From the NCBI GenBank assembly GCA_028819435.1, contig JAPPLK010000003.1, forward strand, positions 21,110 to 85,109: DNA of 64,000 nucleotides, read 5' to 3'. The translations under genes were made by a program, and so were the position numbers. The stretch is from Nitrospira sp. (lineage in GTDB: Bacteria; Nitrospirota; Nitrospiria; Nitrospirales; UBA8639). A model generated the notes under the pieces. It made no database searches and was not told the origin of the DNA. It saw nothing but the letters and a program-made list of their open reading frames with translations. How positions within the stretch are numbered: position 1 is the stretch's first letter; each line of letters begins with the position of its first letter. Shown here in pieces: positions 1 through 64,000 of this stretch.

Positions 1-2
1 CG

Positions 3-44
3 CAAGGAGAAGACGAATACCTGTGGGAACGGGAAGGAGGATGA
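3..44 (+). CDS. C-terminal end of an upstream CDS (product not identifiable), reading ...QGEDEYLWEREGG-stop
   Basis: Open frame from the window edge to TGA at 42-44, immediately before the cobU ATG at 46; too short to identify. Confidence 0.4.
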   Translation, partial: QGEDEYLWEREGG

Positions 45-45
45 G

Positions 46-555
46 ATGCTGTGCCTTATCCTCGGAGGGGCACGTTCAGGAAAGAGCCGGTTGGCATTGA
101 CCTTGGCGGGACGTGACTCGCCCAAGGTTTTTGTCGCAACCGGAGAACCTGGTGACGAGGAGATGGCTGCGCGCATTCGAAAGCATCGACAGGACCGCGA
201 TCCATCCTGGGAAACTCACGAAATTCCCATTGAGGTTAGCGATTGGCTCAGGAGCAAAGGGGGCTTGTACAAAACAGTGGTGGTTGATTGCCTGACTTTG
301 TGGTTGTCAAATCTTCTCGGGAACGGGATTCAGGCGTCTCAAATTCCCGTCTATACTGATGAACTGATGCAATCGGCTCGAATGGTTCCCGGTACGGTGG
401 TGTTGGTGAGTAATGAAGTGGGCCTGGGAATCGTTCCGGGCGACGCCGTGACGCGACAATTTCGAGACCTCGCGGGGGCACTGAATCAACGTGTTGCCGC
501 GGCCGCCGATGCCGTGTATTTGTGCGTGAGCGGGCTTCCTATGAAATTAAAGTAA
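46..555 (+). CDS. cobU: Adenosylcobinamide kinase / adenosylcobinamide-phosphate guanylyltransferase
   Basis: N-terminal GGARSGKSRLAL P-loop, FVATGEP and SNEVGLGIVP motifs, C-term GLPMKLK. Confidence 0.95.
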   Translation: MLCLILGGARSGKSRLALTLAGRDSPKVFVATGEPGDEEMAARIRKHRQDRDPSWETHEIPIEVSDWLRSKGGLYKTVVVDCLTLWLSNLLGNGIQASQIPVYTDELMQSARMVPGTVVLVSNEVGLGIVPGDAVTRQFRDLAGALNQRVAAAADAVYLCVSGLPMKLK

Positions 556-581
556 CTGTATCTCCGCATGTCGGGTGCAAC

Positions 582-1646
582 ATGAACGAAGCAGGAATGG
601 ATCTGACCCTCCCGGCCTTGAGGCCTCTCGATGAGGATGCGCGGCTGCAGGCGCAAGCCCGGCTCGACTCTCTCACCAAACCCGTGGGAAGCCTGGGACG
701 ACTTGAGGAAATTGCCGCGCGCTATTGTGCAATCACCGGAAACGTCTCCGTTCCAAGTCTCGACGCCGTTGTGTTTACGCTGGCGGCCGACCACGGCGTG
801 ACAGCCGAGGAGGTGAGCGCGTATCCGCAATCCGTGACTGCGCAAATGGTGAAGAATTTTGTCCATGGCGGTGCCGCAGTGAACGTCCTGGCTCGCCATG
901 CTGAAGCATCCCTGCGTTTAGTGGACATGGGAGTGGTTGAGGACCTTAGCGCATGTGCCGGTCTCCTGGATCATAAGATTGCTTATGGAACAAAGAATTT
1001 TCTTCGTGAACCCGCGATGTCCCGTGAGCAGGCGTTGCAGTCGATTCGGGTTGGGATGGATTTGGCCAACGCCGCTTACGCGGATGGGAAAAATCTTATT
1101 GCCGTCGGGGAAATGGGTATCGGTAATACTACGTCCAGTGCTGCCGTCGTGTCGGCGTTGACCGGGCAAAGCGTGGAAAAGGTTGCGGGCCGGGGAACCG
1201 GGGTCGATGATCAAACCCTGAAACATAAAGTCTCCGTTGTTGAGCAGGCGCTTGAGTTGCATCGTCCGTCTTCCTCCGACGCCATCGAGGTTTTGACGAC
1301 GGTTGGTGGGTTCGAAATCGGTGGAATGGCCGGCCTGATGCTCGGGGCTGCGGCCTGTCGGGTGCCGGTAGTGCTGGACGGCTTTATTACCGGAGCAAGC
1401 GCCTTGCTCGCCGTGGCGCTGGAACCCCGCTGCCGTGACTATCTCATCGCGTCGCACCTGTCCCGGGAACCCGGACACCGGATCGTGCTCGATCACCTGG
1501 GGCTCGAGCCGTTGGTGAATTTGCGGATGCGGCTTGGCGAGGGGACCGGCGCCTGTCTGGCCGTGACGCTCATTCACGCTGCCTTGAAAATCTATAGGGA
1601 AATGGCCACGTTTGAGGAAGCACGGGTTTCCGGTGCGCTGCCGTAA
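582..1646 (+). CDS. cobT: Nicotinate-nucleotide--dimethylbenzimidazole phosphoribosyltransferase
   Basis: LTKPVGSLGRLEEIA, AADHGVTAEEVSAYPQ, GEMGIGNTT, GTGVDD motifs; ATG at 582 is the likely start inside ORF 522..1646. Confidence 0.95.
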   Translation: MNEAGMDLTLPALRPLDEDARLQAQARLDSLTKPVGSLGRLEEIAARYCAITGNVSVPSLDAVVFTLAADHGVTAEEVSAYPQSVTAQMVKNFVHGGAAVNVLARHAEASLRLVDMGVVEDLSACAGLLDHKIAYGTKNFLREPAMSREQALQSIRVGMDLANAAYADGKNLIAVGEMGIGNTTSSAAVVSALTGQSVEKVAGRGTGVDDQTLKHKVSVVEQALELHRPSSSDAIEVLTTVGGFEIGGMAGLMLGAAACRVPVVLDGFITGASALLAVALEPRCRDYLIASHLSREPGHRIVLDHLGLEPLVNLRMRLGEGTGACLAVTLIHAALKIYREMATFEEARVSGALP

Positions 1647-1679
1647 TCATAAGTTCCATAATCCGGAGCCTGGACGCCC

Positions 1680-2444
1680 ATGATCAGGTTCTTCCTGTTG
1701 GCATGGCATTTTCTCACGATCATCCCGCTTTACAGGTCGCAGCACGTTCAGCCTGCTCCGCGGGAATTGGCTTCCTCCATGCAATGGTACCCTGCGGTGG
1801 GCTTGGCCATCGGGGGAATACTTGTTGCCGCCGATACGGTATTCGGCATGCTCTTGACGCCGGATGTGACCGCGCTGTTCATCCTGTGTCTCCTGGTTGT
1901 CCTGACCGGAGGGCTACACCAGGATGGCTTGGCCGATACCATTGACGGGTTGGCCAAGCGAGGAAGCGTTGTGGAACGGTTGGCCGTCATGAAAGACGGG
2001 CGCATCGGAGCCTTGGGTGCGACTGGTTTGACACTGGCATTGGGATTGCGATTCGCCGGCATCCTGCACTTGCCTTCACCTGATCGAATGGGTCTGTTGT
2101 TGTGCATGCCGGTGATCGGGAAGTGGGCCATGGTGGTCAGCACGTTTGGCAGTTCGCATGCGCGGGCGGAGGGCGGTCTTGCTTCTGGCTTTTTGAACGA
2201 AATTTGGTTGAAGGACATGATTTGGCCCACTGTCTGGGCCGGAATTTTTGTCTGTGCAATCCTCGGGTGGCAAGTGGGCGGGTTATTGTTAGGTCTCAGT
2301 GGAGTCGCGGCACGGGTGATGGTTTTTCTGTGCTCTCGTGTTTTTGGGGGGATCACGGGAGACGTGCTTGGGGCGATCAATGAAGGTACGGAAATCCTGT
2401 TTCTGTTTGCCGCACCGCTGATCCTGACGTTGGTGGTTCTCTGA
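1680..2444 (+). CDS. cobS: Adenosylcobinamide-GDP ribazoletransferase
   Basis: HQDGLADTIDGL motif, multiple TM segments, operon context. Confidence 0.93.
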   Translation: MIRFFLLAWHFLTIIPLYRSQHVQPAPRELASSMQWYPAVGLAIGGILVAADTVFGMLLTPDVTALFILCLLVVLTGGLHQDGLADTIDGLAKRGSVVERLAVMKDGRIGALGATGLTLALGLRFAGILHLPSPDRMGLLLCMPVIGKWAMVVSTFGSSHARAEGGLASGFLNEIWLKDMIWPTVWAGIFVCAILGWQVGGLLLGLSGVAARVMVFLCSRVFGGITGDVLGAINEGTEILFLFAAPLILTLVVL

Positions 2445-2447
2445 TCC

Positions 2448-2642
2448 GTGAAACGCCATCTCAGGAAAACGTGCGGGCGATGCGGTTGTGTGTTCACGTG
2501 TGGACTGTACGGATGTTGGTGCGCCGACGTGCCGGTTTCTGACGCCCTCTATGCGGCCATTGCCGAACGTTTCGCGGATTGCTTGTGCCCGTCGTGCTTG
2601 AAGGCGCCGTGCGCAGGGGATCTTGATCTCAACGTCGGCTGA
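2448..2642 (+). CDS. Cysteine-rich CWC-type small protein (64 aa, 10 Cys)
   Basis: GTG-start ORF packed between cobS and cbiB; CGRCGCVFTCG..CWCAD...CLCPSCL pattern. Confidence 0.75.
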   Translation: MKRHLRKTCGRCGCVFTCGLYGCWCADVPVSDALYAAIAERFADCLCPSCLKAPCAGDLDLNVG

Positions 2643-3610
2643 TGGTGGAGTCCACGTTAGCCGTCAATCTTTTGGCAGTTTGTGCTCTTGACGGATTACT
2701 GGGAGATCCCCGGTGGATGCCTCATCCGGTCAGGTGGATGGGCGCGTGTATCAACCGGTGTGAACCTGTGCTCAGAAAGCAGTTTGTCTCACCCCTGAGC
2801 CGACGTGCCGCAGGATCCATCCTGGCCGTGTTTGTCCCAGCCCTGAGCTTCCTGGTGGCATGGGGTGCGTTGCACGTTGCCTTTCTGGTGCATCCATGGC
2901 TTGGCAATCTTCTGTGGATTGTACTGGGATATACAACCTTGGCGGCGAAGGATTTGGCGAATCACGCGTGGGCGGTCTATCACCATCTTTGCTCCGGATC
3001 ATTACAGGAGGCCCGTCAAGCGGTGTCGTTGATGGTCGGACGGGATACCAACAGGTTGACGGAAACCGAAATCTCCAGGGCGACCGTTGAGAGTGTGGCT
3101 GAAAATACCTCGGACGGTGTGATTGCGCCGTTGTTCTATCTGGTCATCGGTGGACCGCCGTTGGCGTTAGCCTATAAGGCCGTTAATACCTTGGATTCAA
3201 TGATCGGGCATCAGGATGAATCGCATCGTGACATTGGATGGGCGTCAGCCAAACTCGATGATCTTGCCAATTTCATCCCATCGCGATTGAGCGCGAGCTT
3301 GCTGGTGGTGTCGTCGCTCTTTCGCCATGCCGCCGTGGCGAGCGCGTGGAATCTCTATCGACGGGATTGCGCCAAACATGCCAGCCCCAACAGCGGGCAT
3401 CCTGAGGCAGCCATGGCTGGTGCCTTGAGGATTCTGTTGGGTGGTCCGGCCGTCTACGACGGCGTTCGGGTCGAACGCCCCCAAATAAGTGATCCCGCGA
3501 ACGTACCGCAACCCCGTCACGTTCCCCTGGCGATAGAATTGATGTGGATTTCATTCGGGTTGGCCATTGTGCTGGCCGTGGTCTGTGCGACGTTGTGGAA
3601 CCGCATGTAA
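2642..3610 (+). CDS. cbiB: Adenosylcobinamide-phosphate synthase (CbiB/CobD)
   Basis: DGLLGDPRWMPHPVRWMG, ESVAENTSDGVIAPLFY, KAVNTLDSMIGH motifs. Confidence 0.95.
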   Translation: MVESTLAVNLLAVCALDGLLGDPRWMPHPVRWMGACINRCEPVLRKQFVSPLSRRAAGSILAVFVPALSFLVAWGALHVAFLVHPWLGNLLWIVLGYTTLAAKDLANHAWAVYHHLCSGSLQEARQAVSLMVGRDTNRLTETEISRATVESVAENTSDGVIAPLFYLVIGGPPLALAYKAVNTLDSMIGHQDESHRDIGWASAKLDDLANFIPSRLSASLLVVSSLFRHAAVASAWNLYRRDCAKHASPNSGHPEAAMAGALRILLGGPAVYDGVRVERPQISDPANVPQPRHVPLAIELMWISFGLAIVLAVVCATLWNRM

Positions 3611-4710
3611 GCCATGGCGGGAACGTGTATGACGCCGCCCGGCTCTTGTCCCGGGACCCGTCGACTTTGTGCGATTTCAGCGCCAACATCAATGCCTTGG
3701 GCGTTCCGTCGGCTGCACGGCGCGTCCTGCAAACTGCTATCGGCAAAGTTCAACATTACCCTGATCCCCAAGGCTTGGCTTTGGTCCAGGCCATTGCTGA
3801 ACATCATGGCATCTCACCCGAAAACGTGGTTTTGGGGAATGGAACGGTGGAATTGATTTATGCTTTTCCTGCCGCCTTCAACGTCAGACATGGGTTGATT
3901 ATTGGGCCGATCTTCTCCGAATATGAACGGGTGTTGACGTTGGCCAACGCTCGTGTGACTCGTGTTTTGGCACGGTCCGAAGACGACTACCGTCCGCCCG
4001 TTCGTGAAGTGCTGGAAAAGGTGGAGCACCCACCCCCAGGTTGGGGCATGCGCCGTCTGCCGATTGAGGTCGTGTTTCTGTGTAATCCGAACAGCCCGAC
4101 GGGTCGCAGTGTCTCGCGAAACAGCGTCTATCGTTTGTTGGAAGCCGTCAAACGACGAGATGGGTACCTGATCGTTGATGAGACGTTCGTGGAATTTTGT
4201 GAGGAGAAGTCCGTGATCCAACGGGCCGCTCGTGATGATTCGTTGCTGGTACTGAGAAGTTTTACGAAGTTCTACGGGATTCCCGGTCTTCGGATCGGGT
4301 ACATCGTGGGAACGGAAAAGAGTTTATGGGAACTCAGGAACCGGCTTCCCCCCTGGTCCGTGAATACGTTGGCCCAGGAAGCGGCCCTGGCTTGTTTGCA
4401 GGACCACCGTTATAGAGAACGGACGTTATTGTTTATCCAGAAGGAGCGTCCTGTTTTCAGGCGGGCGCTTGAACGGATCCCTGGGGTTCGCGTTTATCCT
4501 TCGTCTGCGAATTTTTTTCTGGTAGAGTTACCCGGACCGTTGACGAGTCATCAGGTACAGGCCGCGTTGATGGAACGTGGCTACCTGGTCAGGGACTGCT
4601 CAAATTATCCGGGGCTGCATGAACGAATGCTTCGGTTCGCCGTAAGAACGTCACGTGAAAACGCTCGATTGGTGAAACAATTGCAACAGGTGGTGCAGGC
4701 GCAATTATGA
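3595..4710 (+). CDS. Threonine-phosphate decarboxylase-like PLP aminotransferase (CobD/CobC family)
   Basis: HGGNVYDAARLL..DFSANINALG, NPNSPTGR, SFTKFYGIPGLRIGY PLP motif; likely GTG start at 3595 overlapping the cbiB end. Confidence 0.88.
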   Translation: MEPHVSHGGNVYDAARLLSRDPSTLCDFSANINALGVPSAARRVLQTAIGKVQHYPDPQGLALVQAIAEHHGISPENVVLGNGTVELIYAFPAAFNVRHGLIIGPIFSEYERVLTLANARVTRVLARSEDDYRPPVREVLEKVEHPPPGWGMRRLPIEVVFLCNPNSPTGRSVSRNSVYRLLEAVKRRDGYLIVDETFVEFCEEKSVIQRAARDDSLLVLRSFTKFYGIPGLRIGYIVGTEKSLWELRNRLPPWSVNTLAQEAALACLQDHRYRERTLLFIQKERPVFRRALERIPGVRVYPSSANFFLVELPGPLTSHQVQAALMERGYLVRDCSNYPGLHERMLRFAVRTSRENARLVKQLQQVVQAQL

Positions 4711-5183
4711 ACGTTCGTAATCTGACCGGGATCGGCATTCTCGTCGTGCTGGTTGTCGCGGGTTTTCTGTTTTCCCGTCCGCAGGGTGGCACGTCCGATA
4801 TTCCCGATGATCCCCAGGCCCACGAAGCGTTGGAACTGGTGCGCTCTCATCCGGCTCGCAATGATCCGACCTTGGAGGATGCGATCAATCGGTACGTCGA
4901 AGAGCTGGAATCCCAGGGAACGCCCCTGCATCGAGGCGAGTGGCAGGTGGGCAAAGAACGTGACGGCGTCTATGCCGTCAGGATGCTGGTGCGTGAGAAG
5001 GGGTTCAACGAATGGATTGAACGGGAGTTTGCCTGGCGGGTTACGTTAAAAGATAAAACCGTCAGGGTAATTTCTCTGGCCGCGATTCACTTCATGCCGT
5101 TTCACGAGTTGCCGCCGTTGCCGCACCAGGACCAGATCTCAGGGGCACTCATGCAGTCTCCGGTGGAAACGCAACTTGGATGA
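4707..5183 (+). CDS. Hypothetical membrane-anchored protein
   Basis: ATGA overlap with the upstream gene; single N-terminal hydrophobic segment. Confidence 0.65.
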   Translation: MNVRNLTGIGILVVLVVAGFLFSRPQGGTSDIPDDPQAHEALELVRSHPARNDPTLEDAINRYVEELESQGTPLHRGEWQVGKERDGVYAVRMLVREKGFNEWIEREFAWRVTLKDKTVRVISLAAIHFMPFHELPPLPHQDQISGALMQSPVETQLG

Positions 5184-5475
5184 CGCCGTTTTCCACGCGA
5201 GTTCGGTAGCAGGGAACGGCCCACTCCGGGTTGGGGTTTTCTATACATTGTCCCGTGCGCACGTTGAATTCCCATCCATGCCACGGGCATTCCACGATCT
5301 CTCCATTCAGCGTTCCTTCCCCGAGCGGGCCTCCCGCGTGAGGGCAGGTATTGTCCAGCGCCAGAATTTCTCCGTCCACGTTGAATAGGGCCACACCGTG
5401 AGTGTCGTCGAGTTCAACCGACAGGCACGTTCCCGGTTCGAGATCTTCAAGCTTGGCAACGTCGAAATATTGCAT
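5149..5475 (-). CDS. Rieske [2Fe-2S] domain protein (ferredoxin-like)
   Basis: CPHAGGPLGEG and CPWHGWEF Rieske motifs; start re-assigned to internal Met MQYFDVAKLEDL. Confidence 0.92.
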   Translation of the reverse strand: MQYFDVAKLEDLEPGTCLSVELDDTHGVALFNVDGEILALDNTCPHAGGPLGEGTLNGEIVECPWHGWEFNVRTGQCIENPNPEWAVPCYRTRVENGVIQVAFPPETA

Positions 5476-5606
5476 AACGGTAAATTTTTGCGAAAAGAGC
5501 AGAAACCTTACCAAGGTCCTCGTTTCCGTGGCAAGCCATGGATGGGGGTGTTGTTGCTTCGGCATCGTTTCTGATGCTATACAAACGTTCAAATTTCAGG
5601 TGATCC

Positions 5607-6137
5607 ATGACGCTCCTGTTGAATGCCACTTACGAACCGTTGCGGGTTGTGCAATGGCAAAAGGCCGTGACCTTGCTTTGTCAGGGTAAAGTCGAGGTCC
5701 TGGAATTTTATGACCGCGACATTCGAGGGGTGTCGATCAGTTTCAAGCTGCCTTCGGTGATGCGACTGTTGAAAGTCGTCAAGTTGAAGTCGAACCACCG
5801 GGCCGTCAAATTCTCCCGGATCAATATTTTTACTCGCGATAAATATACGTGTCAGTATTGCTGCAAACGGTTTCGCACGGAAGAACTCACGTTCGACCAC
5901 GTGGTGCCGATTGCTAAAGGTGGTACAAAAACCTGGGAGAATATCGTGACGGCGTGTTGGCGCTGTAATAATAAAAAGAGCGGGCGGACTCCGGAAGAAG
6001 CCCGCATGCACTTGAAGAAGAAACCGCAAAAACCAAGGTGGAATCCGACCCTCACCATCATGATCGGTATCCGGAACGCGCCGGAGAGTTGGCGGGATTA
6101 CCTCTACTGGCACATGGAGTTGGACTCCGATGAATAA
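5607..6137 (+). CDS. HNH endonuclease family protein
   Basis: YTCQYCCKRF...LTFDHVVPIAKGGTKTWENIVTACWRCNNKK HNH motif. Confidence 0.92.
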   Translation: MTLLLNATYEPLRVVQWQKAVTLLCQGKVEVLEFYDRDIRGVSISFKLPSVMRLLKVVKLKSNHRAVKFSRINIFTRDKYTCQYCCKRFRTEELTFDHVVPIAKGGTKTWENIVTACWRCNNKKSGRTPEEARMHLKKKPQKPRWNPTLTIMIGIRNAPESWRDYLYWHMELDSDE

Positions 6138-6762
6138 TGCCGGTTTTCAAATTTCGTTGGACTTGTATGGCCGCCTGTGCGTCGTGATCGGCGGCGAGGA
6201 CGAAGCGGCGCACAAGACGGGCCTGTTGTTGGACGTAGGGGCCAAGGTCACCGTGGTAAATCCCACCCTGAACGTGGAATTGAGAAAGTTCACGGCCGCG
6301 GGAAAAGTTCTGCACCGGGGACGGCGGTTTCGTTCCACGGATACGCAGGGAGCTTTTGTCGTGCTCAACACCCTGCAGGATGATCAGGGGTTCGCCAGAT
6401 CGTTGCGGGAGTTGTCTGAAGCGGAACGGTTTCTGGTGTGGTCGATCGATCAGCCCGAGTTGTCGAATTTCATGATGCCTGCCCTGGTTCGGCGTGGGTC
6501 GCTTCGTATGGCCATCAGCACGGGTGGGGCGTCTCCTGCGCTGGCCGGCACCTTGCGGCGAAACGGGGAAGAGATCTTCGATGAAGAATTTGAAAGGTAT
6601 TTGGATTGGCTGGGAGAATTGCGAAAAGACGTCCAGGCCAACGAGCCGAGTGTGGAGAAAAGGAGAGAGCGATTGAAAGCGGCGGTCGAAGGCTTCCAGT
6701 TGACCGGGACCGTCGAGTATCCTGCCGCCTGGCTGGAGCAGAAAGCTTCCAGGAACCCCTGA
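6130..6762 (+). CDS. Precorrin-2 dehydrogenase / sirohydrochlorin ferrochelatase-like (CysG N-terminal/Met8 type)
   Basis: LCVVIGGEDEAAHKTGLLLDVGAKVTVVNP Rossmann fold; ISTGGASPALAGTLR. Confidence 0.88.
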   Translation: MNNAGFQISLDLYGRLCVVIGGEDEAAHKTGLLLDVGAKVTVVNPTLNVELRKFTAAGKVLHRGRRFRSTDTQGAFVVLNTLQDDQGFARSLRELSEAERFLVWSIDQPELSNFMMPALVRRGSLRMAISTGGASPALAGTLRRNGEEIFDEEFERYLDWLGELRKDVQANEPSVEKRRERLKAAVEGFQLTGTVEYPAAWLEQKASRNP

Positions 6763-6790
6763 TCTGATTTGTAACGAGGATGGTGCAGCA

Positions 6791-7099
6791 ATGGTCTTGT
6801 TGGAATTCAGCATGTCTCCCCTGGGAAAAGGCGAAAGCGTGGGTAAATACGTGTCCCGCTCGTTAAAGATTATCGACAAGAGCGGGGTGGAGTACCGCCT
6901 GAACCCCATGGGGACGGTCCTCGAAGGCGAATGGGACGACGTGTTCGACGTGGTGCGTCAATGTTATGAACGGATGAAAAAGGATTGCGGCCGCATCTCC
7001 TGTACGATGAAAGTCGATTACCGGAAAGGCCACACCGGACGCCTCAGCGGGAAAGTCGCCAGCGTGGAAAAACGGCTCAAGAAGAAACTGAAGACGTGA
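6791..7099 (+). CDS. MTH1187/YkoF-type thiamine-binding family protein
   Basis: LEFSMSPLGKGESVGKYVSRSLKIIDKSGVEYRLNPMGTVLEGEWD. Confidence 0.85.
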   Translation: MVLLEFSMSPLGKGESVGKYVSRSLKIIDKSGVEYRLNPMGTVLEGEWDDVFDVVRQCYERMKKDCGRISCTMKVDYRKGHTGRLSGKVASVEKRLKKKLKT

Positions 7100-7104
7100 A
7101 AAGG

Positions 7105-7482
7105 TCAGAAAGCGATACGCTGGACATCGTCGACTACGTCGAAATGCGCATCGTTGCTCAACACCGGAAGCGCGTGCTGGCGGGCTAGTGCCGCGATCCA
7201 GGCGTCATTCGGCGGGATGGGATGCCCCAGCCGTTTCAACTCCAAGCGGATGTCGGCGTAGGCGTCCGCCGTGGCCGAAGTCACGGTGACGATTTCAGCC
7301 AACGGCAAATAGCGGCGTAGCCATTCCTCGTAGCGGCTGCGATACCGCGATTGCCGAATGCCGAAATAATACTCACCAAGAACCACGCTCGGCACGACGA
7401 GCCGGTCAGCGGACCGAAAAGCGGCCGCCACCGTCGCGAGCCCTTCCACCCATGCGGATAAGGCATTGGTGTCGAGGATCAT
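7105..7482 (-). CDS. PIN-domain toxin (VapC-like)
   Basis: MILDTNALSAWVEG N-term PIN Asp, IPPNDAWIAALARQHALPVLSNDAHFD C-term acidic residues. Confidence 0.9.
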   Translation of the reverse strand: MILDTNALSAWVEGLATVAAAFRSADRLVVPSVVLGEYYFGIRQSRYRSRYEEWLRRYLPLAEIVTVTSATADAYADIRLELKRLGHPIPPNDAWIAALARQHALPVLSNDAHFDVVDDVQRIAF

Positions 7483-7730
7483 GCCAAGTCTTCGGGGGAG
7501 ATGGTCTCGAATTCTTGCTCGATGACGGCCAGGACGCGGCGGTTTTCATCCGAGAGGTCGGGAAGCGCACCGAACCCAGCCATCCAAGGCGCCTCGGTGT
7601 CGTTGGAAGAGCGGCGGAGTTGTTCCTCAAGTGCTTCGGTGAAGAACTGCTTCAACGTCATGCCGCGGCCAGCAGCAAGGGCCTTGGCCAGGCGGAACGT
7701 GGTCTCAGGGAGTTCGATGGTCGTTTTCAT
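7479..7730 (-). CDS. Ribbon-helix-helix antitoxin (VapB-like)
   Basis: MKTTIELPETTFRLAKALAAGRGMTLKQFFTEAL; 4-bp overlap with the PIN toxin; start moved to 7730. Confidence 0.82.
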   Translation of the reverse strand: MKTTIELPETTFRLAKALAAGRGMTLKQFFTEALEEQLRRSSNDTEAPWMAGFGALPDLSDENRRVLAVIEQEFETISPEDLA

Positions 7731-8011
7731 ATCCCATATTCCCATAATTACGGGAATTTCGTCAATGGATCCCTGATACCTGCAGTTCTTTAGAGTGGAA
7801 ATCACTCGTGTTGTCGTTACTCATAAGATTCCTCGTTTGATGCAGTGTATCGATAGCATAGGAGTTTAAATAATGAAACTAATGAAACGGGACACTACAC
7901 TCTATCCGTGGGGCATACATCTCTGTCCAACTTTTTGAGGATCACTGCAGATGCGAATAATCTTTAAGAATCTTTTGCCGCCGATAGTAATTTCTGTCAA
8001 GCAAAAAAGTC

Positions 8012-9431
8012 TGTTAGCGCCATTTTGTAATGTCCCCTTTTCGTCAAGAAAGGAGGGGCAATGAGCAAGGGGACGTTCACGATGAGTCAAAAAGAACTGG
8101 ATCGGGTGCATATGTGATTCAACGGACGGCGGAAACTCGTGGCGGCCAAGCCGTGGCGGCCCGACAGTTGGGCGTGAGTGTGCGCCAAGTCAAGCGGTTG
8201 GTCCGCCGGTATCGCCAACACGGGGTGCAGGGCTTGGTTTCTCAGCGGCGCGGCCGCCCGTCGCCCCGGGAAGTTGCGCCAGAGCGGCGGGCTCACATCC
8301 TCGCCGTCGTCCGCCAACACTATGCCGATTTTGGGCCGACCTTGGCCTGTGAGAAGTTGCAGGCCTGCCATGGGGTATGCGTCTCGCGGGAAACTCTGCG
8401 GCAGTGGCTCATCGCGGCGGGCCTCTGGCAGCCGAAGCGCCGCCGTGCCCTCGGGTGCATCCGCGCCGACCCCGCCGGCCCTGTGTCGGGGAATTGCTGC
8501 AAATCGACGGCTCGCCCCATGACTGGTTCGAGGGCCGCGCCCCGGTTTGTACCTTACTGGTCTTCATTGACGACGCCACCAGTCGGCTGATGGCCCTGCG
8601 CTTCGTCCCGGCTGAGACGACCCAGGCGTATATGGACACCTTGCAAATGTATCTTGCCCAGTATGGGCGCCCGGTGGCGATCTATTCCGATCAACACAGT
8701 ATCTTCCGGGTCAATCAGCAGGCCTGTGCAGGGGAGCGCACCCAGTTCACCCGGGCGTTGGAGACCTTGGCCATTGCGCCGATCCATGCGCATACTCCGC
8801 AGGCCAAAGGCCGCGTCGAGCGGGCGCACCAAACCTTGCAAGACCGCCTCGTGAAGGAGTTGCGCCTCCACGGCTTCTCCACCCTGGCCGCCGCCAATGC
8901 GTGGCTCCCGACCTTTCAGGCCACGTACAATCGCCGCTTTGCTGTGGCCCCGGCCTCGCCCGTCGATGTCCATCGCCCCGTCCTGCAGGCGCCGCAGGAG
9001 CTGGCCCGCATCTTCTCGTTGCAGCATCCCCGCATCATCTCCAAGCATCTCTGCGTGCACTTCCAGAACTGCACCTATCAACTTCAGGGGCAAGGCCGAG
9101 GCTACCGCCTTCAGGGAGCCCCGGTCACCGTGCGTGAGGCCTTCGACGGCTCAATCGAGCTCTTGCATGAGGGCCGGGCCTTACCCTATCGCCTGCTCAC
9201 CGAAGGGCCGGCCCCGATTCCCGTCGAGACCGAGAAAATGCTCGCGCTACGCCTCTCCACCATTCAACAGGCCCCGCGCCGTCGCCCTCGCGCCAAACCG
9301 GCCCCCGCCCATCCGTGGCGCCGGCCGCTGCGGCCGCCCCTAGCCCCACCGCCGGCTCCCTAAGAAGCGCCCAACCGAAAGGGGACATCACAATCTTGCA
9401 CAAAAGGGGACATTTCAAAATTGCGTTGACA
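8012..9431 (+). mobile_element. Insertion sequence, ISNCY/IS1202-like, about 1.42 kb, transposase frame disrupted
   Basis: Imperfect terminal inverted repeats: left TGTTAGCGCCATTTTGTAATGTCCCCTTTTCGTCAAG, right (reverse complement) TGTCAACGCAATTTTGAAATGTCCCCTTTTGTGCAAG; integrase-core transposase inside. Confidence 0.87.
8061..9363 (+). pseudogene. ISNCY-family transposase (HTH plus integrase core) split over three frames
   Basis: MSKGTFTMSQKELDRVH (frame A), VIQRTAETRGGQAVAARQLGVSVRQVKRLVRRY..GLWQPKRRR (frame B), PRVHPRRPRRPCVGELLQIDGSPHDWFEGR.. (frame C). Confidence 0.83.
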
Positions 9432-9471
9432 CAGGTCCTGCACGTTTGTGGGTCGTATGAGTACGGCTCTC

Positions 9472-10620
9472 TTACCCCTCAGGACGGTCCGCCGCCGGTT
9501 CATACATGCGCGGCACTTTGGGTCCAAGGTTGCAAAGGACCTCATAGGGTATCGAGTCCTGCCAGTTCGCTAGGTCAAAGGCCGTAATCTTCTGGGTTTC
9601 CGATTTGCCCATCAGGATCACATCATCACCGGGTTTAATCGTGGGATCGTCGGTGACGTCGACTACGGTCATATCCATACAAATCCGTCCGACAATCGGG
9701 AAGCGCCGGTCATGGATGATGACTTCTCCCTTGTTGGACAGCCGGCGATTGTACCCATGGGCATAGCCGATGGGCAGAACCGCCAGGCGTGAATCCCGTT
9801 TCGTGCGATAGAGGTCGCCGTAACTCACGGATTCGCCTTTTCCCGCCGTTTTCAGGTGCACGACTTTGGTCTTCAGGGACATGACCGGCTGAAGGGAAAC
9901 GGGAGTCTTTCTGCCCGGTACCGGCGCGTATCCGTATAACAACAGTCCGGGGCGAACCATGTCCAAGTGCGCGGAAGGGTGCCAGAGTATTCCCGCAGTG
10001 TTGGCCGAATGGCGGCAAGGAGAAGGTCCATTCGCGGGCAGGTTCGAAACGACTTGGTGAAATTGGTTGAGTTGGTGAAGGGTAAACCTCGGGTCCGGGT
10101 TGTCGGCATCGGCTAGGTGAGTCATGAGGCCCCGGCACACGAGACTGTGGGAAAACGTGGGTGCCTGTAAGAGAGCGGGCACGTCCCCGGTCTCGAATCC
10201 CAATCGTCTCATGCCGGTGTCTACTTTGACGTGAACGGGGTAGGGGGCATTTGTTTGCACAACTTCCCGGCTCAGCGCCTGCATGGTGTCGGTATCGGAG
10301 AGTACGGGAATCAGGTTGGCCTGAACGAGATCTTTGGCTTGTCCCGGCAGGATGCCGCCCATCACGATAACGTCTTCGAGTCTTCCGGCTTCTCGCAGGA
10401 GCACGCCTTCGTGTACCGTGGCCACACCGAACCGCCGGACCCCGAGCTGAGACAAGGCGTCGGCCATGGCGCAGCATCCATGGCCATACCCGTCGGCCTT
10501 GATGACCGCTAACACGTCCACGTGTGGTGTGAGTATGCGACGAAGTTCACGCAGGTTATGCGCGAGGGCAGAAAGATGAATGGTAGCCAGGGTCGGTGAC
10601 AGTGCGGAAGCAGTGGGCAT
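9472..10620 (-). CDS. alr: Alanine racemase
   Basis: AVIKADGYGHGC PLP-lysine motif, VKVDTGMRRLGF, GRICMDMTVVDVT. Confidence 0.95.
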   Translation of the reverse strand: MPTASALSPTLATIHLSALAHNLRELRRILTPHVDVLAVIKADGYGHGCCAMADALSQLGVRRFGVATVHEGVLLREAGRLEDVIVMGGILPGQAKDLVQANLIPVLSDTDTMQALSREVVQTNAPYPVHVKVDTGMRRLGFETGDVPALLQAPTFSHSLVCRGLMTHLADADNPDPRFTLHQLNQFHQVVSNLPANGPSPCRHSANTAGILWHPSAHLDMVRPGLLLYGYAPVPGRKTPVSLQPVMSLKTKVVHLKTAGKGESVSYGDLYRTKRDSRLAVLPIGYAHGYNRRLSNKGEVIIHDRRFPIVGRICMDMTVVDVTDDPTIKPGDDVILMGKSETQKITAFDLANWQDSIPYEVLCNLGPKVPRMYEPAADRPEG

Positions 10621-11180
10621 TAAATCTCCAGGACTTCTTCCTCCTTTTTCTTGAGCAGTTCGTCGACCAGCTTGATCTTGCCGTCCACGATTTTTTGAAT
10701 GTCCGCCTCGCCGCGTCGCAAGTCATCCTCGGTGATCGTGGAGTCTTTCTGCAGGCGTTTGAGCTCATCGTTCCCCTCTCGACGAATGCCGCGAATGTGG
10801 ATTTTCGTCTCTTCCCCGTATTTCCGGCACACTTTCACGAATTCCTTTCGACGTTCCTCGCTCAAGGCGGGAATCGGAATACGAATTACCTTCCCGTCGT
10901 TGGAAGGATTCAAGCCGAGGTCCGAGGATAGAATGGCCTTTTCAATGTCTTTGATGCTTGTAGGGTCCCACGGCTGGATCATGATTGATCGGCTGTCCGG
11001 CATCGAGAGGCTCCCCACCTGTTGCAAGGGAGTCGGCGTCCCGTAGTACTCGACTTTAATATGATCGAAGAGTGATAAAGACGCCCGGCTGCCACGGATG
11101 GAAGCCAGTTCCTTTTTCAGGTGCTCGATGGCGCCATTCATCTTTTGTGTGAGATGTTCAATCGTTGTGTGAGACGGCAT
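10620..11180 (-). CDS. frr: Ribosome recycling factor
   Basis: IRGSRASLSLFDHIKVEYYGTPTPLQQVGSLS; PPPxxEERRKEFVK-like region. Confidence 0.96.
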   Translation of the reverse strand: MPSHTTIEHLTQKMNGAIEHLKKELASIRGSRASLSLFDHIKVEYYGTPTPLQQVGSLSMPDSRSIMIQPWDPTSIKDIEKAILSSDLGLNPSNDGKVIRIPIPALSEERRKEFVKVCRKYGEETKIHIRGIRREGNDELKRLQKDSTITEDDLRRGEADIQKIVDGKIKLVDELLKKKEEEVLEI

Positions 11181-11196
11181 GATGAACCCCTGCTAT

Positions 11197-11338
11197 GGAA
11201 CCTCTGATTTAGTGCACTATCGGGCGCATGGCTGCGTTGTGTCCTCGCTCAACCCTCACCTATCTCTATGATAAGCTTCGGGTTTCGCTCCGGGACGCCT
11301 TGCCCTGCATCCCGCTATCACAATAAATCAGAGGCTCC
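11197..11338. repeat. MITE-like imperfect palindrome between pyrH and frr
   Basis: Ends GGAACCTCTGATTTA ... TAAATCAGAGGCTCC (15-bp terminal inverted repeat, 1 mismatch); interior also partly self-complementary. Confidence 0.8.
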
Positions 11339-12070
11339 TTAATTGAGAACTGCGTCATGTTTGACCACGGTTCCGATTTTTTCCCCCAGGACCACGCGTT
11401 TCAAATTGCCCGGTTCGGTGAGGTTAAAGACGATCAAGGGAAGGTTGTTGTCCATGCACAGCGTGATGGCCGTGGCATCCATGACTTTCAGGCTTTTGTT
11501 GAGGACGGACAGGAACGGCAGTTCATGAAACATTTTTGCCGATGGGTTGTCCAAGGGGTCGGAATCATAAATGCCGTCGACCTTGGTGCCCTTCATGATG
11601 ACGTCGGCTTTGATTTCCATCGCGCGCAGGGCCGCGGCCGTATCCGTCGTAAAATAGGGGTTCCCGGTGCCGGCGGCAAAAATCACGACCCGTTTTTTCT
11701 CAAGGTGCCTGATGGCGCGCCGGCGGATGTAACTCTCGGCCAATTGCCGCATTTCAATGGCCGATAAAACCCGCGTGGCCACCCCGGCTTTCTCCAGGGC
11801 GTTTTGTAAGGCGAGGGCATTCAACATGGTGGCGAGCATGCCCATATAGTCGGCCGCCGCGCGTTCCATCCCGTCCGCGCTGGCGGCCAAACCTCGAAAT
11901 ATATTGCCTCCACCGATCACCAGCGCGACCTCGACTTCCATGTTCACGACGTCCTTAATTTCATCGGCAAGTGCCGTGAGGATGTCGCGGTTAATGCCGT
12001 AGGTTTGGTTACCTGCAAGCATTTCCCCGCTGATCTTGAGGAGAATGCGGCGGTACTGCACGGGCGTCAC
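11339..12070 (-). CDS. pyrH: UMP kinase
   Basis: [43 protein letters not shown]. Confidence 0.96.
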
Positions 12071-12663
12071 TCCTGGCCTAATTGGTATCGCGTAAACCGG
12101 GCAATGGAAATGTTTTCACCAAGTTTGGCAATTTTTTGCGTGAGGATTTCCGTGATCGAGACGTTGGGATCTTTGATGAAACTCTGTTCCAGGAGGCAAT
12201 TTTCCTGGTAGAATTTTTCCAATTTTCCCTGGACGATTTTGTCGATGGCTGCTTCAGGCTTCCCGAGTTCTTTCGCCTGGGCCAGGTAAATCGCCTTTTC
12301 CCGTTCCACCTGTTCGGACGGGACTTGCTCGCGTTTCACGTAGGAAGGATTGGCGGCCGCAATCTGCAACGCGACGTCTTTGACCAATTCCTGAAATTCT
12401 TCATTGCGGGCGACGAAGTCCGTTTCACAATTGACTTCAACCAGGACGCCGATTTTGCTTCCGGCGTGGATGTAGGACGAGACGACGCCTTCCTTGGTTT
12501 CCCGCCCGGCTTTTTTCTGGGCCGCGGCTAGGCCGCGTTGGCGGAGGAGATCAATGGCTTTTTCAATATCCGAACCGGTTTCTTTCAGCGCATTTTGACA
12601 GTCAAGGATTCCGGCTCCTGTTTTGCCACGTAGTTCTTTGACCAAGATACCCATGCTGGACAT
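12067..12663 (-). CDS. tsf: Elongation factor Ts
   Basis: [39 protein letters not shown]. Confidence 0.96.
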
Positions 12664-12725
12664 CGTTGTATCCTTCTCCCTTTATTTGGCTAGGATGAAA
12701 AAATGTCGCGACGTGCCGTGACGTT

Positions 12726-13538
12726 CTACGCGGAAGGCGCCTGAACGCTTTCCACCGGGCTCTCGGTTGCACGGGTGGAGAGCAAGTCGCTCATGATCGT
12801 GTCTTCTTCTCCGCCACCACTCGAATCCTCCTGTTTATTACGAAGGTCCAAGCCCTCCAGGCAGGCGTCGGCAATTCTGGCGGTAAAGAGTTTCAAGGAG
12901 CGAATGGCATCGTCATTCCCGGGGATGGGATAATCGATCCGCGTGGGATCGCAATTGGTATCCACAATGGCGACAACGGGAATGCCTAAACGGTTGGCTT
13001 CCTTGACGGTAATGTGTTGGATGCGCGTGTCGAGGACGTAAATACAGCCTGGTAAACTTTCCATGGCCTTGATGCCGCTCAAGTATTTCTCCAGTTTGCC
13101 CCGCTCTTTTTCCATCAGCAACACTTCTTTTTTCTTCAGCCGTTCATGCGTTCCATCGGTTTGAGCGGCTTCGAGTTTCTTGAGTTGTCTGATACTTTTT
13201 CTGATGGTTTCGAAGTTGGTGAGCATACCCCCCAGCCAACGCTGGGTGACGTAATACATGCCGCACCGGGTCGCTTCTTCTTCCACGATGTCAACGGCTT
13301 GACGCTTGGTGCCCACAAAGAGGACCGATTCCCCGGCCGCAACGGTATCCCTGACAAAGTTATAGGCGTCGAAGAAAAATTTGGCGGTTTGTTGCAAATC
13401 AATGAGGTAGATGCCGTTTCTTTCTCCGAAGAGATACGGCTTCATTTTGGGATTCCAGCGATTGGTTTGATGCCCAAAATGTACGCCTGCCTCTAACATG
13501 TCTTTGATGGATACCATATTGTGGTTTTTCGCCTCCAT
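12726..13538 (-). CDS. rpsB: 30S ribosomal protein S2
   Basis: [61 protein letters not shown]. Confidence 0.96.
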
Positions 13539-13808
13539 TCAGAGAGATTAGGAATTAAGCCATCACGTTAAACGGTATTCCGGTGAGAGCCGGCCGTTGG
13601 CTCACGGCGTCAACCGGTTGACTCAAATCAAAAAGATTTAACACAACCCCTGTTTTTAATGCAAGGTCAATTGCCATGCCTTCCTGCAAGAGAGTACACT
13701 TGCTCCTCTCCCATCAAGGGAGAGGAAATTAATTTTGCTCCCTCTCCCCACCGTGGGAGAGGGCTGGGGTGAGGGGGGGGCACACATTTTTGAGATAAGG
13801 GGTGAAGA

Positions 13809-15164
13809 ATGGTTGAAGTTCCTATCAAGCTGTACGTGCAAGGTCTTGCCAAAGAGGCCAATGCCGCAACCCGCGCCGTCGCATTGATGACGAGTCAAGA
13901 CAGAACCATGGCCCTGACGGCCATGGCGGAACAGTTGGAAGCGAGCATGGAAGACGTGTTGGCTGCCAACAAAGAGGATCTCGATGCCATTCCCAAGGAA
14001 TGGGGGCCGGATGAGTATCGTAAAGCGAGAGAACTCATTACCGTTACGGAAGAGGACGTTCTCGACGTCGTCGCCCATATTCGGCGGATTGCGGAAGAAC
14101 CCGATCCCACGGGAGAAACGTCACAGGCTTGGTTGACGCAAGAAGGTCTGCACGTGCATCGCGTACGCGTCCCGATCGGCGTGATCGCCGTCATTTCCGA
14201 ATACGGCCCGTCCGTGGTTGCCGAATCCATGGCGATGTGTCTCCGGTCGGGAAACGTGTGCGTGGTGCGGGGCGGCAAAGAGTGGTTTCGGACCAATTTC
14301 ACGTTGGCGAAGGTCTTGCGTGAGACTGCTGAACAACATGGTGTGCCTCAAGGGGCTCTCACGTTTGTGGATCGTCCCGATCGTGAGGGCGTGCTTGAAC
14401 TGACCCGGTTGAGAAACGTAGTACACGGCGTCGTGCCCAGGGGAAAAGCGAGCTTGCGCAAAATTGTCATGGAGCAGTCACGGGTCCCGGTCCTGGGGTA
14501 CGACGGCGGCCTGTGTCACGTTTACGTGGATAAAGACGCGGACGTGCCGTTGGCTCAAGGGATCGTGGTCAATTCCAAGATTCAGGATTCGGGTGCTACC
14601 AATGCAGCGGATACGCTGTTGGTCCATCAGGCCATTGCACGACAGTTACTGCCGGGCCTGCTCCGGCGGTTACTCAGTGAATTTACAGTTGATCTCATCG
14701 GCTGTCCGAAAACCGTCTCCATGATGGGGATTATGGCCATGACCGGACACAAGGGGATTCGAGCGGCCACGGATGAGGATTGGGAACAGAAAAGACAGGC
14801 GCTGACGTTGGGGATCAAGGTCGTCGGTGATCTCGATGAAGGGTTGGCCCATATTGCGGCTTACGGGCCGGGTCATACCGACACCATCGTGACCCGTCGT
14901 TATGATACCGCGATGCGATTCGTCCGGGAGGTGGATTCCGGTTCGGTCCTGGTGAATGCCTCGACCCGCTTGCATTCGGGTTCGCAGATGGACCTGGGTG
15001 AAGAACTGGGAACGAATACCTCGCATTTCCACGTGAGAGGGCCGTTGACGCTTCGGTCCCTGACCACGGAAAAATACGTCGCGTTCGGGAACGGTCAGTT
15101 GCGACAACCCCATCCCGTGCCCCAGGCGTACCAGGATGCGATGATGTTGTCCTCAAAATTTTAG
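13809..15164 (+). CDS. proA: Glutamate-5-semialdehyde dehydrogenase (gamma-glutamyl phosphate reductase)
   Basis: RVRVPIGVIAVISEYGPSVVAESMAMCLRSGNVCVVRGGKE; VNASTRLHSGSQMDLGEELG. Confidence 0.9.
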   Translation: MVEVPIKLYVQGLAKEANAATRAVALMTSQDRTMALTAMAEQLEASMEDVLAANKEDLDAIPKEWGPDEYRKARELITVTEEDVLDVVAHIRRIAEEPDPTGETSQAWLTQEGLHVHRVRVPIGVIAVISEYGPSVVAESMAMCLRSGNVCVVRGGKEWFRTNFTLAKVLRETAEQHGVPQGALTFVDRPDREGVLELTRLRNVVHGVVPRGKASLRKIVMEQSRVPVLGYDGGLCHVYVDKDADVPLAQGIVVNSKIQDSGATNAADTLLVHQAIARQLLPGLLRRLLSEFTVDLIGCPKTVSMMGIMAMTGHKGIRAATDEDWEQKRQALTLGIKVVGDLDEGLAHIAAYGPGHTDTIVTRRYDTAMRFVREVDSGSVLVNASTRLHSGSQMDLGEELGTNTSHFHVRGPLTLRSLTTEKYVAFGNGQLRQPHPVPQAYQDAMMLSSKF

Positions 15165-15217
15165 AGGCGTTTCGCAACCCTCTCTTCCCAAGGGGCCTAC
15201 GACCCGGCTTTGCTCAC

Positions 15218-16405
15218 ATGGCCAATTTGGACATTGCGCGGCATCTTGCCGAATGGGGACTTCGCAGGTTTCCGGATGAGGATTCCTATTATGCCTGGCA
15301 ACGGGAATCCCTAACCGGAGAGCAACTCCGGCTTCTTCAACACGCGGTTCAAATCCGTCGTGAAGCAGAAGACGCGGATCAAGCCTTTTATGACCTGGCG
15401 GCGTCTCCCGACGTCCTTCCCGTTTTGTATAGCCAACGATACGGGTATTACAACGTGCTCGGCCCCGCGATCGCGGACGCATTGGCAGGGGCACAGTACG
15501 TGTTGGACGTGGGGTGCGGGGTTGGCATTCTCACGACCTGGTACGCGACCCGTTTTCCTGACGTGACGTTTGTGGGTGTTGATCGGTCCCTGAAATCGAT
15601 CGAAATGGCGCGCCAGTTTGCTCAATGCCATCAACTCGAAAACGCCAGTTTTCACCATTGTGAAATACCCCAACACGATATACCGGGGACCTTTGATACC
15701 ATTGTCGCCACGCAGGCCCTGTTTCAATCGGAATCCGACCCCGGCCTGCCAAGCCGAAATTGGACGACCCGTGAACGCGACCGGGATGCCCGGCAACAGC
15801 AGGACCTGGAAGAGCGCACGGGCCTCGGGCCTCGTTTGGACCGGCTGTTGAAAGCGCTGGTGTGCCCGGGAAGGATCGTTCTGTTTGAAAAGGCCGTGCA
15901 CCTGGGCAGACGTGTGTTGTTCCAGCGGGCACTGGAAGCGAGGAGTTGTGTTCCCGTTGCGGAGCCGCAATTGTTGACGTATTCGGAACTCGGTGAGGCG
16001 ATTGAAGATGGGCCTTTGTACGTCGTGCAGCGAGGTCCTGCGTCTCTTGCGGCAGCGTTTCGGGAAGACGTGCCGCAGGATATGGAAGAGCCTATCAAGA
16101 CTCGACTCACACGTATTTGGTCCAAGCAGGAGAGCAGTCCGCCGGACGAATCGCCTCTCTATGAGAACCATAGTCTCGTGGCCCAGGAAGTCTGGCGAAA
16201 ACTTCCGGACCGGGTTGTCCTGCGAGAGCAGACCGACGAGGAAGCGGATGGGCGACAACGCCACATTGAATACGGGCGCTGCGCGGGTGAGTTCTTCTAC
16301 CTGTATTGGGCGAATACCTTTGATCAACGGCAAATCGTAATCATGGAGCAGGAGCGAAGCGCGCTTTTGGAAAGCTATTACTCCGAAGCGATCGGTGAGC
16401 GATAG
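15218..16405 (+). CDS. Class I SAM-dependent methyltransferase-like protein
   Basis: YVLDVGCGVGILTTWYATRFPDVTFVGVDRS motif I. Confidence 0.72.
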   Translation: MANLDIARHLAEWGLRRFPDEDSYYAWQRESLTGEQLRLLQHAVQIRREAEDADQAFYDLAASPDVLPVLYSQRYGYYNVLGPAIADALAGAQYVLDVGCGVGILTTWYATRFPDVTFVGVDRSLKSIEMARQFAQCHQLENASFHHCEIPQHDIPGTFDTIVATQALFQSESDPGLPSRNWTTRERDRDARQQQDLEERTGLGPRLDRLLKALVCPGRIVLFEKAVHLGRRVLFQRALEARSCVPVAEPQLLTYSELGEAIEDGPLYVVQRGPASLAAAFREDVPQDMEEPIKTRLTRIWSKQESSPPDESPLYENHSLVAQEVWRKLPDRVVLREQTDEEADGRQRHIEYGRCAGEFFYLYWANTFDQRQIVIMEQERSALLESYYSEAIGER

Positions 16406-16455
16406 CGAACGGTTCGGCAAGAGAAGCGGGATTGTTCAGGTTTCGGATGGAAAAA

Positions 16456-16531
16456 TGGTGGCGGTGAAGGGTTTCGAACCCCTGGCCCGCGGCTTATGAG
16501 TCCGCTGCTCTACCAACTGAGCTACACCGCC
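16456..16531 (-). tRNA. tRNA with CAU anticodon (Met or Ile2), CCA encoded
   Basis: Reverse strand folds as a cloverleaf: GGCGGTG/CACCGCC acceptor, GCTC/GAGC D-stem, anticodon loop CTCATAA, T-arm AGGGG-TTCGAAA-CCCTT, 3' ACCA. Confidence 0.93.
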
Positions 16532-16658
16532 ACGCCACGTTCGAGGATGGATATATCACAAGGCATGAGGTTTCGACAATTCCACTCTTCGAAAATTAGA
16601 GCAAGGCGAGGGTCCAACGAGGAAACAACGTCACCATGCGCCTGATAGAGCAATAAAT

Positions 16659-17852
16659 CTAAGTGGTGCGTTTGTCGTCAATTTCACCGGCCAAGGCATT
16701 CAGAACGCCGAGTGCCTGCTCACTGAGTTCCGCCGGCTGCTCATCGGCCTGTTGGGCGGGGAGGGCGTCGTCTTTGGATTTTGGTCTCGTGGCTTTGAGG
16801 AGATCTTCCTCGAGTTCGTCCAGCGTGGGTTCGGAATCAGCTTGAATGGCGAACAACCGTTGCAGGGCGAAGATGGCCCGGGCGTGGCTGTGCCAGGGTC
16901 CGCTGTGTTCACTGTCATGGACTCGCGTGATCAATTGCCAAAAGCCTGATTCGGCGGCTTCCGGCATAGTGCCGTCCGCAAAGGTCTTGAGTTTTTCAAT
17001 CAACGCCTCTTCCGTTCGCTCAATGCCCGGGATGAAGGTGACAATCGACCGTTGGGAGGGTTTTCTGGACAGGACGCGGAACGTTTCTCTCCAGAGATCC
17101 GATTGCGCCTGCTCGGTCCCGGACGTTTCTGCCTCTTGTTCAAGTCTGGCCTGGAGAGCGGACAAGTAGTGGGTCAAGGCCTTGACCTTTCTTGCGGAGA
17201 GGCTGCCCAGCGGGATGCCCCAAATATGCGCGACTTCGTGATCCTGCAGGGGAGCGAGGCCCGAGAGTTCGTACTCCTGCTCCGCGTTTTTTAATCGCCG
17301 CCTTTGTCGTTCCCGTCGCCGGACCAGGGTCTGATATTCAATAAGCATCCGGTCGCGATGATAGTCGTCTTCGGCGATTTCTTCCTGTTCCAATGCGCGT
17401 TCCAACCGGCGGATTTCCGGTCGCGGAAGCGCGGACACGGCAGATTGTTTGCGGTCCTTCAACTCCGCCCGGTCAACGTGAAATTTTGACGTGAGCAATC
17501 CTTCAGCCGCCCGAATGGTCAGATCGGTCAGGGTCATCTGCTTCTTCAGGCATTCGACTTGCAACCAGGGCCGTTCGCGTTTTTGGCGAAGAAATCCGTT
17601 GTATTGGTTGATGCGTTCGGTCACTTCGTGCGTTGCGGCCACAAGCGATTTTTTTTCCTGAGGTTGGTCACCGGCCATGAAACGGGAGTCCGGCTGATCC
17701 TCCACAATGAATTGAACGTCATCTTCAGACGGCTCCAGGTACTGCAGCAGGAGCAGGCGGATCATAATCCGGCTTTGGACGGGCAGGGTCTCGATGACGG
17801 ATTCGATAAGTTCAGACGTGAGCGGTGAATGGGTCAGGGTCGTGGTCGTCAT
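16659..17852 (-). CDS. Hypothetical protein (charged, coiled-coil-like)
   Basis: Long ORF with plausible start; no recognisable domain by eye. Confidence 0.7.
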   Translation of the reverse strand: MTTTTLTHSPLTSELIESVIETLPVQSRIMIRLLLLQYLEPSEDDVQFIVEDQPDSRFMAGDQPQEKKSLVAATHEVTERINQYNGFLRQKRERPWLQVECLKKQMTLTDLTIRAAEGLLTSKFHVDRAELKDRKQSAVSALPRPEIRRLERALEQEEIAEDDYHRDRMLIEYQTLVRRRERQRRRLKNAEQEYELSGLAPLQDHEVAHIWGIPLGSLSARKVKALTHYLSALQARLEQEAETSGTEQAQSDLWRETFRVLSRKPSQRSIVTFIPGIERTEEALIEKLKTFADGTMPEAAESGFWQLITRVHDSEHSGPWHSHARAIFALQRLFAIQADSEPTLDELEEDLLKATRPKSKDDALPAQQADEQPAELSEQALGVLNALAGEIDDKRTT

Positions 17853-17857
17853 GGTCT

Positions 17858-18088
17858 TCAGGCTTCGTCTTTCGCTTCCAGGTATTGGGCCACGTATTCA
17901 CGGACGTCTTGAATTGTTCCCTCGGAGTACAATTTCCGCGGAATTTCCACGACGTGGAGGTCTTCCAGTTTCATGCCACGTTCAATCGCCCATTCTTCAT
18001 CCGAATACAAGGTGACGGCGCCATCCGGATGACGGTACACGAAGAGGATATCTTTTTCTTGATCCTGGATCTCTTCCATGAGCCTCAC
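17858..18088 (-). CDS. Hypothetical small acidic protein
   Basis: 76-aa ORF directly upstream of the 397-aa ORF on the same strand. Confidence 0.6.
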   Translation of the reverse strand: MRLMEEIQDQEKDILFVYRHPDGAVTLYSDEEWAIERGMKLEDLHVVEIPRKLYSEGTIQDVREYVAQYLEAKDEA

Positions 18089-18206
18089 GAAGTGTGACGC
18101 GTTTCGGATAACACACCGGAATAAAGTCTGTCAAAAGAATCCTTTATGCAGCTTGCCGTCTGCACCCAGGAGATGAAAAGGGGGCGCGTTAGACTCCCGC
18201 CTTTTT

Positions 18207-18320
18207 CCTCCCCTTTGTAAGGGGAGGATAGGTGGGGTAGAGTTGAACGCCCATAGAGTACGGGGGGCATCCTAGCTGCAGGGTCTACCTCCCCTCACCC
18301 CTCCTTACAAAGGAGGGGAA
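18207..18320. repeat. Bipartite REP/MITE-like repeat, family B (CCTCCCCTTTGTAAGGGGAGG ... CCCCTCCTTACAAAGGAGGGG)
   Basis: Two inverted hairpin half-sites; same arrangement at 35601-35690 and 54765-54910. Confidence 0.85.
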
Positions 18321-18333
18321 CTCAAGGCTCATG

Positions 18334-19032
18334 TCATTTTGCCGTGACGGGTTGAAAACAGGAGCGACGCCAGAAAACATAGACGGTAAACGCTATCAGT
18401 GAAAGAAAAAATACCGTCCGAATGCGCCCGTATCCGAAACAGGCAAAGTTGGCCATGGCGTTGCACAAACCGAACGCGGCATAGGCCATGTACACCAACA
18501 GTGCCCAGGGACGGAGTTTCAGGAACCCATAGCCGATGGCGAGATGCAGGGTGGGGGATTGGGCCTTGGCCAGGAGCCCCGGCAAGCCCTCGGGTTTGGA
18601 ACAGAACAGGGTAAGGCTGTATTCGGGATTCGCCAGAATGATGTAGAGGTCCGTGAACGCGGTAAAGAGAAACAAGCCGCCCAGGTACCGAACGTCGTGG
18701 GCTCGCAGCCAAGCTGTTTTCAGGGCTTCCAGTTGGCCAGGCGGGATGGGGAGGGAGGCTTCATAAGCCTGCAAACACCACCAGGGTACGATGATCATCA
18801 GAGCAAAAAAGAATCCCGCTCCGGTTCCACCGAGATGGCCGAGTCCCCACGTGATGGTGCCCAATAATCCACCCACGGCCAGGACCCGGGCCGCGTGGAG
18901 AGGATAGCCGCGGACCCATTGCCCCAGACCCGGCACCAGGCAAGACAAGGTGGCGCCTTTGATGGAGGATTCGGTAGCGGACGTTGCCGAAGAATCCGAT
19001 GGCTCCATGGTTTTTATCGGGTTCCCGGGCAC
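18334..19032 (-). CDS. Hypothetical multi-pass membrane protein
   Basis: Several hydrophobic segments; GLGQWVRGYPLHAARVLAVGGLLGTI. Confidence 0.7.
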   Translation of the reverse strand: MPGNPIKTMEPSDSSATSATESSIKGATLSCLVPGLGQWVRGYPLHAARVLAVGGLLGTITWGLGHLGGTGAGFFFALMIIVPWWCLQAYEASLPIPPGQLEALKTAWLRAHDVRYLGGLFLFTAFTDLYIILANPEYSLTLFCSKPEGLPGLLAKAQSPTLHLAIGYGFLKLRPWALLVYMAYAAFGLCNAMANFACFGYGRIRTVFFLSLIAFTVYVFWRRSCFQPVTAK

Positions 19033-19096
19033 AAGGTCAGGTTCGGGAGGGCGAGAAGATGAATGGCCGGCTCGCCGCGAAAACCGGGGGGCGGGA

Positions 19097-19804
19097 TCAG
19101 CCGCCGAGAGTATCGAGAGCCTCTTTAAGGCTCTTCATGATACAGGTGAAGATGGGAATGTCTCGCTTCGTGTAGCGACTCCCTTCGGCCTCGCGCAGGT
19201 GCATGACGAGATCGAGAAAGTCTTGCGGTTGGTCCGTTTCAAACGCCACCACGAATTCCTGGTCGTCCAAGCCGAAGGAATAGGTCGTGTTGAGTTTTAC
19301 CGATGGGTATTTGTGGCCGATTTCAATGTGTTCATCCATCATCCCCTGCCGGGCGGCCTTGGTCAGGAGGTACCATTCACGGGTCTTCTCGAAAGGATAG
19401 ATGAAAATGTATTTGCTGCGCCCTGGTGTGATCTTCAGCCGGCGGCTTTCCTGACCCTCATGCACGTGGTTGTCCACGTACACCGAACGTTTCGTCATCG
19501 AGAGGTAGGAATAAGGGATCGTCAGGTACTTGCCGAGCCCGGTGGCCAACGCCTTGGACATTTGCTCCTGAAAGAGCTCGAGATCGTAGGTAATGCGCCA
19601 GAGCAGGAAATCACAATCGCCGCGAATACCGACCGTGGAATAAGGGACGACAATGACCTTGCCGGTGAATTCCTCAATGGCCCGGGTGAATTCTTGCTTC
19701 CCGACCTGTCGCTCGTCATGCGGAAGTCTCCGCCAAGCCGGATCGACTTTGAAAAAGATGAAGTTGACGTATTGCCGTTTGGCTGGTTGTTCTGCGGCAG
19801 CCAT
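19097..19804 (-). CDS. Chlorite dismutase/HemQ-superfamily heme protein, HemQ-like
   Basis: MMDEHIEIGHKYPSVKLNTTYSFGLDDQEFVVAFETDQPQDFLDLVMHLREAEGSRYTKRDIPIFTC; no signal peptide in this ORF. Confidence 0.85.
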   Translation of the reverse strand: MAAAEQPAKRQYVNFIFFKVDPAWRRLPHDERQVGKQEFTRAIEEFTGKVIVVPYSTVGIRGDCDFLLWRITYDLELFQEQMSKALATGLGKYLTIPYSYLSMTKRSVYVDNHVHEGQESRRLKITPGRSKYIFIYPFEKTREWYLLTKAARQGMMDEHIEIGHKYPSVKLNTTYSFGLDDQEFVVAFETDQPQDFLDLVMHLREAEGSRYTKRDIPIFTCIMKSLKEALDTLGG

Positions 19805-19981
19805 ACGAATTCCTCCCCAGACAGGCTGAATATGAAGCGACTGTAGATTGTATAAAGGTAACTATCTATCAATTTTTTGCCGGTATTGTCAACGAAGCGT
19901 GGATGCTGGTCATGGTTCATTCCTGGTAGGGGCAGGCCTGCCCTTCCCGCTTGAATCCACGGCAAAAGCCATATACGGTGT

Positions 19982-20662
19982 GTGCCGGTGAAAAAGGAGC
20001 TACCATTGACGAAATCCGGGTTTTATGCAGTACGTGTTGCAGGAGCCGTCCCTTGGTGGCGAACCGGGATGCCACTTGTGGGTTTCGGTCTCTTGTGTAT
20101 CGGGGGAGTACTGGGAATTCCGGCGTTGGAAAGCCTGGCGATCGAGGTATCTCCGACGAACGCGCAGGTGGAGCAGGCCGTGGAACACGGGCTCCGGGCG
20201 GCCAAGGACCGCGTGCTGCCGAATCGACTCTATACATGGTTCGGGTCTGACCGGGAATTACATCCCAGGGGGTTCTTGATGACCAAAATGAGCGGCCTGA
20301 CCGTGATGGCGAGCCATTTCGGGCTGCGAGGGGAAACTCCCTCTGAAATGGAAATCCAACGCATTCTTGCCGAGGACACCATGCTCGTGAGCGTAACGAT
20401 CTTTGGCAAAACCCAGACGTTTGCCGACAACAGTTACATTGTGTTGAAACAAGGCGAGAAACTGGTGAAACCTCTCAGGGTGCGATTCGACGGGGTGGCC
20501 CAGCGGACAAAAACGTGGCCTAAGGCTCCCCGCTACCAGGCCAAGGTTATCGGCTCCTTTCGGTATGACGCGTTTGATCCGAAAGCAAAGACCACGATCA
20601 TGGTGTTCCCGAGTCAAGGGGACGAGGTCTCGTTCGACGTGGAGTTTTCAGGCATTCCATAG
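19982..20662 (+). CDS. Hypothetical exported protein
   Basis: N-terminal hydrophobic segment then soluble domain; start uncertain. Confidence 0.65.
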   Translation: MPVKKELPLTKSGFYAVRVAGAVPWWRTGMPLVGFGLLCIGGVLGIPALESLAIEVSPTNAQVEQAVEHGLRAAKDRVLPNRLYTWFGSDRELHPRGFLMTKMSGLTVMASHFGLRGETPSEMEIQRILAEDTMLVSVTIFGKTQTFADNSYIVLKQGEKLVKPLRVRFDGVAQRTKTWPKAPRYQAKVIGSFRYDAFDPKAKTTIMVFPSQGDEVSFDVEFSGIP

Positions 20663-20741
20663 AGGGATGCAGAGTGTTTTCCGGTTACGTGAGATTTTAT
20701 TCTTTCTTTATTAATATTATTTAATAAAATTTATTGCACTA

Positions 20742-20771
20742 TTGACATGCCGCAATGAAAAAGACTATAAA
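20742..20771 (+). promoter_or_regulatory. Candidate sigma70 promoter for the barrel gene at 20834
   Basis: TTGACA at 20742-20747, 18-nt spacer, TATAAA at 20766-20771. Confidence 0.5.
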
Positions 20772-20833
20772 TCCTGTAATTCAGTGAGTGCTTTTGTAAA
20801 CTTTATAACCAGTTAAAAAAAAAGGAGAAACCA

Positions 20834-21835
20834 ATGAAAAAAAATATTTCTTCACTATTGATGCTCGTCATTGTCATCTTTGTGATGGCTCCAGGCTGGG
20901 CCAAGGCACACTCGGAGGGGTTTTACATCAGTAGTGACATTGGCCTCAACGTCGCTTCGGGAATTGATACCACCGGACGCAGCAACGATCGCGCTAGCGT
21001 GTGCGATGAGTACATTAATCCAATGTACGATCAGGTCGAAAGGAGTACGGCAAGTGATGCTTCAGGAAATGCGTACAGCGATTATAACTGCACCGGTTCT
21101 AATCGTGGCGCAACGGGCGACTGGAAGAACAGTTTCGACAGTGCGACGGGCATTCTGGCCGGAGCGGCGGTGGGCTACAGCTTTGCAAAGCAAAATCCGA
21201 ACAGCCCATTGGGCGGTCTTCGCGTGGAATTGGAATACTTCTATCGGCAATCGAAATATGATCAGACGTCCGACGTTGGTAGTGCATCAGGTGAGAGCGA
21301 GGACAAACTCGCGCAGGAACTTGTGCAGACGTACGATCGGATAGGCAGCATGGATTCGCACAATATCTTCGCGAACGTGTATTACGACTTCGCCAACACC
21401 AGCAGGTTCACGCCGTATATCGGGATTGGCGGTGGTCTCGGGGTTACCAACATGGAGTATGGAAGCCTCTGGGCGAGGAACAGCCAGGCGAGCAGGATCA
21501 CGACTGGTGCGGGGTTACCCAATGCCAGCCAAATCCAGAATAATCTCGCCAGTACGGCCAGTGTTGAGGACACCATGCTCAGCGACACGCTCTGGGGGTT
21601 CCAGTTCCTGTTCGGGGTGGATTACGCGATGACGGAAAACATGTCGCTGGGACTCAAGGGGCGCTACGTCATGTTTGACTCCTTCGATAGTGGTGACGGG
21701 AGTCTCGTTTGGGATCCGCTACGGGGTCACCGACCGAATCTACGGCTGGACGGAAGCGAACCCGTATCGGGCGCAGTCAGCACCAACAACATCCAATTTT
21801 TCGGCATCAGCCTGAACATGAAGTATCATTTCTAG
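20834..21835 (+). CDS. Outer-membrane beta-barrel protein, paralog 1
   Basis: Signal peptide, FYISSDIGLNVASGID, NTSRFTPYIGIGGGLG, terminal SLNMKYHF (C-terminal Phe); RBS AAAGGAG. Confidence 0.85.
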   Translation: MKKNISSLLMLVIVIFVMAPGWAKAHSEGFYISSDIGLNVASGIDTTGRSNDRASVCDEYINPMYDQVERSTASDASGNAYSDYNCTGSNRGATGDWKNSFDSATGILAGAAVGYSFAKQNPNSPLGGLRVELEYFYRQSKYDQTSDVGSASGESEDKLAQELVQTYDRIGSMDSHNIFANVYYDFANTSRFTPYIGIGGGLGVTNMEYGSLWARNSQASRITTGAGLPNASQIQNNLASTASVEDTMLSDTLWGFQFLFGVDYAMTENMSLGLKGRYVMFDSFDSGDGSLVWDPLRGHRPNLRLDGSEPVSGAVSTNNIQFFGISLNMKYHF

Positions 21836-22077
21836 TGAATCTCTGCTTTTTCGCCGGCCCGGATACAACAACGACCGGGCCGGCTGAGTGCGTTCCCTCC
21901 CACCGTACGCGCCTTCCATTGTTTCTTGTTCTTATTCCCGGTATGACGATAGCCTTCGACGCCCCCAATATGGCATTCTCGCGAAAGCGGGAATCCAGGA
22001 TCGTTGCTTTCGGTGTTTGTAGTCGCGTTATCCCGGCTCGGGAGCAGGGACATGCCTCATGACACGGGTTTTTCTCA

Positions 22078-23397
22078 ATGATCACGGCTGAAATCATTGC
22101 GGTGGGCTCGGAACTGCTGCTTGGCGGGCGGGTCGATACCAATTCGCTTTTTCTCAGCGAGTCGCTGGCGGAGCAGGGGATCGAAGTCCGGTTCAAGTCC
22201 GTGGTCGGGGACGACGTGGAGGATATAGGCGCGGCCGTCACGAATGCGGTCAGGCGGGTGGAGCTTGTGCTGATCACCGGCGGTCTTGGTCCGACCGTGG
22301 ACGACGTCACCCGCGAAGCCGTGGCCCGGGTGACCGGAAAGCCGTTACGCCTTCGTCCCCGGGCACTCGAATCCATAACGGCGCGTTTGCAATCAGCGGG
22401 AAGGCCGGTCAGTGAAAACCAGCGCCGGCAGGCGTTCCTGCCCACCGGCGCAATCTTGCTTCGTAATCCTTCGGGGATCGCGCCCGGCTTTACGGTACAG
22501 TGGAAGCGCCGTCGAATCGTTTGCCTGCCCGGTGTCAGCCACGAAGTCCACAGAATATGGCAGGAATCGCTTCTGCCGGGGCTCCGGCGGGACGGGCTTC
22601 TTTCTTCGGCTATCGAGACCCGGACCATCCATACCTTTGGTCTTCTCGAGAGCGAGATCGATAGCCGGCTGCGAGAGTTCATCCCATCCGCCAGTGCGTT
22701 CCACCTCGGCCTTCTGGCCTCTCCGCTTGGGGTTTCGGTGTCCCTCACGCGATCGGAGACGACTGAAAGAAGGCAAGCGAGAGAGAAAAACTCAAGGCAA
22801 CCTACCATGTCCTTTGATGACTTGATGAACGACGTGATCATCAGGTTGGGGCAAAATGTTTTCTCCAGCGATGGACAGACCATGGAAGAAGTGGTAGGCC
22901 AAAGTCTCCGTGCTCGAAAATTCACCATCGCCCTGGCTGAAAGCTGCACGGGCGGGCTGATTGCGCATCGCCTGACGCAAGTGCCTGGAAGTTCGACATA
23001 CGTGGACCGGACAGTGGTGTGTTACAGCAATCGTGCGAAGATCGAACTGCTCGGGGTGTCCGAATCGTTGCTGAAAAAAAATGGGGCGGTGAGCGCGCAG
23101 GTCGCCAAGGCCATGGCCCAGGGTATTCGAACGAGAAGCAAGGTGGACGTGGGCCTGAGCGTGACGGGCATTGCCGGGCCAGGAGGAGGGACTGCACACA
23201 AGCCTGTCGGCTTGGTCTACGTCGGGCTGGCTACGTCCAAGGAATCTCATACGAAAGCATTCCAGTTCCATGGAGAACGGGAAGCGATCAAACTCCGGGC
23301 ATCCCAGGCAGCGCTTGACGTGTTGCGGCGCTGGTTGCGTCCCCGGTCCCCGAGCGGGTCGGGGATCGGCCCTGATAGCGGACTTAAGTATTTGTAG
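22078..23397 (+). CDS. cinA: CinA family protein (MoCF domain plus NMN amidohydrolase domain)
   Basis: AEIIAVGSELLLGGRVDTNSLFLS; ALAESCTGGLIAHRLTQVPGSSTYVDRTVVCYSN; GIAGPGGGTAHKPVGLVY. Confidence 0.93.
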   Translation: MITAEIIAVGSELLLGGRVDTNSLFLSESLAEQGIEVRFKSVVGDDVEDIGAAVTNAVRRVELVLITGGLGPTVDDVTREAVARVTGKPLRLRPRALESITARLQSAGRPVSENQRRQAFLPTGAILLRNPSGIAPGFTVQWKRRRIVCLPGVSHEVHRIWQESLLPGLRRDGLLSSAIETRTIHTFGLLESEIDSRLREFIPSASAFHLGLLASPLGVSVSLTRSETTERRQAREKNSRQPTMSFDDLMNDVIIRLGQNVFSSDGQTMEEVVGQSLRARKFTIALAESCTGGLIAHRLTQVPGSSTYVDRTVVCYSNRAKIELLGVSESLLKKNGAVSAQVAKAMAQGIRTRSKVDVGLSVTGIAGPGGGTAHKPVGLVYVGLATSKESHTKAFQFHGEREAIKLRASQAALDVLRRWLRPRSPSGSGIGPDSGLKYL

Positions 23398-23463
23398 GGA
23401 ATTTTGAATCGGGTCGTCGTGAGACATCTCCCTTCAACGGGAGAAGAAGGAAGGGAAAATAAC

Positions 23464-24417
23464 ATGGGGTTTTTACTCTTGATTTTCGTCACGGTCACCT
23501 GTCTTTTTTTGCCAACCCCGGTGCAAGCGGGGTCGGGGTTTTATATCAGTAGCGAGATCGGAACCAATTTTGCTTCCGGAATGAATCACTTCGGACGCGA
23601 CGACGACCGTGCCAGCAAGTGCGACGAGTACATCAACCCGTTTTTTGCGATGGTGCCCGGATGTACTGACCCCGACCGCGGTGGGGACGCCTCGAAGGCT
23701 GTCTATGATAGTGCCAAGGGCGTCCTGGCCGGAGCAGCCGTGGGCTATCGACTGAAAGACGCGTACCCGGGCGGCTTCTGGGGTGGGTTTCGGATTGAGA
23801 TGGAATATTTCTTCCGGGAATCGGAATACGATCAGTCTGCATCGAGTGTCGCGACGCGGGCACAGACTATCGCCAAACACAGGGGAGAAACTGCGCTGTC
23901 GGCGAAACGTGTTGGAAGCATCACTTCCCACAACCTGTTCGCAAACCTGTTTTACGATTTGAGCAACACCAGCCGGTTCACGCCTTACGTCGGGTTCGGT
24001 GTCGGCGTCGGGTTTACGGACATGGACTGGAGCAGCATTAATGCCAGGAATTCCGATTCGACGGCAATCACGTCGATAGGCGATGATCTCTGCGATGGAA
24101 TTCCCGGATGCGACGTAAACGAGATACGCAAGAACCTCGCCGGGATGACTACCAGCGAACAGACCGTGCTCAAAGACGCGCTCTTTGGCTATCAGGTGCT
24201 TTTCGGCCTGGACTATGCACTTACGGAGTCGATGTCTCTGGGCGTGAAGGGACGCTGGGTCAATTTCAATACCTTTCGAGACGGCGGCAGTTGGGATCGG
24301 CTACGGAGTCACGAGTCCAACCTGAGGCTCGACGGAAGTGAGCCGGTGATCTACCGATTGGTCACGGACGACATCGAATTTTTCGGTGTCAGCCTAAACC
24401 TGAAATATCACTTTTAG
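23464..24417 (+). CDS. Outer-membrane beta-barrel protein, paralog 2
   Basis: Signal peptide, FYISSEIGTNFASGMNHFGRDDDRASKCDEYINP, terminal SLNLKYHF; internal ATG at 23464 preferred. Confidence 0.84.
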   Translation: MGFLLLIFVTVTCLFLPTPVQAGSGFYISSEIGTNFASGMNHFGRDDDRASKCDEYINPFFAMVPGCTDPDRGGDASKAVYDSAKGVLAGAAVGYRLKDAYPGGFWGGFRIEMEYFFRESEYDQSASSVATRAQTIAKHRGETALSAKRVGSITSHNLFANLFYDLSNTSRFTPYVGFGVGVGFTDMDWSSINARNSDSTAITSIGDDLCDGIPGCDVNEIRKNLAGMTTSEQTVLKDALFGYQVLFGLDYALTESMSLGVKGRWVNFNTFRDGGSWDRLRSHESNLRLDGSEPVIYRLVTDDIEFFGVSLNLKYHF

Positions 24418-24428
24418 TGTTCTGCTGT

Positions 24429-25007
24429 ATGACAATGGGACTACGGACGTTTTTGGCGATTGATCTGCCTTCTTCTCTGCAATCGGCCATAGGGCAGCAC
24501 ATCCGAACGGTCGAACGGGAATTGCCGGGCCTCTCATGGAGTAAAAATGAAAATCTCCACGTAAATTTGAAATTTTTTGGTGACACGACAGAGAGACAGG
24601 TTGATCAAATTCGCCAAGCGGTGGAACCGGCGATTTCCCACGTTTCTCCCTTTGTTGTTGAACTCAAAGGGTTCGGGGTGTTTCCTGGTAGACAGTCGCC
24701 CCGCGTGCTGTGGATCGGTCTTGATGGAGCCCTGGATCGTCTGATCGCGTTGGCCGGGTGCGTGGGGCAGGCCGTCGTCCCGTTGGGATTTCTGGAAGAG
24801 AACAGGCCATTTCGACCTCATCTGACCGTGGCTCGCGTGAAAAAGGACCATCGCGCAGTCAGCCGGGCATTGCACGACTTGGGCGTATTCACGGATCCTT
24901 TTCTCTGCGGGCCGTTATCCGTTGAACGGGTCACCCTGTTCAAAAGCGAACTTCGACCGAGTGGGGCTGTCTATACCAAATTATGGGACGTCCCCTTGAA
25001 TGCGTGA
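24429..25007 (+). CDS. thpR: RNA 2',3'-cyclic phosphodiesterase
   Basis: LRTFLAIDLPSSLQSAIGQ; two HxT/HxN-type motifs (NLHVNLKFFG, FRPHLTVARVKK). Confidence 0.9.
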   Translation: MTMGLRTFLAIDLPSSLQSAIGQHIRTVERELPGLSWSKNENLHVNLKFFGDTTERQVDQIRQAVEPAISHVSPFVVELKGFGVFPGRQSPRVLWIGLDGALDRLIALAGCVGQAVVPLGFLEENRPFRPHLTVARVKKDHRAVSRALHDLGVFTDPFLCGPLSVERVTLFKSELRPSGAVYTKLWDVPLNA

Positions 25008-25098
25008 GGAGTTGTGATTTTACTTTGCGAACGGTGGTTGGCCTCCTTACGGGTTTTCAGTATGATAGAGACGTAATGACTTGAATCGAGGAGGCGCT

Positions 25099-26175
25099 AT
25101 GAGCGATCGAAATACAGATAGTCAAGGGAAAACGAAGGCATTGGAACTGGCCGTGACCCAAATTGAAAAGCAGTTTGGGAAAGGCTCGATCATGAAACTG
25201 GGAACGGGTGACGTGTCGGCTGACGTGCAGGCCACGTCTACCGGGTCGTTGGCCCTGGATCTGGCCTTGGGCGTCGGCGGGTTGCCGCGAGGCCGGGTGG
25301 TGGAAATTTTTGGCCCGGAGTCCTCGGGGAAAACTACCCTGTGTTTGCATGCCATTGCGGAAACGCAGAAATCCGGTGGGTCCGCGGCGTTCATCGACGC
25401 GGAACACGCGCTGGACGTTTCCTATGCGAAAAAACTGGGTGTTCAAACCGATGATCTGCTGGTGGCTCAACCCGACACCGGTGAACAAGCTTTGGAGATT
25501 GCCGAAACGTTGGTGAGAAGCGGGGCGATCGACCTGGTGGTTGTGGACTCCGTCGCTGCCCTGGTGCCCCGCGCCGAAATCGAAGGTGAAATGGGTGATT
25601 CGCACATGGGGCTTCAGGCTCGCCTGATGTCCCAGGCCCTTCGCAAATTGACCGGAGCCATTTCCAAATCGCTGACCACGGTGATTTTCATCAACCAGAT
25701 CCGGATGAAGATCGGGGTGATGTTCGGCAATCCCGAAACCACGACCGGCGGGAACGCCCTGAAGTTTTATTCCTCGGTGCGGCTGGATATCCGTCGGATC
25801 GAGTCCATCAAGGAAGGTCAGGAGGTGATCGGAAGCCGGGTCCGCGTCAAGGTGGTCAAAAACAAGACGGCGCCTCCTTTCAGGCAGGCCGAGTTCGACA
25901 TCATGTTTGCCGAGGGCGTATCCAAAGTCGGGGAACTCATCGACTTGGGCGTTGAAAAGAAAATCATCGATAAGGCCGGAGCGTGGTATTCGTTTCACGA
26001 GGAGCGATTGGGGCAGGGCCGCGAAGCCGCGAAAGTGTTTCTGAAAGAGAACCCTGAAGCTGCCGCAGAAATTGAAACGAAAATTCGTGAAAAAGCTGGA
26101 TTGGTTGCGACGGACGCGGGTTCGACCGATGCAGAACCGGAAAAAAGACTGGCCCCCACGCGAGGTAAAGCCTAG
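25099..26175 (+). CDS. recA: Recombinase RecA
   Basis: [61 protein letters not shown]. Confidence 0.98.
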
Positions 26176-26224
26176 AAAAATGCCCCCTCACCCCAGCCCT
26201 CTCCCGCAGTGGGGAGAGGGGGAT

Positions 26225-26260
26225 TCCCCTCCTTTGTAAGGAGGGGTGAGGGGAGGTAGA
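26225..26260. repeat. Solo half-site of repeat family B
   Basis: CCCCTCCTTTGTAAGGAGGGGTGAGGGGAGGTAG, adjacent to a family C repeat at 26183-26220. Confidence 0.8.
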
Positions 26261-26294
26261 TGATTATCGTAACCCTCAAAGAATTTCCTTTTTT

Positions 26295-28940
26295 ATGCCG
26301 CTGACCGCCAATGAGCTTCGCCGGTCGTTTCTGGACTTTTTCCGGGCTGTCGATCACGCTGTCGTTCCCAGCGCGTCGCTCCTTCCTCAGGCCGATCCTA
26401 CGCTCCTGTTCACCAATGCGGGGATGAATCAGTTCAAGCGCGTGTTCCTGGGCGAAGAACAACGTTCTTATTCCCGGGCCGTGTCCGTTCAACGGTGCAT
26501 GCGAGCCGGAGGTAAGCATAATGATCTGGAAAACGTGGGGTATACCCGTCGTCATCATACGTTCTTTGAAATGCTCGGCAATTTCTCGTTCGGCGACTAT
26601 TTCAAAAAGGACGCGGTCCATTTTGGCTGGGATTATTTGACGAAGACGCTGGGTCTGCCCGCTGACCAATTGTGGGTCACGATCTTTCAGGACGATGATG
26701 AGGCGTTTGCATTGTGGGAGAACAGCGTGGGCGTGCCCGCGGCGCGGATCGTGCGACTCGGGTACAAGGACAATTTTTGGCAAATGGGGGAGACCGGGCC
26801 CTGCGGGCCCTGCTCTGAAATCCACATTGACCAGGGTGAGGTTCTCGGGTGCGGACGGGACCCGTGTGTGGTGGGGTGCGACTGCGACCGGTACCTGGAA
26901 ATCTGGAACCTCGTGTTCATGCAGTTCGACCGCGATGCCGAAGGCAACCTGCATCCGTTACCCAAACCCAGTATCGATACCGGCATGGGCCTTGAGCGGC
27001 TCGCGGCCGTGGTCCAAGGCGTGGACAGCAATTATGCGACCGACCTGTTCATGCCGTTACTTTCGACGATTGCCGACCGAACGGATTGCGCATATGGTAA
27101 GGCCGAGGCTTCCGATCGTTCCATGCGCGTGATTGCGGATCATTTGCGGGCCGTCACGTTCATGATCACGGACGGGATACTCCCATCGAACGAAGGCCGG
27201 GGATACGTGTTGCGACGGATTTTACGCAGGGCTTCCCGACATGGACGGCTCCTGGGTGTCACCGAACCGTTTCTGCATGAATTGACCGGCGCGGTGACGA
27301 CTCAGATGCAAGGGGCCTATCCCGAACTGGCCAGTGCGGCTGAGACGTGTCGCACCATCGTCGAAGGTGAAGAGGAACGGTTTATCGGTACCTTGGATCA
27401 AGGTTTACCCATCCTGAACCGTATGGTCGGTGAGGCCAAGGCCGGAGCTCTGGACGGCGAGAACGTCTTTAAATTGTATGATACGTATGGTTTTCCCTTG
27501 GATTTGATCGAAGAGGCTGCCCGTGAACAGGGTTTGGCCACTGATCTCGAAGGCTTTCAACGTGCGTTGGAAGCGCAGCGTGATCGGGCACGTAAATCGG
27601 CTGTTTTCGTCGCGGAACAGGAGAAATCATTCATCACCGAATTGGCGCAACAACTTCCTCCTACGGAGTTCCTCGGGTACCAGGCGCTTCACTCCGAGAG
27701 CGTGTTGCAGGTTATGCTCAAAGGAGAGATTCCGGCGGAAGAAGTCGTGGAAGGGGATGACGTGGAACTGATCCTGAATGCCACACCCTTCTATCCTGAA
27801 GGAGGGGGGCAGGTTGGCGATCAGGGTACGTTGACGGGCTCGGAAGGCCGAATTCAGGTCAGGGAAACCACGAAAGTTGGCGGAAAACTCCTGCTTCACA
27901 AGGGAACGGTCGTGGCCGGACGCATCCGTAAGGGCGAGCCTCTGGCTGCGATGGTGGACTCGACGACCAGGCATGGCGCAGCCCGGAATCATACCGCCAC
28001 CCATCTCCTCCACGCGGCGCTTCGAGAAGTGTTGGGCTCTCAGGTGAAACAATATGGTTCGCTGGTTGCCCCGAACCGGTTGCGTTTTGATTTTTCCTAT
28101 TTCAAACCGCTCCGCACCCGGGACCTTGAAGAAATTGAAGCCATGGTCAATTTTCACGTGTTGGGCAATACGCTTGTCCAAACCGACGTCATGGGTATCC
28201 AGGAAGCCATTCACGCCGGCGCCCTGGCGTTTTTCGGCGACAAGTACGGGGAACGGGTGCGAGTGGTGGGGATCGGGGAGTTCAGCAAGGAACTGTGCGG
28301 GGGCACGCATTGCCACCATACGGGCGAGATCGGTTCGTTCCGTATTACCTCCGAAGGCGGGGTTGCGTCCGGGGTGCGACGTATCGAAGCGTTGACCGGG
28401 ACAGGGGCATTGGAGCACGGGAAAAAACTGGAATCCGACATCAGGGCATTGGCCGAATTGCTGAAAAGCAGCCCATCGGAAATCGTGCCGAAAACCCGGA
28501 AACTCGTTGCCCTGTTAAAGGAAAAAGAGCGGGAACTCGAACAACTCAAGTTGAAGTTGATGGACCGGAGCGCAGGCGGTGACGAGGCCCAAACTCGGGA
28601 GATTCGTGGCATTCCTGTCCACGTTCAGGAAATTCAAGGTTTATCCATGCAGGAACTTCGGCTGTTTTCCGACAAGGTGCGGAACAAGGTGTCCAAGGGC
28701 GTCATCGCATTGGGCTCGGTTGCGGATAGTAAGGTCTCATTATTGGTGATCGTGTCCCCGGATCTGACCCATACGTTGCAGGCCGGGAAATTGATTAAGG
28801 AAGTGGCGCGCGACGTTGGCGGATCAGGCGGAGGGCGACCCGAAATGGCTCAAGCCGGCGGGAAGCATCCCGAAAAATTGAGCCAAGCTCTCGAAAAAGT
28901 GTTTCACCTGGTCGAAGCACAGGTCTCGGAACAGTCGTGA
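26295..28940 (+). CDS. alaS: Alanyl-tRNA synthetase
   Basis: LRRSFLDFF.., FTNAGMNQFKRVFLG, GGGQVGDQG, CGGTHCHHTGEIG. Confidence 0.98.
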   Translation: MPLTANELRRSFLDFFRAVDHAVVPSASLLPQADPTLLFTNAGMNQFKRVFLGEEQRSYSRAVSVQRCMRAGGKHNDLENVGYTRRHHTFFEMLGNFSFGDYFKKDAVHFGWDYLTKTLGLPADQLWVTIFQDDDEAFALWENSVGVPAARIVRLGYKDNFWQMGETGPCGPCSEIHIDQGEVLGCGRDPCVVGCDCDRYLEIWNLVFMQFDRDAEGNLHPLPKPSIDTGMGLERLAAVVQGVDSNYATDLFMPLLSTIADRTDCAYGKAEASDRSMRVIADHLRAVTFMITDGILPSNEGRGYVLRRILRRASRHGRLLGVTEPFLHELTGAVTTQMQGAYPELASAAETCRTIVEGEEERFIGTLDQGLPILNRMVGEAKAGALDGENVFKLYDTYGFPLDLIEEAAREQGLATDLEGFQRALEAQRDRARKSAVFVAEQEKSFITELAQQLPPTEFLGYQALHSESVLQVMLKGEIPAEEVVEGDDVELILNATPFYPEGGGQVGDQGTLTGSEGRIQVRETTKVGGKLLLHKGTVVAGRIRKGEPLAAMVDSTTRHGAARNHTATHLLHAALREVLGSQVKQYGSLVAPNRLRFDFSYFKPLRTRDLEEIEAMVNFHVLGNTLVQTDVMGIQEAIHAGALAFFGDKYGERVRVVGIGEFSKELCGGTHCHHTGEIGSFRITSEGGVASGVRRIEALTGTGALEHGKKLESDIRALAELLKSSPSEIVPKTRKLVALLKEKERELEQLKLKLMDRSAGGDEAQTREIRGIPVHVQEIQGLSMQELRLFSDKVRNKVSKGVIALGSVADSKVSLLVIVSPDLTHTLQAGKLIKEVARDVGGSGGGRPEMAQAGGKHPEKLSQALEKVFHLVEAQVSEQS

Positions 28941-29974
28941 GCCCGGTTCTACCTCCCAACTTTTCCCTCTTCGGAAAAAGTCTCCTCATTATCTTTGGCG
29001 TTCTCATCCTCGTGGCCGGCTGCGGATTCGCAGTGCTGAGTCAACTCCAACCTGTCGGCAATGCCTCGCAGGTCGTAGTTTTGGATATCACCGAAGGCTC
29101 CTCCTTGTCTGACGTAGCGAAACAACTGCACCGGCAGGAGCTGATCAAGAGCGATTGGGCGTTTGTCTGGATGGGGCGACTCTCAGGCTCGGACCGGAAA
29201 ATCATTCCGGGAGAGTATGAGTTTCACGGAGGTATGACTCCCTCAACCATTCTGGAGAAGATCATCAGGGGCGAGGTGCTTCAGTATACGGTCACGATTC
29301 CCGAAGGTTTTGCAATGAGCCAGATTGCCGACTTGTTGCACGAACGACGTTTGGCCGATCGTGATGCGTTTCTGCGGTGTGCCAATGATCCGGCCTTCAT
29401 TCGTACCTTGTTGCTGTCCGTTGATACCTTGGAGGGCTACCTGTTCCCCGATACCTATCGGTTTGCCCGTCATATGAAGCCAGAACAATTAATCGAGACC
29501 ATGGTGTCCAAATTGAAGCAAACCCTGAGCAAGGAAGACCGGGGCCGGGCCGCGGAATTGGATTTGTCTTTACACGAGGTCATGACATTGGCGTCGATGA
29601 TCGAAAAAGAAACGGCCAAGCCTGATGAACGCACGTTGATTTCCGGCGTGTTTCACAACCGACTGCAAAAAGATATTCCGTTGCAAAGCGACCCGACCGT
29701 TATCTACGCCGTGCATGAGTTTGACGGCAACCTCCGCAAAAAAGATTTGTCGATTGACAGTCCTTACAATACCTACCTGGTTGTTGGGTTGCCACCGGGA
29801 CCGATTGCCAACCCGGGTCGTGCTGCTATCCATGCGGCTCTCTATCCTGAACCGACTGAATACCTCTATTTCGTCTCTCGTAATGACGGGAGCCACGAGT
29901 TCTCGGCCACGCTTGCCCAACACAACCGGGCCGTAAGGAAATATCAGTTGCGTCAACGCCGCCGTTCCTCGTAA
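28937..29974 (+). CDS. mltG: Endolytic transglycosylase MltG
   Basis: TM anchor, EGYLFPDTYRF, MIEKETAKPDERTLISGVFHNRL, YNTYLVVGLPPGPIANPG. Confidence 0.95.
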   Translation: MSPVLPPNFSLFGKSLLIIFGVLILVAGCGFAVLSQLQPVGNASQVVVLDITEGSSLSDVAKQLHRQELIKSDWAFVWMGRLSGSDRKIIPGEYEFHGGMTPSTILEKIIRGEVLQYTVTIPEGFAMSQIADLLHERRLADRDAFLRCANDPAFIRTLLLSVDTLEGYLFPDTYRFARHMKPEQLIETMVSKLKQTLSKEDRGRAAELDLSLHEVMTLASMIEKETAKPDERTLISGVFHNRLQKDIPLQSDPTVIYAVHEFDGNLRKKDLSIDSPYNTYLVVGLPPGPIANPGRAAIHAALYPEPTEYLYFVSRNDGSHEFSATLAQHNRAVRKYQLRQRRRSS

Positions 29975-29986
29975 GCTTCTTCCGTC

Positions 29987-30451
29987 ATGTCTTTTGAACA
30001 ACGCGTCACCTCCTTGGGACTGACCCTGCCGGCGCCTCCCCAACCGGTTGCCACCTACGTGCCCTCCGTTCAAGTCGGCGACCTGCTTTTCATCAGTGGC
30101 GTGGTGCCCAGCCGTGACGGGCAGGTTGTCTTTCAGGGAAAGGTAGGACGCGATCTTTCCAGGGAAGAAGGCTATGAAGCGGCCAAGGTATCGTTGCTCA
30201 ATGCCCTGGCCAATATCCGTCAGGCCGCAGGTTCTCTCGACCGGGTACAACGGATTGTCAAGATGACGGGATACGTGGCCTCTCACGAAGGATTCAGGGA
30301 ACAGCCCTACGTGATCAACGGCGCATCCGATTTCCTGGTGGCAATCTTCGGGGAGGCCGGACGGCATGCCCGCGCAGCCGTGGGAGTGGCCGAATTGCCC
30401 CTGGGAGTTCCGGTCGAGCTCGAATTGACCGTCCAACTACTGCCCCGGTAA
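29987..30451 (+). CDS. RidA/YjgF family protein
   Basis: GDLLFISGVVPSRDG, ANIRQAAGSLDRVQRIVKMTGYV, HARAAVGVAELPLGVPVELE. Confidence 0.92.
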   Translation: MSFEQRVTSLGLTLPAPPQPVATYVPSVQVGDLLFISGVVPSRDGQVVFQGKVGRDLSREEGYEAAKVSLLNALANIRQAAGSLDRVQRIVKMTGYVASHEGFREQPYVINGASDFLVAIFGEAGRHARAAVGVAELPLGVPVELELTVQLLPR

Positions 30452-30476
30452 CCTGAGCGCCCCGCCGGTTTTCAGG

Positions 30477-31382
30477 ATGAGGATAAACGCGTACATGCAA
30501 TGGGTGCTCCCTGTCGTCATGGCGGTCCGTGTGCTTGTCTGTGACCAGGTCGCGGCGCAGGTACGGTATTTGACCGACCGGAACGTCTTTCCTTCCATCA
30601 GCACGGCCAACACGATTTACGTGGACGTGCAGGCTTCGAGTTGGAAGCCGCGTGGCAGATTGCTGTGGGACCCCCCGGCGGACATTCGAGCCAAATTGAT
30701 TGCGGTGGGTTTCGAGATTGTGCGGGAGAAGACTCAACCACACGCGTTGACCTTGACGGGTTCGTATGAAGAAACCAGGGGCAGACAGTTTGGCATCAAT
30801 CGATACGGCACGGTGCTGACGGGCACGTTCAGGATCGAACATCACGAGAAAGGGCCGTTGTTTGAAATGACGATTCAAGAAAGAGCCGCGCTTACACCAT
30901 CGGGAACCTTACCCTACCTCGACTCCCTGCATAATTTTTTGACCAATCCTTACTATCATTTTCTCGGGGAAATCGTAGACGGACAGGTTCATCGCAACCA
31001 GGACGCCCATGCCGTGTTCCTGAAAGAGTTGCACGCCAATGTTGCCCGCTATGCCGTTCCAGAAGTATCCGACAACCCTGAATGGATTCCCGAAGGCATC
31101 CATAGCATGCAACAAGCTCATACGCTGTATGAGCCGGTGGCCACCAGACGCACGATCGGGGAGTTCGTACAGGCGGACGATGATAGAATCGTTGACATCC
31201 TGCCGGATTTGTTGAACCATCCTGACGTGTACGTGAAGGTCCGTAGTGTCGAGGTCTTCGGCGATTTTCGCGTCATGGAGGCCCTTCCGTTGTTGCGAGA
31301 CCTTGAAAAAAATGCGAAAGAAATCGAAGTCAGAAACGCGTCGTCCGCAACGATTTCCCGCTTGACCGGAACCTCGCCGTAA
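30477..31382 (+). CDS. Hypothetical exported protein with C-terminal HEAT-like repeat
   Basis: Signal-like N-terminus; LPDLLNHPDVYVKVRSVEVFGDFRVMEALPLLRDLEK. Confidence 0.65.
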   Translation: MRINAYMQWVLPVVMAVRVLVCDQVAAQVRYLTDRNVFPSISTANTIYVDVQASSWKPRGRLLWDPPADIRAKLIAVGFEIVREKTQPHALTLTGSYEETRGRQFGINRYGTVLTGTFRIEHHEKGPLFEMTIQERAALTPSGTLPYLDSLHNFLTNPYYHFLGEIVDGQVHRNQDAHAVFLKELHANVARYAVPEVSDNPEWIPEGIHSMQQAHTLYEPVATRRTIGEFVQADDDRIVDILPDLLNHPDVYVKVRSVEVFGDFRVMEALPLLRDLEKNAKEIEVRNASSATISRLTGTSP

Positions 31383-31417
31383 CCATTCGCCATCGAGTGT
31401 TCTCTTTTTCTCCTTCT

Positions 31418-31450
31418 GTCATTCCCGCAATTCTTTAGCGGGAATCCAGT
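31418..31450. repeat. REP-like palindrome, family A (GTCATTCCCGC..GCGGGAATCCAG)
   Basis: GTCATTCCCGCAATTCTTTAGCGGGAATCCAGT; related copies at 21972, 37719, 58388/58451, 61295/61356. Confidence 0.8.
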
Positions 31451-31709
31451 GTCACTATCTTTTGTTATTCCATTCATCAAGACCCACTTGAGACAAAGAT
31501 TGAACCTCTGCTAGAACCTGCGAGGATGACCATCGGAAACGGAAACGACCACCGTGCTATCCGGGAGTTTGATAGATCGGTCTCATATGTACTTAACAAG
31601 CGCCGTTTATTGACTTCAAAAATGCCTTACTATAAAATCCATTGCACTGTAAAATATTTAAGACCAAATCATACAGTGATATTTTATTTATGAAAGGAGA
31701 GATGGCAAC

Positions 31710-32656
31710 ATGAAAAAAACCTTATTCATGCTGTTGGTGACGGCATTCGTGGTCTTTTCAGGCCAGGTATTGGCCAAGGATGGGTTATACATGGGGATGG
31801 ACTTGGGCGTGGCCGTTGCCCCTGACATGGACATCAAGACCGGGGGCTTGGATGATTGGTCAACTGACGGGAATGGCACTCGATGCGACGCCACTATTAA
31901 CCCGGATCGATTGCAGGGGGGGCCTGTACCAATGATCCAGTCGCCTGGGGTCCAGCGACTGAGTCGTTTGATGGCGGCTCAGGGATTCTGGCGGGACTGG
32001 CCGTGGGGTATCGCTTGGGCAGCTTCAGGGTCGAGGGTGAATATTTCTATCGCGGTACCCGGTATGGCAGCACGGCTGAACCCAACTTTGATGGCTGGGT
32101 ACCCAGTAGTAGTCGGGAATATGGGGGCGGCGGGGCTATGCAGGAATATGGGGGCGGTGCCGAGGATGCCGTCGATAATCTGATGTCGCACAATTTCTTT
32201 GCCAACTTGTACTACGATTATCGCACGGACTCGAAGTTCACTCCGTATGCGGGCTTTGGCATCGGATTCGCCCAAGTGTCAGTCCAATATCGAACGCGGT
32301 GGCAGCGCTCCAGGAACGCCGACCATATCAGCGTTTTCGACAGAAACGAACCGGGAGGCGAGTTGAATCAACGATTAGCAGGTGCGTTAACGCATGACGA
32401 GGCTACCATGTCGGATACGATGTTCGGATATCAGGCGTTGGCTGGCGTGGATTATCAGGTCAGCGAGCCCCTCACGATTGGGCTCAAGTTCCGGTACGCG
32501 ATGTTCGGGGACTTCGAGGACGAGTCGGTATATAAGCGGCTCCGTGGGCATGACCCTGTAGTTGGGAATCCCCCAACAATGCCCGCGACGTATTATATCA
32601 AAACGGATGACATTCAATTCTGGGGCGTGAGCCTCAACATGAAGTATCAGTTCTAA
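31710..32656 (+). pseudogene. Outer-membrane beta-barrel protein, paralog 3, frameshifted at a poly-G tract (possibly phase-variable or assembly error)
   Basis: Frame 1 gives signal peptide to DRLQGG; frame 2 continues ACTNDPVAWGPATESFDGGSGILAGLAVGYRLG...SLNMKYQF; shift lies at GGGGGGG 31916-31922. Confidence 0.85.
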
Positions 32657-32773
32657 CCTGTAGCAAGATAACGGTCAAAAACGCTGTTCCGTAGCGGTTC
32701 TCGCAAAATCGGACCCTGCTTTTAATCGTTGCCGTTGGTTGACGGCGAAAAGTACGTCGTTATACAGTACAGA

Positions 32774-32806
32774 GTGGCCGCGTCATTTATACTGTGGCGC
32801 GGCCAC
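32774..32806. terminator. GC hairpin downstream of barrel paralog 3
   Basis: GTGGCCGCG ... CGCGGCCAC perfect 9-bp stem; weak T run. Confidence 0.45.
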
Positions 32807-32839
32807 TTTGCGTTTGAGACTTCGGGACGTGTAGGAGTT

Positions 32840-32877
32840 CCCCTCACCCCAGCCCTCTCCCTCAAGGGGAGAGGGAG
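32840..32877. repeat. Family C palindromic repeat (CCCCTCACCCCAGCCCTCTCCC..GGGAGAGGG)
   Basis: Copies also at 13740-13780, 26183-26220 and 48401-48461. Confidence 0.8.
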
Positions 32878-32907
32878 GTCAATCTCAATATGAAGTATCG
32901 GTTCTGA
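32878..32907 (+). pseudogene. Vestigial C-terminus of a beta-barrel paralog (VNLNMKYRF-stop)
   Basis: GTC AAT CTC AAT ATG AAG TAT CGG TTC TGA matches the SLNMKYQF/SLNMKYHF ends of the intact paralogs; follows directly after the family C repeat. Confidence 0.7.
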
Positions 32908-32926
32908 CAGGTAACAACAGAAAGGT

Positions 32927-34594
32927 ATGTTTGATATGAGATACGTGTTTATTGCTTTACTGGTTGTTTGTGCAACGGTTTCGTTTGCCCAGGCTGAACT
33001 GTTTCCGGCCTCAGGGCCTCCGGGGGTGACGGTGACGATCGGTGGGTCCGCGTTCGGGGAGTTTGTGTCGACGGCGGAGAATCGGGTGAATTTCAACGGC
33101 GTGCCCGCGTTGATTCAACTCTGGGAATCGGACCTGGTGATGGTCAAGGTGCCGCTCGGCGCCAAGAGCGGTGACGTCACCGTGTCGGGACCGAAAGGCA
33201 CCGTGGTGGCAGGCCGGTTTGCCATTCAGCAGGTGAAGATCACCAAGTTGGCGCCGCCGGAAGCGGAACCCGGCTCGGTGCTTACGATCGAGGGTGATCA
33301 TTTCGGCAATACCGCAGGATCACGCGACCCCAATACCATGTTCGGCGTGAATCGGGTGTTAGTCAACGGCATCCTGTCGGAAATCCTGAAATGGCGGCCC
33401 GGGAAGATTGACGTCAAGATCCCGGCCAACGCCAAGTCCGGTGACGTGGTCGTGCAACTGGCTTCCTCCGATCCGCTACCGGATGGGTCCTGTTGCGCAC
33501 CGGTCAAATATGCCGAGAGTAATCGCATGCCGGTTTCCTTGATCCCCAGTATTTCGTTTGCGCCGAATCGAGGGCCCGTTGGAACCAAGGTCGTGCTGAG
33601 CGGTCAACAGTTCGGTGACGCCAAAGGGCCGAATGATGCGATTACGATCGGCGGCAAGCCCGTGACGATTGCCAAATGGGCTCCGCGGACCATCGTGGTC
33701 CACGTGCCGCTCAACGCCGTGAGCGGGCCCGTGACGTTTCAACAGGACGGGCGTGCGAGGACCTTGGGCCAATTCGAGTTGGTCGAACCCGGATCCGATG
33801 GGCTGTTCCCGACTCAGGGACCGATCGGCACCTTGGTGTATATCAAGGGGAAAAATTTCGGTGTATTTTCCGAAGCAGGGAGCACGGCCTATGCGTTCGA
33901 TTTCGATCCCGGTCAGAACCGTGTGGAAATTGGCGGGGTTCCGGCCATTATTCACCGATGGCAGGATAACGAAATCAACGTGTGGGTGCCCTATAGCGCC
34001 AAGTCCGGTCCCGTTGTCGTGAAGCGGGGCGGTACAATTCCCAACCCCGATGGGACCTGTTGTGCCAAGCAGGACGTCGTCGACTTGGAAGTGGGCTCAT
34101 TTACCGTGCAGATGCCGAAGGTCACGTCCTACTCTCCAAAGGAAGCCGGTATCGATGAGATCGTGACGTTGAAAGGCAAAGGGTTTGGCGAATTTCTGAA
34201 AATCGCGGAGGCGACGCGCCTGGAATTGAATACTGATGCCCATGATTGGAAGAACTATCGACTGGGGCCCGACGTCTCACGCACGGAAGTGCTGGTGAAC
34301 GGGGTCGCAGCCGTCGTGGTCTCCTGGAAGGATACCGAAATCAAGGTTCAGGTGCCCAGGCGGCACGTGTTCGGGTTCGGGCATCCCGAAGGGTTTTACG
34401 TTGATCCCACTGAAGGGGAAATCGTCGTGCGTCGCGGGTCATGGGATTTACTCAAGAATGGCCGGTGCTGTTCCCGGAAGCAGTGGCAGAGCGCCGTGGC
34501 AGGCGAATTCAAGATTCTGCCGCGTGGATTGCCCCACAAGGAATTTTTCTACGATTACACGCAAGAACCTTGGAGAACCGACCAGGCACCGTGA
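32927..34594 (+). CDS. IPT/TIG-domain repeat protein, exported
   Basis: Signal peptide; repeated PxxGPxGTxVxLxGxxFG...NRVxxNGVPAxIxxWxxxxIxVxVPxxAxSGxVxV units. Confidence 0.85.
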   Translation: MFDMRYVFIALLVVCATVSFAQAELFPASGPPGVTVTIGGSAFGEFVSTAENRVNFNGVPALIQLWESDLVMVKVPLGAKSGDVTVSGPKGTVVAGRFAIQQVKITKLAPPEAEPGSVLTIEGDHFGNTAGSRDPNTMFGVNRVLVNGILSEILKWRPGKIDVKIPANAKSGDVVVQLASSDPLPDGSCCAPVKYAESNRMPVSLIPSISFAPNRGPVGTKVVLSGQQFGDAKGPNDAITIGGKPVTIAKWAPRTIVVHVPLNAVSGPVTFQQDGRARTLGQFELVEPGSDGLFPTQGPIGTLVYIKGKNFGVFSEAGSTAYAFDFDPGQNRVEIGGVPAIIHRWQDNEINVWVPYSAKSGPVVVKRGGTIPNPDGTCCAKQDVVDLEVGSFTVQMPKVTSYSPKEAGIDEIVTLKGKGFGEFLKIAEATRLELNTDAHDWKNYRLGPDVSRTEVLVNGVAAVVVSWKDTEIKVQVPRRHVFGFGHPEGFYVDPTEGEIVVRRGSWDLLKNGRCCSRKQWQSAVAGEFKILPRGLPHKEFFYDYTQEPWRTDQAP

Positions 34595-35574
34595 AAGCCG
34601 TTTCATCCTCTTTTTATGCTCTCCTTCGGTTAATGGTCGTGGGATTGATCTGTCTCCCGGGCGTAGCGGGACAGGTCCAAGCCGAAGAGAACGTGGTTTC
34701 GACCATCCAGAAGAGCGGCACGAAATCCACGCTCCTTGGGACGTTTTTTGTGAGCGCGCAACACGGCTGGGCCGTAGGCGCGCGGGGAACCGTCTTGAAA
34801 ACGGAGGATGCAGGTGGGACGTGGCAGGCAGTCACGCGCCGCACCGCGGCCCTGTTAACCAGCGTCTATTTTACGGATTCTCAACACGGGTGGATCGTCG
34901 GGCAGAATGGGACCATCCTGCATACGAACGATAGCGGAAAACAGTGGCGCCGGCAGGTTGCCGGGGTTGGCGCCACACTCTATGACGTGTATTTCCTGAA
35001 TCCCTCGCAGGGCTGGATCGTCGGAGGCCGTGGCACCATTTTACGGACTGCGGATGGTGGCGTGACGTGGGAGGATCAAAGCAGTTCGACCGCGGTGGAT
35101 TTGTTCGGCGTCCAGTTCATCGATGCGCAAAACGGGTGGGCGGTCGGTGCAATCGGAACAATCCTCGTCACGCGGGACGGCGGGCAAAACTGGATTCAAC
35201 AGGCCACCGACAGTGCCACGACGTTCTTCGATCTGTACTTTACCGATCCCGAGGGTGGCTGGGTCGTGGGCTCCCAGGGTGCCATCTTTCAAACGATCAC
35301 CAGTGGAGAAAAATGGGTTGATCGTACCCTGCCGTGCGGGTCTCCCTGTATCAGGCCGCCGGACTTTTTAAAAGTCCGGTTTACCGGGTTCCGGGCCGGG
35401 TGGATCATCGGCGAGCGAGGCGCGTTTCTGACCACCACGGACGCCGGTTTCACGTGGACCGAACCGGAACTCTCCGAGCCCTTCAGCCTCTATGGGTTAT
35501 CCTTTCCGGACACCAAGATCGGCTGGGCCGTGGGCGACGGCGGAATCATCCTGAAGATCGCCCCTTCGTCTTAA
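34591..35574 (+). CDS. YCF48/BNR-like beta-propeller protein, exported
   Basis: Repeated GWAVGxxGTILxTxDGGxxW motifs (about 7); GTG start overlaps the TGA of the IPT gene. Confidence 0.85.
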   Translation: MKAVSSSFYALLRLMVVGLICLPGVAGQVQAEENVVSTIQKSGTKSTLLGTFFVSAQHGWAVGARGTVLKTEDAGGTWQAVTRRTAALLTSVYFTDSQHGWIVGQNGTILHTNDSGKQWRRQVAGVGATLYDVYFLNPSQGWIVGGRGTILRTADGGVTWEDQSSSTAVDLFGVQFIDAQNGWAVGAIGTILVTRDGGQNWIQQATDSATTFFDLYFTDPEGGWVVGSQGAIFQTITSGEKWVDRTLPCGSPCIRPPDFLKVRFTGFRAGWIIGERGAFLTTTDAGFTWTEPELSEPFSLYGLSFPDTKIGWAVGDGGIILKIAPSS

Positions 35575-35600
35575 GACACCCCTGATCTCCTCGATTATTC

Positions 35601-35690
35601 CTCCCCTTTGTAAGGGGAGGCTAGGTGGGGTAGAGGACGTGAACATACCTTTCTACCTCCCCTTCCCCTCCTTACAAAGGAGGGGAAGGA
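35601..35690. repeat. Bipartite repeat, family B
   Basis: TCCTCCCCTTTGTAAGGGGAGGCTAGGTGGGGTAGAG ... CTACCTCCCCTTCCCCTCCTTACAAAGGAGGGGAAGG. Confidence 0.85.
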
Positions 35691-35758
35691 AAAATCTGCC
35701 TTCGACGCTCGTCTCCGATTTGATCGGGACCTAGTTGTGGGTTCCACGAAATCCGGGC

Positions 35759-36496
35759 TCAGAGGTTCCCCAGACGATATTGCAGGATGCTGAGCGCCAC
35801 CAATGGAGCGGTTTCGCTCCGAAGGATGCTTTTGCCCAGCGTAATGGGTTGAAAGCGTTGGTCGAGAATTTCCTGAATCTCTTCCTGTGTCCATCCTCCT
35901 TCGGGGCCGACGACGAGTGCGATCGTGCCTTGGAACGTGTGATCGATGGGAAGGGAACCGAGACGTTGTTCCGCACTGCGTTCAAGCAACGCACACCGGA
36001 GTGTCGCGTGAGGAACGTGTTGACAGACATCGGACAACGTTATGGGTTGAATGATCTTGGGGTACGTCCATTGCTCCGATTGCTGTGCGGCATCGACGGC
36101 GATCCGTTGCCACCGTTCTTGTGTGGTTCGGACGCGACCTGCCGGTGGACGGACGATGACCCTCGACGTGAGCAATGGAATAATCCCGGCGACGCCAAGT
36201 TCCGTGGCTTTTTGAATCATCCAGTTCATGCGATCACCTTTCAGAATGGCCTGAACCAGGACAATCGGAGCCCGGGGCGCGGGTGGACCTTCGATTGTTT
36301 CAAGGATGGAGGCCTCCAGCGATTTCGACTCCAAGTGATCGATCCGAACCCGGTACCGAACCCGGCGCTCATCTCCGACACAAATGGTCTCGCCTTCACG
36401 GATGCGGAGGCTTTTTGACAGGTGAGCGAAGAGGGGACCGTCAATCGTGACGGTGTGGGTGGTAATCCGGTTTGATTGAATGAAAAAGACCGGCAT
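35759..36496 (-). CDS. rsmE: 16S rRNA (uracil1498-N3)-methyltransferase
   Basis: MNWMIQKATELGVAGIIPLLTSRV; ALVVGPEGGWTQEEI; LGKSILRSETAPLVALSILQY. Confidence 0.95.
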   Translation of the reverse strand: MPVFFIQSNRITTHTVTIDGPLFAHLSKSLRIREGETICVGDERRVRYRVRIDHLESKSLEASILETIEGPPAPRAPIVLVQAILKGDRMNWMIQKATELGVAGIIPLLTSRVIVRPPAGRVRTTQERWQRIAVDAAQQSEQWTYPKIIQPITLSDVCQHVPHATLRCALLERSAEQRLGSLPIDHTFQGTIALVVGPEGGWTQEEIQEILDQRFQPITLGKSILRSETAPLVALSILQYRLGNL

Positions 36497-36534
36497 ATGG
36501 CAAAGGGAAGGGAGGGATAGGACGAGACCGTCGC

Positions 36535-37662
36535 CTATTCGAACATGTTCTTGACCTTGCCGAACAAGCCGTCTTCTTCGTTTTTCGATGCGGTTCCGCT
36601 TTCTTCGGCAAAGGCGGTCAGCAGTTCCCGTTGTTTGGCCGACAGTTTGGTCGGAACGGTGACGTTGATCCGAACAAGTTGATCGCCGGTGGTGCGACCT
36701 TTCAACGCAGGCGCTCCCAGTCCTTTGAGTCGAAGAACCTGATCGTGTTGGGTGCCTTCGGGAATTTTGACGCTGGTTTTGCCTTTGAGCGTCGGCACGT
36801 CGACTTTGCCGCCCAAGGCAGCCGTGACCATGTCCAGCGACAACTCGACGAGAACGTCATTGCCTTTTCGGGTAAAGACCGGGTGTGGTTTGACTGCGAC
36901 TGCCACGTAGAGATCGCCGGGCGGCCCGCCATTGATACCGTGTTCGCCTTCGCGAGCCAAGCGAAAGCGCATGCCGGTATCGATTCCCGCGGGAATGGTG
37001 ACGGATAAGGTTCGTTCCCGGTACACCCGTTTTTGCCCGCGACAAGTGGGGCAGGGATCCGTAATGATTTGTCCGGTGCCCTGACATTGCCCGCAAGCCC
37101 GGTTAATCGAGAAGAAGCCTTGTTGCAGTCGAATCTGCCCGGTGCCCTGGCAGCCGCGACATTGTTGGATGGCATCGTTTGATTTGGCTCCCGTACCTTT
37201 ACAGGAGTCACAGCCTTCCCATCGCGGAATTTTGAGTTTAGCCTCTTTTCCCTCGATGGCTTCTTCAAAGGACAGTTCCAGGTTATATTGCAGGTCATTG
37301 CCCTGTTCGGGCCGGCTTCGACCTCCTCTCCCTCCGCCGAAGAAATCTTCAAAAATGTCTCCGAACACGTCGCCGAAGCCTTGCCGGACGTCAAACCCTT
37401 CGGCTCCGCCGAAACCTTGCTGGCCCGCCGAATGTCCGAACATATCGTACCGTTTCCGCGATTCCTCATTGCCCAGGACTTCATACGCCTCATTGGCTTC
37501 CTTAAACTTTTCTTCGGCTTTTTTCTTGAGTTGCGGGTCGCTCTGCAAATCGGGATGGTGCTGGCGGGCCAGCTTCCGGAAAGCCTTCTTGATCTCGTCA
37601 TCCGAGGCGACCCGATCAACTCCGAGCACTTCATAATAATCCCGTTTGGTCACGCTAGCCAT
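36535..37662 (-). CDS. dnaJ: Chaperone protein DnaJ
   Basis: DYYEVLGVDR...HHPD J-domain; CxxCxGxG zinc motifs. Confidence 0.97.
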   Translation of the reverse strand: MASVTKRDYYEVLGVDRVASDDEIKKAFRKLARQHHPDLQSDPQLKKKAEEKFKEANEAYEVLGNEESRKRYDMFGHSAGQQGFGGAEGFDVRQGFGDVFGDIFEDFFGGGRGGRSRPEQGNDLQYNLELSFEEAIEGKEAKLKIPRWEGCDSCKGTGAKSNDAIQQCRGCQGTGQIRLQQGFFSINRACGQCQGTGQIITDPCPTCRGQKRVYRERTLSVTIPAGIDTGMRFRLAREGEHGINGGPPGDLYVAVAVKPHPVFTRKGNDVLVELSLDMVTAALGGKVDVPTLKGKTSVKIPEGTQHDQVLRLKGLGAPALKGRTTGDQLVRINVTVPTKLSAKQRELLTAFAEESGTASKNEEDGLFGKVKNMFE

Positions 37663-37718
37663 CTTTTCCGGTCGATGTTTTTGTCATTGATGCGAAAATA
37701 GTTAATGCAGCCTGAATT

Positions 37719-37754
37719 GTCATTCCCGATATCTCTAATCGGGAATCCAGAGTC
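37719..37754. repeat. REP-like palindrome, family A
   Basis: GTCATTCCCGATATCTCTAATCGGGAATCCAGAGTC. Confidence 0.75.
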
Positions 37755-37932
37755 TTTCTCGTCGTTTTCATCCCTTCGTGCGCAGGCGGCGAGTTTGCTG
37801 TGCCAGTCCCTGCTCTTGCTTCCACTCCTTTGCCTTGCCCGTCCTGAGCGAAGCCGAAGGAACCATAGCAAAGGGTAAGGAGGAGGGGAGGCAGAAAAGA
37901 AGAAGCTCTGACTTTTTAGACAGGTTCAGTTC

Positions 37933-38157
37933 CTACTTCTGCCGTACCGGCTTGCCTTGTTTGGCCTGTTCTTCCTCCCATTGCAGTGCGGCTTCGTGAG
38001 TCGTACGGAGACCTATCTGTTTTATATGTCCTTTACTCCATCCCGGCTCGCTCCGGTGCTCTGCCTCACGGCGGTCTATGTCGTTGGTAATACCCGTGTG
38101 GACAATCTTATTGCCCTTCTTGAAGTGGTATTTATAGGTGTCTCTATCCGTCGGCAT
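37933..38157 (-). CDS. GIY-YIG nuclease-like small protein
   Basis: YKYHFKKGNKIVHTGITNDIDRREAEH resembles the GIY-YIG core. Confidence 0.72.
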   Translation of the reverse strand: MPTDRDTYKYHFKKGNKIVHTGITNDIDRREAEHRSEPGWSKGHIKQIGLRTTHEAALQWEEEQAKQGKPVRQK

Positions 38158-38662
38158 AATTGTCCTCCTCTAAAAGAGTTGATAACTGGTATGCTATCCG
38201 CACAAACCTGATAATATCAATCTGTGCGCGAGTTGTTTTACCCTTGTTTGTGCCCCTTATAGTAATTCTGTCAGTATAAACTCGCTCGACCTTTTTCTTC
38301 GAGTCCTGTTTTGGTGCCCGGTAAGGCAAGATTTCTTTGGCATGAATGACAGAATTGCAGGCCTGTCTGAATGTTAGCGGATACTCGCTGTTTTTTGAAA
38401 AATCAGACCAGTATTCTCCGCAATTCTGCTTGCTGAAATTGTCTTTTCTTTCTTCCAGCAAGTCCAGTAGGCCACGTACCGCCGTTGCGACCCATAGCAT
38501 CAATTTTCTTACTTCGTGTTCGTGGAAGACCTTTGTCCAAACAACCACGTTTTGGACTTTGGCCACTTCTCTATCGGCCAGAAGCAGACTCATCACAAGG
38601 TATAAATCTTTGCGTAGAGTCAACATGTCAACGATGGGGTTGTCCGTATTACGCACTGCCAA
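38144..38662 (-). CDS. Hypothetical protein overlapping the GIY-YIG gene
   Basis: 172-aa ORF, same strand, 14-bp overlap with 37933..38157. Confidence 0.6.
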   Translation of the reverse strand: MAVRNTDNPIVDMLTLRKDLYLVMSLLLADREVAKVQNVVVWTKVFHEHEVRKLMLWVATAVRGLLDLLEERKDNFSKQNCGEYWSDFSKNSEYPLTFRQACNSVIHAKEILPYRAPKQDSKKKVERVYTDRITIRGTNKGKTTRAQIDIIRFVRIAYQLSTLLEEDNYADG

Positions 38663-38829
38663 ATCCCATTCTATATTTGATAGTGTCGAAAGGTTCGCTT
38701 GATTTGAGACTTATGCATTTAACTTGACAACTATTTTGTGGAGTAGGAAGTTGATATGTACCTTTGCCGAATACGATACCATCCAGGATGACGTGATCCA
38801 TTTGCACGGACAGCTTTCGGCTTCCCTCT

Positions 38830-39531
38830 TTAACGCCCTCTTTCAATTTCGTCAGTATGCCTAAAGGCATCACGGCCTTTTTCATCAATGGCTTGTTGAC
38901 AGGCGTTGAAGGTGGTGAACTTAATGTAGATATGCACGAAAGTGGCGGCATCTGTAAAGGGGGTCACTGCGAGTTCAATCGATTGGACACTGCCTCCAGG
39001 CTTCCAATAAAACTTCTGTTCTTTTGCGTCGAGCTTCGCTATGTACGCCTCTATATCGTCCCTGTCGTAGCCCTCAACCCTCGGACTGCCCCTCGGACTG
39101 AAAGAGCGAAGGTGATGGTCGTCTTGCCCTTCTTTATGAAAAGCACTTTCCATGTCTTCGTTGTTATCTTTATTGGATCCAATCGGCTGTCCATACGTAT
39201 AAATGAGTTGTTGTTTTAACAGTTCAACCAGCGTAGTCCTCAACGCTGCAAATTGTGTATATCGTCCAGAAGCTGCTATGCGGCATAATCCAATGCCCTT
39301 CACAAATTGCAGAGCGTATGTATCAAGATCTGGATGGGGCCGTGGGGCTGATTCGCATGTATAGCCATGACTTCTAAAGATCCAGGCTTTGTTTTTTTTA
39401 CAGTACCCATATCCAAGTGGGTCACGATCTGTCTCAAACCCAAACGGATTAGCACTTTCTGCCACAGCAATCGAGCAGAGAGCTGGTAGGCTGAGACAGA
39501 TTGCCACGATCAGGAAGCAGAATTTATTCAT
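38830..39531 (-). CDS. Hypothetical exported protein
   Basis: Signal peptide MNKFCFLIVAICLSLPALCSIAVA; start moved to 39531. Confidence 0.62.
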   Translation of the reverse strand: MNKFCFLIVAICLSLPALCSIAVAESANPFGFETDRDPLGYGYCKKNKAWIFRSHGYTCESAPRPHPDLDTYALQFVKGIGLCRIAASGRYTQFAALRTTLVELLKQQLIYTYGQPIGSNKDNNEDMESAFHKEGQDDHHLRSFSPRGSPRVEGYDRDDIEAYIAKLDAKEQKFYWKPGGSVQSIELAVTPFTDAATFVHIYIKFTTFNACQQAIDEKGRDAFRHTDEIERGR

Positions 39532-39781
39532 GATCTGGCAAAAACTAAATGCGATAGCGCATAGTGGCTGATTTGCAATGTTTTTTTGTCCATGGAGAGA
39601 AAGGATTGACTCCATCGACATCCTTTTGGGCCTGCTCTTTCAACTCGGCAAAGATATTGTGAAGAAAGCACTCACTTCAATGGGGATTCTCTTCAGCATT
39701 GAATCTTTTCTCTGATCTACTTCCCTAAGAAATCACTCCGTAGAGAACCTGTCAAAAGCGTCATCGACCCATTGATCCAGT

Positions 39782-39910
39782 CTACCGTACTGGACGGTTC
39801 GATCTCTTAATAACGCCTTGAAGTGTTGTATATCTCTGATAATACTCCCTTGAGGGGGCTCGTGAGATGGGGGAGGAAGGTGTCTCGTAGTATGGTTGGG
39901 CATTGCTCAT
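39782..39910 (-). CDS. Small ORF (42 aa), possible remnant
   Basis: Read from sequence: MSNAQPYYETPSSPISRAPSREYYQRYTTLQGVIKRSNRPVR-stop; ATGA overlap with the next small ORF. Confidence 0.25.
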   Translation of the reverse strand: MSNAQPYYETPSSPISRAPSREYYQRYTTLQGVIKRSNRPVR

Positions 39911-40053
39911 GCCTCCATATTAGGTGTGTGCATCTGACGTTGTAGGCAACAGTTCACTTCTTGTCCTGCTCGGGCCTCCACTCGATAGACCTGTTCCTGT
40001 TCTTCTGGTGTCGGCTCGTAGTCGTCTAGTGGTTGGTCCTCAATATAGAACAC
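39907..40053 (-). CDS. Small acidic ORF (48 aa), possible remnant
   Basis: GTG start; (V/M)FYIEDQPLDDYEPTPEEQEQVYRVEARAGQEVNCCLQRQMHTPNMEA-stop. Confidence 0.25.
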   Translation of the reverse strand: MFYIEDQPLDDYEPTPEEQEQVYRVEARAGQEVNCCLQRQMHTPNMEA

Positions 40054-40081
40054 TAACAGAAAACCTCATGAGGTGAGACCA

Positions 40082-42013
40082 TTATTTTTCCTTATCCACC
40101 TCTTCAAATTCGGCATCGACGACTGTTTCGTCTTGTTGCGTTCCATTGGTCGTTTCACCGTTGGGGCTTGCGCCGTCTCCGGTGTTACTTCCGTCTCCGG
40201 TCTCGGCAGACGTCTTTTTGTACATTTCTTCCGCGAGTTTGTGTGAGGCAGTCGTGAGGGTCTGCATGGCCGTTTTGATGGCTTCCACGTCGTCTCCCTC
40301 CATGGCTTTCTTCATGCCGTCGATCGCTTCCTGAATTTTGGTTTTCTCCTCCTCGGGGATCTTGTCTCCGTGTTCCTGGAGATTCTTTTCCGTTCCATAG
40401 ACCAGGGAATCGGCTTGATTTCGGATCTCTACGGTTTCGCGGCGCTTTTTATCCTCTTCGGAATGCGCCTCGGCGTCCTTCACCAATTGATCGACTTCTT
40501 CCTTGCTCAGGCCGCTCGAAGCCGTGATCTTGATGGACTGTTCTTTTTGCGTGGCCATGTCTTTGGCCGAAACGTGGACGATCCCGTTCGCGTCGATGTC
40601 GAACGTGACTTCGATTTGCGGCATACCTCGTGGGGCCGGGGGGATTCCTACCAGGTCGAATTGACCGAGCAGTTTGTTGTCGTTGGCCATTTCCCGTTCG
40701 CCCTGAAAGACCCGAATGGTCACGGCGGTCTGACTGTCCGCGGCGGTGGAGAAAATCTGGCTCTTCTTGGTTGGAATCGTGGTGTTGCGGTCGATCAAGC
40801 GCGTGAATACGCCGCCTAACGTTTCAATGCCGAGCGACAGGGGAGTCACGTCCAGGAGCAGTACGTCCTTGACGTCGCCCTTGAGGACGCCGCCCTGGAT
40901 GGCGGCTCCAATCGCCACGACTTCGTCGGGATTCACGCCTTTATGAGGTTCCTTGCCGAAGAAGGCCTTCACCCGTTCGATGACTTTGGGCATCCGTGTC
41001 ATCCCGCCGACGAGTACCACTTCATTGATCTCGCCGGCGGAAATGCCGGCATCGGCCAAGGCTTTTTTACAGGGTTCGATGGAGCGGGTGATCAGGTCGT
41101 CGACGAGTTGTTCCAGTTTGGACCGGGAGAGTTTGAGCACCAGGTGTTTAGGCCCGCTGGCATCGGCGGTGATAAAGGGCAAATTGATTTCCGTTTCCTG
41201 GGCCGATGACAGTTCGATCTTGGCGCGTTCTGCGGCTTCTTTCAAGCGTTGCAGCGCCATGCGGTCGTTCTTCAAATCAATGCCCTGATCCTTCTTGAAT
41301 TCGTCCACCAGCCAATCGATGATGCGAAGGTCGAAGTCGTCACCGCCCAGGAAGGTGTCGCCGTTGGTGGCCTTCACTTCGAACACGCCGTCCCCGATTT
41401 CGAGGATCGAAATATCGAAGGTGCCGCCGCCGAGGTCGTAGACGGCGATGCGCTCTTCTTTCTTTTTCTCCAGGCCGTAGGCCAATGAGGCCGCCGTAGG
41501 TTCGTTGATGATCCGAAGGACGTTGAGCCCCGCGATCTGACCTGCGTCCTTGGTGGCTTGGCGCTGGCTGTCGTCAAAGTACGCGGGGACGGTAATCACC
41601 GCCTCCATGACTTTCTCCCCTAAAAAGTCTTCGGCCGTTTGTTTGATCTTTTGAAGGATCATCGCCGACACCTCGGGTGGACTGTATTGTTTGCCTTGGA
41701 TTTCTACGTGCGTGTCTCCGTTCGAGGCGGCGAGAATCTTGTAAGGCAACCGCTCGGTCGCTGTTTTGACTTCCTTGGTATTGAACTTTCTTCCCATCAG
41801 GCGTTTGACCGAAAAAATGGTGTTCTCGGCGTTTGTAATAGCCTGACGTTTGGCAATCTGGCCGACGAGCCGCTCTTCCTTGTCCGTCACCGCCACCACG
41901 GACGGCGTGGTGCGTCCGCCTTCCGAGTTGGCAATCACCTCCGGGTCGGCCCCGCTCATGACGGCGATACACGAGTTTGTCGTTCCCAAGTCAATTCCAA
42001 TAATCTTGCTCAT
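40082..42013 (-). CDS. dnaK: Chaperone protein DnaK
   Basis: [68 protein letters not shown]. Confidence 0.98.
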
Positions 42014-42642
42014 GTTTCGGCTCCTTCATTATCCGGTTCTTTTGCTTTAGCGACGGTCACCATGGCTGGTCGTAATATCCGGTCATGGACAAAATACCCT
42101 TTCTGATATTCATCGACGATGACGTTCTCGGGGATGGTCGTTGATTCGACTTGCCCGACGGCTTGATGTTTGGCCGGGTCGAAGACTTCCCCCACGCTCG
42201 AAACTTGTTTGATACCCATTTTTTGGAGAGTGTCGAGAAAATGTTTGTACGTGAGGTCAACTCCTTCCAGGAGTCCCTCAATCCGGTCTTGCTCGCGCCC
42301 GGATTGTAGCGCGCGTTCCAGGTTGTCTAACGTAGGCAGCAAGTCCTTGAATAATTTTTCGTTTGCAAACCGGATTGTATCCCGTTGGTCGCGTTGAACC
42401 CGGCGCTTGTAGTTGTCGAATTCCGCGGCCAGGCGCAAATATTTGTCATTCAGGGCGTGCAGTTCCTCGTCTTTTTCGAGAAGTTGGTCTGTTAGACTTG
42501 GAACTTCTGCATTTTCCTGATGATTTTCAGGTGGTCTTTCTGCATCCGTGTCGGCTGACTCGGTATCCGGATGATCGGAAAGTGCTTTGGATACTGTGTC
42601 TTCACCACGTACTTCATCTGATTGTTGAAGATTGTCGCTCAT
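42010..42642 (-). CDS. grpE: Nucleotide exchange factor GrpE
   Basis: [56 protein letters not shown]. Confidence 0.96.
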
Positions 42643-42776
42643 ATCATGGCTCGGGTGTCTTGCTCAGATAGTCATCAAGACTTGGTAAGTCAACTGAAAA
42701 AAGTGAAAAAAATGGTGAAAAATACGAAAGAAAGGCGGGGCTCCGGTTTATGCCGGAACGTCCATCGGACGGGCGC

Positions 42777-43547
42777 CTATTGGCTGGTTATGCGGCGGTA
42801 GAGCAATTCCAGGCCCTCAAGCGTGAGCGATGGCCTTATTTCCTGGATAGTCCTCGATATTGGCGCAAGAATCGGGGCAAGGCCGCCAGTGGCGACGACC
42901 TTGGTTGAACGACCGATTTCCTGTTCGATCCTGGTCACCATTGCATCGACCAGTCCGGCATAACCGAAGATCAAACCGGATTGGATGCTGCTTGTCGTAT
43001 CGGTTCCGATCACGCTTTTCGGACGGGTCAGCTCGACGTTGGGCAATTTGGCGGTGTGGTGATGCAGGGCATCGGCGGCGCTTTTGATCCCGGGGGCAAT
43101 CGCCCCACCCAAATATCGTCCGTCTTCGGTGACGGTGCAAAACGTTGTGGCGGTTCCGAAGTCCACGATAATGAGATGGGTTCGATAGCTTGCGAACGCC
43201 GCAGCCGCGTTGACCAAACGGTCGGTTCCGATTTCCTGGGGGTTGGCATATTCGAGTGTCAACCCAAAGGGAAAGTCAGGGGAGACGATGAGCGGGGAAT
43301 GCTGGAAAAAGGTTTCGATCATGGATTCAATCGTCGGGGTCAGGGGAGGGACTACGCTTGAAATGATGTTCCCGTGGATATCCTGGGCCTGAATGCCGGA
43401 TTCCCGTATGAGCGACGCGAAGACGATACCGTATTCGTCAGCCGTCTTCGTGTGGTCGGTGGCTAGGCGCCAGGAACTTCGCAGGGTTTGCCCGTCGAAT
43501 ACGCCGGAGACGATTTGGGTATTGCCTATGTCAATTGTCAGAAGCAT
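42777..43547 (-). CDS. coaX: Type III pantothenate kinase
   Basis: MLLTIDIGNTQIVSGVFDG; LIIVDFGTATTFCTVTEDGRYLGGAIAPG. Confidence 0.95.
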   Translation of the reverse strand: MLLTIDIGNTQIVSGVFDGQTLRSSWRLATDHTKTADEYGIVFASLIRESGIQAQDIHGNIISSVVPPLTPTIESMIETFFQHSPLIVSPDFPFGLTLEYANPQEIGTDRLVNAAAAFASYRTHLIIVDFGTATTFCTVTEDGRYLGGAIAPGIKSAADALHHHTAKLPNVELTRPKSVIGTDTTSSIQSGLIFGYAGLVDAMVTRIEQEIGRSTKVVATGGLAPILAPISRTIQEIRPSLTLEGLELLYRRITSQ

Positions 43548-43550
43548 GGA

Positions 43551-44372
43551 TTATCGTAGATGGTGAACGTCGCCCGCTCGAATTTCCAGGGTGTGGCTCT
43601 TGCCTTCTCGCGTGGTGGACACCAGTAATGCGCCATCTTGCCCGATGTTGGTAGCCGTTCCGCGAATCGTTTGGCCTGTCAGGCAGGCAATCTCCACTTC
43701 CCGGCCGAGCGTGACGCATGACGCCTCATAGGATTTTCGCACGTGTTCGAGTTGTTCCGACATGACGCAATCATACCAGTTTTCCAATTGGTTGAATATA
43801 TCGGCGATCAGGCCGTTGCGATCATGGAATTGGCTGGTGGCCTGGTGACACGACGTGGCAAGCGAGCGCAACTCTTCGGGGAAATCCGTCTCCCGGCCAT
43901 TGACGTTCAGGCCGAATCCCACGACACATGTCTCGATTCGAGAGCCTTGACTCGTGCTTTCGCATAAAATGCCCCCGATTTTTTTCTCGATATACAACAA
44001 ATCATTAGGCCATTTTAACGAGATCTCAATGCCGCAGGCACGGCGGGTGGCTTCAGCCAGGGCGAGTCCCGTCACAAGCGGGATCCAGGACCCGTGACGC
44101 GAAAGTTTCGGATTGGTCAGTATCAGGGAACAATAGATATTGAGATGGGGCGGCGAGGTCCACTGCCGTCCCAGTCGTCCCTTCCCGGCTGTTTGAGTTT
44201 CCGCGAGAACCGCTGTGCCATGAGGCGCTCCGGAGTCGGCCAGCGTAAAGGCCGTGGTATTGGTGGAAGCGAGTTCCGCAAAGAGATGAAGCGAGCGTCC
44301 CAGGCTGCGCGTGGTCAACCGCTGTTCAATGCTTGCGGCTTCCAACGGTGTGAATTGCACTGAACTCGCCAT
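43551..44372 (-). CDS. birA: Biotin--[acetyl-CoA-carboxylase] ligase
   Basis: AETQTAGKGRLGRQWTSPP; LKWPNDLLYIEKKIGGILCES. Confidence 0.92.
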   Translation of the reverse strand: MASSVQFTPLEAASIEQRLTTRSLGRSLHLFAELASTNTTAFTLADSGAPHGTAVLAETQTAGKGRLGRQWTSPPHLNIYCSLILTNPKLSRHGSWIPLVTGLALAEATRRACGIEISLKWPNDLLYIEKKIGGILCESTSQGSRIETCVVGFGLNVNGRETDFPEELRSLATSCHQATSQFHDRNGLIADIFNQLENWYDCVMSEQLEHVRKSYEASCVTLGREVEIACLTGQTIRGTATNIGQDGALLVSTTREGKSHTLEIRAGDVHHLR

Positions 44373-44384
44373 ACGTAAGCCAGG

Positions 44385-45257
44385 TTACTGAGCGGACGTG
44401 GGAAGCACGTCCAGGCTGATATCGACCGCGGGTGCGGAATGGGTGAGGGCCCCGATGGAAATGGAATCTACGCCCGTGGCGGCATACTCGCGCACGTTCT
44501 CGAGCGTAATGCCTCCCGAGACCTCGACGTGGGCTTTGCCTTTGACGAGATCGACGGCTTCCTGGACAAGAGCAGGGGGCATATTGTCCAGGAGCAGCAC
44601 GTCAGCGCCGCCGTCCAAGGCCTCGATAACGTGCTTGAGGTTTTCGACTTCCACGCAGATGCGGAACTGACGGGAGACTCGCCCTCTGGCCTTGCGGCAG
44701 GCTTCGCGGATGGTTGTGCCTTGGGCTTCCAATAACACCAGGTGGTTGTCCTTGATGAGGACTCCATCGCTCAGCGTCATGCGATGGTTGGTTCCACCCC
44801 CGAGAGCGACCGCCCATTTTTCGAGCCGGCGAAGGCCGGGAATGGTTTTTCTGGTATCGAGGAGGACGGTGGGATACTGCCGGATTTCGGCTTTGAATCG
44901 TGCGGTCAAGGTGGCAATGCCGGAAAGACGTTGCAAAAAATTCAGCGCTATCCGTTCCCCGCCCAGGATTGAATGCGCCGGTCCTTGAACGATAGCGAAC
45001 GTCTGTCCCTCTTCCAGAGTTGCGCCGTCGTCGAACGTGGACGTGACCACCACGGCTGGATCCAGGACCCGATACACGGTGTGAAGAACCGCGACACCGG
45101 CAAGGGTCAGGTTCTGCTTGGCCACGACGTGGGCTTGAGCCTGAAGGGATGGTTCAAGGAGCACGCGCGTGGTGACGTCGCCGTGTGGCGCATCTTCTTT
45201 CAAAGCCGCTGCGACCAGCGATTCAAGTTCAAATGGGGGCAGGGGAGCGGATGACAT
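44385..45257 (-). CDS. nadC: Nicotinate-nucleotide pyrophosphorylase (carboxylating)
   Basis: ALNFLQRLSGIATLT; LDTRKTIPGLRRLEKWAVALGGGTNHRMTLSDGVLIKDNH. Confidence 0.96.
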   Translation of the reverse strand: MSSAPLPPFELESLVAAALKEDAPHGDVTTRVLLEPSLQAQAHVVAKQNLTLAGVAVLHTVYRVLDPAVVVTSTFDDGATLEEGQTFAIVQGPAHSILGGERIALNFLQRLSGIATLTARFKAEIRQYPTVLLDTRKTIPGLRRLEKWAVALGGGTNHRMTLSDGVLIKDNHLVLLEAQGTTIREACRKARGRVSRQFRICVEVENLKHVIEALDGGADVLLLDNMPPALVQEAVDLVKGKAHVEVSGGITLENVREYAATGVDSISIGALTHSAPAVDISLDVLPTSAQ

Positions 45258-45263
45258 GGGATT

Positions 45264-48008
45264 TCACGACACCATTTTCCGGAGTTGTTGTTCGCTGCCG
45301 GCAAAAAGCGAGAGTTCGGCGGTCAGCAGGGCCAGACGATCCTTGGATTCCTGCACGACCTCGGGGGAGGCTTTGGCTGCAAAATCCGGAGAACCGAGGC
45401 GTCCCTGGAGCCGCGTGACTTCCTTTTGTTTGGCTTGCGCTTGTTTGTTGATGCGCGTCAAGGCTTTGTTGAGGTCCACCTCACCCTCGATCGTCAGGCC
45501 GACCATGAAACTTTCCACCGCCAGATGCAGGATGCGACCGCCCGGCCACGTGTCCTGATCGGCTATGGTGACCGTTCCGCGACAGAGATGTGCGACGTGG
45601 TCCCGGGCTTCGTTCAATCGCGCAAGCTCGTCCGGATCTTTGGACGTGACCAGGATCGTCAAGGATTTAGATGGCGCGTAATCCAGGAGGGCGCGCCCGG
45701 TCCGAATGGTGGTGACGACGTGTTCGATGACGGCGAACGTCTGCTCCGCCTCGGCATTCTCCCATTCTTGGATTGCCGCCGGAAAGGGTTGGCGGACGAG
45801 GCTCTCGCCCTGGTGCGGCATCGTTTGCCAGATTTCTTCGGTCAAAAATGGCATGAAAGGGTGCAGCAGGCGTTGGAGGTGCTCAAACGTGTGTAGCATC
45901 GTGGCGCGCGTCGACCGGGCGGTGGGCGAGTCCCCGTTTTGTAGTGCGGGTTTGATGAGTTCCAGATACCAATCGCAGTATTCGTGCCAGAGGTGCTGGT
46001 AGAGTTGCCCCGCGGCCTGATCGAACCGGTATTCTTCAAGCCGGGCCGTCACGGTGGCTGTGACGTGGTTAAGTCGGCTCAGAATCCATTGATCCACGAA
46101 CGGCCTGTCGGCAATGGGGCGTGCTTCGGACGGCCCATCCGCGTGCATCAGGATGAACCGGGCGGCATTCCAGATCTTGTTGGCAAAGTTGCGATAACCT
46201 TCGATCCGGTTTTCCGAGAGTTTGATGTCACGCCCGGGTGACGCCATCGAGGCCAAGGTAAAGCGTAGAGCGTCGGTCCCGTATTCCGACATCTTGGTCA
46301 GGGGATCGATGACGTTGCCCTTGGATTTGCTCATCTTTTCGCCCTCGGCATCGCGCACCAGGGCGTGAATGTAGACGTCACGGAATGGTGGTTTGCCGGT
46401 AAATTTGAGGCCCATCATAATCATGCGCGCCACCCAGAAGAACAGGATATCCAGCCCCGTGACCAACGTGGAAGTCGGGTAATAGGTCTCGAGATCTTTG
46501 GTGTTCGCAGGCCAACCCAGGGTGGAAAAGGGCCAGAGGGCCGATGAAAACCACGTGTCGAGCACGTCGGGGTCCTGGATGAATTGATCCTGCCCGCAGG
46601 TGCCGCAGGCGGCCGGAGCCGTCTCGGCGACCACGGGAGCGGCATTCGTGGGGATCAGATGGCTGCCCCCGCCTTCGAGAATCAGCCGGGCTTCTGGATG
46701 GCACGCGGCGCAATACCAGGCCGGGATGCGATGGCCCCACCAGATCTGCCGCGAAATGCACCAGTCTTTGATCCCTCGCATCCAGCCCAGATAATTGTTC
46801 GACCATTCTTCCGGGATAATGCGGATGTGTCCCTGTTCGACAGCGGCAATTGCCGGGTCGGCCAGCGGTTGAATTTTGACGAACCATTGAGGGGAGAGGA
46901 ATGGCTCCACCACGGTTTTGCAGCGGTAACATTTCCCCAAGGCCATTTGATGGTCTTCGGTTTTAACCAGGAGGTCCCGGTCTTTCAGGGCATCAACCAC
47001 AATTGGGCGGGCCTTGATGGCCGAAAGGTTGGCAATGTCGTCCCGGACGCCCGGCTCGACCTCTGCTTCCCGGAGTGCATCAGGATTCAAGAGGCCCTGA
47101 TGGTTCAGCAGGGCGATGCGGGGGAGTTGGTGCCGTTCACCTGCCTCGAAATCATTGAAGTCGTGAGCCGGGGTGATTTTGACGGCGCCGGTCCCAAATT
47201 CCCGATCCACCAGGATCTCATCGCCCACGATCGGAATGGTCCGGTTGGTGAGCGGCAGTTTGATACATTTTCCGATATGCCTATTGTATCGGGAGTCCTC
47301 CGGATGCACAGCCACAGCGGTATCCCCGAGTAACGTCTCCGGTCTTGTGGTGGCGATAATGAGGGACGTACCCGCGTCGTCGGCCAAGGGATACGAAATG
47401 TGGTACATGGTGCCGTGAACCGGCTCGTGCTCGACCTCAACGTCGGAAAGGGCGGTGAGACAGCGGGGGCACCAATTGATCAAGCGGTGACCGCGATAGA
47501 TGAGACCTTCCCGGTGCAGGCGAATAAAAACGGCTCGAACGGCTTCGGATAATCCCTCATCCATGGTAAAGCGCAGGCGCGACCAATCGCAGGAAGCTCC
47601 GAGTCGTTTCAATTGATCGAGAATCGTATTGCCGGATTGCTGTTTCCAGGACCAGACCCGTTCGATAAACGCATCGCGTCCGAGTTCCTCTCGCTTGGTG
47701 CCTTCCTCCAAAAGCTGCCGTTCGACCACGTTTTGTGTGGCAATGCCGGCATGGTCGGTTCCCGGAAGCCACAAGGTGTTCCGTCCTTGCATGCGGCGCC
47801 AGCGTATCAGAATGTCCTGAAGCGTATTGTTCAGCGCGTGGCCGATGTGCAGCGAGCCCGTGACGTTGGGGGGCGGGATGACGATTGTATAGGGCTGTCC
47901 CGTGGAGTCGGGAGTGGCGCCGAAGTAACCCTGATCGATCCAATATGGGCCCCACTTGGCTTCAACGGCTTGCGGTTCGTAGGTTTTACTGAGTTGTTGG
48001 GACGCCAT
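45264..48008 (-). CDS. valS: Valyl-tRNA synthetase
   Basis: PPPNVTGSLHIGHALNNT; KMSKSKGNVIDPL; start re-assigned to MASQQLSKTYEPQ. Confidence 0.97.
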   Translation of the reverse strand: MASQQLSKTYEPQAVEAKWGPYWIDQGYFGATPDSTGQPYTIVIPPPNVTGSLHIGHALNNTLQDILIRWRRMQGRNTLWLPGTDHAGIATQNVVERQLLEEGTKREELGRDAFIERVWSWKQQSGNTILDQLKRLGASCDWSRLRFTMDEGLSEAVRAVFIRLHREGLIYRGHRLINWCPRCLTALSDVEVEHEPVHGTMYHISYPLADDAGTSLIIATTRPETLLGDTAVAVHPEDSRYNRHIGKCIKLPLTNRTIPIVGDEILVDREFGTGAVKITPAHDFNDFEAGERHQLPRIALLNHQGLLNPDALREAEVEPGVRDDIANLSAIKARPIVVDALKDRDLLVKTEDHQMALGKCYRCKTVVEPFLSPQWFVKIQPLADPAIAAVEQGHIRIIPEEWSNNYLGWMRGIKDWCISRQIWWGHRIPAWYCAACHPEARLILEGGGSHLIPTNAAPVVAETAPAACGTCGQDQFIQDPDVLDTWFSSALWPFSTLGWPANTKDLETYYPTSTLVTGLDILFFWVARMIMMGLKFTGKPPFRDVYIHALVRDAEGEKMSKSKGNVIDPLTKMSEYGTDALRFTLASMASPGRDIKLSENRIEGYRNFANKIWNAARFILMHADGPSEARPIADRPFVDQWILSRLNHVTATVTARLEEYRFDQAAGQLYQHLWHEYCDWYLELIKPALQNGDSPTARSTRATMLHTFEHLQRLLHPFMPFLTEEIWQTMPHQGESLVRQPFPAAIQEWENAEAEQTFAVIEHVVTTIRTGRALLDYAPSKSLTILVTSKDPDELARLNEARDHVAHLCRGTVTIADQDTWPGGRILHLAVESFMVGLTIEGEVDLNKALTRINKQAQAKQKEVTRLQGRLGSPDFAAKASPEVVQESKDRLALLTAELSLFAGSEQQLRKMVS

Positions 48009-48181
48009 AGGGATGAAACTCACGCTGACAGAGCCAAAAATCTTAGCATGGGGGATAGACCCTCGCAAGCAAAGCCCCGGTTGTGTTCATGAGAATGAAT
48101 GTGATAGAAACTCACCACGTTTTTACCTGGGGTTTTACTGAGCTATCGGCAATTACGCCCATCAGGATCAGGGAGAATTTG

Positions 48182-48292
48182 ATGCCCAGAGGACGAGAAA
48201 AAGATCGAGAGCTTCGTCGCAAACACCGAAAAAATCAACGACGCATGAAGGCTCTTGAGCAAGCCCAACGCAAAGCCGGTACCAAGAAATAA
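48182..48292 (+). CDS. Very small basic protein (36 aa), MPRGREKDRELRRKHRKNQRRMKALEQAQRKAGTKK
   Basis: ATG preceded by a purine-rich AGGGAGAA; extreme K/R content; C-terminal part of ORF 48083..48292. Confidence 0.5.
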   Translation: MPRGREKDRELRRKHRKNQRRMKALEQAQRKAGTKK

Positions 48293-48400
48293 GCACCTGC
48301 CGTTCTCTTGCTCATCACAACCCATTTTTGACTCGGGTCATGGATGAGGATTAGTAGCGCCCGGTCCACAATCACCGCATGTGCCATGTTTTTTTCTTTC

Positions 48401-48461
48401 CCCCTCACCCCGGCCCCTTCGACAAGCTTAGGGCAGGCTCTCTCCCTCCAAGGGAGAGGGA
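48401..48461. repeat. Family C repeat interrupted by family D repeat (CCTTCGACAAGCTTAGGGCAGGC)
   Basis: CCCCTCACCCCGGCC / CCTTCGACAAGCTTAGGGCAGGCTC / TCTCCCTCCAAGGGAGAGGG. Confidence 0.7.
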
Positions 48462-48484
48462 GTAGATGAACATAGCGCCTCGAC

Positions 48485-49201
48485 ATGTCGGGACCCCGCA
48501 TTAAGGTCGTGTTTTTCGATGCGGCCGGCACCTTGTTTCGCGTCAAGGGATCCGTCGGGGACGTGTATCTGCACTATGCCGCAAAGTATGGCGTGCCTCG
48601 TTCGCCTGACATGGTGACCAAGGTGAATCAGGCGTTCAAGGATGCCTTTCGTCAAGCGCCTCCACCGATTTTTGCCGTGGAGCAACCTGAAAAATTGAAA
48701 CAATGCGAAAGGCTCTGGTGGTTTGACATCGTGCACGCGGTGTTCTATCGCGTCGGCATGTTCGAAGGGTTCGATGACTATTTCGAGGAGGTCTACGAGG
48801 CCTTTGGCAGGGCAGAAGCATGGGATCTCTATCCTGAAGTGCCGGAGGTTCTGGAGCAATTGCGTTCGCAGGGCTATGAACTGGGAGTCATCTCCAATTT
48901 CGATACACGGTTTTTTGACATTATCCGGGCGTTACGGTTGGAGCATTTTTTTGATTCCATCACGATTTCCAGCCTCGCCGGGTCGGCCAAACCGTCGCCT
49001 CAGATTTTCCAACGTGCCTTGGATCAACATGTGGTCGAACCGGAAGAGGCCATGCACGTGGGAGATGATCCCAAGGAAGATTTTGCAGGAGCCACCGATG
49101 CCGGCTTATCAGGGGTACTCCTGGACCGAGACGGGAAGGGAGTCGATGACACGATACCTTGTGTTGCCGATCTGCGAGGCTTGCACCATTTTCTTCAATA
49201 A
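48485..49201 (+). CDS. HAD-superfamily hydrolase
   Basis: VFFDAAGTLFRVKG, GVISNFDTRF, KPSPQIFQRAL, HVGDDPKEDFAGATDAGLSGVLLDRDG. Confidence 0.92.
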   Translation: MSGPRIKVVFFDAAGTLFRVKGSVGDVYLHYAAKYGVPRSPDMVTKVNQAFKDAFRQAPPPIFAVEQPEKLKQCERLWWFDIVHAVFYRVGMFEGFDDYFEEVYEAFGRAEAWDLYPEVPEVLEQLRSQGYELGVISNFDTRFFDIIRALRLEHFFDSITISSLAGSAKPSPQIFQRALDQHVVEPEEAMHVGDDPKEDFAGATDAGLSGVLLDRDGKGVDDTIPCVADLRGLHHFLQ

Positions 49202-49384
49202 ACACAATGTCCTGACCCTTCCTTGACTTCGGAAAGAATAGCTTGCTAGACTTTTTCCCAACTTCTTGGTTTTATTTGGAAAATTCTCAACGCATGGTAA
49301 TAGAATTACGTAAATTCAATTGGGTGCGAAACAAGTTTTTAGGAACCGCTACTTTGGTATGACTTGAATATTGTGAGGAGCGTT

Positions 49385-52342
49385 ATGAAGGATTTTTTTG
49401 AGTTGGATTGTGATCTGATTTTGCAACGGCTGGTTTTGAGGGCCGAAGGCTTTGAAGAGGACTGGGGGGCGGGCGAAGAAGGTGATGAGGAAAAGCTTCC
49501 TGATCCGCCAAGCAGCGTTAGGGCCGTCGCGGGCAACGGGTTCATTACGCTGAGTTGGGATGCCGTGCCTGATGCAATGTATTACAACGTCTATTATCAG
49601 ACCTCTCAAGGGGTCAGCATCAAGCCCAATGAACTGACTCGTCCGATTGCGAGCCAGGAAGATTTCAACCCCGTGATCGGAGTCACCAAGGAAAAAGGGA
49701 ATTGTATCGAAGGCCCTTCCTGTCCCTACACGCATAACGATCTTGCCAACGGGTTGTGTTACCACTACGTGGTCACCGTCGTGACCGCGGATGGAGAGAG
49801 CCGGGAATCGGAAGAAGTCATGTCGATCCCTTCACCGTACTTGCCCGTGTTGCAGTTTGGGCAGGAAGGCGTCGATGACGGGGAGTTTCGTTCGCCGACC
49901 GGTATTGCCCTCGACAGCGACGGGACCATCTACGTGGCGGATACCGACAATCATGCCATTCAACGGTTCGATAAGGACGGCAACTGTTTGGCTCGTTGGG
50001 GTGGGGAAGCCGATTCGGAAGACGGCACCTTCTATTATCCCCGCGGGTTGGCAACCGCTCCGGAAGGCCACGTGTACGTAGCGGACAGTGGAAATAACCG
50101 CGTCCAGAAGTTTGATCCCGACGGGAACTTTTTGAATGCCTGGGGCAAGTTCGGCTTTGCCTGGCGCGGGGCCGAGGCCGGGAAGTTCGACGTGCCCTGG
50201 GGGGTGGCTACGGATCAGCAGGGCAATCTCTACGTGTCGGACACGAGTAATTCTCGCATCCAGAAGTTTCAGTCGGACGGTGCCCCCTTGATCAAATGGG
50301 GAAAAGACGGGAGTTTCGACGGCGCTTTCTACTTCCCTCGGGGTCTGACGGTCGACTTTGCGGGCCATATTTACGTGGCCGATGAAGGCAATCATCGCAT
50401 TCAGAAATTCGATTCCCGTGGCAATTTCCTGGCGAAGTGGGGAAGAGAGGGGACGGGGCTCGGACAATTTAAATCTCCCTGGGGCGTGGCGTGCGATGCC
50501 TTGGGTAACGTGTACGTCGTAGACAGCGGGAATCACCGCATTCAAAAGTTTGATTCGAACGGGACGTATCTGTGTTCTTGGGGCAATCGTGGACTCACGG
50601 AAGCTCAGGTGAATTTCCCCTCCGGTATTGCGGTAGACAAGGAAGGCTACGTCTACGTGGTGGACAGCGGAAACTACCGGGTGCTGAAGTTCGCGCCCAC
50701 CGAAGAGGAACTCGCCAGGGGCCGGGAAAAAGCCGACAAGGCCGCAGAAGCCGAAGGCGCCCCGCTTGCCGTGCCGTTGGTGGGGAAACCCGGTGATACG
50801 GAAGCGATGCTGAGTTGGATGGAGGTGCCCGGTGCCGTGTCCTACAACCTCTACTTCAGCACCGATCCCGGCGTGTCTAAAGAAACGGCGACGCTCATCG
50901 AGGGAGTGACGAGTCCCTACACCCATACCGGCTTGACGAACAATACGGCCTATTACTATGCGCTCACGAGCGTTGATGAGCATGACGTCGAGAGCCCCCT
51001 GTCGGAAGAACAGGAAGTCATGCCCGTGCTGATCGACGTGGCCGCCCCGCAGAATCCGGATATCGTCCTGAATCATGGGGCGTATATGACGAATTCGTTG
51101 GACGTGGTGGCGACGATTTCAGCCAGGGACGTGGATACCGGCGTAGCGGGTTATTTCATCTCTGAAAATCCCATGACTCCCGGTGCGACCTTGCCGGGGT
51201 GGATCGAAGTCGAACCGGAGCATCGTTTCGGGGCGACGATTCCTCTAACCTTATCGCCCGGTGACGGGCCGAAAACGGTCTACGCGTGGTTTAAAGACGT
51301 CGGCAATAACATCTCGATCCCGGCCAGTGCGAACATTTTGCTGAATACCTCGGGGTACGTGTGTACGGGGAAATGGGGGAAACCCGGTCGTGGCGCCTCG
51401 TTGCTGCACGGCGGTGAGTTTATGGCGCCGCTCTACGGGCTGGCTATCGACAATCAGGGCTCCCTGTTCGTCATCGACAACGGCAACACCCGCGTTCAAA
51501 AATTCGATCGCAATGGGAACTTCATCCTGCTGTGGGGAAATTTCGGCACGGCCAATGGGAATTTCAACAGTCCCACGGGTATCGCGTGCGATGGAAAAGG
51601 TGACGTGTACGTCTGCGATACCAGCAACCATCGCGTGCAGAAGTTTGACGGAAAACTGGGCCAATACCTCATGAAAATCGGTGGGCGCGGGAACGGAGAA
51701 GGTCAGTTCAATGCGCCTTGGTCCATTGCCGTCGACCGGGTCCGCGGCTACCTGTACGTTGTCGATAGTGCCAATTTCCGCGTCCAGAAATTCGATGAGG
51801 ACGGTGAGTTTGTGATGCAGTGGGGCAGTTTCGGGAATAACGACGGGCAATTCTATTTTGCCCGTGGCATTGCCGTCGATCAGAATGACGGGATGGTTTA
51901 CGTCGTGGATATGGGGAATCACCGTATCCAGAAGTTCGATACCAGCACGAACGTCCTTCCGCAACTCGTGGCCAAATGGGGTGGAGGGATCGGTCCGGGG
52001 CACGCGAGCAGCGCGCAGGCCCAGGAGCCGGGCCAATTTCGTTCACCTTGGGGAATTGCTGTAGACGGCGCGGGTGACGTCTACGTCTCGGACACCGGAA
52101 ATCAGCGGCTGCAAAAATTTGATCGGGACGGAAACTTCATCACCCAATGGGGCGGATTCGGTAACGCCGAAGGGCAATTCAACTTTCCCTATGGGCTCGT
52201 AGTCGATCATCGAGGCCACGTCTTCGTGGTCGATAGCGGCAACATGCGCGTCCAACACTTCATGCCGGCCGAAGACGCCGAAGAATTCCTCCAGGAAGAA
52301 GCGGAAACGGTGGCGGCCCTTCCCGAAGGCGAAGTGCAATAG
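49385..52342 (+). CDS. Multi-domain NHL-repeat / fibronectin type III protein
   Basis: 12 NHL-like repeats in two blocks of six (IxVDxxGxVYVVDSGNxRIQKFD), FN3-like PSSVRAVAGNGFITLSWDAVPDAMYYNVYY and PLVGKPGDTEAMLSWMEVPGAVSYNLYFS. Confidence 0.87.
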   Translation: MKDFFELDCDLILQRLVLRAEGFEEDWGAGEEGDEEKLPDPPSSVRAVAGNGFITLSWDAVPDAMYYNVYYQTSQGVSIKPNELTRPIASQEDFNPVIGVTKEKGNCIEGPSCPYTHNDLANGLCYHYVVTVVTADGESRESEEVMSIPSPYLPVLQFGQEGVDDGEFRSPTGIALDSDGTIYVADTDNHAIQRFDKDGNCLARWGGEADSEDGTFYYPRGLATAPEGHVYVADSGNNRVQKFDPDGNFLNAWGKFGFAWRGAEAGKFDVPWGVATDQQGNLYVSDTSNSRIQKFQSDGAPLIKWGKDGSFDGAFYFPRGLTVDFAGHIYVADEGNHRIQKFDSRGNFLAKWGREGTGLGQFKSPWGVACDALGNVYVVDSGNHRIQKFDSNGTYLCSWGNRGLTEAQVNFPSGIAVDKEGYVYVVDSGNYRVLKFAPTEEELARGREKADKAAEAEGAPLAVPLVGKPGDTEAMLSWMEVPGAVSYNLYFSTDPGVSKETATLIEGVTSPYTHTGLTNNTAYYYALTSVDEHDVESPLSEEQEVMPVLIDVAAPQNPDIVLNHGAYMTNSLDVVATISARDVDTGVAGYFISENPMTPGATLPGWIEVEPEHRFGATIPLTLSPGDGPKTVYAWFKDVGNNISIPASANILLNTSGYVCTGKWGKPGRGASLLHGGEFMAPLYGLAIDNQGSLFVIDNGNTRVQKFDRNGNFILLWGNFGTANGNFNSPTGIACDGKGDVYVCDTSNHRVQKFDGKLGQYLMKIGGRGNGEGQFNAPWSIAVDRVRGYLYVVDSANFRVQKFDEDGEFVMQWGSFGNNDGQFYFARGIAVDQNDGMVYVVDMGNHRIQKFDTSTNVLPQLVAKWGGGIGPGHASSAQAQEPGQFRSPWGIAVDGAGDVYVSDTGNQRLQKFDRDGNFITQWGGFGNAEGQFNFPYGLVVDHRGHVFVVDSGNMRVQHFMPAEDAEEFLQEEAETVAALPEGEVQ

Positions 52343-52368
52343 TGCCCGCACCCGATGCTGGGCAAGGC

Positions 52369-52410
52369 AAGGCCCCCGGACGTCTATGCCGTCAGGGGGC
52401 CTTATTTTTT
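52369..52410 (+). terminator. Rho-independent terminator after the NHL gene
   Basis: AAGGCCCCCGGACG-TCTATGC-CGTCAGGGGGCCTT followed by ATTTTTT. Confidence 0.88.
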
Positions 52411-52555
52411 CCGAATCCTGACAGAGAGTGAAACAGTCTTTATTTTATAGGTTTTTTTAAGCAAGCATTTGGGTAAGATCCAAAATCGACTGCCGGATTC
52501 AACCATCCACTAGAACAGGGTATCTTCAGTAGGCATGTCCGGATAGAGGATTCTC

Positions 52556-54268
52556 ATGGCAAAAGTTGAAGCTACCGTTGAAGAGTTAGTGTGTATGATT
52601 GAGCGCGGTGAGTTGCGCCTACCTGAGATGCAGCGCCGCTACGTCTGGCGCTCGACTCGCGTGCGGGACCTGCTCGATTCGCTTTACCGTGGCTACCCCT
52701 CGGGCGCTATCCTGTTATGGGAAACAGATGAGAAGGAAGTACCGCTTCAGGATATGGCTGTCAAGCAGAGCGACAATCCTTATGCGAGTACTAGATTACT
52801 GCTTGACGGCCAGCAGCGTCTTACTTCGTTGGCTGCGGTCATTCGCGGCAAATTGGTCACCGTAGGTGGTCGCAAACGGCCTATTGAGTTACTTTTCAAT
52901 CTGGAACACCCAGATGAATTGTCAGTTGTTACTGAAGTTTACGAAGGTGGCTCTGACGACGAGAACGGGGACGAAGGGATTGAAGACGAGGCCGATTCTA
53001 CCGAAGACGAACTACAGGAGCGTTTCAACCGCATGACCTTCGTGGTGGCGACGAAGAAACTTGCTCGATTGCCGCACTGGGTTAATGTAAGCGAAGTCTT
53101 CAAAGAAGATAACGATGCGCTATTCCTCAAACAGGCTGGTGTGGAGACCCTAGAGGACCCCAACTACAAGCGTTACGCTGATAGGCTGGCTCGCCTGCGC
53201 GCCATCCGCAAATATTCCTACCGCATGGATGTGCTGGAACGCTCGCTCTCCTACGACGAAGTCACCGAAATTTTTGTACGGGTGAATTCACTTGGCGCGA
53301 AACTGCGAAGTTCAGACTTGGCCTTGGCACAAATCACCGCCAAATGGCGGAACTCCTTGAAAGACTTTCAGACATTTCAACAGGATTGCAATCGGACGGG
53401 CTTTGCTCTCGATTTGGGAAGCGTTCATCTACGAAGCTTGGTGGCCTTCGCCACTGGGCAGTCTCGCTTTCTCACTGTCGGTGGCTTAAGCCTTGATGCT
53501 CTGCAAGTTGGCTGGAAAGAGAGTCGCCGCGGTATGGAATTTGCTTTGAACTTCATGCGCAGCAACGCGAAGATCGAGAGTCCAGCGTTACTTGCTTCTC
53601 CCTTCATCCTAATCACAGTGGCCTACTATGGGCACAAACGCGACTATTCCCTATCGCCTGACGAGTCGGAGCAACTCCGCCGTTGGGTACTTTTGGTCAA
53701 TGCCAAAGGCCGATATTCTCGAGGGTCCAGTGAGACCATCTTGGATCAGGATCTTGCCATTCTACGTGAGGGCAAAGGCACAAACGAACTCACGGAACGT
53801 CTGCGCCAACAGGTGGGCAACCTACAGGTCACACCACAGGAGTTGGAGGGTCGCAACCAACGTAGCGCACTCTTTAAGACAATGTTTCTTGCTTTTCGTG
53901 CCGCTGGAGCGAAAGACTGGCGCTCTAACTTGGCTATCGCAATTAATCACAAGGGCACCCAACACAAACTTCAATTCCACCACATTTTTCCCAAAGCGGT
54001 GCTTAAGGGAATTTATTCTGTTCGTGAGGCGGATGACATTGCCAACCTCTGCTTCATATCTGGTAAAACCAATCAACAGATTAAAGACAAGTCACCGCAG
54101 ACCTACTTCCCCGACCTGATCAAGAAGGTAGGGACCGAACCGTTCATGGCACAGTGCATTCCAACGGATACAAATCTTCTCGATCCGGAAGCATATAAGG
54201 CATTCCTGGTCGAGCGTCGGAAACAGATAGCAATACGACTAAATGAGTTTTTGCAGGATGCGCATTGA
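52556..54268 (+). CDS. DUF262 (GmrS/ParB-like) protein with C-terminal HNH/DUF1524-like region
   Basis: LRLPEMQRRYVWRSTRVRDLLDSLYRGYPSGAILLW; LLDGQQRLTSL; LQFHHIFPKAVLKGIYSVREADDIANLCFISGKTNQQIKDKSP. Confidence 0.88.
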   Translation: MAKVEATVEELVCMIERGELRLPEMQRRYVWRSTRVRDLLDSLYRGYPSGAILLWETDEKEVPLQDMAVKQSDNPYASTRLLLDGQQRLTSLAAVIRGKLVTVGGRKRPIELLFNLEHPDELSVVTEVYEGGSDDENGDEGIEDEADSTEDELQERFNRMTFVVATKKLARLPHWVNVSEVFKEDNDALFLKQAGVETLEDPNYKRYADRLARLRAIRKYSYRMDVLERSLSYDEVTEIFVRVNSLGAKLRSSDLALAQITAKWRNSLKDFQTFQQDCNRTGFALDLGSVHLRSLVAFATGQSRFLTVGGLSLDALQVGWKESRRGMEFALNFMRSNAKIESPALLASPFILITVAYYGHKRDYSLSPDESEQLRRWVLLVNAKGRYSRGSSETILDQDLAILREGKGTNELTERLRQQVGNLQVTPQELEGRNQRSALFKTMFLAFRAAGAKDWRSNLAIAINHKGTQHKLQFHHIFPKAVLKGIYSVREADDIANLCFISGKTNQQIKDKSPQTYFPDLIKKVGTEPFMAQCIPTDTNLLDPEAYKAFLVERRKQIAIRLNEFLQDAH

Positions 54269-54343
54269 TGATTTATGGCGAGTCGGGCGATGGTCTCGAT
54301 AGAATCTAGCACGACGTGGGGCGTATCGGTGAGGAAGGCAATT

Positions 54344-54607
54344 CTATAACAGCTTGATCAGAGCGACAATTAGCCCGCCCTGAGCAATCAGGGCACCAAA
54401 CATCCATTTCAGCAGGTCGGCCCTGAGGGCTTCAATATCGGCTTTGGTGGCTTGTCGCAGGGCTTCAACATCGGTTTTGGTGGCCAGATTGCTATTGAGC
54501 AGATTGATCTGCTCGACGGCAAGGGCCTCGGCCTGCTCTTCGGTAAAGCCCTTCTCTGTCAGGTGTTTGACGAATCTATGGGTGTCGAACGCAATGGCGT
54601 CACTCAT
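54344..54607 (-). CDS. DUF1640-like coiled-coil membrane protein
   Basis: FDTHRFVKHLTEKGFTEEQAEALAVEQINLLNSNLATKTDVEALRQATKADIEALRADLLKWM, C-terminal TM. Confidence 0.75.
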   Translation of the reverse strand: MSDAIAFDTHRFVKHLTEKGFTEEQAEALAVEQINLLNSNLATKTDVEALRQATKADIEALRADLLKWMFGALIAQGGLIVALIKLL

Positions 54608-54697
54608 GAGGGGATTCTAAGTGGATCATGTCACCTTATGCAACTTGCCGGTAGTGTCTCAGTTTGAAATTCCCTTTTCGACGTCATGTCCTTTTTT

Positions 54698-54952
54698 GTC
54701 ATCCTTGTATGTGTTCAGTCATTCGTTGACAGAATAGTCAGCCTGAACAGGGAGATCAGGTTCTTTTCCTCCCCTTTGTAAGGGGAGGTGAAGGTGGGGT
54801 AGAGGCATAGCCCCAATGAGCGCGAACACTAACGATCACACGCATTCCGCCTACTCCGGATCTAGCGCTACCTCCCCTCACCCCTCCTTACAAAGGAGGG
54901 GAAGGAAAAAGCAGAAACTGTCAACGAATTAGTGATCACATCCAGGGATGAC
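54698..54952. repeat. 255-bp MITE-like composite element
   Basis: Terminal inverted repeats of 35 bp (30/35 identical by hand): GTCATCCTTGTATGTGTTCAGTCATTCGTTGACAG and GTCATCCCTGGATGTGATCACTAATTCGTTGACAG; family B bipartite repeat nested inside. Confidence 0.82.
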
Positions 54953-55273
54953 AGAAAAGAGGTCCCGTCTCGGAGGGAAAGAGCAGAATTCAAACCGAGA
55001 CAGTACCCAAAGCAAGACCACCTGCTTCCGGATCCGAATCATAGGGACCGGCAGGCCGTATCGAGCAAATTTTTCTATAAAATTTTACTTTGCAGGTAAC
55101 AAATTGTATGAAAAATGGAGTTATATGGGACATTTCCGGATCATTATTTACCGTCGATTTTTTTGGAAAATCTTGGTAAGCTGGTTGTGCATTTTTTCTC
55201 ACCGGTTTTTGTTCATCGACAATTTTGTGGTTTCTCCCATAATGACTCGGTCGTAGGGGTGTATATTTTCTAA

Positions 55274-56755
<1,482 letters not shown>

Positions 56756-56788
56756 GTGAGACAGGACCCAATTTCGACAACCTCATCT

Positions 56789-58342
56789 ATGGCGTCCTGT
56801 CACGATACCATCATCGTTCTTGATTTCGGGTCACAATACACCCAACTGATTGCTCGCCGGATTCGAGAGTCCCACGTTCACTCTGTTATCCTTCCCTCTT
56901 CCGCTTCCCTGGAAACGATTCAAGCCAATCGCCCCAAGGGCATCATTCTGTCCGGAGGACCCGCCAGCGTGACGAACGTCGGCCGGCCGGAATGGTCAAC
57001 AGCGATTATGAAGGAAGGAGTGCCGATTCTCGGCATTTGCTACGGTATGCAATTGATGGCGCAATCCATGGGCGGGCGAGTCGGCCGGGCGAAACACAGG
57101 GAATTCGGTCGCGCCGGGTTGCTGGTTCAGGATGGCTCAGATTTGTTTAAAGGGCTGGCCGTCAAAAGTCCCTTTTCGGTCTGGATGTCGCACGGAGACC
57201 GGATTGAAACGTTGCCCCTTGGGTTCAAGGCCATTGCGAGGACGGCGAATTCTCCCATTGCCGCGATGAAGTTGGTCAACAGGCAACGTCGTTTCTACGG
57301 TCTGCAATTTCACCCCGAAGTCGCCCATACGACGCATGGCTCACGCATCCTCAAAAACTTCGTCCGTCATATTTGCGGGGCGAGACCGACCTGGACCATG
57401 GGGTCGTTTTTGCACGATTCCATTGATCAAATCCGTGAACAAGTGGGTAAGGGAAAGGTGCTCTGTGCCCTGAGCGGAGGCGTCGATAGCACCGTGGCGG
57501 CGGCCATGACTCATCGGGCGGTCGGGAAGCAGTTGACCTGTGTATTTATCGATAATGGCGTGATGCGGAAACAGGAAGCCAAGCAGCTCAAGCAGGTGTT
57601 CAGGGCATTTCATTTCAATTGCCGCATGGTCGATGCCTCCGAAGAATTTTTGCGAGCGTTGGGCGGAACGACTGATCCCGAAAAGAAACGCAAGATCATC
57701 GGGCGTCAATTCATCAAGGCGTTCGAGCGCGAAGCGCGAAACATCGGCAACGTGCGTTACCTGGTTCAGGGCACACTCTATCCCGACGTGATTGAAAGTG
57801 TCAGCCACAAGGGGCCATCCGCGACGATCAAGTCGCATCATAACGTCGGGGGGCTTCCCGCGCGGATGAAACTCCGCTTGGCCGAACCGCTCCGGGAACT
57901 GTTCAAGGATGAAGTCCGACTGCTGGGCAAGGAGCTGGGCCTGCCGAATGATGTCGTTTACCGGCATCCTTTTCCAGGTCCGGGTTTGGCCATTCGTATT
58001 CTTGGCGCCGTGACGCCGGCTCGCTTGGCCATGCTCCGTGAAGCGGACGCCGTGTTTATCTACGAATTAAAGGCGCAGGGCCTGTACGGGAAGACGTGGC
58101 AGGCGTTTGCCGTGTTGCTGCCCGTTCGCACCGTGGGGGTGATGGGAGATCAACGGACGTACGAACACGTCATCGGGTTGCGAGCCGTGACCAGCGTGGA
58201 CGGCATGACCGCGGATTGGGCCCCGTTGCCGCAGTCCTTTCTGGCGCACGTGGCGAACCGGATCATTAACGAAGTGCCGGGAGTGAACCGCGTCGTGTAC
58301 GATATCAGTTCCAAACCTCCGAGTACGATTGAATGGGAATAG
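56789..58342 (+). CDS. guaA: GMP synthase (glutamine-hydrolyzing)
   Basis: [45 protein letters not shown]; start likely at the internal Met at 56789. Confidence 0.97.
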
Positions 58343-58387
58343 CCGACGACACCCCGAATTGGTCATTGGTATGAATAGCCTGAAGCC

Positions 58388-58484
58388 GTCATTCCTGCGG
58401 AAGCAGGAATCCAGTGTTTTTCTCTTCACGAACGAAGGAAAAGCAAAGACCCTGGATTCCCGATTACAAACGTCGGGAATGACG
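58388..58484. repeat. Inverted pair of family A REP-like palindromes
   Basis: GTCATTCCTGCGGAAGCAGGAATCCAG ... CTGGATTCCCGATTACAAACGTCGGGAATGAC. Confidence 0.82.
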
Positions 58485-58555
58485 GATTGGAGAGAGACGT
58501 CTATTTTTCATCTCTTGGGGTGCAGGCGGCCAACCTGCATGAGAGATTGAAATCC

Positions 58556-59497
58556 ATGATGGTTCGATTGCAAAAAATCATTGCCGCCAGTGGAGTGGCT
58601 TCCCGGCGCGCGGCTGAAACCATGATCCGGGAGGGGCACGTTACAGTGAACGGTCAAGTCGTGCGCGTGCTTGGCACGTGTATCGATCCATCGAAAGACC
58701 ACGTGAAGATCGATGGTCGTCACGTGCAACCGGCCGAGCCTGAAGTGTTCGTTCTCTTGCATAAGCCGACCGGGTACGTCACCACGATGGATGACCCGCA
58801 AGGCCGGCCCACGGTTGCGGATCTGGTGCCGAAGGTGAAGGTGCGGGTGTTTCCGGTCGGCCGGCTGGACTATGACACCGAAGGATTGTTGCTATTGACG
58901 AATAACGGAAAGGTGGCGCAGGCCTGCGTTCATCCCCGTTATCACGTGCCGAAGACGTATCTGGTTAAAGTGTCGGGCGTGTGTACGGATGAGGAAATCC
59001 GAAACATCGAGGACGGTGTGGCTTTGGATGACGGGATAACCGCTCCGGCCACCGTCAGAAAAGCCGGAAAAGCCAAGGTCAATTCATGGCTGGAACTCAC
59101 GATTTACGAAGGCAGAAAACATCAGATCAAGCGCATGCTCGAAGCCTTGGGGCATCGCGTTGTGCGTATCAAGCGTATTCGTTTCGGCCCGATCGAGTTG
59201 GGAGATCTGCCCGTGGGTGCTTCCCGGTTTGCTACCGATGCCGAAGCCAATGCCCTGCGGGCAGTGGTGCATCGAACGGCCGGGGGCCGAAGCATGCGTG
59301 GATCGGTGAAGTCGTCAGACTTGCAAAGTTCGAGACCTGCTAGAGATACTGTGCCGCCGCGCGTGCGTCAGACGAATGTTCCGGAAAAAAGGAATTCGAG
59401 CGGCGCTGGCCGCAACGTGCGTCCGGCTTCGGGCAATGCCCGGTCACAAGGGCGCGTGGTGAAAAGCAGAGGTCGCACGCGGACTCGAAAAGGGTGA
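58556..59497 (+). CDS. RluB/RsuA-family pseudouridine synthase with long basic C-terminal tail
   Basis: S4 domain LQKIIAASGVASRRAAETMIREGHVTVNG; VGRLDYDTEGLLLLTNNG; EGRKHQIKRML. Confidence 0.93.
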   Translation: MMVRLQKIIAASGVASRRAAETMIREGHVTVNGQVVRVLGTCIDPSKDHVKIDGRHVQPAEPEVFVLLHKPTGYVTTMDDPQGRPTVADLVPKVKVRVFPVGRLDYDTEGLLLLTNNGKVAQACVHPRYHVPKTYLVKVSGVCTDEEIRNIEDGVALDDGITAPATVRKAGKAKVNSWLELTIYEGRKHQIKRMLEALGHRVVRIKRIRFGPIELGDLPVGASRFATDAEANALRAVVHRTAGGRSMRGSVKSSDLQSSRPARDTVPPRVRQTNVPEKRNSSGAGRNVRPASGNARSQGRVVKSRGRTRTRKG

Positions 59498-61266
59498 GCA
59501 ACACTGTGAAGCGTACACACCATTGTGGAGAACTGAAGCGTGACCATGATGGCCAAACCGTCACGTTGATGGGATGGGTGCATGGCCGGCGTGATCATGG
59601 GGGCGTGTTGTTTATCGACGTGCGTGACCGGTTCGGTGTGACGCAACTCGTGTTTGACGTGGAGGCCGATCAGTCTATTCATGAGCGGGCCAATGAACTC
59701 CGCAACGAATTTGTGATTGCCGCTACGGGACAGGTGCGGCTGAGGCCCGAGGAGTCGGTGAACCCGCAGATCACGACCGGGGAAATCGAAATTCGCGTTG
59801 ACGCATTGGATGTGTTGAATCGCGCCAATACCCCACCCTTTTTAATCGAAGATGACAGCCAGGCCACGGAAGCCCTGCGGTTGAAACATCGCTATCTGGA
59901 TTTACGCCGGCCGCCCATGCAGCGCTTGCTCACCTTGCGTCATGACGTGACCTACCTGACGAGGCAGTTTCTCCATGAACGCCGGTTTCTGGAAATCGAA
60001 ACCCCGATCCTCACGAAGAGTACCCCCGAAGGGGCCAGGGACTACCTAGTGCCGAGCCGCGTCAATCAGGGGTCATTTTTTGCCTTGCCGCAATCACCGC
60101 AATTATTCAAACAGATCCTGATGGTCGGCGGTGCCGACCGGTACTTTCAGATCGCCCGTTGCTTCCGCGACGAAGATCTGCGGCTTGACCGGCAACCTGA
60201 GTTCACGCAGATCGACCTTGAGATGTCGTTCGTGGAACGCGACGACGTCATGAACCTGACGGAAGAGATGCTGCGACTCGTGTGCAAGGACGCGGCGGGT
60301 GTTTCGTTGCCGTCTCCGTTCTCGCGTTTGACCTATCAGGAAGCCCTGTCGCGGTATGGGACTGACAAACCCGATCTCCGGTTCGGGTTGGAACTTCACG
60401 ATCTGAATGAGGTTGCCAAACAGGTCGAGTTCAAAGTGTTCAGAGAAACGGTGGAACAAGGCGGGCAGGTTTCCGGGCTCGTGGTCAAAGGCGGCGCGGA
60501 CATCGCGCGCAACCAGATCGACAAGCTCATCGACGTCGCCAAGGGGTTTGGGGCCAAGGGTTTGGCCTGGGTCAAAATCATTGAAGGGTGGCAGTTTGAG
60601 TCGGCCATTGCCAAATTTCTCGATGCGGGATTGTTTCAGTCTGCGCTGCCGGATGCCGGTCCCGGCGACCTCCTGCTTTTTGTCGCAGACAAGCCCAGCG
60701 TTACGTATGACGTGTTGGGCCGGCTTCGCGTCTACCTTGGCGTTGAATTGGAATTGATCGATCACGACAAATGGGAGCCGGTCTGGGTGACGGATTTTCC
60801 CATGTTCGAATACGATCCAGCGGAACAACGGTACGTGGCGCTGCATCACCCCTTCACGTCGCCTCGTATGGATGATCTTCCCAACTTGGATTCCGACCCG
60901 TTGCACGTTCACGCCCAAGCCTATGATGTGGTCCTCAACGGGTTCGAAATCGGCGGGGGCAGCATTCGTATCCACCGGAGTGAGTTGCAGCAAAACGTGT
61001 TCAACCTGTTGGGAATTTCCAAGGAAGCCGCTCAGGAGAAGTTCGGGTTTTTGCTGGACGCGCTGGAGTATGGCGCCCCGCCCCACGGTGGAATTGCCTT
61101 GGGCCTGGACCGTCTGGTCATGCTGCTCGGCAAGGCCGAGTCCATTCGAGAAGTCATTCCCTTCCCCAAGACGCAAAAAGTCCAATGCCTGATGACCGAA
61201 GCCCCCTCAGACGTCGGGCAACCCCAACTCAAAGAACTCGGCATCAAACTCGACCTTGAGATCTAA
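59494..61266 (+). CDS. aspS: Aspartyl-tRNA synthetase
   Basis: GWVHGRRDHGGVLFIDVRDRFGVTQLVF; QSPQLFKQILMVGGADRYFQIARCFRDEDLRLDRQPEFTQIDLEMSF; GLDRLVMLL. Confidence 0.98.
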   Translation: MSNTVKRTHHCGELKRDHDGQTVTLMGWVHGRRDHGGVLFIDVRDRFGVTQLVFDVEADQSIHERANELRNEFVIAATGQVRLRPEESVNPQITTGEIEIRVDALDVLNRANTPPFLIEDDSQATEALRLKHRYLDLRRPPMQRLLTLRHDVTYLTRQFLHERRFLEIETPILTKSTPEGARDYLVPSRVNQGSFFALPQSPQLFKQILMVGGADRYFQIARCFRDEDLRLDRQPEFTQIDLEMSFVERDDVMNLTEEMLRLVCKDAAGVSLPSPFSRLTYQEALSRYGTDKPDLRFGLELHDLNEVAKQVEFKVFRETVEQGGQVSGLVVKGGADIARNQIDKLIDVAKGFGAKGLAWVKIIEGWQFESAIAKFLDAGLFQSALPDAGPGDLLLFVADKPSVTYDVLGRLRVYLGVELELIDHDKWEPVWVTDFPMFEYDPAEQRYVALHHPFTSPRMDDLPNLDSDPLHVHAQAYDVVLNGFEIGGGSIRIHRSELQQNVFNLLGISKEAAQEKFGFLLDALEYGAPPHGGIALGLDRLVMLLGKAESIREVIPFPKTQKVQCLMTEAPSDVGQPQLKELGIKLDLEI

Positions 61267-61294
61267 AGAAGAGCTAGAGAGGGATCTCCTTGCT

Positions 61295-61387
61295 GTCATC
61301 CCCGACCAGATCGGGGATCCAGGGGGGGCTGTTTTCCTTTGTGAAGAGAAGGACACTGGATTCCCGATTAAAAATGTCGGGAATGAC
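61295..61387. repeat. Inverted pair of family A REP-like palindromes
   Basis: GTCATCCCCGACCAGATCGGGGATCCAG ... CTGGATTCCCGATTAAAAATGTCGGGAATGAC. Confidence 0.8.
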
Positions 61388-61405
61388 GAAAGGAGGCAGT
61401 GAATG

Positions 61406-61439
61406 TGTCAACGAATGAGTGAACACATACGGGAATGAC
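61406..61439. repeat. Solo copy of the terminal inverted repeat of the 54698-54952 element
   Basis: TGTCAACGAATGAGTGAACACATACGGGAATGAC, reverse complement GTCATTCCCGTATGTGTTCACTCATTCGTTGACA. Confidence 0.75.
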
Positions 61440-61465
61440 CGATTGGAAATGCGAAGGGCAGGCAC

Positions 61466-61490
61466 CCTTCGACAAGCTCAGGGCAGGCTC
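61466..61490. repeat. Family D repeat (CCTTCGACAAGCTCAGGGCAGGCTC)
   Basis: Matches the copy nested at 48417-48441 with one difference. Confidence 0.75.
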
Positions 61491-61909
61491 CGGCCCGCCT
61501 CTACCAGAAGAAATCAGGATCCTGTAGGGGACGGCCCCCGTGCCGTCCTGCTGATACTGCACAAAGTTGGAAATTTGTGTCTGGGCCGTCAGGTATTGCC
61601 ATCGGCCGGGACGCAAGTGTCTTATAGCTGTGAATGCGTCTTTTATAAACTCGCAGGTCAGCTTTTCGAACAGGTTGCCTGCCGTTTGTCCCTTAATGGT
61701 TGCGTTTTTCTTAATGCGGAATTTCAGTGCTGTTGCGATACCATTTGCGATAAGAACGCTGGACTGGCTGCTTCCGTCAGCGAAATTCGGAAATGCTCGC
61801 CCATCTTTTTTGGAAAATCGAACGATTTGTGAGCCGATTTTGTCGTGATAACTTCGCCGTAATTCCGCGAGTGTTTTCATGTCACAAATCAAGAAACAAG
61901 TAGCGATGA

Positions 61910-62794
61910 CTAGATGGGAAGGGCTTGTTGTGCGACGGCATCGAATCGTGTTTTGGAGTGCGTCACGTATTTTTCGTTCAGTTCGATAAGGACGGCTCTG
62001 CGGTTCAATTCGGCGGCCACCAAGCCAGTCGTTCCGGAACCGGAAAACGGGTCAAGAACCAAATTTCCGGGGCGAGTAGCCAGGAGGATGCAGCGCCGTG
62101 CCAATTCTTTTGGAAAAACGGCAGGATGAGGCGTGCCGCTGGAATCGGGTCCCAATAGCCAATAATTCTTGAGATTAGCGCCGGTTTCCTCGCGGACGGC
62201 TTGATTGTCGTAGTAATACTGTTGAGTTTTTGAGAACAGGAAAATATCTTCGGTTGCGTTTGAGGGACGATTTTTGACACTCTCCGGCATAGGGGCTTTC
62301 TTTACCCAAGTAATCTTCGACCGCAGCAACCACCCATCCGCTTGCAGTGCAAATGCCACTCGCCATGGCAACCCCATCAAATCGCGGTCTTTCAGTCCCC
62401 AACAATCAGGCACCGTACAGTTACGTCTTTGAATCAACTTCTTCGTGTTGCCAACTTGTGCATTGGGGCCACAATTTCCGGTTCCGCCGTTGCGAGCGTA
62501 TCCGTCACCGACGTTCAGCCAAAACGTTCCATCATCAGTCAGCACCCTTCGAACTTCGCGGAAAATCCCTACGAGGTTTTCCACGTATTCTTCGGGAGAG
62601 GATTCAGCACCTATTTGCGCCGAATGATCGTAATCTCGCAACCCCCAATATGGCGGAGAAGTGACGCAACATTGAATCGATCGGGCTTCAAGTTGAGAGA
62701 GGATATCCCGATTGTCGCCCAGCGGTATTTCCACGCCATCGCATTCGGGTTTCTTGTGTGTCATACGACGTTCCGTCAGCAAATATATTTTCAA
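61910..62794 (-). CDS. Site-specific DNA methyltransferase (N4-cytosine/N6-adenine beta-class)
   Basis: CCVTSPPYWGLRDY catalytic motif near the N-terminus and LDPFSGSGTTGLVAAELNRRAVLIELNEKY SAM motif near the C-terminus. Confidence 0.92.
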   Translation of the reverse strand: MKIYLLTERRMTHKKPECDGVEIPLGDNRDILSQLEARSIQCCVTSPPYWGLRDYDHSAQIGAESSPEEYVENLVGIFREVRRVLTDDGTFWLNVGDGYARNGGTGNCGPNAQVGNTKKLIQRRNCTVPDCWGLKDRDLMGLPWRVAFALQADGWLLRSKITWVKKAPMPESVKNRPSNATEDIFLFSKTQQYYYDNQAVREETGANLKNYWLLGPDSSGTPHPAVFPKELARRCILLATRPGNLVLDPFSGSGTTGLVAAELNRRAVLIELNEKYVTHSKTRFDAVAQQALPI

Positions 62795-62835
62795 TCAAAT
62801 CCAGATTCGCCACACGATTGGCGAACAATACGGGC

Positions 62836-63846
62836 TCAGGCGTTCTGTACGTTGACCACGATGCTGTGCAGGCCCGTGGCGCCGTTGGGTTGGGGGCGGG
62901 TGATGGTTGAAGTTTGCACGGTGCCGGTCGTATCGACGGCGCGCACGGAGACCATGCTTTTGCCGTCCGGCATGTCGGGTCGCTGATAGTTCCAGATCAC
63001 CCAGGACCATGGGGATTGGGGCGGTTCGATGGTGGCATCGAGCCACGTTTTCTCCTGGTCGAAACTCAGTTGTACCAGGGCAATGGAATTGGGCCCGCCG
63101 AAGGCGATACCGCGGAATTGCACGTTGGGGCCGCGGATATCCTGGTAATGTCCCGGACTGTCGATTCGGGAAAAAATATGGATCGTGCCCTCGTCGGTCC
63201 ACCCTTTGCGCTGCCAGTAGCCCTGATAGTCCCCGTTGTACACCTCAATTTCCGTAATCCACTTGACGTTCTTGATGCCGTATAACCCGGGGACAATCAA
63301 ACGTACTGGAAACCCATGGGCCTTTGGAAGCTTTTCCCCGTTCATGAGATAGGCCAACATCACTTCATCGTGCATGGCCCGTTCAAAGGGGATGCTGTCA
63401 TGATAGGCGTCGGCTCCGCGAAAAATGACGTCTCTTGCGGTCTCAGCGTCGGCCCCGGCTTCAATCAGTAACTCTTTCAGGGAAATTCCCCGCCAGATGG
63501 CATTGCCGAGACTCGTTCCCCCCGGCAGGGTATCGATGCACATGAGGGTGGAGACCTGATCGAACGGTCTGCGATTCAGGAGATCCCGCCATTTGAGTAC
63601 CATGGGGTTGCTGACGGCGCCCTTGATTACCATTTGCCATTGCTCCTGGTCGAGATCGCGCGAGAGGTTGTACGGAGAGTCCATATAATTGACGGTATAA
63701 AATTTTTCATTGGGCGTGAAATAGTGTGTTTCACGTGGAGGAACGGCAAACATGCTGCCGAGGTCGCACCCGCCGGTAAGACTGCCGAGTCCCACCAAGG
63801 TACCCAAGCTGCCAAGTTGAAACAATTTGCGACGGGTAATATCCAT
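62836..63846 (-). CDS. Sulfite oxidase/YedY-like molybdopterin-dependent oxidoreductase, Tat-exported
   Basis: MDITRRKLFQLGSLGTLVGLG twin-Arg signal; TLMCIDTLPGGTSLGNAIWRGISLKELL Moco region; HGFPVRLIVPGLYGIKNVKWITEIEV. Confidence 0.92.
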   Translation of the reverse strand: MDITRRKLFQLGSLGTLVGLGSLTGGCDLGSMFAVPPRETHYFTPNEKFYTVNYMDSPYNLSRDLDQEQWQMVIKGAVSNPMVLKWRDLLNRRPFDQVSTLMCIDTLPGGTSLGNAIWRGISLKELLIEAGADAETARDVIFRGADAYHDSIPFERAMHDEVMLAYLMNGEKLPKAHGFPVRLIVPGLYGIKNVKWITEIEVYNGDYQGYWQRKGWTDEGTIHIFSRIDSPGHYQDIRGPNVQFRGIAFGGPNSIALVQLSFDQEKTWLDATIEPPQSPWSWVIWNYQRPDMPDGKSMVSVRAVDTTGTVQTSTITRPQPNGATGLHSIVVNVQNA

Positions 63847-64000
63847 GGGCGAGAAGGGGAGATGTCTTTGAGGATCTTCAGTTCTTTGCCAGTACTATAG
63901 TACAGTGCCAGACCCTCTGCAAGAAGAAGAGCGTTATGGGACAGCTTGTTGAGCCAAGACCAACGGAAGAGGTTCCCACGTCCTGCCTCCGTTATGTGAC

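Follow-up and report, generated by a model that had tools for sequence, protein, structure and literature searches.

A gene for a predicted outer-membrane barrel begins at position 31710 of the 64,000-nt stretch of DNA analysed here (the window) and is interrupted at a run of seven G. The window (55.3% GC) corresponds to positions 21110-85109 of contig C96, in a 2.62-Mb metagenome-assembled genome (MAG) of 114 contigs. The features of the locus are as follows:

31610-31638, plus strand: sigma-70-like promoter match (TTGACT-17-TAAAAT, 10/12), apparently intact, from a consensus scan only
31694-31698, plus strand: AGGAG, a motif resembling a ribosome-binding site 5' of the ATG at 31710, by direct reading
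31710-32183, plus strand: ORF as it stands (157 aa) with signal peptide, strand 1, the start of loop 1 and about 86 out-of-frame codons, from direct reading and from orthologue homology up to the tract
31901-32656, plus strand: downstream open frame (251 codons) with the remainder of loop 1, strands 2-8 and the C-terminal SLNMKYQF, from homology, PF02462/PF13505 and an orthologue model
31916-31922, plus strand: GGGGGGG, with the frame break here or at most 2 nt away according to the sequence and orthologue spacing; read in the zero frame (CAG GGG GGG CCT) it is a -1 slippery-type heptamer
31927-32010, plus strand: RNA hairpin predicted immediately 3' of the heptamer (-41.3 kcal/mol, z -2.8), from folding
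32770-32810, plus strand: terminator-like inverted repeat 3' of the barrel gene, from a sequence scan
32884-32907, plus strand: scar reading L-N-M-K-Y-R-F-stop, what remains of the C-terminus of another barrel copy, since lost, from comparison with the relatives G001 and G005

The next gene, at 32927 and 3' of both the terminator and the scar, is one that we take to be IPT/TIG-like. Both G001 and G005 have scars like that at 32884-32907 in the same position, 5' of the corresponding gene. The genus of the MAG appears to match the 'Ca. Nitrosymbion' / GTDB bin75 type (Nitrospirales), which is sponge-associated, with a size of 2.36 Mbp and 56.9% GC (PMC11812461).

In the frame of the ATG at 31710, homology ends at ...NPDRLQ, and it picks up again at C.NDP.AWGP, in a different forward frame. 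This downstream frame runs from 31901 to the stop codon at 32654-32656 without an internal stop. The TGC codon at 31884 and the TGT codon at 31925 are 41 nt apart, compared with 42, 45 or 48 nt in nine intact orthologues, and the two cysteines that they encode, which flank the break, are invariant in the family and located in loop 1 (C65 and C80 of the orthologue L057). The departure from a multiple of three bears out the claim of an earlier note on this sequence that a barrel paralogue is broken at the G run. By alignment, the slip can be placed within 31917-31924, where six of the eight bases belong to that run. The earlier note was also right in its arithmetic that a tract of either 8 G or 5 G would yield a single ORF, as well as in expecting a full-length product about as long as the paralogues at 20834 (333 aa) and 23464 (317 aa from an ATG start). 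The region 31925-32653 is open and conserved, with no further lesions. With everything outside the tract intact and conserved, the break should be recent, reversible or artefactual.

The C-terminal part of the barrel (32003-32653) matches PF02462 (42.2 bits with a cut-off of 21, E 1e-10) and PF13505 (29.0 bits with a cut-off of 28.7, E 1e-6); the NCBIfam profile matches were far below cut-off. The intact orthologue L057 was modelled from a 13-sequence alignment (mean pLDDT 77), giving an N-terminal helix and eight long strands, and the Foldseek matches of this model were NspA (1p4t, TMt 0.78), OmpA-long (9fzd_A, 0.70) and Legionella porin III (9nh2_A, 0.56). The family is thus predicted, from profiles and model together, to form an Opacity/OmpA-like eight-strand outer-membrane barrel located at the cell surface. 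It resembles the small eight-strand barrels (PF02462, PF13505, NspA and the transmembrane domain of OmpA) in having a signal peptide and, in the orthologue, eight predicted strands, but differs from them in its length (about 315 aa), its long loops and the two invariant cysteines of loop 1, and the identity over the structural alignments is only 10-16%. Unlike those barrels, the window copy is broken after strand 1, the only strand held by its own ORF; as the break falls between strands 1 and 2, in loop 1, the present ORF would be unable to encode a barrel. Seven members of the family were detected in the genome, and the other six have no internal stop. Among the 60 relatives searched, barrel homologues were restricted to the MAG's own genus.

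Intact single ORFs without lesion are found in G001, G003 (two copies), G005, G010, G011, G012, G013 and L062. The earlier note had proposed looking for the tract in relatives, and none of these nine orthologues has a 7-G tract, the longest G run in the matching segment being 2-6 (6 in G001, mostly 2-3). Two further relatives carry damaged copies. The orthologue of G007 (L042, minus strand) carries a one-base insertion (AACTTATG) and a one-base deletion (TTTGCAAC), and the coding sequence separating the two is conserved, representing either recent decay or consensus errors, and G006 (L046, contig C111) has a barrel fragment with neither signal peptide nor barrel end, followed by an unrelated ORF. 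A second barrel lies directly downstream in G001 and G005 and is missing in the window. In this comparison, copies of the family are often gained and lost, and the locus is in the course of repeated loss elsewhere in the genus.

The downstream part of the window copy is 74-78% identical to its nearest orthologues, with variation mainly in the loops, and the terminal branch leading to it measures 0.093 substitutions per site. In a crude simulation with all downstream sites neutral, 2.3 stops are expected over the whole branch, with a probability of no stop of 0.09; this probability is 0.25-0.77 at distances of 0.05-0.01 (0.77 at 0.01). With no stops or lesions downstream and this low neutral probability over the whole branch, the loss, if real, would be recent, and only a very young loss is compatible with the conserved barrel sequence. 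Pairwise dN/dS over the downstream part is 0.16-0.34 for pairs including the window copy and 0.13-0.29 for other pairs, which gives no clear sign of relaxed selection on this part. Counted by codon position, the changes are 15/16/18 unpolarised and 5/6/9 when polarised with G001, and are weighted towards the loops. The earlier note's suggestion of decay holds insofar as the lesion is absent from functional orthologues, and is opposed by the lack of further lesions in about 243 downstream codons.

The barrel gene is the sole clean mid-gene frame break among about 50 window genes matched to relatives. The other candidates of the gene scan were, by inspection against four relatives, start-site differences, short terminal pieces and shadow frames, and a frameshift-rich assembly was rejected for the window on the basis of this gene-by-gene comparison. 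The 64-kb window contains only three runs of at least 7 G, so that a break inside one of them would be an unlikely coincidence. There is no enrichment of poly-G in the window; such runs are in fact rarer than in shuffled sequence (4 overlapping 7-mer matches vs about 21).

Across the genome, 140 G/C runs of at least 7 were surveyed, with the reading frame scored by codon usage. As controls, one false call was made in 3000 intact gene-interior sites, and 2159 of 3000 sham shifts were detected. Forty-six scorable runs are read through in frame (36 of 7 G and 10 longer), and frame changes were scored at three:

L146 1543-1552 (contig C74, 11042-11051): lipoprotein gene out of frame at 10 G, from the codon-usage survey
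L203 1502-1509: transposase-like gene out of frame at 8 G, from the codon-usage survey
L204 1502-1509: zinc-dehydrogenase-like gene out of frame at 8 G, from the codon-usage survey

All three are at runs of at least 8 G, where they make up 3 of the 13 scorable cases, compared with 1 in 3000 random gene-interior sites. The barrel tract itself went unscored, falling just below the threshold owing to its short upstream coding part, and its case rests on homology. As frame breaks are also found in non-surface genes, G runs are frameshift hot spots in this assembly whatever the function of the gene, a pattern that ordinary slippage mutation or consensus error would explain better than would selection for switching. 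The lipoprotein is the strongest candidate for a poly-G switch in the genome. It carries a lipobox (LSGC) and has orthologues in G013 (69% identity) and G012 (65% identity), the latter an intact single ORF, and it is without loop residues that the orthologues have. A related lipoprotein (L221, contig C89, tract 83758-83768) has 11 C on the coding strand about 100 nt 5' of its start, a position where the run length could affect transcription.

The explanation that we tentatively prefer is a null allele that arose recently by slippage in a redundant barrel gene, the genome having about seven of the family. A clean break at a G run with no other defect makes slippage at the run its likely cause. 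Replication slippage would probably be the mutational step, a one-step length change of a chance G run in the loop 1 segment being enough to inactivate the gene. The product as it stands would consist of the signal peptide, strand 1 and a nonsense tail, from which no barrel is expected, and the downstream frame has no export signal; the gene would presumably yield no functional product and be dispensable. That breaks gather at G runs is also to be expected from homopolymer consensus errors, which counts against the null allele and favours the somewhat unlikely alternative that the tract of the organism is frame-compatible and that the MAG consensus miscounts the homopolymer by one base. Such an error would also account for a barrel gene intact and conserved outside the tract and for the clustering of the assembly's frame breaks at G runs, some of them in functionally unrelated genes. 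The start of contig C5 (L134 1-72), with poly-A followed by runs of 23 and 18 C, likewise resembles, and probably is, a read artefact. Against such an error stand the 46 scorable runs that pass in frame in the genome and the single clean break among the window genes; at 7 bases, the run is also short for a miscall in a consensus built from deep short reads. It is very unlikely that the full barrel is made from the present sequence by recoding on G GGG GGG, through either a -1 ribosomal shift or slippage of the transcript. The run does lie in the X XXX XXX register, from which a shift of -1 leads precisely into the conserved frame (GCC TGT), the downstream frame is still conserved, and the 3' hairpin is stable and stronger than in the nine orthologues. 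It is, however, inside conserved coding sequence, and orthologue segments in the same register also fold (-27.9 to -37.6 kcal/mol); its z-score of -2.8 holds for 31923-32010 and weakens to -1.9 for the longer segment 31880-32000, where the tract itself is paired. The orthologues are single ORFs, none of which has or needs such a site, and an Rfam search gave no match. As in dnaX-type -1 programmed frameshifting, a correctly placed heptamer is followed by a 3' hairpin; unlike in that system, the site is all G, is not conserved and shows no sign of selection for the signal. To our knowledge, all-G heptamers are not established as efficient sites in bacteria.

The earlier note had put the gene forward as a candidate for phase variation, in which slipped-strand mispairing at the tract would flip the barrel between ON and OFF within the population. 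The slippage half of this proposal stands, as the G run is the likely cause of the break, while a contingency locus is not borne out by a tract of 7 G that is absent from the orthologues, and we consider switching unlikely. It would suit a predicted surface barrel from a paralogous family with variable loops, broken cleanly at a G run with promoter and remainder intact, in a genome where a lipoprotein is broken at 10 G. The barrel also bears a distant, family-level likeness to Neisseria Opa (PF02462). Opa switching relies on CTCTT repeats in the leader region, and no pentamer repeat of this type is present in the window barrel gene. Tracts of 5'-CTTCT-3' are among those listed for Neisseria, for whose phasomes the PhasomeIt criterion sets a cut-off of at least 9 for poly-G/C (PMC5953494), so the present tract falls below it; in the meningococcus, tracts of at least 8 are predominantly variable (PMC5084427). 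Frame switching by poly-G is described for the meningococcal haemoglobin receptors (PMC3786947). As in those proteins (HmbR, HpuAB), a coding G run here sets the frame of a predicted surface protein, but it has only 7 G and is not conserved among relatives. Further results against switching are that the other six paralogues are uninterrupted, that the window shows no enrichment of long G runs, that orthologues elsewhere have been lost through other lesions and that G-run breaks are also present in the transposase-like and dehydrogenase-like genes. Homopolymer error and decay, which the earlier note had named as alternatives, are at least as likely. The choice among a null allele, an assembly error and one phase of a switch is beyond a single consensus sequence, which serves as a reminder that homopolymer switching is not establishable from one MAG consensus.

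More doubtful still is the wider proposal that sponge-associated Nitrospirales vary their surface proteins by G-run slippage, with the barrel at 31710 (7 G) and the lipoprotein on contig C74 (10 G) as contingency loci. If true, an uncultured nitrite-oxidising symbiont of animals would be added to the organisms with poly-G phase variation. Tract lengths varying within the host would make this an example of phase variation at the surface of a nitrifying sponge symbiont, which is testable in existing metagenome reads; without such variation, the locus would be an unremarkable case of a redundant barrel family recently losing one copy. The analysis also looked for another assembly of this species: the contig search returned other species only, the viral contigs returned nothing and the genus gave only 14 species representatives. 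A close barrel homologue (L062, 52% identity) is contained in a record titled uncultured Gammaproteobacteria bacterium, which may reflect either transfer or a mislabelled MAG.
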